DNA from: Terrimonas pollutisoli
GTDB taxonomy: Bacteria; Bacteroidota; Bacteroidia; Chitinophagales; Chitinophagaceae
Direction of reading: 5' to 3'
Length of the DNA: 64,000 bases
Assembly: GCF_029360765.1 (NCBI RefSeq)
Contig: NZ_JARKNA010000001.1
Span: 372,001-436,000, forward strand
A program made the position numbers and the translations under genes. The notes under the pieces were generated by a model that did no database searches, was not told where the DNA came from, and saw only the letters and a list, made by a program, of their open reading frames with translations. This document shows positions 1 through 64,000 of the stretch, one piece after another; position 1 is the stretch's first letter, and every line of letters begins with the position of its first letter.

Positions 1-463
1 TGAAATACCCTTCCAATGCGTGTTTTGAAGCAGCATAGTAAGCGGCATTAGGAAATGAAACAAGCCCTACAATTGAACCTACAGTTACTATTTTACCGGA
101 TTTTTGTTTTCTAAAAAATGGCAATACAGCATTAGTTACCTTTATAGTTCCCCAAAAGTTAGTTTCCAATTGTTGCCTGCCTAACTGAATGGGCGTTTCC
201 TCTGCAATACCCGACACTAAAAAACCTGCATTATTGATTAGAATATCCAAACGACTTATTTCTTTGAATATCCTTTCTGAAAAAGTATTAATTGACTGCT
301 CTGAATCAAGGTCTAATGCAATCATTTTGAAGGGTAACGTTGTCGCATACTTTTCAGGGTTTCGGCTTGTGCCAATTACATTGTAACCCTTTTTGTGTAG
401 CTCGTTTGCGACTAACAAACCAAAGCCTGATGATGCTCCTGTTACTAAAATATTTTGTTTCAT
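1..463 (-). CDS. SDR family oxidoreductase (C-terminus truncated by window edge)
   Basis: Reverse-strand translation from 463 reads MKQNILVTGASSGFGLLVANELHKKGYNVIGTSRNPEK...LDILINNAGF...YYAASKHALEG: Rossmann TGASSGxG, NNAG and YxxSK motifs. Confidence 0.93.
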   Translation of the reverse strand, partial: MKQNILVTGASSGFGLLVANELHKKGYNVIGTSRNPEKYATTLPFKMIALDLDSEQSINTFSERIFKEISRLDILINNAGFLVSGIAEETPIQLGRQQLETNFWGTIKVTNAVLPFFRKQKSGKIVTVGSIVGLVSFPNAAYYAASKHALEGYF

Positions 464-496
464 TTCTTTTTGTTTAAATAGTTAATCTGTATATTT

Positions 497-545
497 GCTT
501 GCATTTTGCAAGTGCAAATATAGCAATTACTTGCAAAATGCAAGT
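497..545. promoter_or_regulatory. Paired palindromic operator (cttgcattttgcaag / cttgcaaaatgcaag) between divergent SDR and HxlR genes
   Basis: Two 15-nt inverted-repeat elements (498-512 and 530-544) that are reverse complements of each other, in the divergent intergenic region. Confidence 0.7.
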
Positions 546-565
546 AATTTTAAAATATTTTTTTT

Positions 566-979
566 ATGAAATCGAAAAAAAGGTCAGATTGTCCCGTTTG
601 TAGTTCGCTTGATGCATGGGGAGATAAGTGGTCCCTGTTGATTATCAGGGACCTGATGTCTGCAAAAGAGTGCACTTATGGCGATTTTCTAAAAGCCCCG
701 GAACGTATAGCAACGAATATTCTGGCTTCAAGGTTAAAGGAACTTGAAGAAAACAAGATCATTGAAAAATTAGATCATCCGGATAGCAAAGCAAAGGTGT
801 TATACAGGTTAACCAAAAAAGGCATCGACTTGCTTCCTGTAATGGTTGAAATAAACTTATGGGCTGAAAAATATTTCCCTATACCGGCTGACAAGAAAGC
901 AATGTTGAAAGAGGTGAAAAAGGATAAGGCTGCATTTATTAAGTCAATGACTAAAGTATTGGAGAGACAAGGTAATTAG
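566..979 (+). CDS. HxlR-family winged-helix transcriptional regulator
   Basis: CPVCSSLDAWGDKWSLLIIRDLM...F..APERIATNILASRLKELEENKII; typical HxlR layout with N-terminal Cys. Confidence 0.92.
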   Translation: MKSKKRSDCPVCSSLDAWGDKWSLLIIRDLMSAKECTYGDFLKAPERIATNILASRLKELEENKIIEKLDHPDSKAKVLYRLTKKGIDLLPVMVEINLWAEKYFPIPADKKAMLKEVKKDKAAFIKSMTKVLERQGN

Positions 980-1308
980 ATAATTTATTATTAAGCATTT
1001 CCAACACCTAAGAAACTAAATAACTAAACAAAAAAGAAAAACAGCAGCTAACAAACCCATCAAGTGGGGCTTGGCATCCAAACATCAGCTATTTGCTACT
1101 GTCAGCAGTAGTTCGGGGCAGACGAATAAAGCCCGGCAAAAGTTCTTAACTTCATCGACAAGCAAAACCAAGCTTCGGTTTCTAAAATATTCCACCGCAG
1201 CAATACCTGACCGTTGTATTTGTAAAGACATCAAAAGATTTTTTCGAAATCAATGGAAAACAGAATAAAACGGCTGCTCTAACATGCGCAAGCAAAAAAT
1301 TTTACCAT

Positions 1309-1713
1309 ATGTCTTCGGGTAACCCGGTTATATCAGTTATGCTGGCAGTCGTAAGTACACCCACAGCTGTTAAATGGTATAAGACGGCTCTCGGCGCTAT
1401 TGAATTATGGAACCTTGGTTCGGTAGCTGGTTTAGAGATTGAGGGAGCAGTCTTTTTTGTAGGTGAGCCGGCAAAGAATGGATGGGAAAGCCCTGAAAGG
1501 CTGGGTATAACATCAGCACGAATAGAAGTGTTTTGTGATGATCCGGATGCATTTATAGATCGTGCTGTGAAAGCAGGTGCAAATGGTAGCCTTGATAAAA
1601 TAAAAAATCACGAGGCGCCATGGGGCATTCATAGACAAGGAGGATTTATTGATCCTTTCGGGCATATCTGGTTGGTAGGGGACAAATCTCCTTTAAATCC
1701 TTTTCCTCAATGA
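1309..1713 (+). CDS. VOC (glyoxalase/bleomycin resistance-like) family protein
   Basis: A..WYKTALGAIE...GGFIDPFGHIWLVGDK, a VOC PhnB-like C-terminal signature. Confidence 0.8.
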   Translation: MSSGNPVISVMLAVVSTPTAVKWYKTALGAIELWNLGSVAGLEIEGAVFFVGEPAKNGWESPERLGITSARIEVFCDDPDAFIDRAVKAGANGSLDKIKNHEAPWGIHRQGGFIDPFGHIWLVGDKSPLNPFPQ

Positions 1714-1805
1714 AATGGTTCTCTTTTCATTTCATAACTTAGTGATGGCAGGCAACCGAAGCCTGCACACATGACGGCCGGACATAACAACATACATCAG
1801 GTGAA

Positions 1806-2585
1806 ATGAAATACTGGTACCAACAACCACATCGGTTGCTGTCAGCATATGTCAGAACGGTTTTGATACTGGAAGGATTTGTTGAAGCAGACCCGCCCGG
1901 ACTGCCACTTTTTACCAATGGCATGCCTGCTTTACTCTGCCGGACTGAAAAAGATCAGACAGGAAATGAGAACGTCATGCAATTAACCCTGTTTGGAAAA
2001 TCTATCCCGCCAGACTGCTGGACGATTAATGACAATACAACTATCATCGCCTGTTTCTTTAAACCATTTGTACTGGCAGGTATATTTAATATACCCGCCA
2101 TGAAATTAGTAAAGGCCCCCGTTGATCTTTGCACCTGGAATCCGCATAAAACAAATGCGCTGATAACGCAATTGATCTATGCAGGATCAACGCAGAGCAA
2201 AATGGAGGTACTTGATAATTTATTAATTCACCAGTTGCAGCAACAGGAGAGGGAATGTGAAATAATTAAATATGCTACGGATGAGATCCTGTGCAACCCG
2301 GATACGGAAATCTTATCCGCAATACGGAATAAATTGAATCTTAATGAAAGGACCTTTCAAAGGATCTTTAAAAAATATGTAGGGGTCAGTCCAAACCAAT
2401 ACAGGCGCATCTGCCAGTTTCAGCTTTCCTTTGCGCAACTCAGGACTAAAAAATTTGATAAGCTTTCAGATGTTGCTTACGATAACGATTTTGCCGATCA
2501 AAGCCATTTTATCCGTTCATTCAAAGAGTTCACACAAACCACACCCAATGATTATCTCAGGTCTGGTTTGAAAAAAAAGCCATAG
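1806..2585 (+). CDS. AraC-family transcriptional regulator
   Basis: C-terminal double HTH: LNLNERTFQRIFKKYVGVSPNQYRRICQFQ...LSDVAYDNDFADQSHFIRSFKEFTQTTPNDY. Confidence 0.9.
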   Translation: MKYWYQQPHRLLSAYVRTVLILEGFVEADPPGLPLFTNGMPALLCRTEKDQTGNENVMQLTLFGKSIPPDCWTINDNTTIIACFFKPFVLAGIFNIPAMKLVKAPVDLCTWNPHKTNALITQLIYAGSTQSKMEVLDNLLIHQLQQQERECEIIKYATDEILCNPDTEILSAIRNKLNLNERTFQRIFKKYVGVSPNQYRRICQFQLSFAQLRTKKFDKLSDVAYDNDFADQSHFIRSFKEFTQTTPNDYLRSGLKKKP

Positions 2586-2647
2586 TGTCGTTTTTATTCT
2601 ATTCACTGATCCTATACTTTTATTTCTTTGCTATCAAATCATAAAGA

Positions 2648-3499
2648 ATGAATGAGAAAATAACTTCCTGTCTTTGGTTTGACGGGCAGGCAAAAGAAGC
2701 CGCTGCATTGTACTGCTCTGTTTTTGCCAATGCAAAAATTACAAGCCAGTCGCCCATCGTAACAAGCGTTGATATTTCAGGGCAAAGCTTCACGCTTTTG
2801 GATGGAGGACCTATGTACAAACCCAATCCTTCCATTTCATTTTATTATATCTGCGAAAATGCAACGGAGCTTGACCGCATCTGGAATGCATTTAGTAAGG
2901 AAGGGAAGGTGTTGATGCCTTTAGACAAATATCCCTGGGGCGAAAAGTATGGATGGATATCCGATAAGTACGGCATTTCGTGGCAGCTTGCCCTCGGCAA
3001 AATAAGTGACGTGGGCCAGAAAATAACGGCTTGCCTGCTATTTACCGGGAAACAATATGGTCGGGTGGACGAAGCCATAGCACATTACTCTTCTATTTTC
3101 AAAAACACCGGGGTTGACGGCATCCTTCGTTATGGGGCTAATGAATTGCCAGACGGGGAAGGCAAGGTAAAACATGCGCAGATCACTTTAAATGACCAGA
3201 AATTTATGTTGATGGAAAGCGCCGGGCCACACAACTTTAGTTTTAGTGAAGGTGTATCATTAACCATCCATTGCGAAACACAGGAGCAAATAGATTATTA
3301 CTGGGAAAAGCTCACTGAAAGCGGGGAAGAAAGCATGTGCGGATGGCTGAAAGATCAATTTGGTGTATCCTGGCAAATCGTTCCAACTGTATTGAACAAG
3401 ATCATGAGCGATCCGGCCAAAGCAGGCAAGGCAGCACAAGCTTTTATGGCTATGCGAAAATTGGATATTGAACAAATTGTGCATGCCTCCATTTCCTGA
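2648..3499 (+). CDS. PhnB-like / 3-demethylubiquinone-9 3-methyltransferase-domain (VOC) protein, two tandem domains
   Basis: CLWFDGQAKEAAALYCSVF...DKYGISWQL repeated as CLLFTGKQYGRVDEAIAHYSSIF...DQFGVSWQIVP. Confidence 0.88.
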   Translation: MNEKITSCLWFDGQAKEAAALYCSVFANAKITSQSPIVTSVDISGQSFTLLDGGPMYKPNPSISFYYICENATELDRIWNAFSKEGKVLMPLDKYPWGEKYGWISDKYGISWQLALGKISDVGQKITACLLFTGKQYGRVDEAIAHYSSIFKNTGVDGILRYGANELPDGEGKVKHAQITLNDQKFMLMESAGPHNFSFSEGVSLTIHCETQEQIDYYWEKLTESGEESMCGWLKDQFGVSWQIVPTVLNKIMSDPAKAGKAAQAFMAMRKLDIEQIVHASIS

Positions 3500-3779
3500 A
3501 GCTCAGCTTATTCTTTGCAAGCGATAACAACTGGTGATCGGTTTTCAGCTAAAAATACTTTTACTTTCACCAGGTGATTGACGATTAATATTTCAATAGC
3601 AAATCGCTTATAAAACAATAAGGCATGAAACGTTTATTACAACTATTCTGCGTTGCTTTTTTTGCAACTCACGTCAAAAATGATCTACGATGTAAGATTA
3701 ATCTTACTTCGTAAAAATCCGATTTTATTTCAGCGTAGTGCTTTTTACCTTGCGCCGCTTAAACCACTACCTGTTAATT

Positions 3780-4001
3780 ATGCCTTACTTTGTTGTTATT
3801 GCAAAGGATAAAAAGAATGGAGCAAAAAGAAGAAGAAAAATTACACTGGAAGCTACCGGCAGAGACAGCGCTAAAATCGCATTCATTGAAAAATGCAGGA
3901 ATGTGGATTTTGAACCTGATCTCACTACGCTCAGAGAAATTACCCGCAAAGAATATGATGCGATCATTGCAACCCTTTTAGGGAAAAAGGTTAAGAATTG
4001 A
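3780..4001 (+). CDS. small hypothetical basic protein
   Basis: ORF from ATG at 3780 (MPYFVVIAKDKKNGAKRRRKITLEATGRDSAKIAF...); the longer GTG start at 3738 is less likely. Confidence 0.45.
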   Translation: MPYFVVIAKDKKNGAKRRRKITLEATGRDSAKIAFIEKCRNVDFEPDLTTLREITRKEYDAIIATLLGKKVKN

Positions 4002-4136
4002 ACAACATAGCACATTGTTGATGTGGCTTTACTTGTTGCAAGTGTATTATTGAAAGCCTGTTCTCAATGTCAATGCACAGGAATCCCTGGCGGTAAAACA
4101 CCTCCTGTTATTACGGTTATATAATTAAATGCATTT

Positions 4137-6464
4137 TTAATTTTGCATGGCAGGTAAACTAAAATAGAAGGTTGCTCCTTTATTTACTTCTGCGTTGGCC
4201 CACACCCGGCCGCCATGCCTGCTTACTATTCGCTGCACCAGGGCCAGGCCAACGCCGGTTCCTTCAAACTCTTCCAGGCGATGCAATCGCTGGAATACAC
4301 CAAAAAGCTTGTTGACGTATTTCATATCAAACCCAACACCGTTGTCCTTTACATTGTAAATAACTTCATGAGCTGTTTTAACAGATGTGATCTCAATGAC
4401 GGGCTTTTCTTTTTCACGGGAATATTTTATAGCGTTGGAAATAAAATTGACCCACACCTGTTGTATCAGGCTATTATCGCACCAGGCCGGCTCGAGGTTA
4501 CCGATGTGCAGCGTTACATTATTTGTATTTACCAGGTGCTGTCCGGCAATTACTGACCTGACCAGCTCATTCATATCCACCCGGCGTATTGTCAATTCTC
4601 TTCGGCCCAGCCGGGAAAAATGAAGAAGATCATCAATCAGGGTACCCATTCTTTGTGCATTGGCGGTTATGATGCCAAGCAGCCGGTTTCCTTCTTCATC
4701 CAGTTTTGCAGCATAGTCCTCCATTACCGCTTTGGTATAGCCATCTATTATACGCAAAGGGGCACGCAGGTCATGAGAAACAGAATAAGAAAAAGCTTCC
4801 AGTTCTTTGTTTACAGTCTCTAATTCCCTTTGCGCTTTTTTGCGTTCAGTTATATCATAAATGATATTGATTGCAAATTTTTCTCCCTTCAATAAAATTG
4901 TCTCAACTGAAGCAAGTATATCCAATATTTTTCCCGATTTATTCCGGATCATCATTTCAAAGCTTTTTGCCGATCCATGCTCCCTGATAAGCTGCAATAT
5001 CTCTTCCCGTTTCTCCATGTCCACCACCAGTCCCAACTCTGTGGAACTGTGATTTAATAACTCTTCTTTTGAATAGCCGGTGATGTTAGCAAACGCATCA
5101 TTTACCTCAATGTAGGTGGAGTCGGAAAGCCGTGTAATGGTGATACCCGCTGCACTTGCCCTGAATGCTTTATGAAATTTTTCTTCACTTTCTTTTAACT
5201 TCAATTCTGCCTTTTTTTGTTCTGATATATCACGCACAAACCCAATGAACAGATATTTTCCGTTTGAAATCGCCGGAGAAATACTGAGTGATATATCAAG
5301 TTCAATATTGTTTTTATTGATGGCCTGGATCTCAACTGTTTTTCCAATCACTGGCCCCTTCCCCGTTTGCAGAAAACGGTTTAATCCCGTTTTATGCGCT
5401 TCCCTGTAACGGTCCGGAATAATGGTGTCACTCAGGAGTTTTCCTTTCACCTCATCACTACTCCATCCAAAAATAGACTCAGCCTTTGGGTTCCATTGAG
5501 TAACATACCCGTTATGGTCGATAACAATCACCGCGTCAGGCGCAGCTTTGAAAATAGTTTGTATTTGCTCTTCTCTTTCCCTCAAAGCATTTTCAGCCAG
5601 CTTGCTTTGAAAATCTCTTTTGTTCAGGAGTGTAACACTATACAATACAATACCCATTAACACGACAATGATGCTAAATACTAAAATGTTTACGCCAAAT
5701 TCAAGTGTAAAGCTGCTTGTCCAATGACCGACCATGCGTAAAAGGCCAAGAAGAGCAGGTACCAGTATGGCCGCAGGAATTAACCTTCGTGCAACCATGC
5801 TTCCTGCAAATGGTCCTGTAATTTCCTTCATCAATCCTTTATCTGCATTAAAAAACAGCATGGATAAGGACAAAAGAAGAAAACAAGCGGCGGAATGAAT
5901 TGCCATCGGCAGATAAGTGAATACCCCGTAAAATATTTTTACCTGGTACAGATAGCCTAATATGGCAAACAGGCTTATACCGGCGAGAGTCAGGAGAATA
6001 ATATCAGAAGCAGTCCTTTTGTTTATTGTTTTCGCATGCAAAAGCAATAAGGCAATACCTGTCAGCATAAAATTAATCGCAGCAATTGGTACAATGCGAT
6101 CAGATTGCAGTTTATTTTGAAACAGCAGTGCGTCAATTTGAAAATCCAGGCCGAAGGTGAGAGAAAAAAATTTTAGCGTCCCAATTAGTAAAACCAATAT
6201 GGCAAAAATGTAGCCGGTCTTTCGTTTTCTCCCTGTGAGCTGGTCCGTAGTCTGAAAAAGGAATGAAACGGCTGCAAAAATAAATGCCAGTGCAGCAATA
6301 GGATTCATCGCCTTGGCGCCGGGAAGGGGGCGTGTTAAGACTAGAATATCAAACTGCCACCCAATCAGCACAAGCAAGGCAATCGCTATCACGGATATTG
6401 CTAAAATTACCGACCACCTTATCATTTCATTGGAGAAGCCGGTCTTAAGAGTAGAACGCTGCAT
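4137..6464 (-). CDS. multi-TM sensor histidine kinase with two PAS/PAC domains
   Basis: N-terminal TM segments, PAS (TIFKAAPDAVIVIDHNGYVTQWN..), second PAS, HisKA (YSVSHDLRAPLRIIDGY), HATPase (DNGVGFD.., GTGVGLALVQRIV). Confidence 0.93.
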   Translation of the reverse strand: MQRSTLKTGFSNEMIRWSVILAISVIAIALLVLIGWQFDILVLTRPLPGAKAMNPIAALAFIFAAVSFLFQTTDQLTGRKRKTGYIFAILVLLIGTLKFFSLTFGLDFQIDALLFQNKLQSDRIVPIAAINFMLTGIALLLLHAKTINKRTASDIILLTLAGISLFAILGYLYQVKIFYGVFTYLPMAIHSAACFLLLSLSMLFFNADKGLMKEITGPFAGSMVARRLIPAAILVPALLGLLRMVGHWTSSFTLEFGVNILVFSIIVVLMGIVLYSVTLLNKRDFQSKLAENALREREEQIQTIFKAAPDAVIVIDHNGYVTQWNPKAESIFGWSSDEVKGKLLSDTIIPDRYREAHKTGLNRFLQTGKGPVIGKTVEIQAINKNNIELDISLSISPAISNGKYLFIGFVRDISEQKKAELKLKESEEKFHKAFRASAAGITITRLSDSTYIEVNDAFANITGYSKEELLNHSSTELGLVVDMEKREEILQLIREHGSAKSFEMMIRNKSGKILDILASVETILLKGEKFAINIIYDITERKKAQRELETVNKELEAFSYSVSHDLRAPLRIIDGYTKAVMEDYAAKLDEEGNRLLGIITANAQRMGTLIDDLLHFSRLGRRELTIRRVDMNELVRSVIAGQHLVNTNNVTLHIGNLEPAWCDNSLIQQVWVNFISNAIKYSREKEKPVIEITSVKTAHEVIYNVKDNGVGFDMKYVNKLFGVFQRLHRLEEFEGTGVGLALVQRIVSRHGGRVWANAEVNKGATFYFSLPAMQN

Positions 6465-6816
6465 CTGAAGTTGAATTCAATTAGAGAACATTGTTTCACT
6501 TTTAATCAGCGCCTTAACGGTGAGCAAAGCTACACTTTATTCAAAATCTTTGTCAGGATTTGAAAGAACGGATCATTCATTTTATCATTTGCAAAATGCT
6601 GCTTGTAGCGAAGACTCTGTCACTCGCCCGCAAAGACTGTACCGTAGCTTAGGCTTGTCGATCAAATAGCACCGGGTTGATGAAACTTATCATATGAATG
6701 CTTTTGTAAAGTATGCGGAATACGGACGTGTTGAAAATTTTTCTTAGTGACGGAAGCCGGTCCACATCTATAAACCGATACAGCTATATAAAATAGTTAA
6801 ACCTAATTTTGTTCAA

Positions 6817-7200
6817 ATGAACAACAAGGCCGGTGATTTGATAAAAATAAAACGTATTTATGATCCTCCCGATCCAAAGGACGGCATTCGAATCCTGGTT
6901 GACCGGCTGTGGCCGAGAGGTGTAAAAAAGGAGAATGCAAAGGTGGATATTTGGATGAAAGAAATTGCTCCTTCACCGGGTTTACGCAAATGGTTCAATC
7001 ATGAGCCTGCAAAATGGGAGGATTTTAAAAAAGCATATAAGGAAGAGTTAGAACATTCAAAAGTTATCGGGGAGCTGGGGGAGTATATCAGGGTAAACAA
7101 GAAAATTACTCTCCTGTATGCTGCCAGTGACCAGGAACATAATCATGCACTGGTCTTGTTGGATTACATAAAAAAAGTTTTCCGGCCCGGTAAGAAATAA
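6817..7200 (+). CDS. DUF488 family protein
   Basis: IKRIYDPPDPKDGIRILVDRLWPRGVKKENAKVDIWMKEIAPSPGLRKWFNH; characteristic DUF488 motif. Confidence 0.93.
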   Translation: MNNKAGDLIKIKRIYDPPDPKDGIRILVDRLWPRGVKKENAKVDIWMKEIAPSPGLRKWFNHEPAKWEDFKKAYKEELEHSKVIGELGEYIRVNKKITLLYAASDQEHNHALVLLDYIKKVFRPGKK

Positions 7201-7207
7201 ATGATAG

Positions 7208-7867
7208 TCAGGAAACGGCGATTTGATTCATCACTCTTTCAATCATCCGGTCACAACGGGAAAGATGAAAATGAAGAATGTCTTCTTTTTTATAATAGCC
7301 GTTTAACGACTCTTTCAATAGGGCTTTGGCCCGGTTGAGCCGCACTTTCACGTTGGCTTCGCTCAGATCCAGGCACTCCTGCGTCTCTGCAACGTTCAGG
7401 CCCTCAATCTCCCGCATGATGAAAACAATTCTGTATTTATCAGGAAGATTACGAATGGCTTCCTCCAGAATGACTTTTAATTCAGTATTCAACATTTGCC
7501 CAACAGGCGTTCTCACGGTGGCTGTCTGTTGCTGATAAATTTCTTTATCCATAGTATCGTCATTCATATTAATGGATCGGCCTCTTTTTTTTAATCGTAA
7601 CAAGCTTTCATTGATCAGTATTCTTGTCAGCCAGGTAGAGAAACTTGCTTTAAAAGCAAATTTGTCCAGGTTCTCCCAGGCATTGATATAGGCTACCTGC
7701 ATGATATCTTCCACTTCCGCGTCATCATTGATGATTGACATCCCCACCCGGTAAAGACGTTGGTTGTACCGGCGAATAATGATCGCATAAAGGTTTTTTT
7801 CACCGCTTAATATCCTGCCGATAATCTCTTTGTCAGAGATAGTATCCGTTGCAATAGCGTCCCGCAT
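7208..7867 (-). CDS. ECF-type RNA polymerase sigma factor
   Basis: Sigma70 region 2 (VEDIMQVAYINAWENLDKF..STWLTRILINE) and region 4 (LPDKYRIVFIMREIEGLNVAETQECLDLSEANVKVRLNRAKALL). ATG at 7867; ORF track extends to a TTG at 7885. Confidence 0.92.
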   Translation of the reverse strand: MRDAIATDTISDKEIIGRILSGEKNLYAIIIRRYNQRLYRVGMSIINDDAEVEDIMQVAYINAWENLDKFAFKASFSTWLTRILINESLLRLKKRGRSINMNDDTMDKEIYQQQTATVRTPVGQMLNTELKVILEEAIRNLPDKYRIVFIMREIEGLNVAETQECLDLSEANVKVRLNRAKALLKESLNGYYKKEDILHFHLSRCDRMIERVMNQIAVS

Positions 7868-7891
7868 GTCCGTAATGTTGATCAATCTGTA

Positions 7892-7920
7892 ATTAGAGTA
7901 ACGGGAAATGATAAGGTTAC
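7892..7920 (-). promoter_or_regulatory. Putative autoregulatory ECF-sigma promoter (GTAAC-N16-ACTCTAAT)
   Basis: Minus strand reads TTTGTAACCTTATCATTTCCCGTTACTCTAATT just upstream of the sigma factor start codon. Confidence 0.5.
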
Positions 7921-8130
7921 AAAGTTACCCGAATATTTTTTGAAAGCTTTTTAAGCATTTCCGGCTGTATGCGGGCCCGGCGCCCCTGGCTGATATTATA
8001 TCACAGGTCTTATCCAACCTGAGTGGGGCGATAACGCACTGATAGTAGAAAGTAGCTTAAATGTCGGACATGAAGCGGAATGTATACTGGTGAACTTTTT
8101 TTCAACGAATCATTTTATTCCGGAAAATAT

Positions 8131-8160
8131 TGTAACCTTTTTTTAGCGCAACACTCAAAT
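8131..8160 (+). promoter_or_regulatory. Putative ECF-sigma promoter (tGTAAC-N16-ACTCAAAT) upstream of DUF4142-cupredoxin pair
   Basis: Same GTAAC-N16-ACTC(T/A)AAT arrangement occurs upstream of the adjacent ECF sigma gene on the minus strand (about 7891-7918). Confidence 0.5.
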
Positions 8161-8193
8161 ATTCAGTTCGTCACATTTTAAAATTTAACGCAA

Positions 8194-8733
8194 ATGAAAA
8201 TTATTAAAACTGCCGGGGCAGTGGGTGTGTGTATGCTTTGTATGACTTTTTTGTCAATAACACCCGTAATTGCTCAACAAAATCCAAAACTCTCAGATCC
8301 GGAAGTGGCATCGGTAGCTGTAACCGCCAACCAGATTGATATCAGTTATGCAGAGATTGCGAAGAAAAAATCGAAAGATGCTGAAGTCCTGAAATTTGCA
8401 GAGACGATGGCCAGGGATCATAAGGCTGTGATAGAACAGGCCGCTGCATTGGTCAAGAAGTTAGGCGTGACGCCAAAAGATAATGCAGTAAGTCAAAAAC
8501 TGCTGGCTGATGCCGAAAAAACGAAGAAATCATTACGTGCCAAATCAGGCAAGGCATTTAATAAGGCATACATCGATAACGAAGTGGCCTATCACAAAGC
8601 CGTTATCAATGCGGTAGAAAATCTCTTAATACCGGAAACTGATAATGCCGAATTAAAGACTTTGTTACAAAATGTGCTCCCTGCTTTAAAAGCGCATTTG
8701 GGACACGCCGAGATGATTCAAAAAACGATGTAA
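8194..8733 (+). CDS. DUF4142 domain-containing secreted protein
   Basis: Signal peptide, then SDPEVASVAVTANQIDISYAEIAKKKSKDAEVLKFAETMARDHKAV.., typical DUF4142. Confidence 0.9.
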   Translation: MKIIKTAGAVGVCMLCMTFLSITPVIAQQNPKLSDPEVASVAVTANQIDISYAEIAKKKSKDAEVLKFAETMARDHKAVIEQAAALVKKLGVTPKDNAVSQKLLADAEKTKKSLRAKSGKAFNKAYIDNEVAYHKAVINAVENLLIPETDNAELKTLLQNVLPALKAHLGHAEMIQKTM

Positions 8734-9110
8734 TGAAAAACCAATTAATGATGCTGAAGGAAACTGTTTGTTTGGCGATGTTACTATTTCTTTTGGAAGC
8801 TTGTTCATCCCCTGCTGAAAAAATAAAAGCCGAGCCTGTCAAAACTGTTGAAGAAACCAAGCCAACCATGCATGCAGTGGAAATCATCCAGATGAAATTT
8901 TATCCGGCTGAATTGAAAGTAAAAAAAGGCGATAAAGTTGTGTTCGTTAACCACGACCTGGTAACACATGATGTAACAGAGGAATCAAAAAAAGCCTGGA
9001 GCTCCTCTCCGCTCGCAACGGATCAGACATGGATATTGGAAGTAATAGAAAGTGTAAATTATTACTGCTCTATACATCCGGTGATGAAGGGTAGTATTGT
9101 TGTGGAATAA
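8733..9110 (+). CDS. cupredoxin-domain lipoprotein (plastocyanin/azurin-like)
   Basis: Lipobox LLEAC; MKFYPAELKVKKGDKVVFVNHDLVTHDVTEE...YYCSIHPVMKGSIVVE (Cu ligands H..C..H..M). TAATG overlap with the upstream gene. Confidence 0.9.
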   Translation: MKNQLMMLKETVCLAMLLFLLEACSSPAEKIKAEPVKTVEETKPTMHAVEIIQMKFYPAELKVKKGDKVVFVNHDLVTHDVTEESKKAWSSSPLATDQTWILEVIESVNYYCSIHPVMKGSIVVE

Positions 9111-9159
9111 TTTAGGTCGGCGATTATTGTGAAGTGATGGTTTCTGTTTTATTGTAACA

Positions 9160-9196
9160 TAACCGCCTCATTGTCCCGGGGCGGTTACTTTTTTTG
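9160..9196 (+). terminator. Rho-independent terminator after cupredoxin gene
   Basis: taaccgcc ... ggcggtta stem followed by cttttttt. Confidence 0.75.
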
Positions 9197-9558
9197 AAGA
9201 AGCAATAAATAGAGTTGAGTGTAACTTTTCCGAACGTGTTACGCTTATAAAGAAAAACTGCGTTTTTAGCAGTCCTGGCAAAATTCCGGAACAACAGAAA
9301 GTGATGTCACATTGGGTATCCTGCGACCCATTGCGAAGGGGGCAATGATCCGTGCAGCTGTGAAGTGAATTCCCGTCAACAATATTCTACACGGCAGACC
9401 TCAAAATCATTACAGGAATGAGATAAAGACCTCTATTTTTTAAGGCCTTTAATACTGGTTTCTTTGTGTTGGTGATTTTGATATCCGTACTCTGTGAAAA
9501 CATCAACTTAGTGATGATCCATCTCAAATTTTTTTTTCTTCACTTCTGAAAACGTTTT

Positions 9559-9996
9559 ATGGAAAAGTATGTCTCATACCGTACGGATGATTTCGAATCC
9601 GGCAATGCTGCCCTAAATGACCTGGCAGATCAATTGGTTCAGACTTTTGTTGTAAAAGCGAATCAACGTAATATTTGCCTGGTAAATGAAATTCCCCCTC
9701 ATTTACAATTAAAAGCGGATATACAAATGACCGCCTCTATTGTAAGCGGACTCCTGGCTTCTCTTGTCTCCCACGCCATGGATACCTGTATACGCCTATC
9801 GGCAAAAAAATATGGTAATGTAATCTTATTACAGGCACGGGATGGAGGTAGCCTGAATTCAAGTCTCGTAGAAGCACAACTACAGGTGTTGCAGCCGCTG
9901 GCCGAAAAATTAAAAGGATCTATTGCAATTACAAGTCAGCGAAAAAATGCTACTACCATTACTTTCGGTTTTCCTAACCTTCCTTATCGAATATAA
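9559..9996 (+). CDS. Stand-alone HATPase-like (GHKL-type) protein lacking a HisKA domain
   Basis: Layout resembles the C-terminal ATPase domain of histidine kinases (VNEIPPHLQLKADIQMTASIVSGLLASLVSHAMD...GNVILLQARDGG...LAEKLKGSIAITSQRKNATTITFGFP), but canonical N/G boxes are degraded. Confidence 0.45.
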   Translation: MEKYVSYRTDDFESGNAALNDLADQLVQTFVVKANQRNICLVNEIPPHLQLKADIQMTASIVSGLLASLVSHAMDTCIRLSAKKYGNVILLQARDGGSLNSSLVEAQLQVLQPLAEKLKGSIAITSQRKNATTITFGFPNLPYRI

Positions 9997-10285
9997 CCGA
10001 TAGTAAACATTCTTCCTGCTTATCAGAGCAGGAGAAATTGAATTTTTTTGTTGGTTTCGGTTAGCTGCAGCGTAATGAGGTCAACTTGTAGATAAGAAAT
10101 TGATAAATTATTTTCCCGGCACAAAATTGCGTTGCCGGTGTCAACAATAATGGTAATTTTGAATAGCCACAACAACCTCCCAACATTTTGAGCTTCCTCT
10201 GAAAGTCTGTTTCAACGGCTTCCAAAAAACTACGAATGAGATTATTCAATGGTTCTTTTCAAGCAACGTGTAATATTGATTAATT

Positions 10286-10708
10286 ATGAAGCAAGAGGTC
10301 AGATGCTTGTTAATAGAAGATGATGTAGACGACCAGGAGATTTTTCAAATGGCATTACAGGCGGTAACTCCTTTGGCAAAATTTACCTGCACTTCTAATG
10401 GCGTGGATGCATTGAACTACATACAGGAAAATGCGGACTATTCTCCATCCATGATCTTTATTGACTATAATATGCCATTAATGAATGGCATTGAATGTTT
10501 AAAAAATCTGCGAATGATAGAACGGTTGAAATCTGTCCCCATTTACATCTGGACTACGACCAATGATGAAGGCATCAAACAGCGATGTAAGCAGAACGGC
10601 GGTACTGATTTTATTGTAAAAGCCACCCGGCTGCAGGAATTGGAACTTGAGATTGCAACCCTTTTATCATCGATTGAAACAACAGCAAGCGATAAGGCAG
10701 GGTCGTAA
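10286..10708 (+). CDS. single-domain response regulator (Rcp1-like receiver)
   Basis: LLIEDDVDDQEIF...MIFIDYNMPLMNGIECLKNLR...IWTTTND...DFIVKA. Confidence 0.9.
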   Translation: MKQEVRCLLIEDDVDDQEIFQMALQAVTPLAKFTCTSNGVDALNYIQENADYSPSMIFIDYNMPLMNGIECLKNLRMIERLKSVPIYIWTTTNDEGIKQRCKQNGGTDFIVKATRLQELELEIATLLSSIETTASDKAGS

Positions 10709-10899
10709 AGATGGGAGGACAGGAGTTCAACTGTCTTAGAATAAGCGATCGGATCGCCAATAGTTTAAGACCGGTTGGATTATTGAGGGATAATCCGCAT
10801 TGCCGGGTGTCAGTAACAAAATTCACAGTCACTTATTTCGTATTGGGTCAGCACAAGCTGGCTCTTTTTTCGTAATGAAAGTTGACGTAGAGTCAGGAA

Positions 10900-11592
10900 T
10901 TACATCATTGCATTCACAAAAAATCGATAACCCACCCCGGACTCTGTTAATATAAAATCGGGACGGTTGGGATCATCTTCAATTTTTTTTCTCAACTGTG
11001 CGATAAACACTCTTAAATATTGTGATTGGTTAATAAAACCCGGCCCCCAGATAGCTCTCAGGAGGTATTGATGTGTCAATACTTTTCCTTCATTCCTAAC
11101 GAGCAAAGCAAGCAGGCTATATTCGGTGGAGGTAAGCTTAACCAATTGCTTATTTTTTTTAACCGTCCTGGCGTTGAGGTCTATTTCCAGTCCCTGGTAA
11201 TTCAGCACCGTGTCGCCATCCTCTGTTGCTGCGTTTCTCAGAGCCGAACGTATCCGGGCCAACAGTTCTCCGGTGCGGAAAGGTTTCGATAAGTAATCAT
11301 TGGCTCCATTATCCAGTGCTTTGATAATGTCCTGTTCATTCTTTTGAACAGAAAGTATAATAATCGGATTGGTGTACCACATCCGCAATTTTTGCAAAAC
11401 AATATGGCCGTTTTCATCAGGCAACCCGAGATCCAGCAATATCAGGGCTGGCGGATGATTGGCTGCAAGTATTTGTCCTTCTTTGGCAGTGCTTGAAGGC
11501 CTGCAGGTATAACCATTGCTCTGCAAAGTAATTTCCAGCAGCTTCCTGATCTGTGGTTCATCGTCAATGATTAATATCTCAGCTTTATTCAT
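10900..11592 (-). CDS. KdpE-like OmpR/PhoB-family response regulator
   Basis: ILIIDDEPQIRKLLEITLQSNGY...LILLDLGLPDENGHIVLQKLR...GANDYLSKPFRTGELLARIR...LTSTEYSLLALLVRNEGKVLTHQYLLRAIWG; KdpE-like text. Confidence 0.88.
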   Translation of the reverse strand: MNKAEILIIDDEPQIRKLLEITLQSNGYTCRPSSTAKEGQILAANHPPALILLDLGLPDENGHIVLQKLRMWYTNPIIILSVQKNEQDIIKALDNGANDYLSKPFRTGELLARIRSALRNAATEDGDTVLNYQGLEIDLNARTVKKNKQLVKLTSTEYSLLALLVRNEGKVLTHQYLLRAIWGPGFINQSQYLRVFIAQLRKKIEDDPNRPDFILTESGVGYRFFVNAMM

Positions 11593-12664
11593 TTGCGGGT
11601 ACGTTAAAATAGTTTGTTTTTACAGGAAAGCAAAGGATAAATCGAGCACCACCGCCCGCGGGTTTTTCCAGGTCAACTGTTCCCTCTAATGCCTCGGTAA
11701 ATCCTTTTACAATAGAAAGCCCAAGACCGGAACCGGATGTCTTAGGGTTTTTATAACGGGATAATTTATCGAAAGCATCTTTCATCGCAATTGCAGTAAA
11801 TCCTTCGCCATTGTCTTCAACGATTAGCTGCAAAAGGTCGGCATGGCAGCTGGCCGCAATGCTGATCTGGCAATGAGCCGCTGTATGGATGGCTGCATTA
11901 TTGAGCAGGTTGTAGATGACTTGTTCCAGTATGCCCTTATCTGTTTGACACAACGGTAGGTTGGGATTGATATGGATGGCTATCTTTCTTTTCGGGTTAT
12001 TTTCTTCCACTCTTTTTACAACATCAAAAACCAGTTCCACTACATCACACCAATCATACTTTGGTTGTATATGACCCGATTCAAGCCGTGAGATATTGAG
12101 CAGGTTTTCAACCTGAGCGTTTAATCGTAATGCGGCTTTTGAAATCTCCCCGATCAATTCATCCTTATTATCGTTGGTGAGGTAAGGATTCGATTGCAAA
12201 TTATCCGTTGCCCCGATGATGGCAGCAATCGGCGTCCGAAGCTCATGTGAGAGAGAATTCAGAATGGTATTATATAGTTTGACACTGTTGGCCTTCTCTT
12301 CTTTTAACCGTGCCATCTTTTCAATTTGCCTGATCTTATACGTTAGTACGCCATTGATGATAGCAATCACAAAATACATGATCAGCAGGATGCCATCTTC
12401 GGTCGCATGCACATGAATGGTAAAGCGGGGCGGTATAAAAAAGAAATTCCAGATAAAGGCACTCAGCGCTGCTGAAACCAAAACGGGTAAGATATCAAAA
12501 ATGATGGCCAGCAATGAAACCGAAAGCAACAAGATAAATGCTACCACTCTATAGCCCACCCATTCCGATAATCCAAAACATACGACAGAAACCAAAATGA
12601 TAAAAGCAAGGCTATAAAAATACTGTTGCTTCTTGCTAAGCGTTGGAAATAAAAATCTGTTCAT
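11585..12664 (-). CDS. KdpD C-terminal-like sensor histidine kinase (DUF4118 + HisKA/HATPase), lacking KdpD N-terminal and Usp domains
   Basis: Four TM segments then FIWNFFFIPPRFTIHVHATEDGILLIMYFVIAIINGVLT; HisKA LNSLSHELRTPIAAIIGATDNL; overlaps the RR gene by 8 nt. Confidence 0.88.
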   Translation of the reverse strand: MNRFLFPTLSKKQQYFYSLAFIILVSVVCFGLSEWVGYRVVAFILLLSVSLLAIIFDILPVLVSAALSAFIWNFFFIPPRFTIHVHATEDGILLIMYFVIAIINGVLTYKIRQIEKMARLKEEKANSVKLYNTILNSLSHELRTPIAAIIGATDNLQSNPYLTNDNKDELIGEISKAALRLNAQVENLLNISRLESGHIQPKYDWCDVVELVFDVVKRVEENNPKRKIAIHINPNLPLCQTDKGILEQVIYNLLNNAAIHTAAHCQISIAASCHADLLQLIVEDNGEGFTAIAMKDAFDKLSRYKNPKTSGSGLGLSIVKGFTEALEGTVDLEKPAGGGARFILCFPVKTNYFNVPANE

Positions 12665-12810
12665 GGAAATCAAAGTACAAAAGTAAAGTCATCCCTGCTT
12701 ACTGATTCAGGTTTACTTTTTTACCGGTATAAAGATTTTATAAAGGTTTATAGCTCACCGCAATCAGTCAGCACAACCGGTTCTACATTTGCCCCCAAAT
12801 TTTAAAAAAG

Positions 12811-14778
12811 ATGTCTTCGCACAATCGTGTTACGCTGGCTGGTATTTTGATTGCGTTGGGAATTATTTATGGCGATATAGGCACATCGCCGCTTTATGTG
12901 CTGAATGCCATCATAAACGGCAAAACTATCACCGACGAGCTGATAATTGGATCACTCTCCCTTATTATCTGGACACTGACATTGCAGACAACGGTAAAAT
13001 ATGTCATTCTTACGCTGCAAGCAGATAACAAGGGAGAAGGTGGTATTTTCTCATTGTACGCATTGGTGAGACGAAGGAAAAAATGGCTCGTCATCCCGGC
13101 GATGCTGGGCGGTGCTGCGCTGCTGGCAGACGGAATGATCACCCCACCCATCTCGGTTACCTCGGCTATTGAAGGATTGAAACAGGTGCCTGCCTTTCAT
13201 GATATCAGCCAATGGACGGTAGTGTATATAGTGATTGCCATCATTGCCGCTTTATTTTTTCTGCAGCAGTTTGGAACAGCTTTCATTGGCAGGTTTTTTG
13301 GACCCGTAATGACTATTTGGTTTACGATGCTGGCCGTGCTTGGCATCATACATTTTTTTGAATACCCCGGCATCGTCAAAGCTTTTAATCCTTATTATGG
13401 TATAAAGCTGCTGATTACTTATCCGCAGGGCTTTTATATTTTGGGTGGTGTATTTCTTTGTACCACGGGTGCTGAAGCTTTATATTCAGATCTGGGGCAT
13501 TGCGGTAAGTGGAACATTCGTTACTCCTGGATATTTGTAAAATCCTGCCTCATCCTCAATTACCTTGGGCAGGGTGCCTGGCTGCTGATAAATCAAAAAG
13601 GAAAACTGGTTAGTGCGGATATAATCGAAGCTGGCTTCAATCCGTTTTATGGAATAATGCCGCAATGGTTTTTATTTTTTGGAATCGCCATCGCCACTGC
13701 TGCAACCATCATCGCCAGCCAGGCCCTCATCTCAGGTTCCTTTACGCTTGTCAGCGAAGCCATGCGGCTCAACCTTTGGCCAAAGCTGAAAATTAATTAC
13801 CCCACCGAAGCCAGGGGGCAGCTCTTTATTCCCGCCGTAAACTTTTTGCTATTTGCCGGTTGCGTAGGCATCGTGTTGTATTTCAAAAAAGCTTCTAACA
13901 TGGAAGCGGCTTATGGTTTGGCCATTACCGTCACCATGATCGCTACTTCCGTACTCTTTGCCAATTATTTAGTGATACGTCGCACCCGGCCAGTATTGAT
14001 TTACCTGTATCTCGGCGTGTATTTCGTGATTGAATTTAGTTTTCTCTACGCCAATATGGACAAGTTTCCGCACGGCGGCTATGTAACATTACTGGTAGGC
14101 GGTCTTTTGTTCCTGGTGATGTATAATTGGTTCAAGGCGAGGAAAATCAAGAATCGCTACGTAGAGTTTGTGCGGCTCGAACATTATATTCCTAAAATGC
14201 AGGAATTGAGCAATGATAAATCTGTGCCTAAATACGCTACGCACCTGGTTTATCTCACCAGTGCCGACAACCCGAAGGAGATCGAGCATAAGATTATTTA
14301 TTCCATTTTGAACAAGAAGCCCAAAAGAGCCGATATCTATTGGTTCGTGCATGTGGATACGCTGGATGATCCTTATACGTCCGAATATGCGGTGACGCAC
14401 ATCATTCCCAATGATATCATCCGGGTGGAATTCAGACTGGGCTTTCGGGTACAGCCGCGCATCAATCTTATGTTTCGAAAGGTCGTAGAGGACCTTGTCA
14501 TGAATAAGGAGGTCAATGTCGCCAGCCGCTATGAGTCATTGGAGAAAATGAATGTAATCGGCGATTTCCAGTTCGTCGTGCTCGAAAAATACCTGAGCCA
14601 GGATAATGAATTGCCGTTTTGGGAAAGGGTAATGATGAAGCTTCATTTTTATCTGAAGGAGATAAGTCTTTCCGAAGAGCGGGGCTTCGGCCTGGATCCA
14701 GGCAATGTTGTGGTGGAAAAATTTCCGCTCATCGTCTCACCGGTTACGACCCTCAGGCTAAAAAGAGTGGAGGATTAA
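12811..14778 (+). CDS. kup: KUP/HAK/KT-family potassium transporter
   Basis: ALGIIYGDIGTSPLYVLNAI...GEGGIFSLYALVRR...LADGMITPPISVTSAIEGL...TTGAEALYSDLGHCG; unmistakable Kup. Confidence 0.97.
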   Translation: MSSHNRVTLAGILIALGIIYGDIGTSPLYVLNAIINGKTITDELIIGSLSLIIWTLTLQTTVKYVILTLQADNKGEGGIFSLYALVRRRKKWLVIPAMLGGAALLADGMITPPISVTSAIEGLKQVPAFHDISQWTVVYIVIAIIAALFFLQQFGTAFIGRFFGPVMTIWFTMLAVLGIIHFFEYPGIVKAFNPYYGIKLLITYPQGFYILGGVFLCTTGAEALYSDLGHCGKWNIRYSWIFVKSCLILNYLGQGAWLLINQKGKLVSADIIEAGFNPFYGIMPQWFLFFGIAIATAATIIASQALISGSFTLVSEAMRLNLWPKLKINYPTEARGQLFIPAVNFLLFAGCVGIVLYFKKASNMEAAYGLAITVTMIATSVLFANYLVIRRTRPVLIYLYLGVYFVIEFSFLYANMDKFPHGGYVTLLVGGLLFLVMYNWFKARKIKNRYVEFVRLEHYIPKMQELSNDKSVPKYATHLVYLTSADNPKEIEHKIIYSILNKKPKRADIYWFVHVDTLDDPYTSEYAVTHIIPNDIIRVEFRLGFRVQPRINLMFRKVVEDLVMNKEVNVASRYESLEKMNVIGDFQFVVLEKYLSQDNELPFWERVMMKLHFYLKEISLSEERGFGLDPGNVVVEKFPLIVSPVTTLRLKRVED

Positions 14779-14921
14779 TGAAAAAGCAGGATGATAAAAT
14801 ACTATCCATGCTGCTGGTCATCCTGGCCTGGTTACTTGCCCTGGCATTCCTGGTGTGGGTAATCTTTAAAATAAAATGGCTGTATGGATTGTCATACATT
14901 TTAAAAAGGATTACATTTTGA
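14778..14921 (+). CDS. small single-TM protein translationally coupled to kup
   Basis: MKKQDDKILSMLLVILAWLLALAFLVWVIFKIKWLYGLSYILKRITF; TAATG overlap with kup stop codon. Confidence 0.6.
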   Translation: MKKQDDKILSMLLVILAWLLALAFLVWVIFKIKWLYGLSYILKRITF

Positions 14922-15073
14922 AGTTATCTCTTTTAACGTGTACCCAATGAGCCTTTTTTAGTGGACGATCGATCAGGCTTAGCCTACCGGGATGTGTATA
15001 CCAGTTCTGCGTACTAAAAGTGTTCGATTCTATGTCTCCGGTCTGTTGTAATTTCAAAGCTTAATCGGCTATT

Positions 15074-15928
15074 ATGAAATGGATTACGAGAGAGCGACCA
15101 AAGGTCGACAGGATAGCTTGTCCCTGGCTGATCCGAAACTTTGTTGATAAAGAAGCTGAATTCATCTATGTGCCGGCAGATAAGGTAGCAGAAAGGGCCC
15201 ATGCATTGTCAGCAATAGCTTTTGACATTCCCGGCGTAGAGTACTCGCATCATGCTGACAAATGTACATTTGATTATATTCTTGAAAAACATCAACTCAC
15301 AGATGCGGCCTTACATACTTTAGCAGTGATTGTAAGAGGTGCAGACACTGACAGGCACGATATCGCCAGCCAGGCTTCCGGCCTGTGGGCCATCTCTGCG
15401 GGTTTGGCTTACAACATCAAAGACGATTACGAATTACTTGAAAAGGGAATGATGATTTATGATGCCTTGTACAGTTGGGCCAGCCATCTGCAAAAAGAAA
15501 AGCATACACAGAACCCTGTTGACCATTTGTTCATTGAGGTCTTCAATAAATTCATCAAACAAAAAGCTGCGCAAAGAAAAACACCTGATTGGGTAAAAGA
15601 GCTGAAACAAATAATACAGGACCAGGTGGATACTAATTTAACTTTAACTGACATTTCAAAAAGCCTGGATATTCATCCTTCCTATCTATCCCGGGAATTT
15701 TCCCGGTATTTCAACAATCTTTCGTTTGGTGAATACATAAGAAAGTTGCGTATTGAAAAAGCCGTTGAGTTAATGAAGACAACGGGCTATTCTTTGACCG
15801 AAATTGCCTACCTCACGGGCTTCTCCGACCAAAGTCATTTTACAAGAATTTTCAAACAGCATTTTGAGAAAAGTCCCTCAGCCTATAAAAAAGATTTAGC
15901 AAAAGATCAATCACGTACAAAAGGTTAA
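15074..15928 (+). CDS. ChrB-like chromate-resistance domain fused to C-terminal AraC-type HTH
   Basis: KWITRERPKVDRIACPWLIRNFVDKEAEFIYVPADKV...CTFDYILEKH...IVRGADTDR...GLWAISAGL (ChrB C-terminal family), then LTLTDISKSLDIHPSYLSREFSRYFNNLSFGEYIRKLRIEKAVELM..SLTEIAYLTGFSDQSHFTRIFKQHFEKSPSAYK (AraC HTH). Confidence 0.9.
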   Translation: MKWITRERPKVDRIACPWLIRNFVDKEAEFIYVPADKVAERAHALSAIAFDIPGVEYSHHADKCTFDYILEKHQLTDAALHTLAVIVRGADTDRHDIASQASGLWAISAGLAYNIKDDYELLEKGMMIYDALYSWASHLQKEKHTQNPVDHLFIEVFNKFIKQKAAQRKTPDWVKELKQIIQDQVDTNLTLTDISKSLDIHPSYLSREFSRYFNNLSFGEYIRKLRIEKAVELMKTTGYSLTEIAYLTGFSDQSHFTRIFKQHFEKSPSAYKKDLAKDQSRTKG

Positions 15929-15986
15929 ATGCATTCTATTTCCAGGTCTTAATTCCAAAGCATATTTGCTTTCTAAACTGGCTAAC

Positions 15987-16445
15987 ATGAAATGGATAAC
16001 AAGAGCCAAACCTAAAATAGACAGGATTGCCTGCCCCTGGCTCATTAAAAATTTTGTAGATAAGGACGCTGAATTTGTCTATGTGCCGGTAAACGAAGTG
16101 CTGGCAAGGTCAAAAGAACTGGATGCAATACCCTATGACATTCCAAACGTGGAATATTCACACGACGGAGAGTTCTGCACTTTTGACTTTATTGTTAAAA
16201 AGCATCACCTGGCCGATCCGGCTTTATTGCAACTGGCCATTATTGTGCGTGGAGCGGATACCGATCGTTTTGATCTGGCGCCGCAAGCTGCAGGATTATG
16301 GGCCATTTCAGCAGGCCTCTCTTATAACATACCTGATGATCACGAAATGTTACGAATCGGAATGAAAATGTATGACGCCCTGTACAGTTGGGCAAAATAT
16401 GTTTCTGATGAACGTCATAGCTGGAACCCTGATTTAAAAGTATGA
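15987..16445 (+). CDS. ChrB-domain chromate resistance protein (no HTH)
   Basis: MKWITRAKPKIDRIACPWLIKNFVDKDAEFVYVP...GADTDRFDLAPQAAGLWAISAGLSYNIPDDHEML; paralogous to the N-terminal half of the preceding protein. Confidence 0.9.
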   Translation: MKWITRAKPKIDRIACPWLIKNFVDKDAEFVYVPVNEVLARSKELDAIPYDIPNVEYSHDGEFCTFDFIVKKHHLADPALLQLAIIVRGADTDRFDLAPQAAGLWAISAGLSYNIPDDHEMLRIGMKMYDALYSWAKYVSDERHSWNPDLKV

Positions 16446-17611
16446 ACACCGGTACACCCAATTATTCGCTGAAAGATTTGATAGTCTATTTTCTGAAACT
16501 CGGTACAACAGGTTTTGGAGGACCGGTGGCCCTGGTAGGCTATATGCACCGCGATTTGGTTGAAGATCGCAACTGGATTTCCGAAGAAGAGTATAAACAG
16601 GGGTTGGCCCTGGCCCAATTAGCACCGGGACCACTGGCAGCACAATTAGCAATTTATCTCGGCTTTGTTCATTACCGCGTTGTCGGAGCAACATTGGCGG
16701 GGCTTGCATTTGTATTGCCTTCATTTCTGATGGTTGTGTTGTTGGGCATTGCTTATAAATTGTATGGCGGGCTGCCCTGGATGCAGGCAGTTTTTTATGG
16801 AGTGGGTGCAGCCGTAATCGGTATCATTTTCATGAGTTGCTATAAGCTCACGACAAAATCATTGGGAAGATTTACCCTGCAATCTTTAAAAGAGAACTAT
16901 TTGTTATGGCTCTTTTTTATAGTATCGGCAGCTATAACCATTGCAATAGAAAGAGAAGAGATCCTGTTATTCGTAGGCACAGGTTTATTATATATGTTTA
17001 TTAAGGCGCCGCCAAAATGGTTGACAAATAAAGCGGCCAATTCAATTGCTCTCTTGCAAATTGGATTTTGGGATTATGAAATGGGTGTGCTTGGTAAGAT
17101 AGCCCTCTTTTTTACAAAGGCAGGAGCTTTTGTTTTTGGAAGTGGTTTGGCCATCGTTCCATTTCTTCATAGCGGGGTAGTAGCAGAAAATCACTGGCTC
17201 ACAGAGCAACAGTTCCTGGATGCTGTGGCAGTAGCGATGATCACTCCGGGCCCTGTGGTTATCACCGTTGGCTTTATTGGTTATTTGATTGCTGGCTTTC
17301 CAGGCGCCTGTGTGGCAGCATTGGCAACATTTCTTCCCTGCTACCTGTTTACGATTTTGCCTGCCCCTTATTTTAAAAAGATAGCCGGCAACAAAAGTAT
17401 TAAAGCCTTTGTGGATGGAATTACGGCAACGGTAATTGGCGCATTGGCTGGCGCAGTAGTGGTAATGGCTACCAGAACTATTGTCGATATCCCCACGGCT
17501 TTAATAGCGGCTGCCACCATTTTTGTTTTAATTTACATCACCAAAATCCGGGAGCCTTATATTATACTGGTTGGTGCAGCATTGGGTATCCTTTTTAAAC
17601 AAATGATATGA
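16442..17611 (+). CDS. chrA: chromate efflux transporter ChrA (two-domain CHR family)
   Basis: FLKLGTTGFGGPVALVGYMHRDLVEDRNWISEEEYKQGLALAQLAPGPLAAQLAIYLGF and second half FTKAGAFVFGSGLAIVPFLHSGVVAENHWLTEQQFLDAVAVAMITPGPVVITVGFIGYL. Confidence 0.96.
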   Translation: MNTGTPNYSLKDLIVYFLKLGTTGFGGPVALVGYMHRDLVEDRNWISEEEYKQGLALAQLAPGPLAAQLAIYLGFVHYRVVGATLAGLAFVLPSFLMVVLLGIAYKLYGGLPWMQAVFYGVGAAVIGIIFMSCYKLTTKSLGRFTLQSLKENYLLWLFFIVSAAITIAIEREEILLFVGTGLLYMFIKAPPKWLTNKAANSIALLQIGFWDYEMGVLGKIALFFTKAGAFVFGSGLAIVPFLHSGVVAENHWLTEQQFLDAVAVAMITPGPVVITVGFIGYLIAGFPGACVAALATFLPCYLFTILPAPYFKKIAGNKSIKAFVDGITATVIGALAGAVVVMATRTIVDIPTALIAAATIFVLIYITKIREPYIILVGAALGILFKQMI

Positions 17612-18333
17612 ATAGAAAGCAATTTATTTCAGCTTCAGGTGTTTTAGCCGCTACAAGCATTTTACCCACTAATTCTGTATTGGCGCAGCATTATGAAGAA
17701 AATGGCCTGGATAAACTGACCGATGCAAACGGAAATTTTCAGCATCTGCCGCTGCCTTATAACAAAAATTTTCTCGAACCCCACATGGATGAAGAAACCG
17801 TTTACCTGCATCATACTTTTCATCATGGCGGGGCCGTAAAAGCGGCAAATGTTGATCTGCAAAAAATCCGCAAAGCAATGGATGAAAATAACCTGGAGAC
17901 GGTTGATTACTGGACAAGGAAATTGTCTTATCATTTTTCCTCGCATGTGCTGCATACCATCTTCTGGACGAACTTAACAAATAAGAAAACGGACCCTGGC
18001 GGCGAATTGCTAAAGCGGATTGAAAAAGATTTTGGCAATTACGATAAATTGAAAATGTATTTAGCAAAAACATCCAAAGATATTGATGGCAATGGCTGGG
18101 GTATTTTAGGCTACCAGCCTTATTCGGATAAACTTACCGTACTGCAATGTGAAAATCATGAAAGGCTTACACAATGGGGTGTCATCCCTTTGCTGGTGGT
18201 AGATGTTTGGGAGCATGCTTATTATCTTAAATACAAAAACAAACGAACAGATTTTGTGGATACGATGTTGCAAATCATCAATTGGGATAATGTGGCGGAT
18301 CGGTTAAACACGGCAATTAAACTAGCGAAGTAA
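17608..18333 (+). CDS. Fe/Mn superoxide dismutase-like protein with N-terminal signal sequence
   Basis: LPLPYNKNFLEPHMDEETVYLHHTFHHG...VLHTIFW...GNGWGIL...LLVVDVWEHAYYLKYKNKRTDFVDTMLQIINWDNV; ATGA overlap with chrA. Confidence 0.92.
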   Translation: MNRKQFISASGVLAATSILPTNSVLAQHYEENGLDKLTDANGNFQHLPLPYNKNFLEPHMDEETVYLHHTFHHGGAVKAANVDLQKIRKAMDENNLETVDYWTRKLSYHFSSHVLHTIFWTNLTNKKTDPGGELLKRIEKDFGNYDKLKMYLAKTSKDIDGNGWGILGYQPYSDKLTVLQCENHERLTQWGVIPLLVVDVWEHAYYLKYKNKRTDFVDTMLQIINWDNVADRLNTAIKLAK

Positions 18334-18487
18334 AAATGCATGAAAAAAATGAAGATTGTTCATTTGTCAATCTTTAAAATAAAATCAGTTTAATCATTAT
18401 TGAGTAATGATAGAATTTGAAGAACGATGATCATCGGTTTTTAAAATTTTCTTGTGAAAGCGATTTAAATATATTTGCAAATACAAA

Positions 18488-18567
18488 AGCACGGGGTGCC
18501 TGGTGGAAGCCAGGCTGAGATTATACCCGGAACCTGATTTGGATAATGCCAACGTAGGGATGCAAAC
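18488..18567 (+). promoter_or_regulatory. TPP (THI element) riboswitch aptamer
   Basis: acggggtgcctggtggaagccaggctgagattatacccggaacctgatttggataatgccaacgtaggga matches the THI consensus (GGGGUGCC...GGCUGAGA..AUACCC..GAACCUGAU..GG.UAAUGCC..CG.AGGGA). Confidence 0.97.
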
Positions 18568-18588
18568 TGAAAATATTTTCATTTTATG

Positions 18589-18629
18589 CTCCATTCTTTG
18601 GTTATCCAATCGAATGGAGTTTTTGTTTT
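18589..18629 (+). terminator. Intrinsic terminator serving as riboswitch expression platform
   Basis: ctccattc-N15-gaatggag followed by tttttgtttt, between the aptamer and the first ATG (18645). Confidence 0.85.
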
Positions 18630-18644
18630 AAACAACAACATGAA

Positions 18645-19367
18645 ATGGAAATACAAAAAGCAAACGCTGAATTGATTCCCCGCAGCCAGCAAAACTGGCA
18701 AAACAGGCCGGAGTGGTTTTTTAATCGTGAACATACTGACACCTACGAGCAATGGTATGAAGGCCGTTACAAACGGGCCGAGATCTGGCAAAAGAAAATA
18801 ATGGAGCAGCTTGTTTCAAAAGATAGACGGGTAAAAACGCTGCTTGAGTTTGGATGCGGTACTACCCGCTTTACCCGTTGGTGGAAAGAGATAGGCATTG
18901 AAGCGACCGGTGGTGATATTTCTCCACTCATGTTATCACAGGCCATCGAACTTTTTGAAGGCGACCTGGTAATGGCTGACTCACACTATATGCCATTCAA
19001 AGACCATGTGTTTGACGCCCTGGCATTCATTACCACTTTTGAATATTACAAAGATCCTGTACAGGTGATCAGGGAAGCCGCACGGGTTGCCAGATATGGT
19101 ATAGCGATGGGAATGATGAACCGAAACTCCACCAAAGTGGTAAGAAGAAGGGTGCAACAATTGTTCGGTAAAAATCCTTTTTATATCACCGCCACTTTTT
19201 ACACACCTGCACAGCTTACAAAGATCATCCACCAGGCACTTGAAGGACGAGACTATTCCATTGAATGGACGTGCACGGGTCTTCCCAAATGGTTTCCTGC
19301 ACAGCAATGGAGCTTGCCGCTGGGAGATTTTTTCGGCTTATACATACAACTAAATGATGTGGCATGA
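18645..19367 (+). CDS. class I SAM-dependent methyltransferase, TPP-riboswitch controlled
   Basis: VKTLLEFGCGTTRFTRWWKEIGIEATGGDISPLMLSQAI...ADSHYMPFKDHVFDALAFITTFEYYKDPVQVIREAARV. Confidence 0.9.
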   Translation: MEIQKANAELIPRSQQNWQNRPEWFFNREHTDTYEQWYEGRYKRAEIWQKKIMEQLVSKDRRVKTLLEFGCGTTRFTRWWKEIGIEATGGDISPLMLSQAIELFEGDLVMADSHYMPFKDHVFDALAFITTFEYYKDPVQVIREAARVARYGIAMGMMNRNSTKVVRRRVQQLFGKNPFYITATFYTPAQLTKIIHQALEGRDYSIEWTCTGLPKWFPAQQWSLPLGDFFGLYIQLNDVA

Positions 19368-20428
19368 ATGATATAAATGAAAAGCTTGGGAAAATAGATC
19401 AGCATTTGTTTGAGCACTTTATCAGCAACAAATGTGGACGACATCGTGCTGAAGTCATTGCTGGGCCACAATTTGGCGTAGACGTTGCGCTCATTGATCT
19501 GCCGGGTGAAATAGCAATGGCGTTAACCAGTGACCCTTTATCTCTTATTCCAACCTTGGGCCTGCAAGAATCTGCCTGGTTATCCGTGCAACTGATGGCC
19601 AATGACATGGCAACAACAGGGTATGCACCTATGTATGGACAGTTTGTATTGAATCTCCCTGCTGGTTTTTCAAAAAGTGATTTTAAAATTTACTGGGATT
19701 ATATCCATCAATTTTGTTCTAAAATAGGAGTAGCTGTAACAGGCGGGCATACGGGTTTTATTGAAGGACAAAATTCTACCATCGCCGGAGGCGGTACGTT
19801 TTTTACTGTTGCACCTAAAAATAAAATGCTTGTATCCAAATATGCCAACCCGGGAGATTCTATTTTGGTGACAAAGGCATGTGCGATCTCTTCGGCGGCT
19901 ATTCTTGCGATGAGCTTCCCCGAAACCGTCCGCAACAAATTGGGAACGGAACTTTTTCAAAAAGCCTGCGATAGCTTTTATGATACATCTTCCCTGGAAG
20001 ATGCATTAGCGGCTGCCGGAAAAAACAGGGAACATGATGATATAACTGCTATGCACGATGTAACGGAAGGTGGTGTAATGGGTGCGATATACGAATTGAC
20101 CAAGGCTTCGGATAGTGGTGCGATCGTTTATAATGAAAGATTACCTGTCGGTCACCTGCAACAGGAAATTTGCGAATTATTTTCGTTGGATCCGCGGCAT
20201 TGTATTGGTGCCGGTTCCATGATTATTACCTGTAAAAAAGGAACAGCTACTGCTGTTATCAATCGCCTGGCCAGGGAAAATATTGCTTGTGTGGAAGTGG
20301 GAGAATTGGTAGAAAAAAACAAGGGCATCAAATTGATTGAAAACGGAACAACCAGCGATGTAGTTTATTTTGAAGAAGATCCTTATTGGGCAGCTTTCTT
20401 TACTGCATTTAATTCAGGATGGAAATGA
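19364..20428 (+). CDS. PurM-superfamily (AIR synthase-related / HypE-ThiL-like) protein
   Basis: GVDVALIDLPGEIAMALTSDPLSLIPTLGLQESAWLSVQLMANDMATTGYAPMYGQFVLNLP...VTGGHTGFIEGQNSTIAGGGTFF...HDDITAMHDVTEGGVMGAIYEL. Confidence 0.85.
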   Translation: MNDINEKLGKIDQHLFEHFISNKCGRHRAEVIAGPQFGVDVALIDLPGEIAMALTSDPLSLIPTLGLQESAWLSVQLMANDMATTGYAPMYGQFVLNLPAGFSKSDFKIYWDYIHQFCSKIGVAVTGGHTGFIEGQNSTIAGGGTFFTVAPKNKMLVSKYANPGDSILVTKACAISSAAILAMSFPETVRNKLGTELFQKACDSFYDTSSLEDALAAAGKNREHDDITAMHDVTEGGVMGAIYELTKASDSGAIVYNERLPVGHLQQEICELFSLDPRHCIGAGSMIITCKKGTATAVINRLARENIACVEVGELVEKNKGIKLIENGTTSDVVYFEEDPYWAAFFTAFNSGWK

Positions 20429-21069
20429 TAACAACATTTAAAAGAAATATAAAGCCCGGCATTTATGTGGTGGTTGATCCTTCCATGGCGGAAGCTGTGC
20501 TGCTGGATAGAATAGAACGATGTGCGCAGGAAGAAATAGTGGCGCTGCAGGTCTGGGATAATTTTTTACCTGGGCAAAACATATATAAGCTGCTGCAAAG
20601 GATCTGTGAACTGTGTCATGCAAGAGATATTCCTGTAATCATTAATAACAGGTGGCAATTGCTAGAAAATATACCGTTGGATGGCGTCCATTTTGACAAA
20701 GTCCCCGGAAATTACCAGTTGATAAAAGAAGTTATAAAAAGACCATTTATAAGCGGAGTTACCTGCAACAATGAATTATCAGTGGTGCATTGGGCAAATG
20801 AACAACAGTTGGATTATCTTTCTTTCTGTTCAATGTTTCCTTCCAGCACCAGCAACAGTTGCGAGCTGGTGCATTTCGACACGATCCGCGAGGCAAAAAA
20901 AATTTCCTCCTTACCTGTTTTTTTGACGGGAGGTATACGTCCCGGAAATATGCATGAATTGGATGGACTGGGTTATACAGGTATCGCTGTAGTCTCCGGC
21001 ATAATGAATACAAACAAGCCGGATGAGTCAATAAAAGAATATCGCGAAAAACTAAAAAATAAATCATGA
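20419..21069 (+). CDS. ThiE-like thiamine phosphate synthase family protein
   Basis: GIYVVVDPSM...VALQVWDNFLPGQNIYKLLQRICELCHARDIPVIINNRWQLLENIPLDGVHFDK...ISGVTCNNELSVVHWANEQQLDYLSFCSMFPSST...PVFLTGGIRPGNMHELDGLGYTGIAVVSGIM; TIM-barrel TMP synthase layout plus riboswitch context. Confidence 0.82.
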   Translation: MEMITTFKRNIKPGIYVVVDPSMAEAVLLDRIERCAQEEIVALQVWDNFLPGQNIYKLLQRICELCHARDIPVIINNRWQLLENIPLDGVHFDKVPGNYQLIKEVIKRPFISGVTCNNELSVVHWANEQQLDYLSFCSMFPSSTSNSCELVHFDTIREAKKISSLPVFLTGGIRPGNMHELDGLGYTGIAVVSGIMNTNKPDESIKEYREKLKNKS

Positions 21070-21347
21070 GAATTGAAACGATAAAAAAACTTTGTTGTCC
21101 TTTTGATAAGTCTGAATTGGCGTTAACAGCCATTGCAAAGGATATCAATGAAAATATAATCGAAGGACTGCTGATCTGTGATGAATGTAAACGTGTATAT
21201 CCTATTGTAAAAGGAGTACCTATTATGAGCCCTGACGAATATCGTGAATTTAAATTGGAACAACCTTTATTGGAGCGATGGCAAAAGCAACTGAATGGAA
21301 AGTCGGTTGATAATTTCCGGTTGGTTGACAAGAATACAACGACCTAA
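21066..21347 (+). CDS. Trm112/YcaR-family zinc-ribbon-like protein
   Basis: IKKLCCPFDKSELALTAIAKDINENIIEGLLICDECKRVYPIVKGVPIMSPDEYREF; paired CP.D / CDEC cysteines and the Y-P-I-x-x-G-V-P-I-M core. Confidence 0.85.
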   Translation: MRIETIKKLCCPFDKSELALTAIAKDINENIIEGLLICDECKRVYPIVKGVPIMSPDEYREFKLEQPLLERWQKQLNGKSVDNFRLVDKNTTT

Positions 21348-21439
21348 AGCCCTGGTGCTCACCCTATTTCCCGGCTTTGAAAATAGCATGAAATTTTTGG
21401 CACTGGATTGGCACGTAGAAATGTGCACAATTCAATTGC

Positions 21440-21988
21440 GTGAACATAGTTCTAAAATATTTCAATCTGTTCTTTCTCCTGTTGCCCGTGATGTTGTTTT
21501 CGCAGGTAGACCAAAGGCGGGCCGGCAATCAACGTTTGAACGACACTATCTGGACCACCGGGCTGCAAACACTTTTTTCCAGCCAAACCATCGGCAGCAA
21601 GGTGACAACGCAATTGCGCTCTGCTGTTTCTACAGGTAAGCCTGGCATTATCGTTTCCTTTGGTATTACCATGAGCAGGGAAAAATTAGTGACCGCAGAT
21701 GACGAAAGCAAAGCCATTTTAAAAACAACCGGTGGAAAAAGAATAACACTACAGATCGTCAGCGGGACGATGACTAATTTTTTGGAAGCGCCAACTGTCC
21801 TGGAATCAATTCTTCATTTTAAGCTTCATCCGGATGATATTGCGCTTTTAAAAAAAGAAAAGGTAACAGACGTAAACATCATTGTTGAAAGTGGTAACTA
21901 TAACTACGGCTTGCACGAAAAGGCGCAGGGAATTTTAAATACACAATTAAGCCGGGCGTTAGATAGAACGAATACAGGAATAAAGTAA
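21440..21988 (+). CDS. hypothetical secreted protein
   Basis: ORF with N-terminal signal peptide (MNIVLKYFNLFFLLLPVMLFSQ); no recognised domain. Confidence 0.6.
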   Translation: MNIVLKYFNLFFLLLPVMLFSQVDQRRAGNQRLNDTIWTTGLQTLFSSQTIGSKVTTQLRSAVSTGKPGIIVSFGITMSREKLVTADDESKAILKTTGGKRITLQIVSGTMTNFLEAPTVLESILHFKLHPDDIALLKKEKVTDVNIIVESGNYNYGLHEKAQGILNTQLSRALDRTNTGIK

Positions 21989-22021
21989 GCGGATTGCTTT
22001 TGAGTGCATAGAGTTCTGTAA

Positions 22022-22396
22022 TCAGTTCAACTGCCTGAAGGCAATCGCATCCGGCATTTGTTTCATATCTACTAAAGGATGAACCAAATATTCCTCGGCA
22101 AAACTGGCGCAGAGTCGTGCATAAAAAGTGCTGGGCTCACGGGTGATCATACCTACTTTCAGGCGGTCACTCTGCTCCATGGCAGAATTTACTAATTCAA
22201 TGGCGGCTGTAAAAGGGAGCTTAAGGTTCAGCAACAAACTATCCGGGTTGGCAACAGTCAGCAGGTTGGTGGGCTGACCATAATTAGAGGCATCCAGGAT
22301 GTAATCGGCAAGTTCCTTCTGCCGGTGGGTCTTCAGTGTGTAGAGGATCACGGGAAATTCAGTGATCACTTCAATCACTCTTTTTTTGTTTTTCAT
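22022..22396 (-). CDS. hypothetical protein
   Basis: ORF from ATG at 22396 (MKNKKRVIEVITEFPVILYTLKTHRQKELADYILDASNYGQP...); upstream extension in the ORF track is less protein-like. Confidence 0.55.
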   Translation of the reverse strand: MKNKKRVIEVITEFPVILYTLKTHRQKELADYILDASNYGQPTNLLTVANPDSLLLNLKLPFTAAIELVNSAMEQSDRLKVGMITREPSTFYARLCASFAEEYLVHPLVDMKQMPDAIAFRQLN

Positions 22397-22748
22397 GAGC
22401 TGTTGATTTACTGTCAAAGTAAAGACAGCCGGCAGCCGAAAAAAATAGACTCTTGTATAGATCTTTCGTAAGTGCATTAACAATCTGTTTGTAGAATAAC
22501 AACGACATACAAATCGCATCGTGCAGCGATAACATTGGTCTCAGAGTCTTTAATAGGCATGTTTATTAGTATCCGGGCATATCCTAGGTGATAAGGTAGC
22601 ATCCAAAGCAGGGTTGATTATTTTGGCAATAACTGTTTAATCGCTTTATATCGTTTTAGCAAACAACTGCCAATCCCCAACATGCCGGCTATATTTTTAA
22701 TTTTAAGTTGTTACCGGATATTTTGTTAATATTGGTTTGCGATTGCTT

Positions 22749-23375
22749 ATGATGAACAACGACGAAACTTTGTGGAAAGGGCTGAAACAAGGCGATAAGG
22801 AAATGTTTTTGGCCTTATACAAAAAGTATTACCATAGTCTTTTATTTATTGGGCTAAAGGAGATAAAAGATGCCCAATTGGTGAAGGACACCATTCAGCA
22901 AGTGTTTTTATACCTGTGGGAGAAAAGGAGTACTATAGACGAAGCAAAAAATGTTAAAACCTATATCATTATTTCCTTTTTAAGAAAGCTTACCGGCGAT
23001 TGGAAAAAATCCGAAAAGACAGGCAGTTTACAGGTGGTTTGGAATCATTATTCCGAAGATCCACAGCCTAACCCCGAAGAAAACCTGATAAGGAAGGACG
23101 AGCAACATCATCTGTTTAAACTATTGATGCATCATATTAATGATCTCCCTAACCGGCAGCGGGAGCTCATTGTTCTCAAGTTTTATGAAGGACTCACCTA
23201 CGAGGAAATTGTGCAAAAAACAGGTTTATCCCATCGCACGGTCTATAATAAAATCCATGAAGCATTAAAGAAACTAAAATTGGATATGGCGACCAACCAA
23301 CAAGCTCATGGCGCCGCACTAATGTTATTGGTTTCAGCTATGGCTTCTTCCTGCATCATTGAAAGTTATCACTAA
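22749..23375 (+). CDS. ECF-type RNA polymerase sigma factor (PUL-associated)
   Basis: LWKGLKQGDKEMFLALYKKYYHSLLFIG...QVFLYLWEKRSTIDEAKNVKTYIIISFLRKL...LPNRQRELIVLKFYEGLTYEEIVQKTGLSHRTVYNKIHEALKKL. Confidence 0.93.
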   Translation: MMNNDETLWKGLKQGDKEMFLALYKKYYHSLLFIGLKEIKDAQLVKDTIQQVFLYLWEKRSTIDEAKNVKTYIIISFLRKLTGDWKKSEKTGSLQVVWNHYSEDPQPNPEENLIRKDEQHHLFKLLMHHINDLPNRQRELIVLKFYEGLTYEEIVQKTGLSHRTVYNKIHEALKKLKLDMATNQQAHGAALMLLVSAMASSCIIESYH

Positions 23376-23506
23376 TCTCCTGTTACGGCTCAGCCTTTTC
23401 AGCACTGATTCTGCAATTTTTAGAAAAAAGACATTCTTTTTTCAATTAACGGGTAAAAATTGCCCGCAGGACACTCTGTTTTAAAAATGGTTATTTAAAA
23501 CACATT

Positions 23507-24616
23507 ATGAAGTCTGATAAAATGGATGTTGCGGATTTATTGGCAGATGAGTCTTTTATTAATTATTGCAGGAGGTCTTCACCGGAGGACGTGACATTTT
23601 GGGAAAATTATATCAGGGAAAACCCTGAGCGCCGGTTGTTGGTGGAATATGCCAATGAAAAGTTTATTCAACTATTCAATGCGTTGGGAGAAGCAGACAT
23701 GGAAGAACAGGCAGTCCGCTTAAAAAGCAGGTTAGACTTACTGGATTTAACGGAGCCTGCACCCGTTGTTCAGATGGAGGGATTTGAAAGGAAAAAATCC
23801 GGTCACAATTTTTCATTGTTGCTTAAACTTTCGGCCGCCGCCGTATTGTTTATAGGCCTCTTTCTTACCATTAATTACTATAACAATGGCAGGAGCAAAA
23901 ACAGCAAAACATTCCTGGCGGCATACGGTGAAAGAAAGAATATTCAATTGCCCGATGGTTCCGATGTTACATTAAATGCCGGAAGTAAAATAGAGATCAA
24001 TGAAAGTTTTGGCGTTTCCACCCGTGATGTTTATTTGGAAGGGGAGGCGTTTTTTGATGTAAAGCATAATGAAAAACTTCCCTTTATTGTTCATACCCCG
24101 GCCATGGATGTGAAAGCCCTGGGCACCGCTTTCAATGTAAAGGCTTACCTGGATGAAAGGATCACTGAAACTTCATTAATAAGGGGGCTGGTGGAAGTGA
24201 CACTTAAAGAAAATAATAACCTTACCATGCTGCTTCGTCCTAATCAGAAAATAAAGTGGGAACACCCCTTCGGTGATGCTGGTTCGGCTGTAGTAAAGAG
24301 CGGGGATAATTTAAATGTAACAGACAGCCTGGTGAAAAAACTACAGGTCACGGATTACGGTAATATAAAAGAGGTGGCCTGGAAAGACAACAAACTGGTG
24401 TTTGAGGATGAGTTGTTTGGCGATATAGCCGCATTACTGGAAAGGTGGTACGGCGTAGAAATTGAATTCAATGATGATGCGATTCGCAATTACCGGTTTA
24501 CCGGAGTTTTTGAAAAAGAGGATATCAATACAGTACTTGACTTTTTAAAAGAATCCAGGAGATTTAATTATACAATAGAAGAAGGAGAGCCTTTGAAAAT
24601 AAACTTGTCTAAATAA
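23507..24616 (+). CDS. FecR-family anti-sigma factor
   Basis: GERKNIQLPDGSDVTLNAGSKIEINESFGVSTRDVYLEGEAFFDVKHNEKLPFIVHTPAMDVKALGTAFNVKAY; single TM segment. Confidence 0.95.
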   Translation: MKSDKMDVADLLADESFINYCRRSSPEDVTFWENYIRENPERRLLVEYANEKFIQLFNALGEADMEEQAVRLKSRLDLLDLTEPAPVVQMEGFERKKSGHNFSLLLKLSAAAVLFIGLFLTINYYNNGRSKNSKTFLAAYGERKNIQLPDGSDVTLNAGSKIEINESFGVSTRDVYLEGEAFFDVKHNEKLPFIVHTPAMDVKALGTAFNVKAYLDERITETSLIRGLVEVTLKENNNLTMLLRPNQKIKWEHPFGDAGSAVVKSGDNLNVTDSLVKKLQVTDYGNIKEVAWKDNKLVFEDELFGDIAALLERWYGVEIEFNDDAIRNYRFTGVFEKEDINTVLDFLKESRRFNYTIEEGEPLKINLSK

Positions 24617-24620
24617 AAAT

Positions 24621-24700
24621 ACAGGGAAGAATGCGGCAACATTCCCCCTGTAGTAAAATTTTGAAACACTTTTTCTAAAAAAAGTAGTTTCTATTTTTTA
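24621..24700 (+). promoter_or_regulatory. Two tandem hairpins between fecR and susC (second is terminator/attenuator-like)
   Basis: acaggg..gaatg-cggcaa-cattc..ccctgt (24621-24651) and gaaac-a-cttttt..aaaaag-ta-gtttc (24663-24691) followed by tatttttt. Confidence 0.55.
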
Positions 24701-24720
24701 AAAAAAACCAAAATAAAGGT

Positions 24721-27700
24721 ATGAAAAAAAATCATGCTTGTAGGTGGAGTTTTACAAACCTATCACTAACGAAGCTGCTTAAAATCATGAAACTAACTTC
24801 TATTCTGCTATTTGTCTGTGCAATGTCGGTCAATGCAGGCGGGTACTCCCAGGATGTGAAGGTCAATCTTTCGCTTACAGGGGTAAAGCTTACGAAGGTC
24901 TTTAAGGAGATCGAAAAAGAAACAAAGTACCGATTTACTTTTTGCAACGATATTATTCCGGAAGGCCGGATCTTTACTGTCAATGTAAGAGCGACACCAG
25001 TATCCCGGGTGATGAATGAAATAATGTCGGCAACAAAACTTAAATATCGGTTTGTTGAAGAATCCGGCATTTTTATTATTTCAGAAAAAAGCGATGAGGT
25101 ATTAGATGAGCCTGAAGCCCCCATACTACGCACTATCACCGGTACAGTAACCAACGATGCCGGAGAGCCATTGGCCGATGTATCTGTGCAGGTAAAAGGT
25201 TCGACCACTGCTACTATTACCGATGCCAAAGGTTTCTTCTCGCTTGATGTGGACGATAATGCCAAAATCCTGGTGTTTTCATTTGTTAGTATGACAACCA
25301 GGGAAGTGAGTATTGAAGGGAAAACCTCGGTACAGGTAACTCTTCAATCCAATAACAGGGCAATGGATGAGGTGGTCGTAGTAGGTTATGGTACACAAAG
25401 AAGAGCTTCAGTCACCGGGGCTGTTTCCAGTGTGAACAGTAAAACGCTGAACGAGCTGCCGGTGCTGAGCGTTTCCCAGGCATTACAAGGTCGTGTTGCC
25501 GGGTTGACGGTTACTAATAATGGAAGCCCCGGGGCAGAGCCCATTGTACGGATCAGGGGTATCAGTTCGATCAGCTTTGCTTCCGATCCGTTATATGTTG
25601 TTGATGGGTTTCCAACAGGCAACCTGTCAACTATTGATACTAGAGATATCGAGTCTGTCGATGTATTGAAAGACGCCTCTGCTGCTGCTATCTATGGTTC
25701 AAGAGCTACCAATGGTGTGATCATGATCACCACTAAGAAGGGCAGAAGAGACAGCAAAATACGGGTGAGTCTTGATTCTTATGTCGGCACACAGGAAGTT
25801 ACAGAAAGGCTTGATTTGTTGGATACCGAAGGGTTCAAAAAATATGCGCTTGCATACAGGGGTAGCCAGGTAGAAAGATTAACTGCACCAATGGTGGATC
25901 AGCCTACTCATACCGGGGCTACACAAACCTACGGACAAACCAATACCGACTGGCAGGATGCTTATTTCAGAAAAGGAAACATGACCCAGCATAATGTAGG
26001 CTTAAGCGGGGGAAATGATATATCCCGTTTTTATGCTTCTGCCGGTTTTATGGACCAGGAAGGTATTGCTCCAAGTGTTGGTTATCGCCGTTATAATTTC
26101 CGTCTGAATTCAGATCATGTCATTAGTAAAATCTTCACTTTCGGTGAGAATTTATATGTGGCTTATGGCGACCAGGCTTATGATAATAACGAAACAGGCT
26201 CCAGGACGAATTTGGTCAATGTAATCAGGATGTTTCCTCATATCCCGGTGTATGACCCGACCTCAAATGGTGGGTATAGAGGTGCCCATCCTGTTTTAGA
26301 TGGTGGTGATCCTACAAATCCTGTTGAAGACGCTGAGCTAAAAAATCCCGGTAACAGAAAAACAGCAAAGATTTTAGGAACAGCTTTCCTGGAGATCAAT
26401 TTTACCAAATGGCTAAGATTTAAATCAACATTTGGTATAGACTATGCCAATGGTTTAGACTATCGCTTTTCACCGATTTTCAACGACAACGGAGCCGTTG
26501 CCGGTTCAAGTTCAACCCAGGCTACTATTACTAATAACCGCGGTGTTTCTACAGTGCTATTATATACTGAACAACTTTCCTTCGATAAAACTTTTGGCAA
26601 TCATCACATCAATGCTATTGCCGTTTATGAACAACAAAGCCAGCAAACACGTAATGAAAACGCAAACGGTAAACAAGCTTCGAACGACCTTCGGACATTA
26701 AACAATGCCACCAATGTAGGTGTGCAAACACTGGTCGGTGAAAATACATTGATCTCATACCTGGGTCGTGTGAATTATGATTTTAATGGAAAGTACCTGG
26801 CGAGTGTCGCTGTTCGTCGTGACGGTCTTTCAGTTTGGGCCCCAGGAAAGAAGTGGGCAACATTCCCGTCAGCTTCTATTGGTTGGAGAATTGATGAGGA
26901 AGATTTTATGAAGGGCCAGGAAAAGATTTCTGAGTTAAAATTAAGGGCCGGCTACGGCGTTACTGGTCTTAATGGAACGGTTTTAGGCAACACACCCTGG
27001 CTGGTGACTGTAAATGCCAATAGTGCTTATTATCCCTTTGATGGTGCAGCTACCAGTGGCCCCGCTTCTTCTATTCAGCGTTTAGGAAATAAGGAACTGG
27101 AATGGGAAAAAACAAAACAATTAAATATTGGATTGGACCTTGGATTTCTGCGAAACAAATTCACTTTGTCCGCTGAATATTACCAGAGGAAAACTGATAA
27201 CTTAATTTTGAACGTCCCGCTTCCTCCTTCCTTTGGTTATATCACCAGTGAAGTAGCACAAAACGTTGGTTCCATGAAGAACAACGGCTTTGAAATGCAA
27301 TTAGGATACAATGACAGGGAAGGCGAATTAAAATGGAACGCCAGTGCCAATCTTAGTTTTATCACCAACGAAGTAACAAGATTGGCTGAGGGAGTTCCGA
27401 ATATTGAAAAAGGGGGGGACCAGGATTTTGGATCTTACAATATTACCAATACAGCCGTCGGTCACCCTGTTCAATCGTTCTATGGTTGGGTGGTAGAAGG
27501 TATTTTTCAAAATGCTGCAGAAGTTAGCAGTCATGCCACACAAGTTGCTGGAGCTGCGGGAACAGCCCCTGGTGACCTTAAATTCCAGGATACTAATAAA
27601 GATGGGGTAATTGATATAAAAGATCGCCAGTTTTTAGGAAGCTTCATTCCTAAGGCTACCTATGCATTTACACTGGGAGGTAACTATAAGAATTTTGATC

Positions 27701-28161
27701 TGTCTATTTTCTTACAAGGCGTTCAGGGTAATAAAATCTTCAACGCGACAAGGGTTATTACGGAAGGTATGGTTCGTTTCTTTAATGCAGGCACACAGGT
27801 ATTAAATGCATGGACTCCTTCTAATACCAATACCAGTATTCCCAGGGCTATTTCCTCTGATCCCAATCAAAATGCCCGGCCTTCGACACGTTTCCTTGAA
27901 GATGGTTCTTATCTGCGCTTGAAAAATATCATGCTGGGTTATAACGTTTCGGCCACCTCTTTGCAATCATTAACCAAAGGAGCGGTGAAGAACTTCCGTA
28001 TTTATGTTTCGGCTCAAAATATCCTGACATTTACAGACTACAGCGGATATGATCCCGAAGTAGGTAACAGAACGCCCAACCAATCATTAACCAACGGAAT
28101 TGACTTTGCTGTTTATCCCCAGCCAAAAGCTTACCTGCTTGGTATCCAGGTAGGTTTTTAA
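24721..28161 (+). CDS. SusC/RagA-family TonB-dependent receptor with N-terminal STN (signal transduction) domain
   Basis: STN-like region DVKVNLSLTGVKLTKVFKEIEKETKYRFTF...; carboxypeptidase-like GTVTNDAGEPLADVSVQVKGS; plug EVVVVGYGTQRR...VRIRGISS..DPLYVVDGFP...IESVDVLKDASAAAIYGSRATNGVIMITTKKG. Confidence 0.97.
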   Translation: MKKNHACRWSFTNLSLTKLLKIMKLTSILLFVCAMSVNAGGYSQDVKVNLSLTGVKLTKVFKEIEKETKYRFTFCNDIIPEGRIFTVNVRATPVSRVMNEIMSATKLKYRFVEESGIFIISEKSDEVLDEPEAPILRTITGTVTNDAGEPLADVSVQVKGSTTATITDAKGFFSLDVDDNAKILVFSFVSMTTREVSIEGKTSVQVTLQSNNRAMDEVVVVGYGTQRRASVTGAVSSVNSKTLNELPVLSVSQALQGRVAGLTVTNNGSPGAEPIVRIRGISSISFASDPLYVVDGFPTGNLSTIDTRDIESVDVLKDASAAAIYGSRATNGVIMITTKKGRRDSKIRVSLDSYVGTQEVTERLDLLDTEGFKKYALAYRGSQVERLTAPMVDQPTHTGATQTYGQTNTDWQDAYFRKGNMTQHNVGLSGGNDISRFYASAGFMDQEGIAPSVGYRRYNFRLNSDHVISKIFTFGENLYVAYGDQAYDNNETGSRTNLVNVIRMFPHIPVYDPTSNGGYRGAHPVLDGGDPTNPVEDAELKNPGNRKTAKILGTAFLEINFTKWLRFKSTFGIDYANGLDYRFSPIFNDNGAVAGSSSTQATITNNRGVSTVLLYTEQLSFDKTFGNHHINAIAVYEQQSQQTRNENANGKQASNDLRTLNNATNVGVQTLVGENTLISYLGRVNYDFNGKYLASVAVRRDGLSVWAPGKKWATFPSASIGWRIDEEDFMKGQEKISELKLRAGYGVTGLNGTVLGNTPWLVTVNANSAYYPFDGAATSGPASSIQRLGNKELEWEKTKQLNIGLDLGFLRNKFTLSAEYYQRKTDNLILNVPLPPSFGYITSEVAQNVGSMKNNGFEMQLGYNDREGELKWNASANLSFITNEVTRLAEGVPNIEKGGDQDFGSYNITNTAVGHPVQSFYGWVVEGIFQNAAEVSSHATQVAGAAGTAPGDLKFQDTNKDGVIDIKDRQFLGSFIPKATYAFTLGGNYKNFDLSIFLQGVQGNKIFNATRVITEGMVRFFNAGTQVLNAWTPSNTNTSIPRAISSDPNQNARPSTRFLEDGSYLRLKNIMLGYNVSATSLQSLTKGAVKNFRIYVSAQNILTFTDYSGYDPEVGNRTPNQSLTNGIDFAVYPQPKAYLLGIQVGF

Positions 28162-28208
28162 CAGCAAACATTGAGTCAACTTTTATAAAATAAAATAGTA
28201 TGAAATGA

Positions 28209-28261
28209 ACCATAAAAATTTTGGAGCAATTTATACCAACCGCGATGAAAATTTTTATGGT
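28209..28261 (+). repeat. 14-bp perfect inverted repeat (stem-loop) in susC-susD intergenic region
   Basis: accataaaaatttt (28209-28222) and aaaatttttatggt (28248-28261), 25-nt loop. Confidence 0.8.
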
Positions 28262-28297
28262 GAATTACATGTGGCCCAAAACAATAAAAATTAACAC

Positions 28298-29824
28298 ATG
28301 AAACAAAATATAAGTAAAAGGTGTCTGGCTGTTCTCCTGGTATTCACCGGAATAGCTGCCTGTACCGATAAACTGGATGTTCTCGATGAAAACAACCCGA
28401 CAACCGAAAGTTATTTTAAAACTGCTTTGGAATTGCAGAATGGCGTAAATGCAATTTACTCCACCTTGCGCTCAGCAGAGTTGGTTGGAAGGGAATGGTT
28501 CTTTACGCATGACATGAGAAGTGGTGAATGTTCACCGGGTGGTGCGCAATTAGAAGCTCCAAGGGCGGAGTTATTGAAGCAGGCTTCACCGGCACCATCT
28601 AATTCTGTAATGTCGAATGTATGGACGGGTTCTTACCAAATGATCAACAGGGCGAACCAAGTGCTTTTGAAAGCACCAGATATAACAGATAATACAGCGC
28701 TTAGAGATCGCCTGGTTGGTGAAGCTAAATTTTTGAGAGCCTGGGCCTATTTTGAACTGGTATCGCAGTGGGGTGATGTTCCGCTTTATACAGAGACGAT
28801 TACTTCTACTACCGGCTTCCAGGGCAAGTCGCCTGCTGCGGATATTTATGCATTTATCATCGCCGATTTGACGGATGCTGCTCAAAAATTACCGGCTACT
28901 TATTCCGCTTCTGACAATGGAAGGGCGACAAAAGGCGCCGCTAATGCCTTACTGGGAAGAGTGCAAATGCAGAAAGGCGATTATGCTGCGGCAAAAGCTG
29001 CTCTTTTGGAAGTGTATGGCAAATATTCATTGGTCAATTATTTATGGAATTTTGATGGTGATGCCATAAATGATAAAGGTGTTTCAATTACGAAAGGGCA
29101 TGAATTTAATGCAGAGTCTATTTTTGAAGTTGTCTTTGTAGATAGAGGAGATAACAATTTTAACTGGGGGTATAATGGTGAAGGTTCCACAAGCCCGTTA
29201 AGTACAGTACGTAACCAGGAGTATGGTATTACCTGGGGAAATATAATTCCTTCCGACCGCTTGCTGAATGAATTTGAGCCGAATGACCCAAGGTATAAAT
29301 TTACCATTTTTGAGGAAGGCGATCAAATATTGACTCAATCACCGGTGGACCAACCAAAGACATTGACAGCTGCTGATATGAATGTTGCCGCCAGCACAAA
29401 GAACGGCGTCACAAAGAAAAGATTTTTCCGCAAGTATGGTATTTACGATTGGGTTAATTCCGGTTTTCATCCCGGTGGTCTTAATCATCGTTTAATTCGT
29501 TATGCTGATGTATTACTGATGCTGGCGGAATGTGAAGCGGAAGTTGGAACACCGGCGCAGGCTGCCAGTTATATCAATGAAGTTCGTAGCCGGCCGGGTG
29601 TAAACATGCCTGCGGTTACATTGACATCAAAAAACGATGCATTAAAGGCAGTGATGCATGAAAGATCCGTTGAATTGAGCGCAGAACAGGTTAGCAATAT
29701 CGATATCCTTCGCTGGAGGAAAAAAGGATATTTTCCTTCTATTATTCCAGATCGTGTACCAGGACAGGTTGATTTATTGCCGATTCCCTCGAGTGAAACT
29801 TCAACGAACCCATTGATAAAATAG
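28298..29824 (+). CDS. SusD/RagB-family outer-membrane lipoprotein
   Basis: Lipobox IAACTDKLD; AKFLRAWAYFELVSQWGDVPLYTET...IRYADVLLMLAECEAE..AASYINEVRSRPG...ERSVELSAEQ. Confidence 0.95.
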   Translation: MKQNISKRCLAVLLVFTGIAACTDKLDVLDENNPTTESYFKTALELQNGVNAIYSTLRSAELVGREWFFTHDMRSGECSPGGAQLEAPRAELLKQASPAPSNSVMSNVWTGSYQMINRANQVLLKAPDITDNTALRDRLVGEAKFLRAWAYFELVSQWGDVPLYTETITSTTGFQGKSPAADIYAFIIADLTDAAQKLPATYSASDNGRATKGAANALLGRVQMQKGDYAAAKAALLEVYGKYSLVNYLWNFDGDAINDKGVSITKGHEFNAESIFEVVFVDRGDNNFNWGYNGEGSTSPLSTVRNQEYGITWGNIIPSDRLLNEFEPNDPRYKFTIFEEGDQILTQSPVDQPKTLTAADMNVAASTKNGVTKKRFFRKYGIYDWVNSGFHPGGLNHRLIRYADVLLMLAECEAEVGTPAQAASYINEVRSRPGVNMPAVTLTSKNDALKAVMHERSVELSAEQVSNIDILRWRKKGYFPSIIPDRVPGQVDLLPIPSSETSTNPLIK

Positions 29825-29902
29825 ATCATTGTTATCGCTCTTCCATAGCGATTATTAGAATAGTTTGAGAGTTTAGTTCTTTTCTCATCGTTAAGCAGTA
29901 AT

Positions 29903-29937
29903 CATAGGGCTGTCATTATTGACGGCCCTATTTTTTA
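29903..29937 (+). terminator. Rho-independent terminator after susD
   Basis: atagggctgtc-attatt-gacggccctat followed by tttttt. Confidence 0.8.
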
Positions 29938-30003
29938 ATATAAAATTCCAAATTCCTTTGGTCGGGATACTGTATCTCTCTCCCGAAGTAACTTGCAACC
30001 AGT

Positions 30004-33000
30004 ATGAAAAAAAGATTTACCGATAGCCGTTCTTATTTTTTTATTGCGGCCATCCTTTTTTTGAACTCGTGTATTCATAAGCAACAGAACAGGTTGTTCA
30101 CGCAGCTCGGTCCGGCAGAGTCAGGTATTTTTTTTAGTAACGATATTCATGACAGCGATTCTTCACATTCTTTTATCAACGAGTTTGGTTACATGGGTGG
30201 AGGAGTAGGGATTGGTGATTTTAATAATGATGGGTTAAAGGATATTTTTTTTACCGGTAACCAGGTAAGTAGCCGCCTGTACATTAATAAAGGAGATAAT
30301 CAATTCGATGATATAACGGAAAAGGCGGGGATTGGTACTGATGTCTGGTGCACGGGTGTCAGTATTGTTGATATCAATCATGACGGGTATGATGACATCT
30401 ATGTATGCGTTTTTGGAAAGGATCTGCTGCACCCCGCAAAGAATCTTTTATTCATTAACCAACATGATCTTTCTTTCAAAGAACAAGCGGAAGCATATGG
30501 ACTTGCTGACACGGGCTATTCAACCCAGGCCGTATTTTTTGATTATGACAGGGACGGTGATCTTGATATGTATCTAGCTAATTATTTATTAAGTGCAAGA
30601 AATACCAATACCATTTTTCCCCGTGACAAAAGTGGCAGGTCCGCTGCCAATGATAAGCTCTATCGGAATGATGGTGATAGTGTACAGGCAGGGCATCCCG
30701 TCTTTGTCGACGTTTCTATGCAGGCCGGGATTAAGGAAGACGGGTATGGCCTGGGCGTAGTAGCAAGTGATTTTAATAATGATGGATGGCCGGATATTTA
30801 TGTCGCCAATGATTTTGTATCCAATGATGAACTATGGCTGAACAACCGCAACGGTACGTTTACTAATTGTATCGCGAAATCGATTCAACACCAGAGTTAT
30901 TCCAGTATGGGCACAGATGCCGCAGACATTAACAATGATGAGTTACCGGATATCCTTACACTGGATATGTTGCCTGAATACAATGAAAGAAAAAAAACTT
31001 CCTTCTCTTTCATGAATTATGAAAGGTATGAGGCAGAACGGGCCATGGGGTATGAGCCGGAATTTATGCGCAACACGCTTCAACTAAATAATGGCAGCCT
31101 GCAGCGGGGAGATACCAGCCTGCCATTTTTCAGCGAGATAGGACAGTTGAGCGGCATACAGGCAACCGATTGGAGCTGGAGTGTGTTGTTAGCTGATTTT
31201 AATAATGATGGATGGAAGGATATTCATGTAACAAATGGAATCGGAAGAGATTTTATTGATGCCGATTTCCTGGAATTCAGTAGTAATATCTTCAATAGTG
31301 GCCGCAGCAGGGAAGAACAGGAAAAAGCGATCAGGCAAAAACTGGCTTCGTTGGATCATGTTAACCTTCCGAATTATTTATACCTCAACCAACGTGATTT
31401 AACGTTTGCCGATCACTCGGAAGCCGGGGGTATCAATGAGCCATCCATGTCAAATGGAGCCGCCTATGCCGACCTTGATAATGATGGCGATCCCGATCTC
31501 TTGGTCAATAACATCAACAAAGAAGCATTTGTTTTTATCAATAATACCAATCAAAAAAATAAACCGGTCACTACTCATTTTTTAAGCCTTCAATTGAAAG
31601 GGGATAGCCTGAACCGGCATGGTCTCGGTGCAAAAATTTTTGTGTATAATGATGGTAAAGCTCAACTGCAGGAACAAAACCCGGTGCGGGGTTATTTTTC
31701 TTCGGTAGATCAGCAACTGATCTTTGGATTGGGAAAAAGTGATCATGCGGATTCGTTGGAAATTGTTTGGCCGGATAGTAAAAGACAAGTAATAAAAAAT
31801 ATCGTTGCCGATACTACATTGGTTCTTTCATGGAATAATGCTGCTGCCGGTCGAATAGTTGAGACAGTGAAGCCGGCGTTTCTTTTTTCGGATATTACTT
31901 CATTGGCCGGTCTTTCATACAGGCACCAGGATAATCCATTTAATGACTACACCATTCAGCGGTTGTTGCCGCAAAGGTATTCGCAGCTAGGGCCCTTTAT
32001 TACTTCCGGCGATATCAATAATGATGGGACCGCTGACTTTTTCATTGGCGGTGGATTTAATTTTTCCGGTAAAATGTTCACGCAGAATCCCGGAAAGGTA
32101 TTCACCTCAAGAGATCTTACAGACAGTATTAAGTTTGAGGAAGACCTGGATTGTATTTTATTTGATGCTGATAAAGATGGCGATTCCGATCTGCTCGTTA
32201 CCTGCGGTGATATGCAGTACAATGAAAATTCAATCTATTATAAACCTCGATTGTACATCAATGACGGGAAAGCCAATTTCAGTTTGCAGGCTAATGCGAT
32301 TCCCCATTCGGTAAAAACAATTGCCGGATGTGTAAGCGCCGGTGATTATGATGGGGATGGTGATGATGATTTATTCATTGGTGGGCGGGTGTCAAAGAAG
32401 TATCCGCTGCCACCACGCAGTTTTTTATTACAAAACAATAACGGCGTTTTTAAAGATGTTACCGCAAAAGTTTGTCCTGCTTTGCGAAACGTGGGTATGG
32501 TTACGTCGGCGGTATGGACAGATTTTGATAATGATAAACAAACCGACCTCATCATTGCAGGTGAATGGATGCCTATACAATTTTTTAAGAACAATCATGG
32601 CAATTTAATGGAAGCAACCTCATCCACCGGGTTAACCCAGCTAAATGGTATGTGGCGAAGCTTGGTTGCAAACGATATGGATAATGATGGAGATATTGAC
32701 CTGGTTGCCGGTAACCTCGGTTTGAATTGTGAATACAAAGTCAATGAGGCAGAACCTATGCAGTTATACGCTACCGACCTGGATGGTAACGGAAGTATCG
32801 ACCCCGTTTTTTTCTATTATATAAAAAGCGAGGATGGAAGAAAGCATTCGTTTCCTGCTATCAGTCGAAACCGTTTTTCGGACCAGGTACCTGCTATCAA
32901 AAAACAATTCTTGTTGTACAAGGATTATTCCAATGCAACATTTAATGAAATTTTCAAAGGAAAGGCCAGGGGAAATATTTTACAACTGCAGTGTAACGAA

Positions 33001-33381
33001 ACAAGAACCTGTTATTTTGAAAATACAGGCAATGGGAAATTCATCAAACATCCATTGCCTGTTGAGGCGCAGTTTGCACCGGTAAACGCAATCATCTGTG
33101 ATGACCTGGACAACGACGGATTTAAGGACCTGCTACTGGCAGGTAACGAATACCAGGCAGAAGTAATAACAGGAAGATATGATGCGTCCTATGGTTGTTT
33201 TCTCCGTGGCAGTAGTAATAAATCTTTTACACCGGTTCCTGCAGTTCAAAGCGGATTTATGCTGACCGGTGATATAAAAGACATGTCACTTATTCGCTTA
33301 TCAAATGGAGAAAAAATAGTTCTTGCAGCAGTCAATAATGATTCACTGCGGGTATTCAGAGTAGGCGTTGCGTCAAAATAA
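30004..33381 (+). CDS. VCBS/FG-GAP repeat and ASPIC/UnbV domain lipoprotein (CRTAC1-like), ~1125 aa
   Basis: Lipobox LNSC; repeated D-x-[DN]-x-DG calcium-binding motifs (DFNNDGLKDIFF, DINHDGYDDIYV, DFNNDGWPDIYV); ASPIC/UnbV segment GLGAKIFVYNDGKAQLQEQNPVRGYFSSVDQQLIFGLGKSDHADSLEIVWPDSKRQVI. Confidence 0.92.
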   Translation: MKKRFTDSRSYFFIAAILFLNSCIHKQQNRLFTQLGPAESGIFFSNDIHDSDSSHSFINEFGYMGGGVGIGDFNNDGLKDIFFTGNQVSSRLYINKGDNQFDDITEKAGIGTDVWCTGVSIVDINHDGYDDIYVCVFGKDLLHPAKNLLFINQHDLSFKEQAEAYGLADTGYSTQAVFFDYDRDGDLDMYLANYLLSARNTNTIFPRDKSGRSAANDKLYRNDGDSVQAGHPVFVDVSMQAGIKEDGYGLGVVASDFNNDGWPDIYVANDFVSNDELWLNNRNGTFTNCIAKSIQHQSYSSMGTDAADINNDELPDILTLDMLPEYNERKKTSFSFMNYERYEAERAMGYEPEFMRNTLQLNNGSLQRGDTSLPFFSEIGQLSGIQATDWSWSVLLADFNNDGWKDIHVTNGIGRDFIDADFLEFSSNIFNSGRSREEQEKAIRQKLASLDHVNLPNYLYLNQRDLTFADHSEAGGINEPSMSNGAAYADLDNDGDPDLLVNNINKEAFVFINNTNQKNKPVTTHFLSLQLKGDSLNRHGLGAKIFVYNDGKAQLQEQNPVRGYFSSVDQQLIFGLGKSDHADSLEIVWPDSKRQVIKNIVADTTLVLSWNNAAAGRIVETVKPAFLFSDITSLAGLSYRHQDNPFNDYTIQRLLPQRYSQLGPFITSGDINNDGTADFFIGGGFNFSGKMFTQNPGKVFTSRDLTDSIKFEEDLDCILFDADKDGDSDLLVTCGDMQYNENSIYYKPRLYINDGKANFSLQANAIPHSVKTIAGCVSAGDYDGDGDDDLFIGGRVSKKYPLPPRSFLLQNNNGVFKDVTAKVCPALRNVGMVTSAVWTDFDNDKQTDLIIAGEWMPIQFFKNNHGNLMEATSSTGLTQLNGMWRSLVANDMDNDGDIDLVAGNLGLNCEYKVNEAEPMQLYATDLDGNGSIDPVFFYYIKSEDGRKHSFPAISRNRFSDQVPAIKKQFLLYKDYSNATFNEIFKGKARGNILQLQCNETRTCYFENTGNGKFIKHPLPVEAQFAPVNAIICDDLDNDGFKDLLLAGNEYQAEVITGRYDASYGCFLRGSSNKSFTPVPAVQSGFMLTGDIKDMSLIRLSNGEKIVLAAVNNDSLRVFRVGVASK

Positions 33382-33402
33382 TTGGACTGCTTATTTTACA
33401 TT

Positions 33403-34164
33403 TCAGTTATGACTTTTCGCCTGGAATTCTGAAGGAGTCATATTGAACTGTTTGAAAAAACACCTTCCGAAATGATGTTGCGATGTGAATCCCACCATAT
33501 CCGAAATCTCATACAGCTTAAACTTGCCTTCTGTTAAAAGTTTGGCTGCTTGTTTGAGCCGGTTAACTTTTATTAGTTCATTAGGCGGCAGGTTACAGAT
33601 ATCATTGATTTTCCGATAAAGCGTTGCACGGCTCATAAACATTTCACGGGCAAGAAATTCAACATCGAGATTCGGGTTTTTAAGATTGTTCGAAATAATG
33701 TCAGTGATCTTTTCCAGGAATTCTTCATCTGCTTTCGAATAGCCAATGCTTTTTATATGGGTAAGTGGAGAGCTTGCAAAAAAATCCTTTAGCTTATTAC
33801 GGTTTGTTAAAAGGTTGTCGATCTGCGCCAGCAAATGCTTGGGGGAAAATGGTTTTTCAATATATGCATCTGCACCTTTTTCCAATCCCTCGATACGGGA
33901 ATCCAGCGTTTTCCTGGCAGTCAGCAAAATAATAGGAATGTGGCAATAGTTGATGCTGGATTTAATCCTGTTACAAATTTCAAAACCATCCATTACCGGC
34001 ATCATGATATCACTGATGATCAGGTGTACTGTTTCGTTTTCAACAATCTGCATGGCTTTCTGTCCGTTAAGAGCAGTTAAAACCGCGTACTTTGGTCTCA
34101 GGCTGTCTGCAAGAAATTCAATGATCTCTGCGTTATCATCCACAATTAAAACTACTGATTCCAT
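33403..34164 (-). CDS. response regulator with AraC-type DNA-binding domain (split HTCS, REC-HTH half)
   Basis: VVLIVDDNAEIIEFLADSLRPKY...HLIISDIMMPVMDGFEICNRIK...GADAYIEKPF; HTH MSRATLYRKINDICNLPPNELIKVNRLKQAAKLLTEGKFKLYEISDMVGFTSQHHFGRCFFKQFNMTPSEF. Confidence 0.93.
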   Translation of the reverse strand: MESVVLIVDDNAEIIEFLADSLRPKYAVLTALNGQKAMQIVENETVHLIISDIMMPVMDGFEICNRIKSSINYCHIPIILLTARKTLDSRIEGLEKGADAYIEKPFSPKHLLAQIDNLLTNRNKLKDFFASSPLTHIKSIGYSKADEEFLEKITDIISNNLKNPNLDVEFLAREMFMSRATLYRKINDICNLPPNELIKVNRLKQAAKLLTEGKFKLYEISDMVGFTSQHHFGRCFFKQFNMTPSEFQAKSHN

Positions 34165-37100
34165 TAGGTAAAATTTTCTGCGTTAAGTTCTATAACAGTT
34201 AATTTATAATCCCGATCGTTATCGGTGTTTACCGGGAGTGTAAGAACAAAGATGTTGAAGCCATCTATTGGTTCTTTTAAGTCCAGCGTCCCTTTGTGTA
34301 GTTCAGTGAGAGCACGGGAAATAGCCAATCCTATACCCGTACCATTTTGATAATTGGTTTCTTTTATTCTAAAAAAAGGTTCAAAGATCTTTTCTTTACT
34401 CTCTGCAGGAATTAACAGACCATCATTTCTAAATTCAATATGAAATTCATTTTCCTTTTCCAGCCAGGTTAATTTTACATGGACAATGTTTTCAGCATAC
34501 TTAACAGCATTACTATATAAATTGGTTAAGATCTTTTGAAAAGAATCATTATCAACCAACGCATAAAAATCGTTGGATGGCAGGTCAAGCGAATAGGATA
34601 AATTTCGCTGATCGGCCAGTGGCTGAAAACTGGCATGGATGTCCTCTATTAATTCTGTGATATTGATTTTTTCAAAATTCAGGCTGAATCCTTTTGCTTC
34701 TATCTTTCTAAAATCCAGTAGCTGGTTGGAAATATCAAGCAAACGGTTGGTGTTCCGTTCCATAATGCGGAGGTTGTTCTTTATTTCCGGGACCTTATCT
34801 GCATGGTTCATGATATTTTCCATCGGGCCCTGAATTAACGTTAAGGGTGTTCTTATTTCGTGGGCAATATTGGTAAAGAATTCAATTTTGTTTTGGTACA
34901 GTTCTTTTTCAGTCTTATGCGCCAAAAGTTCAATTTTCCGCTGGTGCTTTTCATTAATCCTGTTATGATAAATACGAAAAACAACATACACGATAGCGAT
35001 GATCAAAACTGAATATAGTAAATAGGCCAGTTTGCTTTTCCAAAAAGGAGGCAATATTTCTATTCTTAGACTTGTTTCTTCTTTATTCCATATACCGCTA
35101 CTGTTTGCGGCTTTTACTTTGAACGTATAAACTCCGGGCGGTAATTCGGTGAAATAAGCCTTTCGGTATGTCTTCAGTGGTGTCCAATCATTATCAAGGC
35201 CTTCCATCTTATACGCATATTCATTCGTCTCGGGGGAGGTGTAACTCAAAGCTGCAAAATCAATGCTGAATGTTGACTGATCATGTTGTAACGTAATTTG
35301 GTCCGTGTAAGTAATTGACTTTTTGAGTGGTGATTTTTTCCCGTTTACAACCAACTCCTTATCGTATAACTGTATCCCTGTGATGTAAACGGGAGGTGTT
35401 ACAGTGTTGCTGGTAAATTTCTCAGGAACAAAACTGATCATGCCTTTTACGCTCCCAAAATACATTCTTCCGGTCGAATCCTTATAAGCAGAATTCCAGT
35501 TGAACTGATCATTAAGTAATCCATCAGCAACCGTATAAACTTTTATCGATTCTGAAATCGGGTTAAAACATATAAGCCCTTTAGTAGAGCTGATCCATAA
35601 ATTATTTTTTTTGTCTTCCAGTATTTTAAAAAGAAAATTACTCGGCAGCCCGTTTGTAATGTTGTAAGTCTTAAATTTTCTTATTTGTGGATCATATTTA
35701 CTCAACCCCCCTTCGGTAGCGAACCATAAATTGCCACGGCTGTCCCTGAATTGTCCGTTCACCATATTATTGGGCAGGGAATCTGTGCTTTTAAAATTTG
35801 CCCTGAAATTGCTGATCAATCCGTTTTTTTGATTGAGTGTAAAAACTCCATTACCGAGTGTACAGATCCACAGCAAGCCGTTTTCATCTTCTAAAATTGA
35901 TTGGGTCTGGAATGGAAATCCGGCCACTGGTGAAAATGAATCAGTCAGTTTGTTATATTGAAAAAGTCCTTCCCAGGTACCCACCAGTATATTTCCTGAT
36001 TTTGTTTTATAGAGATGAACGATGAAATTGCTGGCAAACGAATTTTTGCCTGCAGTATAATGCTTTATTATTTTGCCTGTTTTCAGGTTCATCCGGTCAA
36101 GGCCATATTGATAAGTTCCAATCCATAGTTCATCGTCCACTATGAGAAGGCCATGTATGTTTGAGTAGGAAATGCTTCCTTTTTTCCCGTCAGGAACAAA
36201 ATGCTCAAATACTTTTGTTTTTACATTGAGCTTATTCAATCCGGCGTCTTCTGTACCGATCCATAAATTACCCCGGCCATCGGGACAAATTTCATGTACA
36301 CCATTTCCTTTAATAGAGTTGATCCCATCCCGCGAAAAATATTTTTCGAACGAAGTGTACGGATAAGAGTAATAACTGATACCTCCGAATCTTGTGCCGG
36401 CCCATATACCTCCTTCTTTATCCCTGTATAATGTGTTAATTGCATTATCAGAAATAGAATAGCTATTGTTATACTGCATGCGGAGACTGGTAAATTTTCC
36501 ACCATTGATGTTATAGATAAACAGCCCGTATTCAGTTGCCGCCCAATATTCATCTTCCGAATATTGAATAAAATCTTTTGCGAATATTTCAGTTTTGTCG
36601 TGATTGTAGATGAGAAGATCTTTGTACGCTTTTGTTTTAATATCAAAAAGTTTTATTCCCTGGTTTAATGTACCTACCAGTAATGAACCTTTATTGGTAT
36701 TGAAAATCTTAGTTATGTACCTGCCGGGAGTTGTCCGGGATTTTGAAAAAAGATCATAGGATGTAAATCGATCAGTGGCTTTATCATATTTATTAATAAA
36801 ACCATTGGAAGTCGCAACCCACACAGTTCCATCCTGATCCTTACAGATAGATGTCGCCAGGATTTCCTGTGGATAGGAACGAACCGTTTTGCTATTCTCA
36901 TTATAGGAGTTGAGTGTTTTGTTCACAGTAAACCAAATATTTCCGCTGTTGTCTTTACAAAGAGCCCTGACCTCTTTGTGGGAAGTAAAGGGTATTAGCT
37001 CAAAGCTTTGATCCATGGGGTCGTGGTAGTATAACCCTTTTGCAGTTCCAACCAGGATTTTGCCATTATCAGTGGTAAGCAACGAAAAGACAGAATTATT

Positions 37101-37532
37101 GCCGAGACTTTTTGGGTTGGCAGGATCATTTCTAAAGACTTTAAAGGTGTAGCCATCAAACCGGTTTAAGCCGTCGATGGTTCCGAACCACATAAACCCT
37201 TTTTTGTCCATGGCACTACAAAGCACCGTATTATTTGAAAGACCATGTTCTACCTCGTAATGCCTGAAATAATAGGGAGACTGTCCGACTGCTATAGCTG
37301 GTGAAAGGACCAATGAAAACAGTAGCAGCGATAGTGATAGCCTGATTGACAAATATGGCAAGTTTGGTTGCTTAAAGGTAACTGAAATTTCTAAGCGAAC
37401 AAGCCGCGATGCTTGCCGGATGGCTTGAGTATTGGAAGAATAAATTTGAGACGATTTGGACAAATTGCGAGACAAATGAAGCTTGAAAAACGAGGGATAA
37501 ATAGTTACTTCACATAAGTGTTTGTGTGACAC
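34164..37532 (-). CDS. two-component sensor kinase with propeller (Reg_prop), Y_Y_Y and HisKA/HATPase domains (split HTCS, sensor half); start codon uncertain
   Basis: Many LWIGT..GLN/ IWAGTRFGGI propeller repeats; Y_Y_Y segment YAYKMEGLDNDWTPLKTYRKAYFTELPPGVYTFKVKAANSSGIWN; HisKA FFTNIAHEIRTPLTLIQGPMENI; HATPase NGTGIGLAISRALTELHKG. Confidence 0.94.
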   Translation of the reverse strand: MSHKHLCEVTIYPSFFKLHLSRNLSKSSQIYSSNTQAIRQASRLVRLEISVTFKQPNLPYLSIRLSLSLLLFSLVLSPAIAVGQSPYYFRHYEVEHGLSNNTVLCSAMDKKGFMWFGTIDGLNRFDGYTFKVFRNDPANPKSLGNNSVFSLLTTDNGKILVGTAKGLYYHDPMDQSFELIPFTSHKEVRALCKDNSGNIWFTVNKTLNSYNENSKTVRSYPQEILATSICKDQDGTVWVATSNGFINKYDKATDRFTSYDLFSKSRTTPGRYITKIFNTNKGSLLVGTLNQGIKLFDIKTKAYKDLLIYNHDKTEIFAKDFIQYSEDEYWAATEYGLFIYNINGGKFTSLRMQYNNSYSISDNAINTLYRDKEGGIWAGTRFGGISYYSYPYTSFEKYFSRDGINSIKGNGVHEICPDGRGNLWIGTEDAGLNKLNVKTKVFEHFVPDGKKGSISYSNIHGLLIVDDELWIGTYQYGLDRMNLKTGKIIKHYTAGKNSFASNFIVHLYKTKSGNILVGTWEGLFQYNKLTDSFSPVAGFPFQTQSILEDENGLLWICTLGNGVFTLNQKNGLISNFRANFKSTDSLPNNMVNGQFRDSRGNLWFATEGGLSKYDPQIRKFKTYNITNGLPSNFLFKILEDKKNNLWISSTKGLICFNPISESIKVYTVADGLLNDQFNWNSAYKDSTGRMYFGSVKGMISFVPEKFTSNTVTPPVYITGIQLYDKELVVNGKKSPLKKSITYTDQITLQHDQSTFSIDFAALSYTSPETNEYAYKMEGLDNDWTPLKTYRKAYFTELPPGVYTFKVKAANSSGIWNKEETSLRIEILPPFWKSKLAYLLYSVLIIAIVYVVFRIYHNRINEKHQRKIELLAHKTEKELYQNKIEFFTNIAHEIRTPLTLIQGPMENIMNHADKVPEIKNNLRIMERNTNRLLDISNQLLDFRKIEAKGFSLNFEKINITELIEDIHASFQPLADQRNLSYSLDLPSNDFYALVDNDSFQKILTNLYSNAVKYAENIVHVKLTWLEKENEFHIEFRNDGLLIPAESKEKIFEPFFRIKETNYQNGTGIGLAISRALTELHKGTLDLKEPIDGFNIFVLTLPVNTDNDRDYKLTVIELNAENFT

Positions 37533-37772
37533 TTAATTGCCGCGATTGTTGTTCACCTATAATGAATGCTGTATGATGAAAGTAACCTCACTCTTATCCG
37601 GAGTGCTTTTGGAAGAGGCACGCCAAAAAAAATCTTTTTTTTATTTTTTTTCTGCGCCAGACAGAAGTTTTAGTAGCGGATAGCTTGTTTAAATGCGCAA
37701 AGAGATTTTCAATTGCCTTAATATTCTCCTTCCAATCTGCTAATTGTTTTTCTAACAACTTCAACTAAACTT

Positions 37773-40745
37773 ATGAGTTACTGTTTTATTTACCTTTCAC
37801 CTTCCCGGCTTATACGTGCTGTTGTATTTATAGCTCTGCTTTTTTTGAGTACTACAATTTTTGCACAGGTGCAGGTGCAGGGAAAGGTAACCGATAACAA
37901 TAATGTTCCCCTGCCTGGTGCCACTGTCACCACCAAAGGAACCACCAGCGGTACCAGCACCAATGCTGAGGGCAATTTCACCATTTCTGTACCGAATCAA
38001 CAAGCTGTGCTTGTTTTTTCATCCGTAGGTTACATGACACAGGAAGTGCCGGTCGGTAATAGAACGACAATCGATCTTCAACTGACTCCCCAGGCCGGTA
38101 CTTTAAATGAAGTGGTGGTCGTGGGTTATGGTACCCAAAGAAGGAAGGAAGTAACCAGTGCTGTAGCTACTGTAAGCGCTGAGCAATTTAATAAGGGAAA
38201 CATCGGCAACGTTGCTCAATTGCTACAAGGTAAAGTTGCAGGCTTGTCTATCTCAAGGCCCGGGGGCAATCCTAATGCTGGATTTACCATGCGTTTAAGG
38301 GGTTTATCTACTTTGGGTGCTAATAGCTCTCCATTAATTGTAGTGGATGGTCAGGTTGGTGCTGATATCAACACAGTAGATCCAAATGATATTCAAAGTA
38401 TAGACGTGTTGAAAGATGCTGCATCAGCCGCTATCTATGGTACGCGGGGCTCATCTGGCGTAATTATTATTACTACAAAAAGAGGTGGAAGGATACCGAC
38501 TGTAACATATAATGGAACGGTAACTGCCGAGGTGCCGGGTAAATTTACTCCTCATATGACAGCTGCGGAGTTTAAAGCCGCCGGCGGCCGCGACCTTGGT
38601 GCAGAAACCGACTGGAATGAGGAAATTACAAGAACTGCATATTCACATGTTCACAATCTGTCTCTTGCTGGTAGCGGAGGTAATGGAACTAATTATATTG
38701 CCTCATTTAACTATCGTGATGTGCAAGGTGTTGCTATAAGAACGGGCTTCGATCAAATCAATGGTCACTTTGGTCTTACGCAAAAGGCTTTAAAAGACAG
38801 GGTTACTTTTACCTTGGATGCAAACGCTACAAGGCGTACTTCTAAGTTTGGTTTTGACAGAGCATTTCAGTATGCAACGATTTTTAATCCAACAGCTCCG
38901 CGTCGTACTACCGATTCTGCTAACACCGGGCTCAACTATACAGGTAGTGGGTATGTAGAACAAAACTTTGTGGAATATGCAAATCCACTGGCGGTGCTCG
39001 AGCAAAATACTAACGAGGGGGTTCTTAAAAGAATGAACATTAATGCTTCTGCAAGCTTTGAGATCATTAAGGGATTAAGACTTCTTGGACGGTATGCACA
39101 GGAGAACACCAGCAATTATAGGTGGGTTTACCTTCCCAAGACCTCATTTGACACACGTTTAATTCCCGGTGGCAGTGGCTTTGACCGTAAAGGTTTGGCT
39201 CAAAAACAGGATGATGAAAATTACAACAAGCTATTTGAAACAACTCTTTCTTATGATAAAAGAGTATTTAATGAGTTTAACCTTGCGGCTGTAGTGGGTT
39301 ATTCTTATCAGGACTTTTTGAACAATGGCTTTTTAGTGCGTGCCGGCGATTTTCTTACAGATATAACATCCGAAAACTTTGCCAGTGCTGCTGATTTCAA
39401 AAACAATAAAGCAGAAGCCACCAGTTATAAAGATGGCTCAAGATTAATTGCATTTTTCGGCAGACTGAACCTTAACTACAAAGATTTGGCGTTCCTCTCG
39501 GCTAGTTTGAGAAGGGAAGGTTCGACACAATTCGGTGAACGTAACAAATGGGGTAATTTTCCTGCCATCAGTGCCGGTCTTGACATTAGCAGGCTTACAG
39601 ATATAGCTCGTGTAAACTCTCTTAAACTCAGAGCAAGCTATGGTATAACCGGAGCCTTACCTCCAAGGTCTTATCTCTCGCTCTTCCTGTATGGGCCAAC
39701 AGCTAATAACTTTTTGTACAATGGTAATTATATTCCTGCTTATGAGCCAACGCAAAACGATAATCCAGACTTAAAATGGGAAAGAAAAGCAGAATTTGAT
39801 GTGGGGCTTGACTTTGCATTATTTAACAGCCGCCTGACAGGTACTGTTGACTACTACAATCGTAAAACCTCTGATTTGTTGTTTAACGCTACCGTACCTG
39901 TTCCTCCCTTTCCAACTAACAGAAGGTGGATGAATATCGGGACAATGGAGAATAAAGGAGTAGAAGTCTTGTTGGCATATGATGTATTTAAAAATAAAAT
40001 CTTTAACTGGAATACTTCAGTAAATTTTTCAACCTTCAGTGTTGAACTTACCAAACTGAATAAAGAACTTGCTGGTAACATAATTGGAGCAAGTAACCTT
40101 GGTTCTCCAGGCCAGGAACAAACTCAAATTACCCGTGCTGTAGAAGGTGAGAAAATTGGTATTATTTGGGGGTCTATTTTTAGAGGGGTAGACGATAATG
40201 GTAAATTTTTGTTTGACGATGGTCACGGAAAGACTACAGCACTTGACACTTTCAAAACAAAAATTGGTAATGGCTTGCCCAAGTTCGAATTAGGTTGGAC
40301 CAACACATTCCGCTATAACAATTGGGATTTAAACTTCTTCCTTAGAGGCTCGTTTGGACATGACCTGGTAAATACGTATCGTGCCTTCTTTGAAAGTTCA
40401 GCACCCACTATAATCGCCAGCTATAATGTTGTAAAATCGAAGTACTTTAATCCTAAATTGAACGATTCTCAAACATTCAGCGACCTCTTTGTCGAAAATG
40501 CCTCTTTTGTTAAACTGGATAATGCCACTCTTGGATATACTTTTAATTTTAAAGGAGATGGTGCTATCAAAGGGCTACGAGCATATATTAACGGACAAAA
40601 TTTATTTGTAATAACAGATTATACCGGTGTTGACCCTGAGGTGAGATATGCTTATGGCGGTAATATCCTGGCTCCCGGTGTTGATGCAAGAGATACATGG
40701 GTGCGTACCCGGTCATACACTCTCGGCGTGAATCTTAAGTTTTAA
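37773..40745 (+). CDS. SusC/RagA-family TonB-dependent receptor (no STN domain)
   Basis: QGKVTDNNNVPLPGATVTTKGTTSGTSTNAEGNFTI...LNEVVVVGYGTQRRKEVTSAVATV...MRLRGLSTLGANSSPLIVVDG...IQSIDVLKDAASAAIYGTRGSSGVIIITTKRG. Confidence 0.97.
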   Translation: MSYCFIYLSPSRLIRAVVFIALLFLSTTIFAQVQVQGKVTDNNNVPLPGATVTTKGTTSGTSTNAEGNFTISVPNQQAVLVFSSVGYMTQEVPVGNRTTIDLQLTPQAGTLNEVVVVGYGTQRRKEVTSAVATVSAEQFNKGNIGNVAQLLQGKVAGLSISRPGGNPNAGFTMRLRGLSTLGANSSPLIVVDGQVGADINTVDPNDIQSIDVLKDAASAAIYGTRGSSGVIIITTKRGGRIPTVTYNGTVTAEVPGKFTPHMTAAEFKAAGGRDLGAETDWNEEITRTAYSHVHNLSLAGSGGNGTNYIASFNYRDVQGVAIRTGFDQINGHFGLTQKALKDRVTFTLDANATRRTSKFGFDRAFQYATIFNPTAPRRTTDSANTGLNYTGSGYVEQNFVEYANPLAVLEQNTNEGVLKRMNINASASFEIIKGLRLLGRYAQENTSNYRWVYLPKTSFDTRLIPGGSGFDRKGLAQKQDDENYNKLFETTLSYDKRVFNEFNLAAVVGYSYQDFLNNGFLVRAGDFLTDITSENFASAADFKNNKAEATSYKDGSRLIAFFGRLNLNYKDLAFLSASLRREGSTQFGERNKWGNFPAISAGLDISRLTDIARVNSLKLRASYGITGALPPRSYLSLFLYGPTANNFLYNGNYIPAYEPTQNDNPDLKWERKAEFDVGLDFALFNSRLTGTVDYYNRKTSDLLFNATVPVPPFPTNRRWMNIGTMENKGVEVLLAYDVFKNKIFNWNTSVNFSTFSVELTKLNKELAGNIIGASNLGSPGQEQTQITRAVEGEKIGIIWGSIFRGVDDNGKFLFDDGHGKTTALDTFKTKIGNGLPKFELGWTNTFRYNNWDLNFFLRGSFGHDLVNTYRAFFESSAPTIIASYNVVKSKYFNPKLNDSQTFSDLFVENASFVKLDNATLGYTFNFKGDGAIKGLRAYINGQNLFVITDYTGVDPEVRYAYGGNILAPGVDARDTWVRTRSYTLGVNLKF

Positions 40746-40779
40746 TTTTTTTGAATCATTTTGTCAAAATTAGTTTGAT

Positions 40780-42390
40780 ATGAGAATTTTATCTGTTGCA
40801 AAATATTCTTTCATGGGCTTGCTTTTGATATCTGCTTCCTGTACCAAGCTTGATGAAAAAGAACTGGTCTCGGGGTTGGCTACTAATCTGAACTTTGGAC
40901 AAACCGATGCGGAAGTAGTATCTCTTTTAGCGGCGGCCTATACAAATCTTTATGGCAGCTTTGGCGCTGATGGAAATATCATGCGTCTGCAGGAAGTACC
41001 TTCTGATGAAGTAGTGGTACCAACAAGAGGACCGGACTGGGGAGATGGTGGCCATTGGGTACGTCTAAAATTACATACGTACAAACCTAATGACGGGGGA
41101 CCTGAAAACACATGGGGGTTTCTTTTCAAAGGAGTAAATACCTGCAACCGGGTGCTGGCAATATTGGAGCCAATAGGCACTCCTTCTTCTGAAAAATTTA
41201 TGACAGAAATAAAGGCATTAAGAGCCATTTATTATTATTGGCTGCTTGACCTGTTTGGCAATGTTCCCATTAGCACCGATTTTGCAAAAACTGATCCGCC
41301 ACCAAATAATACCCGCAAAGAAGTATATGATTTTGTGGAGAAAGAGTTAACCGATGCACTTCCCGATTTGCAACAAACAGGACCCAATGATAACGCTACT
41401 TATGGAAGAGTAAACTATTATACTGCCAAAGCTGTGCTGGCTAAATTATATTTGAACGCCGAAGTTTATACCGGCACGGCTCAGTGGGATAAATGTATTG
41501 CCGCCTGCGATGATATTATTAATTCAGGTAAGTATGCTTTAATGCCCAACTATAGAGATAATTTCAAGAAAGACAATAAAGGTTCTACAGAGTTTATTTG
41601 GGTAATCCCCTATGATGAAGTGCAGGCAAGAGGTTTTAATCTTCCTCACATGACTTTGCACATGGAAAGCCAGGAAACATACAAAATGACCGCACAACCA
41701 TGGAATGGCTGGGCATCGGTTCAGGAATTTTATAATTCCTATATTGATCCTGTTCAAAACCCTGGCCCGCAAGACTCTGTTATTGGTACGAGTCCGAACG
41801 GTGCAAAGGTGTTAGGAACAAAAGATAGAAGGCTAAGCAATTTTATCGTAGGGCCACAATATAAGTCTGATGGCGTTACACGTCTTACAGATAATGCCGC
41901 TGATCCCACAGATCCTGATAGTACTCTTGTTACTTATACTCCCTATATCAATGAATTATTCCCCGGAGCCTGGCGGCAATCCGGTGCTCGTATCGGCAAA
42001 TACGAATTTTATAGAAACATGACAGGTCAATTAAGCAACGATTTCGTTCTTTTCCGTTATGCTGACATATTATTGACAAAAGCAGAAGCTGTGGCAAGAA
42101 AAGCTACTAACTGGAATGATCCTGCCGCCCTGGCGATCGTTAATGAGATAAGAACAATGCATGGCGGTGTTGATCCTTATGTAACCATGACGGCAGGCAC
42201 ATTTTTGGCAGAAAGAGGCAGAGAAATGTTTTTTGAAACCACGAGAAGGCAGGATATGATACGCTTTGGAACATATAATGCCGCTTTCAAGTTCCATCCT
42301 GCTGATGCCAGCGCACATGTGAACATTTTCCCGATACCTGAAAGTGTGATTAATGCAAATAAAAATTTAAAACAGAACCCCGGATATTAA
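40780..42390 (+). CDS. SusD/RagB-family lipoprotein
   Basis: Lipobox ISASCTKLDEKE; EIKALRAIYYYWLLDLFGNVPISTDF...FVLFRYADILLTKAEAVARK..ALAIVNEIRTMHG...ERGREMFFE. Confidence 0.95.
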   Translation: MRILSVAKYSFMGLLLISASCTKLDEKELVSGLATNLNFGQTDAEVVSLLAAAYTNLYGSFGADGNIMRLQEVPSDEVVVPTRGPDWGDGGHWVRLKLHTYKPNDGGPENTWGFLFKGVNTCNRVLAILEPIGTPSSEKFMTEIKALRAIYYYWLLDLFGNVPISTDFAKTDPPPNNTRKEVYDFVEKELTDALPDLQQTGPNDNATYGRVNYYTAKAVLAKLYLNAEVYTGTAQWDKCIAACDDIINSGKYALMPNYRDNFKKDNKGSTEFIWVIPYDEVQARGFNLPHMTLHMESQETYKMTAQPWNGWASVQEFYNSYIDPVQNPGPQDSVIGTSPNGAKVLGTKDRRLSNFIVGPQYKSDGVTRLTDNAADPTDPDSTLVTYTPYINELFPGAWRQSGARIGKYEFYRNMTGQLSNDFVLFRYADILLTKAEAVARKATNWNDPAALAIVNEIRTMHGGVDPYVTMTAGTFLAERGREMFFETTRRQDMIRFGTYNAAFKFHPADASAHVNIFPIPESVINANKNLKQNPGY

Positions 42391-42425
42391 GTTTCTCTCA
42401 TCCATAAGCAGTAAGTTTAGCAATC

Positions 42426-42456
42426 AAAACAGGCGAATTTTTTCGCCTGTTTCTTC
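42426..42456 (+). terminator. Rho-independent terminator after second susD
   Basis: aaacaggcgaa-tttt-ttcgcctgttt, 11-bp perfect stem. Confidence 0.8.
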
Positions 42457-42503
42457 AATTATGGTGGGGACTGATTCAATGTGAAAAAACGATTAGTGTT
42501 GTC

Positions 42504-45500
42504 ATGAAGAGTGAACAATTTATTTTTCGAATAGTCATACTAGTTTTTCTTGTGGGCAGCGTATCAATTTTTGTTGCTGGCTGCACAGCGAAGAAAGATC
42601 CTGTTCGCCTGTTCACAAAGTTGCCTGGCGAAACTACCGGCATCAATTTTATCAACGCTGTTTCCTATACGGAAGAATTCAATCCCTATACCTTCAGGAA
42701 TTTTTTTAACGGTGGTGGCGTAGCCATCGGCGATATAAATAATGATGGATTACCCGATCTCTTTTTTTGCTCCAATCAACAGTCCAATAAACTTTATTTG
42801 AACAAAGGCAATTTTCAGTTTGAAGATATTACGGCTCAGTCGGGAATTGTTTCCGAAGGTGTTTGGTCAACAGGTGTTACGATGGCTGATGTAAACGGCG
42901 ACGGCTTGCTGGATATTTATGTATGTAAATCTGGTGATATAACAAGCCTGAACAGGAGCAATGAATTATTTATTAACCAGGGAAATTTAAAGTTTGTACC
43001 AAAAGCCAAAGAATACGGTTTGGATAATCGTGGCTTATCCACCCATGCTGCTTTCTTTGATTATGACAGGGACGGTGATTTGGATTGTTACCTGCTTAAT
43101 AATTCTTTTCGGTCTGTCGGTAATTATGATTTAGTAAAAGATGAGAGAGCATATGCGGATTCATTGGGCGGAAATAAGTTATACAGGAATGATGACAATC
43201 GTTTTACTGATGTTACATCGTCGTCAGGAATTTTCAGCAGTAAAATAGGATTTGGCCTGGGAGTTACTATTACAGACATTAATAAAGACGGCTGGCAGGA
43301 CATTTATGTATCCAATGATTTTTTTGAACGGGATTACTTTTATCTCAACCAGCAAAATGGTCATTTCGAAGAAGCGGCTGAAAAATATATCCGTGAACTT
43401 AGTATGAACTCAATGGGAGCCGATATTGCAGATATAAATAATGACGGCTATGCTGACATTTATGTAACGGATATGTTTCCGGAAAACGAAGAAAGAGTAA
43501 AAACAAAAACTGTTTTTGAAAATTGGGATAAGTACCAGGCTAATCTTACCAGCGGATATTACAAGCAATTTGTTCGGAATTCGCTGCAGTTAAACCAGGG
43601 AAGCATTGTAAACAAAGAAAACAGGAAGGAAACATATTTCAGCGAGATCAGCCGTTTTGCCAATGTATCAGCCACCGACTGGAGCTGGGGAGCTTTGATA
43701 ACGGACTTTGATAACGATGGCTTCAAAGATATTTTTGTAGCAAATGGTATTGCTAAAGACATCACCGACCAGGATTATATTCAATATACCAGCGGTGCTT
43801 ATAACGAAATAAAACAGCAAATACTCAATAAGGAAAAAAATGTAATTACCCGCCTCATAGATTTAATTCCATCGCATGCGATTCCAAATTATGCCTTTGC
43901 CAATAACGGCGACCTGACGTTTAGCAATAAAGCAAAAGAATGGGGATTAGACGAGCCATCATTTTCCAACGGATCGGCGTATGGAGATCTGGATGGAGAT
44001 GGTGATCTGGATTTAGTAGTGAACAATGTTAACATGCCTTGCTTTGTATACCGCAATGAAAGTGTACAGCAGCACCCGGAGAATAAATATTTAAAACTGT
44101 CATTGCAGGGAGAAGGCAAAAACCGTTATGGTCTTGGCAGTAAAGTAACGGTATGGTACAACAACACACTGGCTTACCAGGAGCAGATGCCGATGCGTGG
44201 TTTTGAATCAACAGTGGACTGTTGCCTGAACTTTGGACTGGGAAAATGCAGCATCATTGATTCAGTAGTGGTGGAATGGAATGATGGGAAGAAAAGTGTG
44301 CTAAAAAATGTAAAGCCCAACCAGCATATAACAGTAAAGCAAAAAGAAGCAGTGTTATCAGTTACCGGTTACCGGTTGCCAGTTGCCAGTAATCAGCAGT
44401 CAGCAACTATTTTCACTGAAAGCCTTACAAACTACGGGCTTGACTTTGTACATACAGAAAATCCCTTTGTAGATTTTAACCGTGACAAACTCACCTTCCA
44501 CATGCTGTCCACACAAGGCCCGCGGCTGGCCAAAGGAGATATCAATAAGGACGGACTGGAAGATATTTATATCTGCGGCGCCAAAGACCAGCCGGGAGTT
44601 TTATATCAGCAAACAAAGGAAGGAAGGTTTATCAAAACCAATGAATCGTTGCTGGCAGCAGATAAAGGAAGCGAAGATACCGATGCATTATTCTTTGATT
44701 GCGATGGTGATGGTGATGAAGACCTGTATGTATGCAGTGGTGGCAATGAATTTCCTGCCAAATCACTGGAGCTGATCGACCGGCTGTATATTAATGATGG
44801 CAAAGGGAAACTCACAAGATCAGCACCGGTACTTCCATCCTACAATTTTGAAGGCTCCTCCTGTGTAAGAGCAGCAGACTATGATGGTGATGGCGATATG
44901 GACCTGTTTGTGGGAACAAGAGTAAAACCAATGCAATATGGTTACCCCTGCAAAGGCTATATACTTCAAAACAATGGCAAAGGGATTTTTAAAGATGTAA
45001 CGGAGCAATTAGCCCCTTCACTAATCAAAGCCGGCATGATCACCGATGCGCAGTGGTTGGATTATGATAACGATGGAAAAATGGATTTGGCGGTGACTGG
45101 AGAATATATGCCGGTAAGATTGTATCACAATGAAAATGGAAAGTTTAAAGAAGTGACAGCAGCGGCGGGACTTGAAAAAAGCAATGGCTGGTGGAACAGG
45201 TTGGTGGTAGCCGATATAAACGGTGATGGTTATGCAGACATGATAGGTGGCAATCATGGACTGAACTCAAGATTTAAAGCCAGTGAAACAAAGCCGGTGA
45301 GTATGTATGTGAGTGATTTTGATGAGAATGGTTCGACGGAGCAGGTGGTGAGTTGTTATAATGGCGATCATGCATACCCGATGTCGTTGCGGCATGACCT
45401 GGTATCGGTGCTTCCCTATTTGAAGAAGAAGTACCTGAAGTACGAAGACTATAAATTGCAGGGAGTAGAAGATATTTTTACGGAAGCACAGCTGAGCAAA

Positions 45501-45893
45501 GCAGTGAAACTGGATGCGTATGAGTTGAGGAGCTGTGTATTTATCAACGATAAGAAAGGTGGTTTTATCAAGCAGGCATTAAGCAATGAAGCGCAGCTGT
45601 CTCCTGTGTATGCAATAGCAGTGGAGGATGTAGACAGAGATGGAATAAAGGATATAGTGATAGGTGGAAACTTTTATGAAAGCAAACCGGAAGTGGGCAT
45701 CTATGATGCCTCGTATGGGGTGCTGCTTAAGGGAGATGGGAAGGGAAACTTTACAGCAATAAAAGGAACAGCAAGCGGATTGCATATACAGGGAGCAGTA
45801 AGAGATGCAGTGTGGTTAAAGGCAGGAAATAAAAAACTGCTGTTGGTTGCTAAGAACAATGCATCATTGCAGGTAATAGATTATTTAAAATAG
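42504..45893 (+). CDS. VCBS/FG-GAP and ASPIC/UnbV lipoprotein, ~1129 aa (copy A of mosaic duplication)
   Basis: Lipobox VAGC; DINNDGLPDLFF, DVNGDGLLDIYV, DINKDGWQDIYV; RYGLGSKVTVWYNNTLAYQEQMPMRGFESTVDCCLNFGLG ASPIC/UnbV segment. Confidence 0.92.
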   Translation: MKSEQFIFRIVILVFLVGSVSIFVAGCTAKKDPVRLFTKLPGETTGINFINAVSYTEEFNPYTFRNFFNGGGVAIGDINNDGLPDLFFCSNQQSNKLYLNKGNFQFEDITAQSGIVSEGVWSTGVTMADVNGDGLLDIYVCKSGDITSLNRSNELFINQGNLKFVPKAKEYGLDNRGLSTHAAFFDYDRDGDLDCYLLNNSFRSVGNYDLVKDERAYADSLGGNKLYRNDDNRFTDVTSSSGIFSSKIGFGLGVTITDINKDGWQDIYVSNDFFERDYFYLNQQNGHFEEAAEKYIRELSMNSMGADIADINNDGYADIYVTDMFPENEERVKTKTVFENWDKYQANLTSGYYKQFVRNSLQLNQGSIVNKENRKETYFSEISRFANVSATDWSWGALITDFDNDGFKDIFVANGIAKDITDQDYIQYTSGAYNEIKQQILNKEKNVITRLIDLIPSHAIPNYAFANNGDLTFSNKAKEWGLDEPSFSNGSAYGDLDGDGDLDLVVNNVNMPCFVYRNESVQQHPENKYLKLSLQGEGKNRYGLGSKVTVWYNNTLAYQEQMPMRGFESTVDCCLNFGLGKCSIIDSVVVEWNDGKKSVLKNVKPNQHITVKQKEAVLSVTGYRLPVASNQQSATIFTESLTNYGLDFVHTENPFVDFNRDKLTFHMLSTQGPRLAKGDINKDGLEDIYICGAKDQPGVLYQQTKEGRFIKTNESLLAADKGSEDTDALFFDCDGDGDEDLYVCSGGNEFPAKSLELIDRLYINDGKGKLTRSAPVLPSYNFEGSSCVRAADYDGDGDMDLFVGTRVKPMQYGYPCKGYILQNNGKGIFKDVTEQLAPSLIKAGMITDAQWLDYDNDGKMDLAVTGEYMPVRLYHNENGKFKEVTAAAGLEKSNGWWNRLVVADINGDGYADMIGGNHGLNSRFKASETKPVSMYVSDFDENGSTEQVVSCYNGDHAYPMSLRHDLVSVLPYLKKKYLKYEDYKLQGVEDIFTEAQLSKAVKLDAYELRSCVFINDKKGGFIKQALSNEAQLSPVYAIAVEDVDRDGIKDIVIGGNFYESKPEVGIYDASYGVLLKGDGKGNFTAIKGTASGLHIQGAVRDAVWLKAGNKKLLLVAKNNASLQVIDYLK

Positions 45894-45913
45894 CAAAACA
45901 CGGGTTACTAAAG

Positions 45914-46489
45914 ATGAGTGGATTGAAATATTATTTACTGTTTTTGACGATAGGGCTGTATGCTTGTCAGCATTCAACAATGGATGAATATGATTCACTC
46001 GTCAAAAAAGAATTAAACAGTAATAAAAAAGTAAATGATATTTTTTGGGGAATTAATTTGGGAATGACTAATAAAGATTTTTATGTGCATTGCTGGAATC
46101 TGAATAAAAAAGGGATGTTCAGGGATGGTCCGGGCAATACAAGTGTTTTACATGAATTGGAAAATAAAGAATTGAAACATCCTGCCGAGATGAATTTTTA
46201 CCCGGAGTTTAAAGACGGCAAAATTCATAAGCTATGGACAAAATTCAGGTATAAAGGGTGGATGCCGTGGAATAAAGAACTTGGCTCCGATAAACTCTTA
46301 CCAGATGTAGTGAATCTTTATAAAAAATGGTATCCGGAAGGGAATCATTTTATCACGGTTCGGGATGCTAAGCGGGGAACAACCCATGTAAAAATTGATG
46401 GTAACCGCCAGATCATCATTGGAATATTTGATGACACAGATGTTAAAGTAGAATATACTGACCTGAGTGTGGTGGAAGTAAAAAAATAA
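45914..46489 (+). CDS. hypothetical lipoprotein
   Basis: MSGLKYYLLFLTIGLYACQHSTMDEYDS; lipobox LYAC; no recognised domain. Confidence 0.65.
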   Translation: MSGLKYYLLFLTIGLYACQHSTMDEYDSLVKKELNSNKKVNDIFWGINLGMTNKDFYVHCWNLNKKGMFRDGPGNTSVLHELENKELKHPAEMNFYPEFKDGKIHKLWTKFRYKGWMPWNKELGSDKLLPDVVNLYKKWYPEGNHFITVRDAKRGTTHVKIDGNRQIIIGIFDDTDVKVEYTDLSVVEVKK

Positions 46490-46490
46490 T

Positions 46491-49400
46491 ATGTTTATCA
46501 GAAATTATTGTATAAAAGAAATATCCGGAATTGCCTGTCTGTTCCTGTTATTGCTGTTCTGCTCATGCCGAAATAATTCCGAACCAAAGGTTTTATTTCA
46601 AAAAATGACACCCGAACAAACCAATATTCATTTCAATAATAAACTTTCTTACGACCGGCATTTCAATATATATACTTACCGGAATTTTTATAATGGAGGT
46701 GGTGTTGCTATTGGTGATGTAAATAATGACAGCCTTCCTGATCTGTTCTTTACAGCCAATATGGAATCAAGTAAATTGTTTTTGAACAAAGGCAATTTTC
46801 AGTTTGAAGATGTTACGGAGAAAGCGGGCATAGGAAAAAAAGGAAAATGGTCAACAGGGGTAAGCATGGCAGATGTAAACGGTGATGGCCTTCTCGATAT
46901 TTACGTATGCAACAGTGGCGATATAAAAGGCGATCAACGGGAGAACGAATTATACATCAATAATGGAATAGAAGGAGGCAAAGTAACTTTTACCGAAAAA
47001 GCAAAGGAATATGGGTTAGACGATCGGGGTTTGTCAACGCATGCTGCTTTCTTTGATTACGATAAGGACGGTGATCTGGATATGTTTTTATTGAATAATT
47101 CGTTTAAAGCAATCGGGAGTTTTAATCTTCAGCACAACGAAAGAAATATCCGGGATTCAATAGGCGGGCATAAATTTTTTCGCAATGATGGAAATCACTT
47201 TACCGACATCAGTGAGCAGGCGGGTATATACGGAAGTGTAATTGGTTTTGGTTTAGGTGTTACAGTGGGTGATATCAACCATGACGGCTGGCAGGATATA
47301 TATGTATCCAATGATTTTTTTGAACGGGATTACCTCTATATAAATAACCACGACGGAACATTCAGGGAAACACTTGAAGATGAAATGATGAGTATCAGCA
47401 ACGCATCGATGGGGGCCGACATGGCGGATATAAACAACGATGCACACCCGGATATTTTTGTTACTGAAATGCTTCCTGAAGATGAAACAAGGATCAAAAC
47501 AAATATCACATTTGAGAACTGGGATAAATATCAACTGAATTTGCAGTATGATTATTATCACCAGTTTACCCGCAATATGCTGCAGTTGAACAATGGGGAC
47601 AATAGCTTTAGCGAAATAGGACGTTTTTCAGGAGTAGCTGCCACCGATTGGAGCTGGGGAGCTTTGATAACGGACTTTGATAATGATGGCTTCAAAGACA
47701 TTTTCGTAGCGAATGGCATTTACCAGGATCTCATCAACCAGGATTATATTCAATATATAGCCAACGAAAATTTTTTTAATGAGGTCGTTTCCGGCAAAGC
47801 CGATTACAGTAAGCTGATCGATTTAATTCCTTCGCATGCGATACCTAATTATGCATTTGGAAACAATGGGGATTTAACGTTTAGCAATAAAGCAAAAGAA
47901 TGGGGATTAGCCGAGCCATCATTTTCCAATGGCTCGGCGTATGGAGATCTGGATGGAGATGGTGATCTGGATTTAGTAGTGAACAATGTTAATATGCCTT
48001 GCTTTGTATATCGCAATGAAAGTGTACAGCAGCACCCGGAGAATAAATATTTAAAAGTGTCATTGCAGGGAGAATACAAAAACCGTTATGGTCTTGGCAG
48101 TAAAGTAACGGTATGGTACAACAACACACTGGCTTACCAGGAGCAGATGCCGATGCGTGGTTTTGAATCAACAGTGGACTGTTGCCTGAACTTTGGACTG
48201 GGAAAATGCAGCATCATTGATTCAGTGGTGGTGGAATGGAATGATGGGAAGAAAAGTGTGCTAAAAAATGTAAAGCCCAACCAGCATATAACAGTAAAGC
48301 AAAAAGAAGCAGTGATGCCGGTTACCAGTTACCAGTTACCACTGAGCGACAGTCGAAGTGTAACCGGTAATCATCAACCGACAACTATCTTCACCCAAAG
48401 CCTTACAAACTATGGGCTTGACTTTGTGCATACCGAAAATCCGTTTGTAGATTTTAACCGTGACAAACTCACCTTCCACATGCTGTCCACACAAGGTCCG
48501 CGGCTGGCCAAAGGAGATATTAATAAAGACGGCCTGGAAGATATTTATATCTGCGGTGCTAAAGATCAGGCCGGTGTTTTATACCAGCAAACGGCGGAAG
48601 GCAGATTTATCAAAACCAATGAATCGCTGTTGGCAGCAGATAAAGGAAGTGAAGATACCGATGCATTATTTTTTGATTGCGATGGTGATGGTGATGAAGA
48701 CCTGTATGTATGCAGCGGCGGCAATGAATTTCCGGCCAAATCACTGGAACTGATAGACCGGCTGTATATCAATGATGGCAAAGGGAAACTCACAAGATCA
48801 GCACCGGTACTTCCATCCTACAATTTTGAAGGCTCCTCCTGTGTAAGGGCAGCAGACTATGATGCTGATGGCGATATGGACCTGTTTGTGGGAACAAGAC
48901 TAAAACCGATGCTATATGGTTACCCCTGCAAAGGCTATATACTTCAAAACAATGGCAAAGGGATTTTTAAAGATCTAACCGGCCAGGTAGCACCATCACT
49001 TGTAAAAGCCGGAATGATCACCGATGCGCAGTGGCTGGACTATGATAAAGACGGCAAGATGGATTTGGCGGTGACAGGAGAATACATGCCGGTAAGATTG
49101 TTTCACAATGAAGGAAACAAATTAAAAGAAACAACCGAAATAGCAGGACTTGAAAAAACCAATGGGTGGTGGAACAGGTTGGTAGTAGCCGATATAAACG
49201 GAGATGGATATCCGGACATGATAGGTGGCAATCATGGACTGAACTCAAGGTTTAAAGCCAGTGACACAAAGCCGGTGAGTATGTATGTGAGTGATTTTGA
49301 TGAGAACGGATCGACGGAACAGATAGTCAGTTGTTATAATGGCGATAATGCCTACCCGATGGCCCTAAGACATGATCTGGTATCGGTGCTTCCGTATCTG

Positions 49401-49874
49401 AAGAAAAAATACCTGAAGTATGAAGACTATAAGTTGCAGGGAGTGGAAGATATTTTTACGGAAGCACAGTTAAGCAAGGCCGTGAAGCTGGAGGCATATG
49501 AGCTGCGGAGCTGTGTATTTATCAACGATAGGAAGGGAGGTTTTATCAAGCAGGCATTAAGCAATGAAGCGCAGCTGTCTCCTGTGTATGCAATAGCAGT
49601 AGAGGATGTAGACGGAGATGGAAGAAAAGATATAGTGATGGGCGGCAATTTTTATGAATCCAAACCGGAAGTGGGAATCTATGATGCATCATATGGGGTG
49701 ATGCTGAAAGGCGATGGAAAGGGAAACTTTACAGCAATAAAAGGAACAGAAAGTGGTTTGTACATCCGGGGTGCGGTAAGAGATATAACGCTGACAAAGG
49801 CAAACAACAAAACGTTGCTGCTTGTTGCAAAGAATAATGCGCAGGCAGAAATAAAAGAATTAAAAAAGAATTGA
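46491..49874 (+). CDS. VCBS/FG-GAP and ASPIC/UnbV lipoprotein, ~1127 aa (copy B of mosaic duplication)
   Basis: Lipobox LFCSC; same architecture as 42504-45893, with near-identical DNA over the C-terminal two thirds. Confidence 0.92.
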   Translation: MFIRNYCIKEISGIACLFLLLLFCSCRNNSEPKVLFQKMTPEQTNIHFNNKLSYDRHFNIYTYRNFYNGGGVAIGDVNNDSLPDLFFTANMESSKLFLNKGNFQFEDVTEKAGIGKKGKWSTGVSMADVNGDGLLDIYVCNSGDIKGDQRENELYINNGIEGGKVTFTEKAKEYGLDDRGLSTHAAFFDYDKDGDLDMFLLNNSFKAIGSFNLQHNERNIRDSIGGHKFFRNDGNHFTDISEQAGIYGSVIGFGLGVTVGDINHDGWQDIYVSNDFFERDYLYINNHDGTFRETLEDEMMSISNASMGADMADINNDAHPDIFVTEMLPEDETRIKTNITFENWDKYQLNLQYDYYHQFTRNMLQLNNGDNSFSEIGRFSGVAATDWSWGALITDFDNDGFKDIFVANGIYQDLINQDYIQYIANENFFNEVVSGKADYSKLIDLIPSHAIPNYAFGNNGDLTFSNKAKEWGLAEPSFSNGSAYGDLDGDGDLDLVVNNVNMPCFVYRNESVQQHPENKYLKVSLQGEYKNRYGLGSKVTVWYNNTLAYQEQMPMRGFESTVDCCLNFGLGKCSIIDSVVVEWNDGKKSVLKNVKPNQHITVKQKEAVMPVTSYQLPLSDSRSVTGNHQPTTIFTQSLTNYGLDFVHTENPFVDFNRDKLTFHMLSTQGPRLAKGDINKDGLEDIYICGAKDQAGVLYQQTAEGRFIKTNESLLAADKGSEDTDALFFDCDGDGDEDLYVCSGGNEFPAKSLELIDRLYINDGKGKLTRSAPVLPSYNFEGSSCVRAADYDADGDMDLFVGTRLKPMLYGYPCKGYILQNNGKGIFKDLTGQVAPSLVKAGMITDAQWLDYDKDGKMDLAVTGEYMPVRLFHNEGNKLKETTEIAGLEKTNGWWNRLVVADINGDGYPDMIGGNHGLNSRFKASDTKPVSMYVSDFDENGSTEQIVSCYNGDNAYPMALRHDLVSVLPYLKKKYLKYEDYKLQGVEDIFTEAQLSKAVKLEAYELRSCVFINDRKGGFIKQALSNEAQLSPVYAIAVEDVDGDGRKDIVMGGNFYESKPEVGIYDASYGVMLKGDGKGNFTAIKGTESGLYIRGAVRDITLTKANNKTLLLVAKNNAQAEIKELKKN

Positions 49875-49906
49875 ATGATAACTTACCACCAAATAAAGAG
49901 ATAATC

Positions 49907-50611
49907 ATGAAATTTTTACTAACAGCGGGATGCTTTTTTCTTTTTGTGTGTGCCGATGCCCAGGACGACAGTAAAAAGAGCTCTTCTTCGGCTGAGAAAA
50001 AAACAAAGTCATTGTTTAACGGGAAAAATTTAGATGGTTGGTACACTTTCCTGAACAAAAAAGGAAAAAATAATGATGCCGAAAAAATATTCCTCGTTGA
50101 AGATAATATACTGCACATCTCAGGCAAGGAATTCGGGTATATTGCAACAGAAAAAATCTATACAAATTTTCATTTGGTCGCAGAATTTAAATGGGGTGTA
50201 AAAAAATATCCGCCAAGAGATGGCGCTGATGTTAAACGTGACAATGGTATTTGTTTCTATTTCCCGGCAGCCGAAAAAGATACCGTTTGGCCAAAATCAA
50301 TCGAGTGCCAGATACAGGAAGGAGATGTTGGAGATCTATGGCTGATTGACAGTACTACCGTAAAAATTAATGGTGAACGAACAAAACCCAATGATTATAC
50401 AAGAGTATATAAGAAAGAAGATGCCGAAAATCCGACGGGTGAATGGAACCAGGTAGAAATTATCGCCAACAAGGGAAAGGTTACTTATATTGTAAATGGT
50501 AAAGTCGTAAATGAATTTGAAGATCCGAGTGAGCAAAAAGGAAAAATTCTTGTTCAGTCCGAAGGCGCTGAAATTTATTACCGGAAAATAGAAATAGCTG
50601 AGCTTAAGTAA
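49907..50611 (+). CDS. DUF1080 (3-keto-disaccharide hydrolase-like) secreted protein
   Basis: Signal peptide MKFLLTAGCFFLFVCADAQ; SLFNGKNLDGWYTFLNKKG...SIECQIQEGDVGDLWLI...GEWNQVEIIANKGKVTYIVNGKVVNE. ATG at 49907 preferred over TTG at 49871. Confidence 0.9.
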   Translation: MKFLLTAGCFFLFVCADAQDDSKKSSSSAEKKTKSLFNGKNLDGWYTFLNKKGKNNDAEKIFLVEDNILHISGKEFGYIATEKIYTNFHLVAEFKWGVKKYPPRDGADVKRDNGICFYFPAAEKDTVWPKSIECQIQEGDVGDLWLIDSTTVKINGERTKPNDYTRVYKKEDAENPTGEWNQVEIIANKGKVTYIVNGKVVNEFEDPSEQKGKILVQSEGAEIYYRKIEIAELK

Positions 50612-50635
50612 AAGCCCTGTTGACGTAATTACTAT

Positions 50636-53600
50636 ATGCATTGTTTTTTTAACAAAAGGTTTTCTTTGACGTTGATTGTAACAGGGTTACTTGTTTTTAT
50701 TTCCTGTAATCGTGAAGAGAAGTTTTTTACTGTTTTATCTCCGGATGTAACAGGTATTTATTTTCAGAATACGATCAGTGAAGCCGACAGCTTCAATATA
50801 CTTGACTATCTCTACTTCTATAATGGCGGCGGCGTGTCCGTTGGCGATATTAATAATGATGGTTTAGACGATATTTATTTTACCAGCAACCAAGGCAGCA
50901 ACAAATTATATCTGAATAAGGGCGGTATTCGTTTTGAAGATATTACGGAAAAAGCAGGCGTAGCCGGTAATGGCAATTGGAAAACAGGGGTAACCATGGC
51001 TGATGTGAATGCAGATGGTTGGCTCGACATTTATGTGTGTGAAGTGGGGAAATATAAATCACTACATGGCCGCAATGAACTTTTTATAAATAATCACGAT
51101 GGTACTTTCTCCGAAAGAGCAAAGGAATATGGATTGGACGCAGAAGGGTTTAATACACAAGCTTCCTTTTTTGACTACGATAAGGATGGCGACCTGGATA
51201 TGTTCCTTGTTAATCATTCCGTTCATTCAACGGATACTTATGTTGATACGGCTGCACGCAGAAGAAAAAGTGAAGTGAGTGGTGATAAATTATTCAGGTG
51301 TGATAAGACGGGAGATAAAATTGTATACCGGGAAGTAACAGAACAGGCAGGAATTTATAGCAGCATCATTGGTTATGGCTTAAATGTCGTTATCGCCGAT
51401 TTTAACAATGATAACTGGGACGATATTTATGTAAGTAATGATTTTCATGAAAATGATTATTACTATCTCAATAACAGGAATGGTACTTTTTCAGAAATGA
51501 ATCAAGAAGCTTTTGGACATGAAAGCCGGTTTTCGATGGGAAGTGACGCCGGTGATGTGAACAATGACGGTTGGCTGGATATAGTTACGCTGGATATGCT
51601 GCCTGCGGATGAAAAAATATTAAAATCTTCGGTAAGTGATGATAATCCCGATGTTTATGATTTTAAAATGAGTAAGGGATATCATCACCAGAATGCAAGA
51701 AATTGCCTGCAACTGAATACCGGGGGTGGAAAAAAATTTAGTGACATCGGTTTGTACGCAGGCATAGCAGCTACGGATTGGAGCTGGTCACCACTACTGG
51801 CCGACTTTGATAATGATGGTATAAAAGATCTTTTTGTAACGAACGGAATATTGCGAAGGCCAAACGATCTTGACTTTTTGAAGTTTATTTCCACGGCTGA
51901 TATTGCGGCGCAGATACAAAAAGATAAATCTGCTGATAGATTAGCGATCAGTAAAATGCCGGAAGGCAAGGTCAGTAATTATATTTTTAAAGGTTCACCC
52001 GAATTGAAATTTAATGAGCAAACCCAAAACTGGGGCATTAATAGTCCGGGCTTTTCAAATGGCGCTGCTTACGGCGATCTCGACAATGACGGCGATCTTG
52101 ACCTGGTTGTAAATAATATCAATTCACCGGCAGGTATCTACCGTAACAATTCAAACCAGCAATCTGGGAATCATTACTTGGATATTCAATTGCGGTCCGC
52201 AGGTAATAATACATTGGCATATGGGAGTAAAGTTGTTATTAAAACAAAAGCAGGCATACAACTAAACTATGTAACAGCTACAAGAGGATTCGAAAGCTCA
52301 TCATCTCCTGTATTGCACTTTGGTCTTGGAAAAACCGATAAGGTAGATTCACTTCAGATCACATGGCCGGATGGCAGCCTGCAGACGATGACAAATATCA
52401 AAGGAGGGCAATTGTTAGTCATAGAACAAAAATCGTCGGGAGTAGCCAATAAAATTTTACAACCTGCTGCAGCCAATATCTTTTTTAAAAATGTTACTGA
52501 TTCGATTCAGGTTGACTACAGGCACCGGGAGAATCTTTTTTTTGATTTTAATACCCAACAATTGATACCTCACGGGGTTTCGGCTATGGGACCTAAACTA
52601 GCAGTGGCCGATGTTAATGGCGATGGCTTAGATGATTTCTTTGTGGGCGGTGCTAAAGGACAGACGAGCAAATTATTTCAGCAAACTGTCCAGGGAAAAT
52701 TTATCAGCACCAATGAAAGTTTATTTATTCCCGATTCATTGTGCGAAGATGTAAATGCAGTTTTCTTTGATGCAGATGGTGACGGGGATGAAGATCTGTA
52801 TGTAGTAAGCGGTGGTAATGAAATGGCAGGTAATAACCCGGCTCTGTTAGACAGGCTTTATATTAATAATGGCAAGGGTGGTTTTACAAAAGGCAATCTG
52901 CCTCCGATGTATCAAAACAAATCGGTGGCTATAGCGGCTGATATAGATCATGATGGCGATCTCGATTTATTTGTAGGCGGAAGAGTCGTGACAAATCGTT
53001 ATGGTGAGACGCCGCAATCCTACATTTTAATAAACAATGGAAAAGCTTCCTTTACAGTTGCAGATGAGCGGTTGGCTCCGGGCTTACAAAAGGTCGGTAT
53101 GGTTACCGATGCAGCCTGGACTGACCTGGATAAAGATGGGTGGAAGGATCTCGTAATAGTAGGAGAATGGATGCCCATAGTAGTTTATAAAAATATTGCA
53201 GGCAAGCTGCATAATGCTACCAGCCAACTTGGTTTGCAGGAGGCAACAGGTTTATGGACATCTGTATATGCTTCGGATATAGACAAAGATGGTTATGAAG
53301 ATCTTTTAGTAGGTAATTGGGGAGAGAACTCGAAGCTGCAGGTGAAAAATGGTTTTCCTTTACAGCTATATACCGGTGACCTTGATAAAAACGGTGATAT
53401 GGACCAGTTGATGTCGATTGAGAGAGATGGGCAATATTACTTTTTTTTGGGAAAAGAAGAGATTGAAAGGGTATTTCCCGGCATGATCAAAAAAAAATAC
53501 CTCGATTATAAAACAATGGCCGGTTTAACAGTGGACGAGATACTGGGCGACAAGCTTAACGAAATGTCTAAACTAACGGTGAGTAATCTTTCCTCCGTCC

Positions 53601-53944
53601 TGGTAAAAAACACAGGAGGCGCTCTACAGATGACTAAACTTCCTTTCCCTGTGCAGTGGTCGCCTGTTTTTGCATTTATCACCGGCGACTTCAATAGGGA
53701 TGGCGCTAACGATATTATTACCGCCGGCAATTTTTTTGGCGTATTACCTTTCGAAGGCAGATATGATGCCAGTTACGGTAATCTTTTACTCAATCAATCA
53801 TCTTCATTTATTTCGTTGCCGTCATTGCAATCAGGTTTGCAACTGGACGGGCAGGTGAGGGATATAAAAAGAATTAAGATCCGCGGAAGAGATTTTCTTA
53901 TTATTGCAAGAAATAATGACAGCCTTCTTTTTTACAGTAATTAA
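50636..53944 (+). CDS. VCBS/FG-GAP and ASPIC/UnbV lipoprotein, ~1102 aa
   Basis: Lipobox VFISC; DINNDGLDDIYF, DVNADGWLDIYV, DFNNDNWDDIYV; ASPIC/UnbV YGSKVVIKTKAGIQLNYVTATRGFESSSSPVLHFGLGKTDKVDSLQITWPDG. Confidence 0.92.
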   Translation: MHCFFNKRFSLTLIVTGLLVFISCNREEKFFTVLSPDVTGIYFQNTISEADSFNILDYLYFYNGGGVSVGDINNDGLDDIYFTSNQGSNKLYLNKGGIRFEDITEKAGVAGNGNWKTGVTMADVNADGWLDIYVCEVGKYKSLHGRNELFINNHDGTFSERAKEYGLDAEGFNTQASFFDYDKDGDLDMFLVNHSVHSTDTYVDTAARRRKSEVSGDKLFRCDKTGDKIVYREVTEQAGIYSSIIGYGLNVVIADFNNDNWDDIYVSNDFHENDYYYLNNRNGTFSEMNQEAFGHESRFSMGSDAGDVNNDGWLDIVTLDMLPADEKILKSSVSDDNPDVYDFKMSKGYHHQNARNCLQLNTGGGKKFSDIGLYAGIAATDWSWSPLLADFDNDGIKDLFVTNGILRRPNDLDFLKFISTADIAAQIQKDKSADRLAISKMPEGKVSNYIFKGSPELKFNEQTQNWGINSPGFSNGAAYGDLDNDGDLDLVVNNINSPAGIYRNNSNQQSGNHYLDIQLRSAGNNTLAYGSKVVIKTKAGIQLNYVTATRGFESSSSPVLHFGLGKTDKVDSLQITWPDGSLQTMTNIKGGQLLVIEQKSSGVANKILQPAAANIFFKNVTDSIQVDYRHRENLFFDFNTQQLIPHGVSAMGPKLAVADVNGDGLDDFFVGGAKGQTSKLFQQTVQGKFISTNESLFIPDSLCEDVNAVFFDADGDGDEDLYVVSGGNEMAGNNPALLDRLYINNGKGGFTKGNLPPMYQNKSVAIAADIDHDGDLDLFVGGRVVTNRYGETPQSYILINNGKASFTVADERLAPGLQKVGMVTDAAWTDLDKDGWKDLVIVGEWMPIVVYKNIAGKLHNATSQLGLQEATGLWTSVYASDIDKDGYEDLLVGNWGENSKLQVKNGFPLQLYTGDLDKNGDMDQLMSIERDGQYYFFLGKEEIERVFPGMIKKKYLDYKTMAGLTVDEILGDKLNEMSKLTVSNLSSVLVKNTGGALQMTKLPFPVQWSPVFAFITGDFNRDGANDIITAGNFFGVLPFEGRYDASYGNLLLNQSSSFISLPSLQSGLQLDGQVRDIKRIKIRGRDFLIIARNNDSLLFYSN

Positions 53945-54143
53945 TCCCCCGGCTCTTCGTAATTTTTTTTGAGACGATTAACCCAAAGAATGATACATAT
54001 GAGAGGAGGTAAAAAAGAAATTTTCCTGACTTTTAACCGATTTTTTCCTTTTTGGGATAGTTGCTTGTGAGGTGAATTTTGAAATACGGGTTTAACGATT
54101 AAGTTGATCTTACACTTTGCACTCCTGGAACAGTTCATACCAA

Positions 54144-55994
54144 ATGATTTTACAATTTTATCAAAGAATGATTACAAAACCTGCTGAACTTTCAGCCCGG
54201 CATAAAAGGTTTATTTGTGCCTTGCCCCTTTTATTGATACTGTCTGTGGCGTTTGCGCAAACAACCTTGCCCCTCACGGACCTTTCTTTCTTCAAATCAC
54301 CTTCGGCCAATTGGCGCACCGGTGGAGATGTGAATGCTGATCTCAATAGCACTGGTCGTTTAACTTACACAAACGGCACAGGAATTTTGGTTAATACATT
54401 TACTGATGAAAGTGCCCGGGCGGATTTATTTTCTGCAGAAGAATATGGCGATGTTGATATCGAGCTGGACTATATGATGGCGAAGGGATCAAATTCCGGA
54501 ATTTATTTATCAGGCCGGTATGAAATTCAGTTGTTAGATAGCTGGGGTATTCTTAAGCCAAAGTCAAGTGACAATGGTGGTATTTATGAGAGATGGAATG
54601 ATAGCACCGCTGCCGCACAAAAAGGATTTGAAGGCCATGCACCCCGGCAAAATGTAAGTAAAGCGCCAGGCCTGTGGCAGCATCTCAGGATATCGTTTCA
54701 AGCTCCCCGCTTTACGAATGCTGTGAAAACGGAAAATGCTAAAATGCTTCGGGTAGAATTGAATGGTGTGGTTATCCACGAAAATGTTGAACTTTTTGGA
54801 CCCACCCGCAATGGGTTAAATGATGAAAAACCGAAAGGACCCTTGCGTTTGCAGGGCGATCATGGGCCCGTAGCTTTTCGCAATATTAAAATAACAAGTT
54901 TCGACAAAGCCAAACCTCGTTTATCGAATCTGCAATATGCGGTATATAAAGGTCCATTTAATAAACAGCCTGACTACGCAAAATTGAAACCTGTTATAAA
55001 AGGATCATCGGAAACGCTTACTACCAATATTAATAATCTGCCGGATAGTTTTATTTTAAGATATACAGGAAAATTAACAGTGGATGAAGCAGGGGAATAT
55101 CATTTCAATCTTTTCACAGTGGCTGGCAGAGGATCATTGGTGATCAATAATCAGCAACTTTCTATTGCAAGAGGAAGAAACCCGGTCAAAATTTCACTGC
55201 CTGCAGGTGAATTACCTTTTGAATTATCTTATTTCAAAACGATGGATTGGGGACAGCCTGCGTTGGGCCTGACTGTGGCCGGGCCAGGCATTCGGGACTA
55301 CACGTTGAGTGACATGAATAATTTAAGTAGTGAGCAAACTGATCCAATTCTTGTGGATGCCCCAGTCAATACGGTGCTGAGAAGTTTTATTGATATCCCC
55401 ACAATAAGAGTTGTTCATGCCGTGTCCGTGGGAAGTCCGGAAGGATTGCACTACACTTATGATATGGACAATGGTGCAATCGTGCAGGTGTGGCGCGGTG
55501 GTTTTTTAGATGCAACTCCTATGTGGCATGATCGGGGAGATGGTTCTTCAAGGGCAACCGGTAGCAAACAACTTTTTGGAAAACCTGTATTGAATATCGG
55601 CAAGCTTGCATCAGCTAATTCACCCTGGAAAACAGATACATCAGGAACGGGATTCCGGCCAAAAGGATATGAACTGGATGAAAAAGATCGTCCCGTTTTT
55701 CAATATTTCATTTATGGCAACGCTGTAAAAGACGCTTCACAGGTATTGGAAAACCGGCAGGGCATCAGTCGTGAAATATCCGTTTTGAATCCGTCAGAGA
55801 ATCTTTACGTCAGGCTGGCCGCAAGTAAAAACATTGAAGATTTGGGTAATGGCTTATACCTGCTGGATGATAAATCATACTATTTGAAGATAGAGGATGG
55901 GAGTGAAGCAAAACCGATGGTTCGTGATGCCGGGGAAAAGAAAGAGTTAGTAATACCAATAAAAAATAAAATAAAATATATAATCCTGTTCTGA
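54144..55994 (+). CDS. DUF1080 domain protein with PA14-like domain and additional C-terminal region
   Basis: Signal peptide ...LLLILSVAFAQ; DVDIELDYMMAKGSNSGIYLSGRYEIQLLDSWG (DUF1080 core); SFILRYTGKLTVDEAGEYHFNLFTVAGRGSLVINNQQL (PA14-like). Confidence 0.85.
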   Translation: MILQFYQRMITKPAELSARHKRFICALPLLLILSVAFAQTTLPLTDLSFFKSPSANWRTGGDVNADLNSTGRLTYTNGTGILVNTFTDESARADLFSAEEYGDVDIELDYMMAKGSNSGIYLSGRYEIQLLDSWGILKPKSSDNGGIYERWNDSTAAAQKGFEGHAPRQNVSKAPGLWQHLRISFQAPRFTNAVKTENAKMLRVELNGVVIHENVELFGPTRNGLNDEKPKGPLRLQGDHGPVAFRNIKITSFDKAKPRLSNLQYAVYKGPFNKQPDYAKLKPVIKGSSETLTTNINNLPDSFILRYTGKLTVDEAGEYHFNLFTVAGRGSLVINNQQLSIARGRNPVKISLPAGELPFELSYFKTMDWGQPALGLTVAGPGIRDYTLSDMNNLSSEQTDPILVDAPVNTVLRSFIDIPTIRVVHAVSVGSPEGLHYTYDMDNGAIVQVWRGGFLDATPMWHDRGDGSSRATGSKQLFGKPVLNIGKLASANSPWKTDTSGTGFRPKGYELDEKDRPVFQYFIYGNAVKDASQVLENRQGISREISVLNPSENLYVRLAASKNIEDLGNGLYLLDDKSYYLKIEDGSEAKPMVRDAGEKKELVIPIKNKIKYIILF

Positions 55995-57904
55995 TGATAA
56001 AAAGAAGAAATCATAGCATTAATTGGATCGCAAAAATTTGCTTTGTGACTGCGCTGCTGATTGGCAGCCATGCTGTGCAGGGCCAGGAGTCGGCAAAGGA
56101 AGAAGATTTTTTCCGGATCATGCGGGTCAGTTCTCCGGAAGGCACATTGCTTGAAGTAGGTGGACTTTGTACATTACCAAATGGAGATCTGGCCGTGACT
56201 ACAAGAAGAGGTGATGTATTTATCGTTGAAAATCCAACGAGCCAGCGTCCCTATTTTAGAAAATTTGCAACTGGTCTTCACGAAGTTTTAGGCGTGGTTT
56301 ATAAGAACGGTGCTTTGTATTGCGTGCAGCGGGGTGAGTTGACTAAGTTAGTTGATAAGAACATGGATGGTAAAGCCGATGTGTATGAAACTATTTACCA
56401 ATGGCCTTTATCCGGCAACTATCATGAATATAGTTTTGGACCGAAGATCGCACCGGATGGATCTTTTTTTGTGACATTGAATTTGGGTTTCCCTGATGCC
56501 TGGTGGCATCCCAAAAGCATGGTTCCCTGGCGTGGTTGGGCCTTGCGCATCCAGGAAGATGGCACGATGGAACCATGGGCGGCAGGATTACGATCGCCTT
56601 GTGGTATCAGCATGATTGATGGCGAATTGTACTACACCGATAATCAGGGCGACTGGATGGCATCAGGAAGCATCATTCCATTGAAGAAAGGAACATTTGC
56701 CGGGCACCCTGCAAGTCTTGTATGGGATACAGCAGCTAATTCTCCGTTGAAAGTAAAACAGGAACAGATATTTTCTAAGCTCAGTCAAAGAATCGAGTTT
56801 GACCAGGATGGAAGGCCCGTAAAACCGCAGAATATTGTAAATGAAAAATTTTTTACGCTGGCCGACATGAAAAAAAATATTCCTGAATTACAATTACCAC
56901 TGGTTTGGCTTCCGCATGGCGTATTGGGCATTTCTACTTCGGAGATTGTTAAGATACCTGAAGGAGTATTTGGTCCTTTTGAAGGACAGTTATTGGTTGG
57001 CGACCAGGGACAAAGTAATCTCAGCAGAGTGTTTTTAGAAAAAGTAAATGGCGAATGGCAGGGTGCTGCCTGGCTGTTTAGAAGTGGCTTTCAGTCCGGC
57101 ACCGTAAGACTCAGCTGGGGCAAAGACGGATCGCTTTTCGTAGGCGAAACCAATAGAGGTTGGGGCTCCGTAGGTGATGCCAACCAGGGATTGCAACGAC
57201 TCGTATGGAATAATCGTCTGCCTTTTGAAATGCGTACAGTTAAAGCAATGCCCGATGGATTTGAAATAGAATTTACCAAACCAGTAGACAAAAAATTTGC
57301 AAACGACATCGCTTCTTATTCCGTCAATAGTTTTACGTATAAATATCATGCAGTGTATGGCAGCCCGGAAGTAAACAGGCTGAAACATAAAATAAAGGGA
57401 GTAAAAGTGTCGGCTGATGGTATGCATGCACGCATCGTGGTGGAGAATTTGCGCCAGCATTATATTCATGTGATAAGCCTCGAAGGAATACGGGATAAAG
57501 AAAATGCTTACTCATTAATTCATCCCACTGTTTATTATACGTTGAATAATATTCCGGAAGGGAAAAAACTGGCTATTGCTGAATTAAGCACTGTTAATAC
57601 AGCAAAAACGGCAGCTAAAACAAGCGGCAGTGTTCCAGGAAAGCCTTTAACTTTTAACCAGGTAAAACCATTGTTGACCCAATACACTTGTATCTCCTGT
57701 CATGATCCCAATAAAAAACAAGTGGGTCCTTCTTTTTCAGAAATTGCAAAGCGTAAATATAGCGCCGAAAAGATGCTGCAACTTATTTATAATCCGCAAC
57801 CGCAAAACTGGCCGGGGTATGCAGTATCTATGCCGCCGATGGCGCAATTGCCAAGAGCAGAAGCGAGGAAGATAGTTGCCTGGATAAAATCGCTTGAGAA
57901 ATAG
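55994..57904 (+). CDS. sorbosone/PQQ-dehydrogenase-like beta-propeller protein with C-terminal cytochrome c domain
   Basis: GGLCTLPNGDLAVTTRRGDVFIVENPT...WALRIQEDGTMEPWAAGLRSPCGISMIDGELYYTDNQGDWMASG; heme c motif CISCH; TGATG overlap with upstream gene. Confidence 0.88.
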   Translation: MIKRRNHSINWIAKICFVTALLIGSHAVQGQESAKEEDFFRIMRVSSPEGTLLEVGGLCTLPNGDLAVTTRRGDVFIVENPTSQRPYFRKFATGLHEVLGVVYKNGALYCVQRGELTKLVDKNMDGKADVYETIYQWPLSGNYHEYSFGPKIAPDGSFFVTLNLGFPDAWWHPKSMVPWRGWALRIQEDGTMEPWAAGLRSPCGISMIDGELYYTDNQGDWMASGSIIPLKKGTFAGHPASLVWDTAANSPLKVKQEQIFSKLSQRIEFDQDGRPVKPQNIVNEKFFTLADMKKNIPELQLPLVWLPHGVLGISTSEIVKIPEGVFGPFEGQLLVGDQGQSNLSRVFLEKVNGEWQGAAWLFRSGFQSGTVRLSWGKDGSLFVGETNRGWGSVGDANQGLQRLVWNNRLPFEMRTVKAMPDGFEIEFTKPVDKKFANDIASYSVNSFTYKYHAVYGSPEVNRLKHKIKGVKVSADGMHARIVVENLRQHYIHVISLEGIRDKENAYSLIHPTVYYTLNNIPEGKKLAIAELSTVNTAKTAAKTSGSVPGKPLTFNQVKPLLTQYTCISCHDPNKKQVGPSFSEIAKRKYSAEKMLQLIYNPQPQNWPGYAVSMPPMAQLPRAEARKIVAWIKSLEK

Positions 57905-57961
57905 ACAAAACAAGTTTCACTTTTGAAAGCATTAATGTTTCATTGAATTAATAAATTTTGC

Positions 57962-58744
57962 ATGAAGAAAAATAGTATTTATTTAATTAGTTTATTTCTG
58001 ACAACAGCTTTTGCTTCTGTTGCGCAGCAGGAGACAAGAGAGCAGCAAGCAAAGAAAACAGAAGTTTGGACGCCTGTTCCGCCGGTAATAACGCCTTCTG
58101 AAAAACCCGGCGCCCCGCCATCTGATGCAATCATTTTATTCAGCGGTGATTCGCTTACAGAATGGGTATCGTCAAGAGATACAACAAAGCCGGCAGGATG
58201 GATCGTTTCAGGTGATGTATTGATGGTAAATAAACCGGCCGGTACGATTCAAACGAAAAGAAGATTCACCGATTACCAGCTTCATATCGAATGGCGCATT
58301 CCGAAAAATATTACCGGTTCGGGACAAGGGAGAGGAAACAGCGGCGTATTTCTTGGCGGCTGGGGCAAAGGCGATGAGGGATATGAAATACAGGTTTTGG
58401 ATTCTTATAAAAGTGAAACCTATACAAACGGTCAGGCTGGCAGTATTTACAAACAGCATATTCCTTTGGTGAATGTAAACCGTCCGCCAGGTGAATGGAA
58501 TGTGTATGATATTGTATGGACAGCGCCACGTTTTAATAATGATGGATCATTGAAATCGCCGGCAAGAGTCACTGCTTTTTTAAATGGTGCATTGGTGCAA
58601 AACAATGTAGAGGTAAAAGGAGATACAAGATGGATAGGAACACCTGAATATCACAAACACGGACCATTGCCCATCAAGTTACAATCACATGGAGATCCCA
58701 GTGAGCCGATTAGTTTTCGCAATATTTGGGTAAGAATTTTGTAA
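57962..58744 (+). CDS. DUF1080 (3-keto-disaccharide hydrolase-like) secreted protein
   Basis: DAIILFSGDSLTEWVSSRDTTKPAGWIVSGDVLMVNKPAGTIQTKRRFTDYQLHIEWRIP...GNSGVFLGGWGKGDEGYEIQVLDSY. Confidence 0.93.
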   Translation: MKKNSIYLISLFLTTAFASVAQQETREQQAKKTEVWTPVPPVITPSEKPGAPPSDAIILFSGDSLTEWVSSRDTTKPAGWIVSGDVLMVNKPAGTIQTKRRFTDYQLHIEWRIPKNITGSGQGRGNSGVFLGGWGKGDEGYEIQVLDSYKSETYTNGQAGSIYKQHIPLVNVNRPPGEWNVYDIVWTAPRFNNDGSLKSPARVTAFLNGALVQNNVEVKGDTRWIGTPEYHKHGPLPIKLQSHGDPSEPISFRNIWVRIL

Positions 58745-58791
58745 ACTACATTTCCTTTTTTGAATTGATTGTTTTGTTTAAAATTTGAGCC

Positions 58792-60828
58792 ATGAAAAAG
58801 ATCTGCTTTGCCATTTTAGTTTTAACAACGACAATATCATACGGGCAAAATTCTGATTATGCCATCCAGGCTATCAATTTTACGTCGGTAAAGTTTATGG
58901 ACAATTTCTGGATGCCCCGGATGCGTACGAATCATACGGTTACTATTCCTGCATCCTTTGAGCGTTGTGAACGGACAGGACGTGTAAAAAACTTTGAAAT
59001 GGCCGCTGCTAAAAGCGGTAAGTTCTGTACCATTTTTCCTTTCGACGACACAGATATTTATAAGACGATTGAAGGAGCATCGTTTTCAATGAGCCTTTTC
59101 CCCGATAAAAAACTGGATTTATATATCGATACCCTGATTGAAAAAGTAGCAAAGGCACAGGAATCTGATGGCTATTTGTACACGGCGAGAACGATAAACC
59201 CCGCAGATCCACATAAGTGGGCTGGTACAGAAAGATGGGTTAAAGAAAGAGAGCTTAGCCATGAACTTTATAATGCCGGTCATTTGTATGAGGCAGCCGC
59301 AGCGCATTATTATGCTACAGGAAAAAAATCATTGCTCAATATCGCCTTGAAAAATGCAGATCTCATTTGTTCCGTATTTGGTCCTGATAAAATGCATGTA
59401 GCACCCGGTCATGAAATTGTGGAGATGGGTCTGGTAAAACTTTATCGCATTACCGGCAAAAAAGAATACCTGCAAACAGCAAAATATTTTGTTGATGAAA
59501 GAGGTCATTTTAATGGATATGACGCAACAAGTAAAGACCAATGGAAAAATGGATCATATTGGCAGGATCACAAGCCCGTTGTTGACCAGGATGAAGCAAT
59601 TGGCCACGCCGTAAGGGCCTGCTATTTATATGCAGGTGTAGCTGATATAGCAGCATTAACAGGTGATGAAAAATACCTGCAAGCTGTAGACAGGATCTGG
59701 GAAAATATGGTGAGTAAAAAGTTTTATGTACAGGGTGGTCTTGGCGCTATTCCCCATGGAGAACAATTTGGCGAAAACTATGAACTGCCCAATGCCACAG
59801 CTTATAATGAAACATGCGCTGCCATAGCAAATGTGTACTGGAATCAGCGGATGTTTTTGTTGCATGGCGAGTCGAAATATATTGATGTATTGGAAAGAAG
59901 TTTATACAACGGACTAATCTCCGGTGTTGGTTTGGATGGCAAATCATTTTTTTATACCAATGCCATGCAGATCAAAAACAGTTTTAGTCATTCTGCAATG
60001 GAACCTGAACGTGCCGGATGGTTTGATTGTTCCTGTTGTCCAACCAATGTTGCAAGATTGATCCCATCAATACCGGGCTATGTATATGCTCAAAAAGATG
60101 ATAATGTATATGTGAATCTTTTTGTAAGCAGCAATGCTTCCCTCAAGATTCACCAAAAGCCGGTGACTATCGTACAGGAGAATAATTATCCCTGGAATGG
60201 TAATTTGAAATTTACTGTTTCACCAAAATCACCAGATTCATTTAAAATGTTGATGCGCATTCCGGGCTGGTCACAAAACCAGGCTGTGCCTTCCGATCTT
60301 TATTCTTTTTCATCTTCAAGCGAACAAAAAATATCCATTAAGATCAATGGCGCACCAGTTGATTATACTATTGAAAAGGGCTATGCTGTGCTGAACAGGA
60401 AATGGAAAAAAGGAGATGTAATTGAAATGAATCTCCCGATGGAAGTAAGAAGAGTTATTGCAAATGAAAAAGTAAAGGACGATATTGGCAAAACAGCGCT
60501 GCAGGTTGGGCCATTAATGTATTGTGCGGAATGGATAGACAACGGAGGAAGGGCAAGCAATTTTATACTGACTGCGGATGCGGTCTTTTCAAAAGAATAT
60601 AAAGCTGGTTTACTGAATGGCGTAACCGTTTTACAAGCTGAGCTTCCGGCCGTGTCAATCGACCACAAAGGAGAAAATATCAGCACGGCTAAAAAGACTT
60701 TTACAGCGATACCTTATTATGCATGGGCCAACAGGGGAAAAGGCGAGATGATGCTTTGGTTTCCAGTAGCTGTGAAGGATGTTGACCTCCTTTCAAATGA
60801 AAATATAACTCCAATTATAAGCAAATAA
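58792..60828 (+). CDS. glycoside hydrolase family 127 (DUF1680, beta-L-arabinofuranosidase-like), secreted
   Basis: FMDNFWMPRMRTNHTVTIPASFERCERTGRVKNF...DTDIYKTIEGASFSM...SHELYNAGHLYEAAAAHYYATGKKSLL...YNETCAAIANVYWNQRMFLLHGESKYIDVLERSLYNGLISGVGLDGKSFFY...FDCSCCPTNVARLIPSI. Confidence 0.95.
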   Translation: MKKICFAILVLTTTISYGQNSDYAIQAINFTSVKFMDNFWMPRMRTNHTVTIPASFERCERTGRVKNFEMAAAKSGKFCTIFPFDDTDIYKTIEGASFSMSLFPDKKLDLYIDTLIEKVAKAQESDGYLYTARTINPADPHKWAGTERWVKERELSHELYNAGHLYEAAAAHYYATGKKSLLNIALKNADLICSVFGPDKMHVAPGHEIVEMGLVKLYRITGKKEYLQTAKYFVDERGHFNGYDATSKDQWKNGSYWQDHKPVVDQDEAIGHAVRACYLYAGVADIAALTGDEKYLQAVDRIWENMVSKKFYVQGGLGAIPHGEQFGENYELPNATAYNETCAAIANVYWNQRMFLLHGESKYIDVLERSLYNGLISGVGLDGKSFFYTNAMQIKNSFSHSAMEPERAGWFDCSCCPTNVARLIPSIPGYVYAQKDDNVYVNLFVSSNASLKIHQKPVTIVQENNYPWNGNLKFTVSPKSPDSFKMLMRIPGWSQNQAVPSDLYSFSSSSEQKISIKINGAPVDYTIEKGYAVLNRKWKKGDVIEMNLPMEVRRVIANEKVKDDIGKTALQVGPLMYCAEWIDNGGRASNFILTADAVFSKEYKAGLLNGVTVLQAELPAVSIDHKGENISTAKKTFTAIPYYAWANRGKGEMMLWFPVAVKDVDLLSNENITPIISK

Positions 60829-60890
60829 TGAAACATAGATCTTAAGTATAGAAAAGATCAAAATTCAGCTGGGTTTTCAATTTTCTAATA

Positions 60891-61871
60891 ATGAAAATAT
60901 TCAAATGGGGAATAATAGGCCCCGGTAAAATAGCAGAGAAATTTGCAGAAGCTCTGCTAAATTGCCCAAATGCGGAATTATGGGCAGTTGCTTCCAGGGA
61001 TAAAGAACGGGCGGAATCATTTGGAAAGAAATATAGAGCGGCAAAATATTATGATCAATACGAAGCTCTCATTAATGACGAAGAGATAGATGTGGTATAT
61101 GTTGCCACACCTCATACCTTTCATTACAGGCATGTATTACTTTGCGTGAAAAACAAAAAGCCTGTTTTATGTGAAAAACCACTTTCGGTCAATTATCAAA
61201 GCGCATTGGAGATGATAACATTGGCGAAAGAAAATAAAGTTTTCTTAATGGAAGCTATGTGGACAAGGTTTCTTCCGGTAATAAAAGAAGTTTTTCGATT
61301 AGTAGAAGAAGGGGAAATTGGTAAGATAATTTTTGTAAGAGCCGACTTTGGATTTTCTTTTCCTTACGATACTGAGAACCGGATTTTCAATATGAAATTA
61401 GGAGGGGGCTCTTTGCTTGACATCGGTGTTTATCCTTTGTTTCTTGCGTTGTCTCTCCTTGGGGAACCTGATTCAATAAAGACGTCTGCTCACTTTTCTA
61501 CAACTGGTGCAGATGAATCAATGAACATAATGCTATCTTATAAAAATGGGGAAATGGCTTCGCTCTATTCAACAATATTGGCAACCACACCCACTACAGC
61601 GGAGATAACAGGCACCAAAGGATCTATCACGATTCAGCAGCCCTGGTACAAAGCTTCGGCTATTGTACTTCGTAAACCGGATGGAACAGAAAAAAATATT
61701 TCGATGCCTTATGGAGATAACGGGTTTGAGTTTGAAATTAATGAGGTAATGAACTGCCTGGAACAAGGCACGACAGAAAGTACATTGATGTCCTTAGATT
61801 TCAGCCTTATGATGGCGAGAGTCGTTAATGAGATTTGCAATCAATGTGCAATCAGGTATGAGGTTCAATAA
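60891..61871 (+). CDS. Gfo/Idh/MocA-family NAD(P)-dependent oxidoreductase
   Basis: KWGIIGPGKIAEKFAEALLNCPNAELWAVASRDKERAESFGKKY...VDVVYVATPHTFHYRHVLLCVKNKKPVLCEKPLSVN. Confidence 0.95.
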   Translation: MKIFKWGIIGPGKIAEKFAEALLNCPNAELWAVASRDKERAESFGKKYRAAKYYDQYEALINDEEIDVVYVATPHTFHYRHVLLCVKNKKPVLCEKPLSVNYQSALEMITLAKENKVFLMEAMWTRFLPVIKEVFRLVEEGEIGKIIFVRADFGFSFPYDTENRIFNMKLGGGSLLDIGVYPLFLALSLLGEPDSIKTSAHFSTTGADESMNIMLSYKNGEMASLYSTILATTPTTAEITGTKGSITIQQPWYKASAIVLRKPDGTEKNISMPYGDNGFEFEINEVMNCLEQGTTESTLMSLDFSLMMARVVNEICNQCAIRYEVQ

Positions 61872-62021
61872 GCCTGGTATGGTTTTTTACTGTAGCATTT
61901 TTCAGCGGCATGCTTGTCGGAGAAAAATTTATCCGGATAAATTTGAAACACTTGGAAGATCTGCTAGTACATTAATATCTTCAATATGGTGGTTCGACTT
62001 TTGTCCGGTAACCTCCGCAGA

Positions 62022-62066
62022 AGTGGGAGAAACAGTCTTAGAATGGTTTCTCCCGCTTTTCTTTTT
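62022..62066 (+). terminator. Rho-independent terminator downstream of Gfo/Idh/MocA gene
   Basis: agtgggagaaac ... gtttctcccgct (12-bp stem with one G-U) followed by tttcttttttc. Confidence 0.65.
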
Positions 62067-62204
62067 TCCCCAAAAGCTTTGCCAGTTACTGTTTGTCTTG
62101 TTTTGTGAAATTTTCCGTTTACCACATTTTGGGAAGTTGATAATTCCGCCCTGCTTTTTTTGCAAGTGTTTTTACACGTATGTTCAGAATTGTTGAAGAA
62201 AGCT

Positions 62205-63056
62205 TTAAAGATCACTCGATTTAAACGTATCCCCCTGACCAGGGTCACCCGTTTCATAGCCTTTTTTAAACCAGTACATGCGTTGTGCAGAGGTTCCGTG
62301 GGTAAATGCATCGGGAACAACATAGCCTTGCGATCTTTTTTGCAGGCGGTCATCACCAATTGCATTAGCTGCATTCAATGCTTCTTCAATATCGCCACTT
62401 TCGAGGATGTTTTTCTTTTGTGTATAATGGGCCCAGACGCCGGCTAAAAAATCGGCCTGCAACTCCAGCATCACCGAATAACGATTGTATTCGGCCTCAC
62501 TCACCTGGCGGCGAAGCTGGCTTACCTTGCCTGCCGTGCCATTTAAATTTTGGATATGATGGCCTACTTCATGTGCCACGACATAGGCCATTGCAAAATC
62601 ACCCGGCGCATTAAGTTTGGTTTGTAAATCCTCGTAAAATGAAAGGTCGATATATACTTTTTGATCGGTCGGACAATAAAAGGGGCCCATTGCAGCGCTT
62701 GCCATCCCGCAGGCGGACTCGATGCCATCCCTGAATAAAACAAGCGTAGGTTCAGGATAATCAGATCCCTGCTCTGCATACAATTTATTCCAGACGTCTT
62801 CGGTTTCGGCAAGAACAACTTTTACAAATTCTGCCCGCTCGTCATCGGCGGCTTTTTCTTCAGCCGTCATTTCAGTAGTAGTTGCGCTTCCCGGAAAATT
62901 TGGCGGTGGAGGCGCTGTATCACTGCTGCCACCTAAAAAGGTATACAATAAATAAACGATGACGCCGATAATACCGCCGCCTGCGGCAATACCGCCACCG
63001 GAAATCCCCCGTCGGTCGTCAACGTTTGAACTTCCTTTTCTTCCTTTCCAGCGCAT
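62205..63056 (-). CDS. YpfJ-family neutral zinc metallopeptidase
   Basis: MRWKGRKGSSNVDDRRG...GGIIGVIVYLLYTFLGG...FYCPTDQKVYIDLSFYEDL...YVVAHEVGHHIQNLNGT (HEVGHH zinc motif)...QRMYWFKKGYETGDPGQGDTF. Confidence 0.95.
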   Translation of the reverse strand: MRWKGRKGSSNVDDRRGISGGGIAAGGGIIGVIVYLLYTFLGGSSDTAPPPPNFPGSATTTEMTAEEKAADDERAEFVKVVLAETEDVWNKLYAEQGSDYPEPTLVLFRDGIESACGMASAAMGPFYCPTDQKVYIDLSFYEDLQTKLNAPGDFAMAYVVAHEVGHHIQNLNGTAGKVSQLRRQVSEAEYNRYSVMLELQADFLAGVWAHYTQKKNILESGDIEEALNAANAIGDDRLQKRSQGYVVPDAFTHGTSAQRMYWFKKGYETGDPGQGDTFKSSDL

Positions 63057-63109
63057 AATGAATGTTTTATTTTATTATAAAAGATGGATGGAGCCAGGTA
63101 AACGAACGA

Positions 63110-63283
63110 TTATAAAGTGTATTCGCCAAATTCATGCGGGTATTTTTTTCGGTAAATTTTTGCTAACTCCTCTTCTTCTCTTACCGACTTTCTTTTATGA
63201 TCGTTCCACCACCTCATTAACATGTAAATAGTGATGCCTGCTACGACACCTGTCAAACCGTATTCAATTACCTTATTTTTCAT
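63110..63283 (-). CDS. small single-TM hypothetical protein
   Basis: Reverse-strand ORF MKNKVIEYGLTGVVAGITIYMLMRWWNDHKRKSVREEEELAKIYRKKYPHEFGEYTL*. Confidence 0.55.
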   Translation of the reverse strand: MKNKVIEYGLTGVVAGITIYMLMRWWNDHKRKSVREEEELAKIYRKKYPHEFGEYTL

Positions 63284-63571
63284 GCCTCAAGTTTATTAAA
63301 TAACACAATTGGTATGCCATGATAGTCCGGGAATCTTGTCAATTGAGGTTGTTGAGCTTAAGCAATTCTGGTTTATCTTCGGACGCACCAAAAGGATCTT
63401 TATGTATCTCTGTCTTTTAGCAATAATAATTGAAGTTAAGCTGAAATAAACATAAAAATTAACACATGAACATTGAATATGTTTAGGCCAGCCGTCGTCG
63501 TGGACCAATATATAAAAGGGTGAGACAATAAAGATTGGATCTTTTGATAAAACCAGTAAATATTTTTTTTG

Positions 63572-64000
63572 ATGAATAAGGATGCAGTACTGTCGCAAAT
63601 TCTTTCCGGTAAAATTGTAGCGATCATCAGGGGAGCATTGCCGGAAGATGTGGTTAAAATTGCAAATGCGCTTTATGAAGGCGGTGTTAAATGTCTTGAG
63701 GTCACCTTGAATTCTCCGAATGCCCTGTATGCTATTGAAAGTATTGCTAAAAAAATGGAAGGCCGCTTATTAGTGGGAGCCGGCACTGTTTTAACGGCAG
63801 TAGAAGCTCACGCAGCAATTAATGCCGGTGCAAAGTTTATTATCTCTCCCATTTTAAGTGCAGAAGTGATTGAAGCAACGAGGCAGGCCGGTGCTGTAAG
63901 CATTCCCGGTGCATATACACCTACTGAAATATTCAATGCGTTTACAAGTGGTGGTGATATCATTAAGGTTTTCCCAGGTTCCGCAGGGCCAGGATTTATA
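63572..64000 (+). CDS. eda: bifunctional KDPG/KHG aldolase (truncated by window edge)
   Basis: Translation MNKDAVLSQILSGKIVAIIRGALPEDVVKIANALYEGGVKCLEVTLNSPNALYAIESIAKKMEGRLLVGAGTVLTAVEAHAAINAGAKFIISPILSAEVIEATRQAGAVSIPGAYTPTEIFNAFTSGGDIIKVFPGSAGPGFI. Confidence 0.93.
   Translation, partial: MNKDAVLSQILSGKIVAIIRGALPEDVVKIANALYEGGVKCLEVTLNSPNALYAIESIAKKMEGRLLVGAGTVLTAVEAHAAINAGAKFIISPILSAEVIEATRQAGAVSIPGAYTPTEIFNAFTSGGDIIKVFPGSAGPGFI

Follow-up and report, generated by a model that had tools for sequence, protein, structure and literature searches.

A conserved four-gene cassette behind a TPP riboswitch in Bacteroidota, probably an undescribed unit of thiamin salvage or synthesis

The bacimethrin (bcm) cluster is a thiamin-linked operon in which a methyltransferase is found together with a ThiE-type gene, and it is one of several described systems with which the locus reported here can be compared. 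The PurM superfamily includes ThiL, an enzyme that requires thiamin phosphate. The characterised partners of Trm112 are mostly engaged in the methylation of tRNA, rRNA or release factors and, to our knowledge, no Trm112-dependent methyltransferase has been described in small-molecule metabolism. In ThiE, residues Arg59, Lys61, Asp93, Asp112 and Lys159 bind the pyrophosphate and Mg, and Gln57 binds the pyrimidine. Bacimethrin and methoxythiamin have been discussed elsewhere (PMC12345177, PMC12637900), and the operons known to be controlled by TPP riboswitches in Bacteroidetes are thiSEGCHF-tenI, OMthi and pnuT-tnr3 (PMC5613172). In this study, we describe a cassette of four genes that is carried by many Bacteroidota with a TPP-sensing RNA ahead of it. 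The regulator is of a known kind, and the gene set that stands behind the aptamer is, as far as can be told from the open-access literature, undescribed, with no open-access paper found that joins Trm112 to a thiamin operon or that describes the four-gene set. Taken as a whole, this is probably an undescribed cassette for thiamin salvage or synthesis, whose enzymes match no known step of vitamin B1 metabolism.

The cassette lies in a stretch of 64,000 nucleotides from the genome of Terrimonas pollutisoli, referred to below as the window, and is made up of the following features.

18482..18577, + strand: TPP riboswitch aptamer (THI element, RF00059); full-length Rfam match, 68.1 bits, E 3e-11
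~18589..18629, + strand: stem-loop and T-run, probable intrinsic terminator of the riboswitch expression platform; sequence reading and own scan
18645..19367, + strand: class I SAM-dependent methyltransferase (MT), 240 aa, likely Trm112 partner; Methyltransf_11, 3.6e-16
19364..20428, + strand: PurM-superfamily ATP-using enzyme, 354 aa, of an uncharacterised 'AIR synthase family' branch; AIRS and AIRS_C, 2.6e-17
20419..21069, + strand: ThiE-like TIM barrel, 216 aa; TMP-TENI, 1.5e-31
21066..21347, + strand: Trm112-like zinc protein, 93 aa; Trm112p PF03966, 1.6e-9

Successive open reading frames overlap by ATGA, by 10 nt and again by ATGA, and both the four frames and their overlaps agree in position with a first-pass annotation of this DNA. 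The family labels given there are right at the superfamily level, as judged by Pfam, and need revision below it: the residues of thiamin-phosphate synthase are missing from the ThiE-like protein, and the PurM-like one is a protein other than ThiL. The TPP aptamer that had been proposed from the letters is confirmed by the Rfam match, which exceeds the gathering score of RF00059 (54.3), contains the aptamer core and represents the sole RNA family in the whole window. The intrinsic terminator proposed at 18589-18629 can likewise be seen as a hairpin with a T-run (CTCCATTC...GAATGGAG, then TTTTTGTTTT), and it is not listed by a stricter consensus terminator scan, which takes only loops of up to 8 nt. 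The leader in the window folds more stably than its own shuffles (z = -3.8). Across cassette loci, a terminator-like hairpin precedes the first gene in 48 of 85 leaders, compared with 5.8 in shuffles, so that control may be exerted by termination in some cassette hosts and by another mode in others.

A sample of 120 genomes from the window's family was searched for the PurM-like protein, and its cassette gene was found in five, including the window's own genome (a sixth match turned out to be a genuine HypE inside a hyp operon). All four relatives have the TPP aptamer and a gene order identical to that of the window. A GTDB genome scan with MT alone as the query yielded 154 relatives, and the best-scoring 80 of these were retrieved together with flanks of up to 10 kb each, a sample in which divergent forms are under-represented; this search made no use of the aptamer or of the remaining three genes. 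Among these best 80 of the 154, the PurM-like gene directly follows MT in 80/80 loci, the TPP core pattern is present upstream of MT in 80/80, and all four genes occur in order in 79/79 intact loci, the sole exception (L079) ending at a contig edge. MT was never encountered without the other three genes among the MT loci found, and the TPP core pattern had no other occurrence in the 1.50 Mb of the 80 loci and none in shuffles. The genes mostly overlap, with median gaps between successive members of -1, -10 and -4 nt. The order of the four genes, on whose conservation the first-pass annotation had let its proposal depend, is essentially invariant together with the riboswitch, and since both are conserved in all intact loci that were collected via MT alone, chance is excluded.

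Among the neighbours of cassette loci, conservation of any gene outside the four stops at close relatives, and a wider operon or a conserved transporter neighbour was ruled out, there being only genus-level synteny beyond the four genes. The pairwise distances of the four proteins correlate with each other (r = 0.65-0.80 over 83 loci, with phylogeny uncorrected), and when the proteins are joined and a tree is built from them, taxonomic orders do not hold together: Ferruginibacter, of the Chitinophagales, is the partner of Pedobacter, of the Sphingobacteriales. The cassette of the window falls, with good support, among Flavobacteriales and Cytophagales, and other genomes of the window's family branch elsewhere. 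The conflict between this tree and taxonomy indicates that the four genes have spread horizontally as a cassette, including between orders, and that the cassette is apparently mobile. The base composition of the cassette segment in the window does not stand out. Phage carriage was discarded as related MTs were not found in viral contigs, plasmid carriage as plasmid MTs were only about 30% identical, and a defence system as PADLOC gave only a generic methyltransferase match.

The thiamin genes of the hosts were surveyed by profile searches, on which all genome-wide absences given here rest. Only 3 of the 31 cassette genomes combine ThiC with true ThiG, true ThiD and canonical ThiE, with 28/31 lacking them, and those three hosts carry the cassette beside a complete de novo thiamin pathway. 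Canonical ThiL was detected in 31/31 (196-333 bits), split into two neighbouring pieces in one genome (G125). In the window's own genome, these searches gave no match for ThiC, ThiG or ThiD and no TMP-TENI gene besides that of the cassette, and one canonical ThiL is present (310 bits, on contig C55). None of ThiC, ThiG, ThiD and ThiE is conserved as a linked gene beside the cassette. The earlier distinction of this locus from the ordinary thi operon is correct, ThiC, ThiG and ThiD being absent from the genome and a separate canonical ThiL being present. Three further TPP aptamers in the same genome, one of them below the gathering score, precede a TonB receptor, a PnuC/PnuT-type transporter and Obg (one each).

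Because ThiL needs thiamin phosphate, hosts must obtain it via a kinase acting on imported thiamin, via the cassette, or both. The TPK model PF04263 matches 5/31 cassette genomes and 2/120 family genomes, and a divergent TPK-like family escapes this model; the idea of the cassette as a replacement for an absent TPK is unsupported, PF04263 being missing from 118/120 family genomes, cassette or not. Canonical ThiE (at least 140 bits) is found in 26 of the 120 family genomes and in 0/5 of those with the cassette, which is a weak contrast. Most family genomes without the cassette are also without canonical ThiE and detectable TPK, hence the cassette is not needed to use thiamin as such, and we regard it as an accessory tied to low TPP rather than as an essential replacement.

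The same gene inventory bears on a rather unlikely reading, in which the cassette would, largely on its own, make thiamin phosphate or one half of the molecule from ordinary metabolites by an alternative route. The PurM-like enzyme would then close a ring with ATP in the manner of AIR synthase, MT would add a ring methyl, and the barrel would couple the two halves, with some group other than pyrophosphate leaving. Such a route would suit hosts in most of which all known synthesis genes ahead of ThiL are missing, as well as a unit that is self-contained and transferable, and the best NCBIfam match of MT is, far below its cut-off, the C-methyltransferase family UbiE/MenG. However, three catalytic proteins seem too few for building both rings, neither a sulfur-transfer nor a radical-SAM gene is linked to the cassette, and in the three hosts with full thi operons the route would duplicate an existing pathway.

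The ThiE-like protein scores 102 bits against TIGR00693 (equivalog cut-off 145) and 46.6 bits against NF005819, the TenI thiazole tautomerase (cut-off 251), and its structure model (pLDDT 94) has B. subtilis ThiE as its closest fold, with a TM of about 0.8. Residues were compared in 42 sequences aligned to B. subtilis ThiE, whose numbering is used for the positions compared. Gln57 and His107 are kept in 42/42 and the GG phosphate motif is retained, but the five pyrophosphate/Mg positions are substituted across the 42 sequences: Arg59 by Trp, Lys61 by Asn or His, Asp93 mostly by Asn, Asp112 mostly by Pro, and Lys159 by Ala or Ser. Exceptions are few, and the canonical set is regained in none of the 42, whereas a canonical ThiE from the same phylum retains the canonical residues. 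The catalytic residues rule out the ThiE-like protein as the host's ordinary thiamin-phosphate synthase. Lys159 is the residue mutated in PDB 3o16. Two cysteines that are new with respect to ThiE, Cys137 and Cys148, are invariant in 85/85 ThiE-like sequences, in a protein whose mean identity is 46% (83 loci). A standalone ThiE-like relative in one genome (G048), located downstream of a TPP-controlled TonB receptor with the other three genes absent, is without Cys137, Cys148 and Trp46, which, on this one example, ties the three residues to the cassette.

A role of the cassette in making or removing an antivitamin of thiamin, namely a methylated analogue, as in the bacimethrin cluster, is in our estimate very unlikely. 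Bacimethrin clusters do offer a precedent for a TPP-linked methyltransferase accompanied by ThiE-type genes, and a patchy, transferable distribution would suit a trait of competition or resistance; the ThiE-like protein, though, is without the residues to couple pyrimidine pyrophosphate, and no transporter, self-resistance or other bcm-type gene is linked to the cassette.

The PurM-like protein is likewise distant from its named relatives, scoring 62.8 bits against TIGR01379 (ThiL; cut-off 184) and 79 bits against TIGR02124 (HypE; cut-off 251.6). Its structure model (pLDDT 92) is nearest in fold to HypE, then to ThiL and SelD, and the ATP-site Asp residues are invariant in the PurM-like proteins. 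In the window, the protein ends in NSGWK and has no HypE-type C-terminal acceptor Cys, as opposed to a true HypE of the family, which ends in PRIC. An assignment to ThiL or HypE was ruled out by the scores, the separate ThiL and the absent C-terminal Cys. Outside Bacteroidota, the sequences nearest to it come from haloarchaea and the cyanobacterium Acaryochloris and belong to the 'AIR synthase family', whose proteins are uncharacterised, with best scores of 171 bits for this family, 61 for HypE and 37 for ThiL. As a marker of thiamin outside Bacteroidota, these relatives were rejected: the association holds in three Haloarcula loci, from three species, in which the relative is divergent from genes for a thiamine-binding protein and a thiamine transporter subunit, and fails in Halobacterium, Haloferax and Acaryochloris, where thiamin neighbours were not found.

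One could suppose that the PurM-like enzyme acts as a plain thiamin kinase, providing ThiL with thiamin phosphate made from imported thiamin, and that the remaining three genes are accessory. ThiL itself is a PurM-superfamily member, it is present in 31/31 hosts and requires thiamin phosphate, and the Haloarcula relatives adjoin thiamin uptake genes. This supposition nevertheless appears improbable, for it leaves the strict presence of all four genes unexplained and, with most family genomes lacking both the cassette and a detectable TPK, another thiamin kinase must exist.

MT is the most conserved protein of the cassette (81% mean identity over 83 loci), with invariant SAM motif residues and a weak match to the profile of Bud23, a Trm112 partner. 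The Trm112-like protein scores 37.9 bits against PF03966 (cut-off 22) and 57 bits against NF038101 (cut-off 77), and matches an archaeal Trm112-type chain at 2.7e-12. Its residues C11, D14, C38 and C41 are invariant, with Asp14 occupying the remaining CxxC position. As the two proteins are always co-encoded and the zinc cysteines are kept, a heterodimer of MT and the Trm112-like protein, as suggested in the first-pass annotation, is a plausible prediction. If this pair modified RNA or protein, as the characterised Trm112 partners mostly do with tRNA, rRNA and release factors, the cassette would tune translation or enzyme activity at low TPP and have no thiamin chemistry at all. The match to Bud23, weak as it is, would fit such a role, and the extreme conservation of MT would suit a macromolecular substrate. 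We nonetheless consider it highly improbable, given that the ThiE-like barrel with its kept pyrimidine residue and the TPP switch point to thiamin, and that none of the loci found has MT without the remaining three genes.

The reading we prefer, and put forward tentatively as a real but less than probable one, is that the four genes are one functional unit, induced by TPP scarcity, that supplies ThiL with thiamin phosphate from a thiamin-like compound, either damaged or taken up from outside. Scarcity of TPP would switch on the four-gene unit; the Trm112-like protein would bind and stabilise MT, which would methylate an intermediate; the PurM-like enzyme would carry out the ATP-driven activation of an intermediate; and the ThiE-like barrel would bind a thiamin-type substrate in its pyrimidine and thiazole-phosphate pockets, without use of a pyrimidine pyrophosphate. 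Thiamin phosphate would be the joint product of the four proteins, made from the externally acquired or damaged compound, and ThiL, which every host examined has, would then turn it into TPP. A role in thiamin metabolism is suggested by the TPP aptamer (80/80), the fixed gene order and hosts that are mostly without synthesis genes yet have ThiL; by the kept Gln57 and His107 of the ThiE-like protein and the invariant ATP-site, SAM and zinc residues; and by the standalone ThiE-like relative downstream of a TPP-controlled TonB receptor and the Haloarcula relatives beside thiamin-binding genes. In favour of a single unit also count the correlated distances, the tree at odds with taxonomy and the lack of any further conserved neighbour. 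Against this reading stand the patchy spread (5/120), the many family genomes that do without the cassette, canonical ThiE and a detectable TPK, the three hosts with a full de novo pathway, and the three genera whose PurM-like relatives are without thiamin neighbours. As the input, a damaged or acquired thiamin compound is preferred over simple precursors. More doubtful is the claim in its most specific form, that of a mobile thiamin pathway in which a Trm112-activated MT would act on a small molecule, alongside a pyrophosphate-free, two-cysteine barrel and an ATP-driven PurM enzyme of a new type, with thiamin phosphate handed to ThiL.

There is a substantial chance that the chemistry of the cassette is new. 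Thiamin auxotrophy is the usual call for Bacteroidota that have no thiC, thiG or thiE, and if the cassette makes or rescues thiamin, such predictions would be wrong for many soil, freshwater and marine genera. If true, it would also bring a Trm112-dependent methyltransferase into small-molecule metabolism, and new enzyme chemistry to a much-studied vitamin.

When set beside known systems, the cassette combines familiar parts in a different arrangement. With the TPP operons of Bacteroidetes (PMC5613172) it has the phylum, the aptamer class and a gene of the ThiE/TenI family in common, but the other genes of those operons are absent from the cassette, and MT, the PurM-like and the Trm112-like genes are absent from them. 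The barrel, Gln57, His107 and the GG phosphate motif are common to ThiE/TenI proteins and the ThiE-like protein, which has lost the five synthase residues and gained Cys137 and Cys148. The PurM-like protein has the fold and the invariant ATP-site aspartates of ThiL, HypE and SelD, but falls far below the cut-offs for ThiL and HypE. Its likeness to the 'AIR synthase family' proteins of haloarchaea and Acaryochloris is full-length, at about 31-33% identity and with the GGHT and HD-TEGG motifs in common, although the genes of the latter are not part of a four-gene cassette and have thiamin neighbours only in Haloarcula. As compared with the bcm cluster, the other bcm genes are unlinked to the cassette, and the ThiE-like protein of the cassette is without synthase residues. 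Finally, as with Trm112 and its partners Trm9, Trm11, Mtq2 and Bud23, a small zinc protein goes together with a class I methyltransferase, here co-encoded with it; the known partners act on RNA or proteins, whereas the pair in the cassette sits in a TPP-controlled metabolic unit.

The cassette has the following neighbours in the window:

15074-18333, immediately upstream of the cassette: two ChrB-like proteins, a chromate transporter and a superoxide dismutase
21440-21988, same strand as the Trm112-like gene and 92 nt after its end: a 182-aa ORF

The upstream group, in which one of the two ChrB-like proteins is a fusion with an AraC-type DNA-binding domain, is probably a chromate resistance cluster. 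No Pfam match was found for the 182-aa ORF, nor is it conserved beside the cassette in other loci. In one relative, a strong cobalamin riboswitch (L010:309-500; 97 bits) lies just 3' of the cassette and shares its strand. Two cassette copies per genome were observed in Arenibacter (locus pairs L019/L020 and L023/L026), and in one of these pairs the copies share a contig, with approximately 32 kb between them.

Another TPP aptamer is present in the window's own genome, on contig C8 (L003:1501-1595, minus strand; 56 bits), approximately 390 nt upstream of the Obg GTPase gene and with a small lipoprotein-like ORF as its antisense neighbour; no thiamin gene follows the aptamer at this locus.

Relatives of individual cassette proteins also occur elsewhere. 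Haloarcula plasmids from three species (L126, L130 and L131) each encode an archaeal protein related to the PurM-like one; its gene is divergent from those for a thiamine-binding protein and a thiamine ABC transporter subunit. In genome G048 (L106:3520-6898), a TPP aptamer is followed by a TonB receptor gene and then by a standalone cassette-type ThiE-like gene, the product of which lacks both invariant cysteines of the cassette type (Cys137 and Cys148); the methyltransferase, PurM-like and Trm112-like genes are all absent from its vicinity. In Pedobacter and Mucilaginibacter (L112:1756-3045 and L113:2705-4245), a second noncanonical TMP-TENI gene adjoins a divergent TPK-like gene. TPK is under-called in Bacteroidota, because the Pfam TPK model, PF04263, misses this divergent gene (13 bits) in these two genera.
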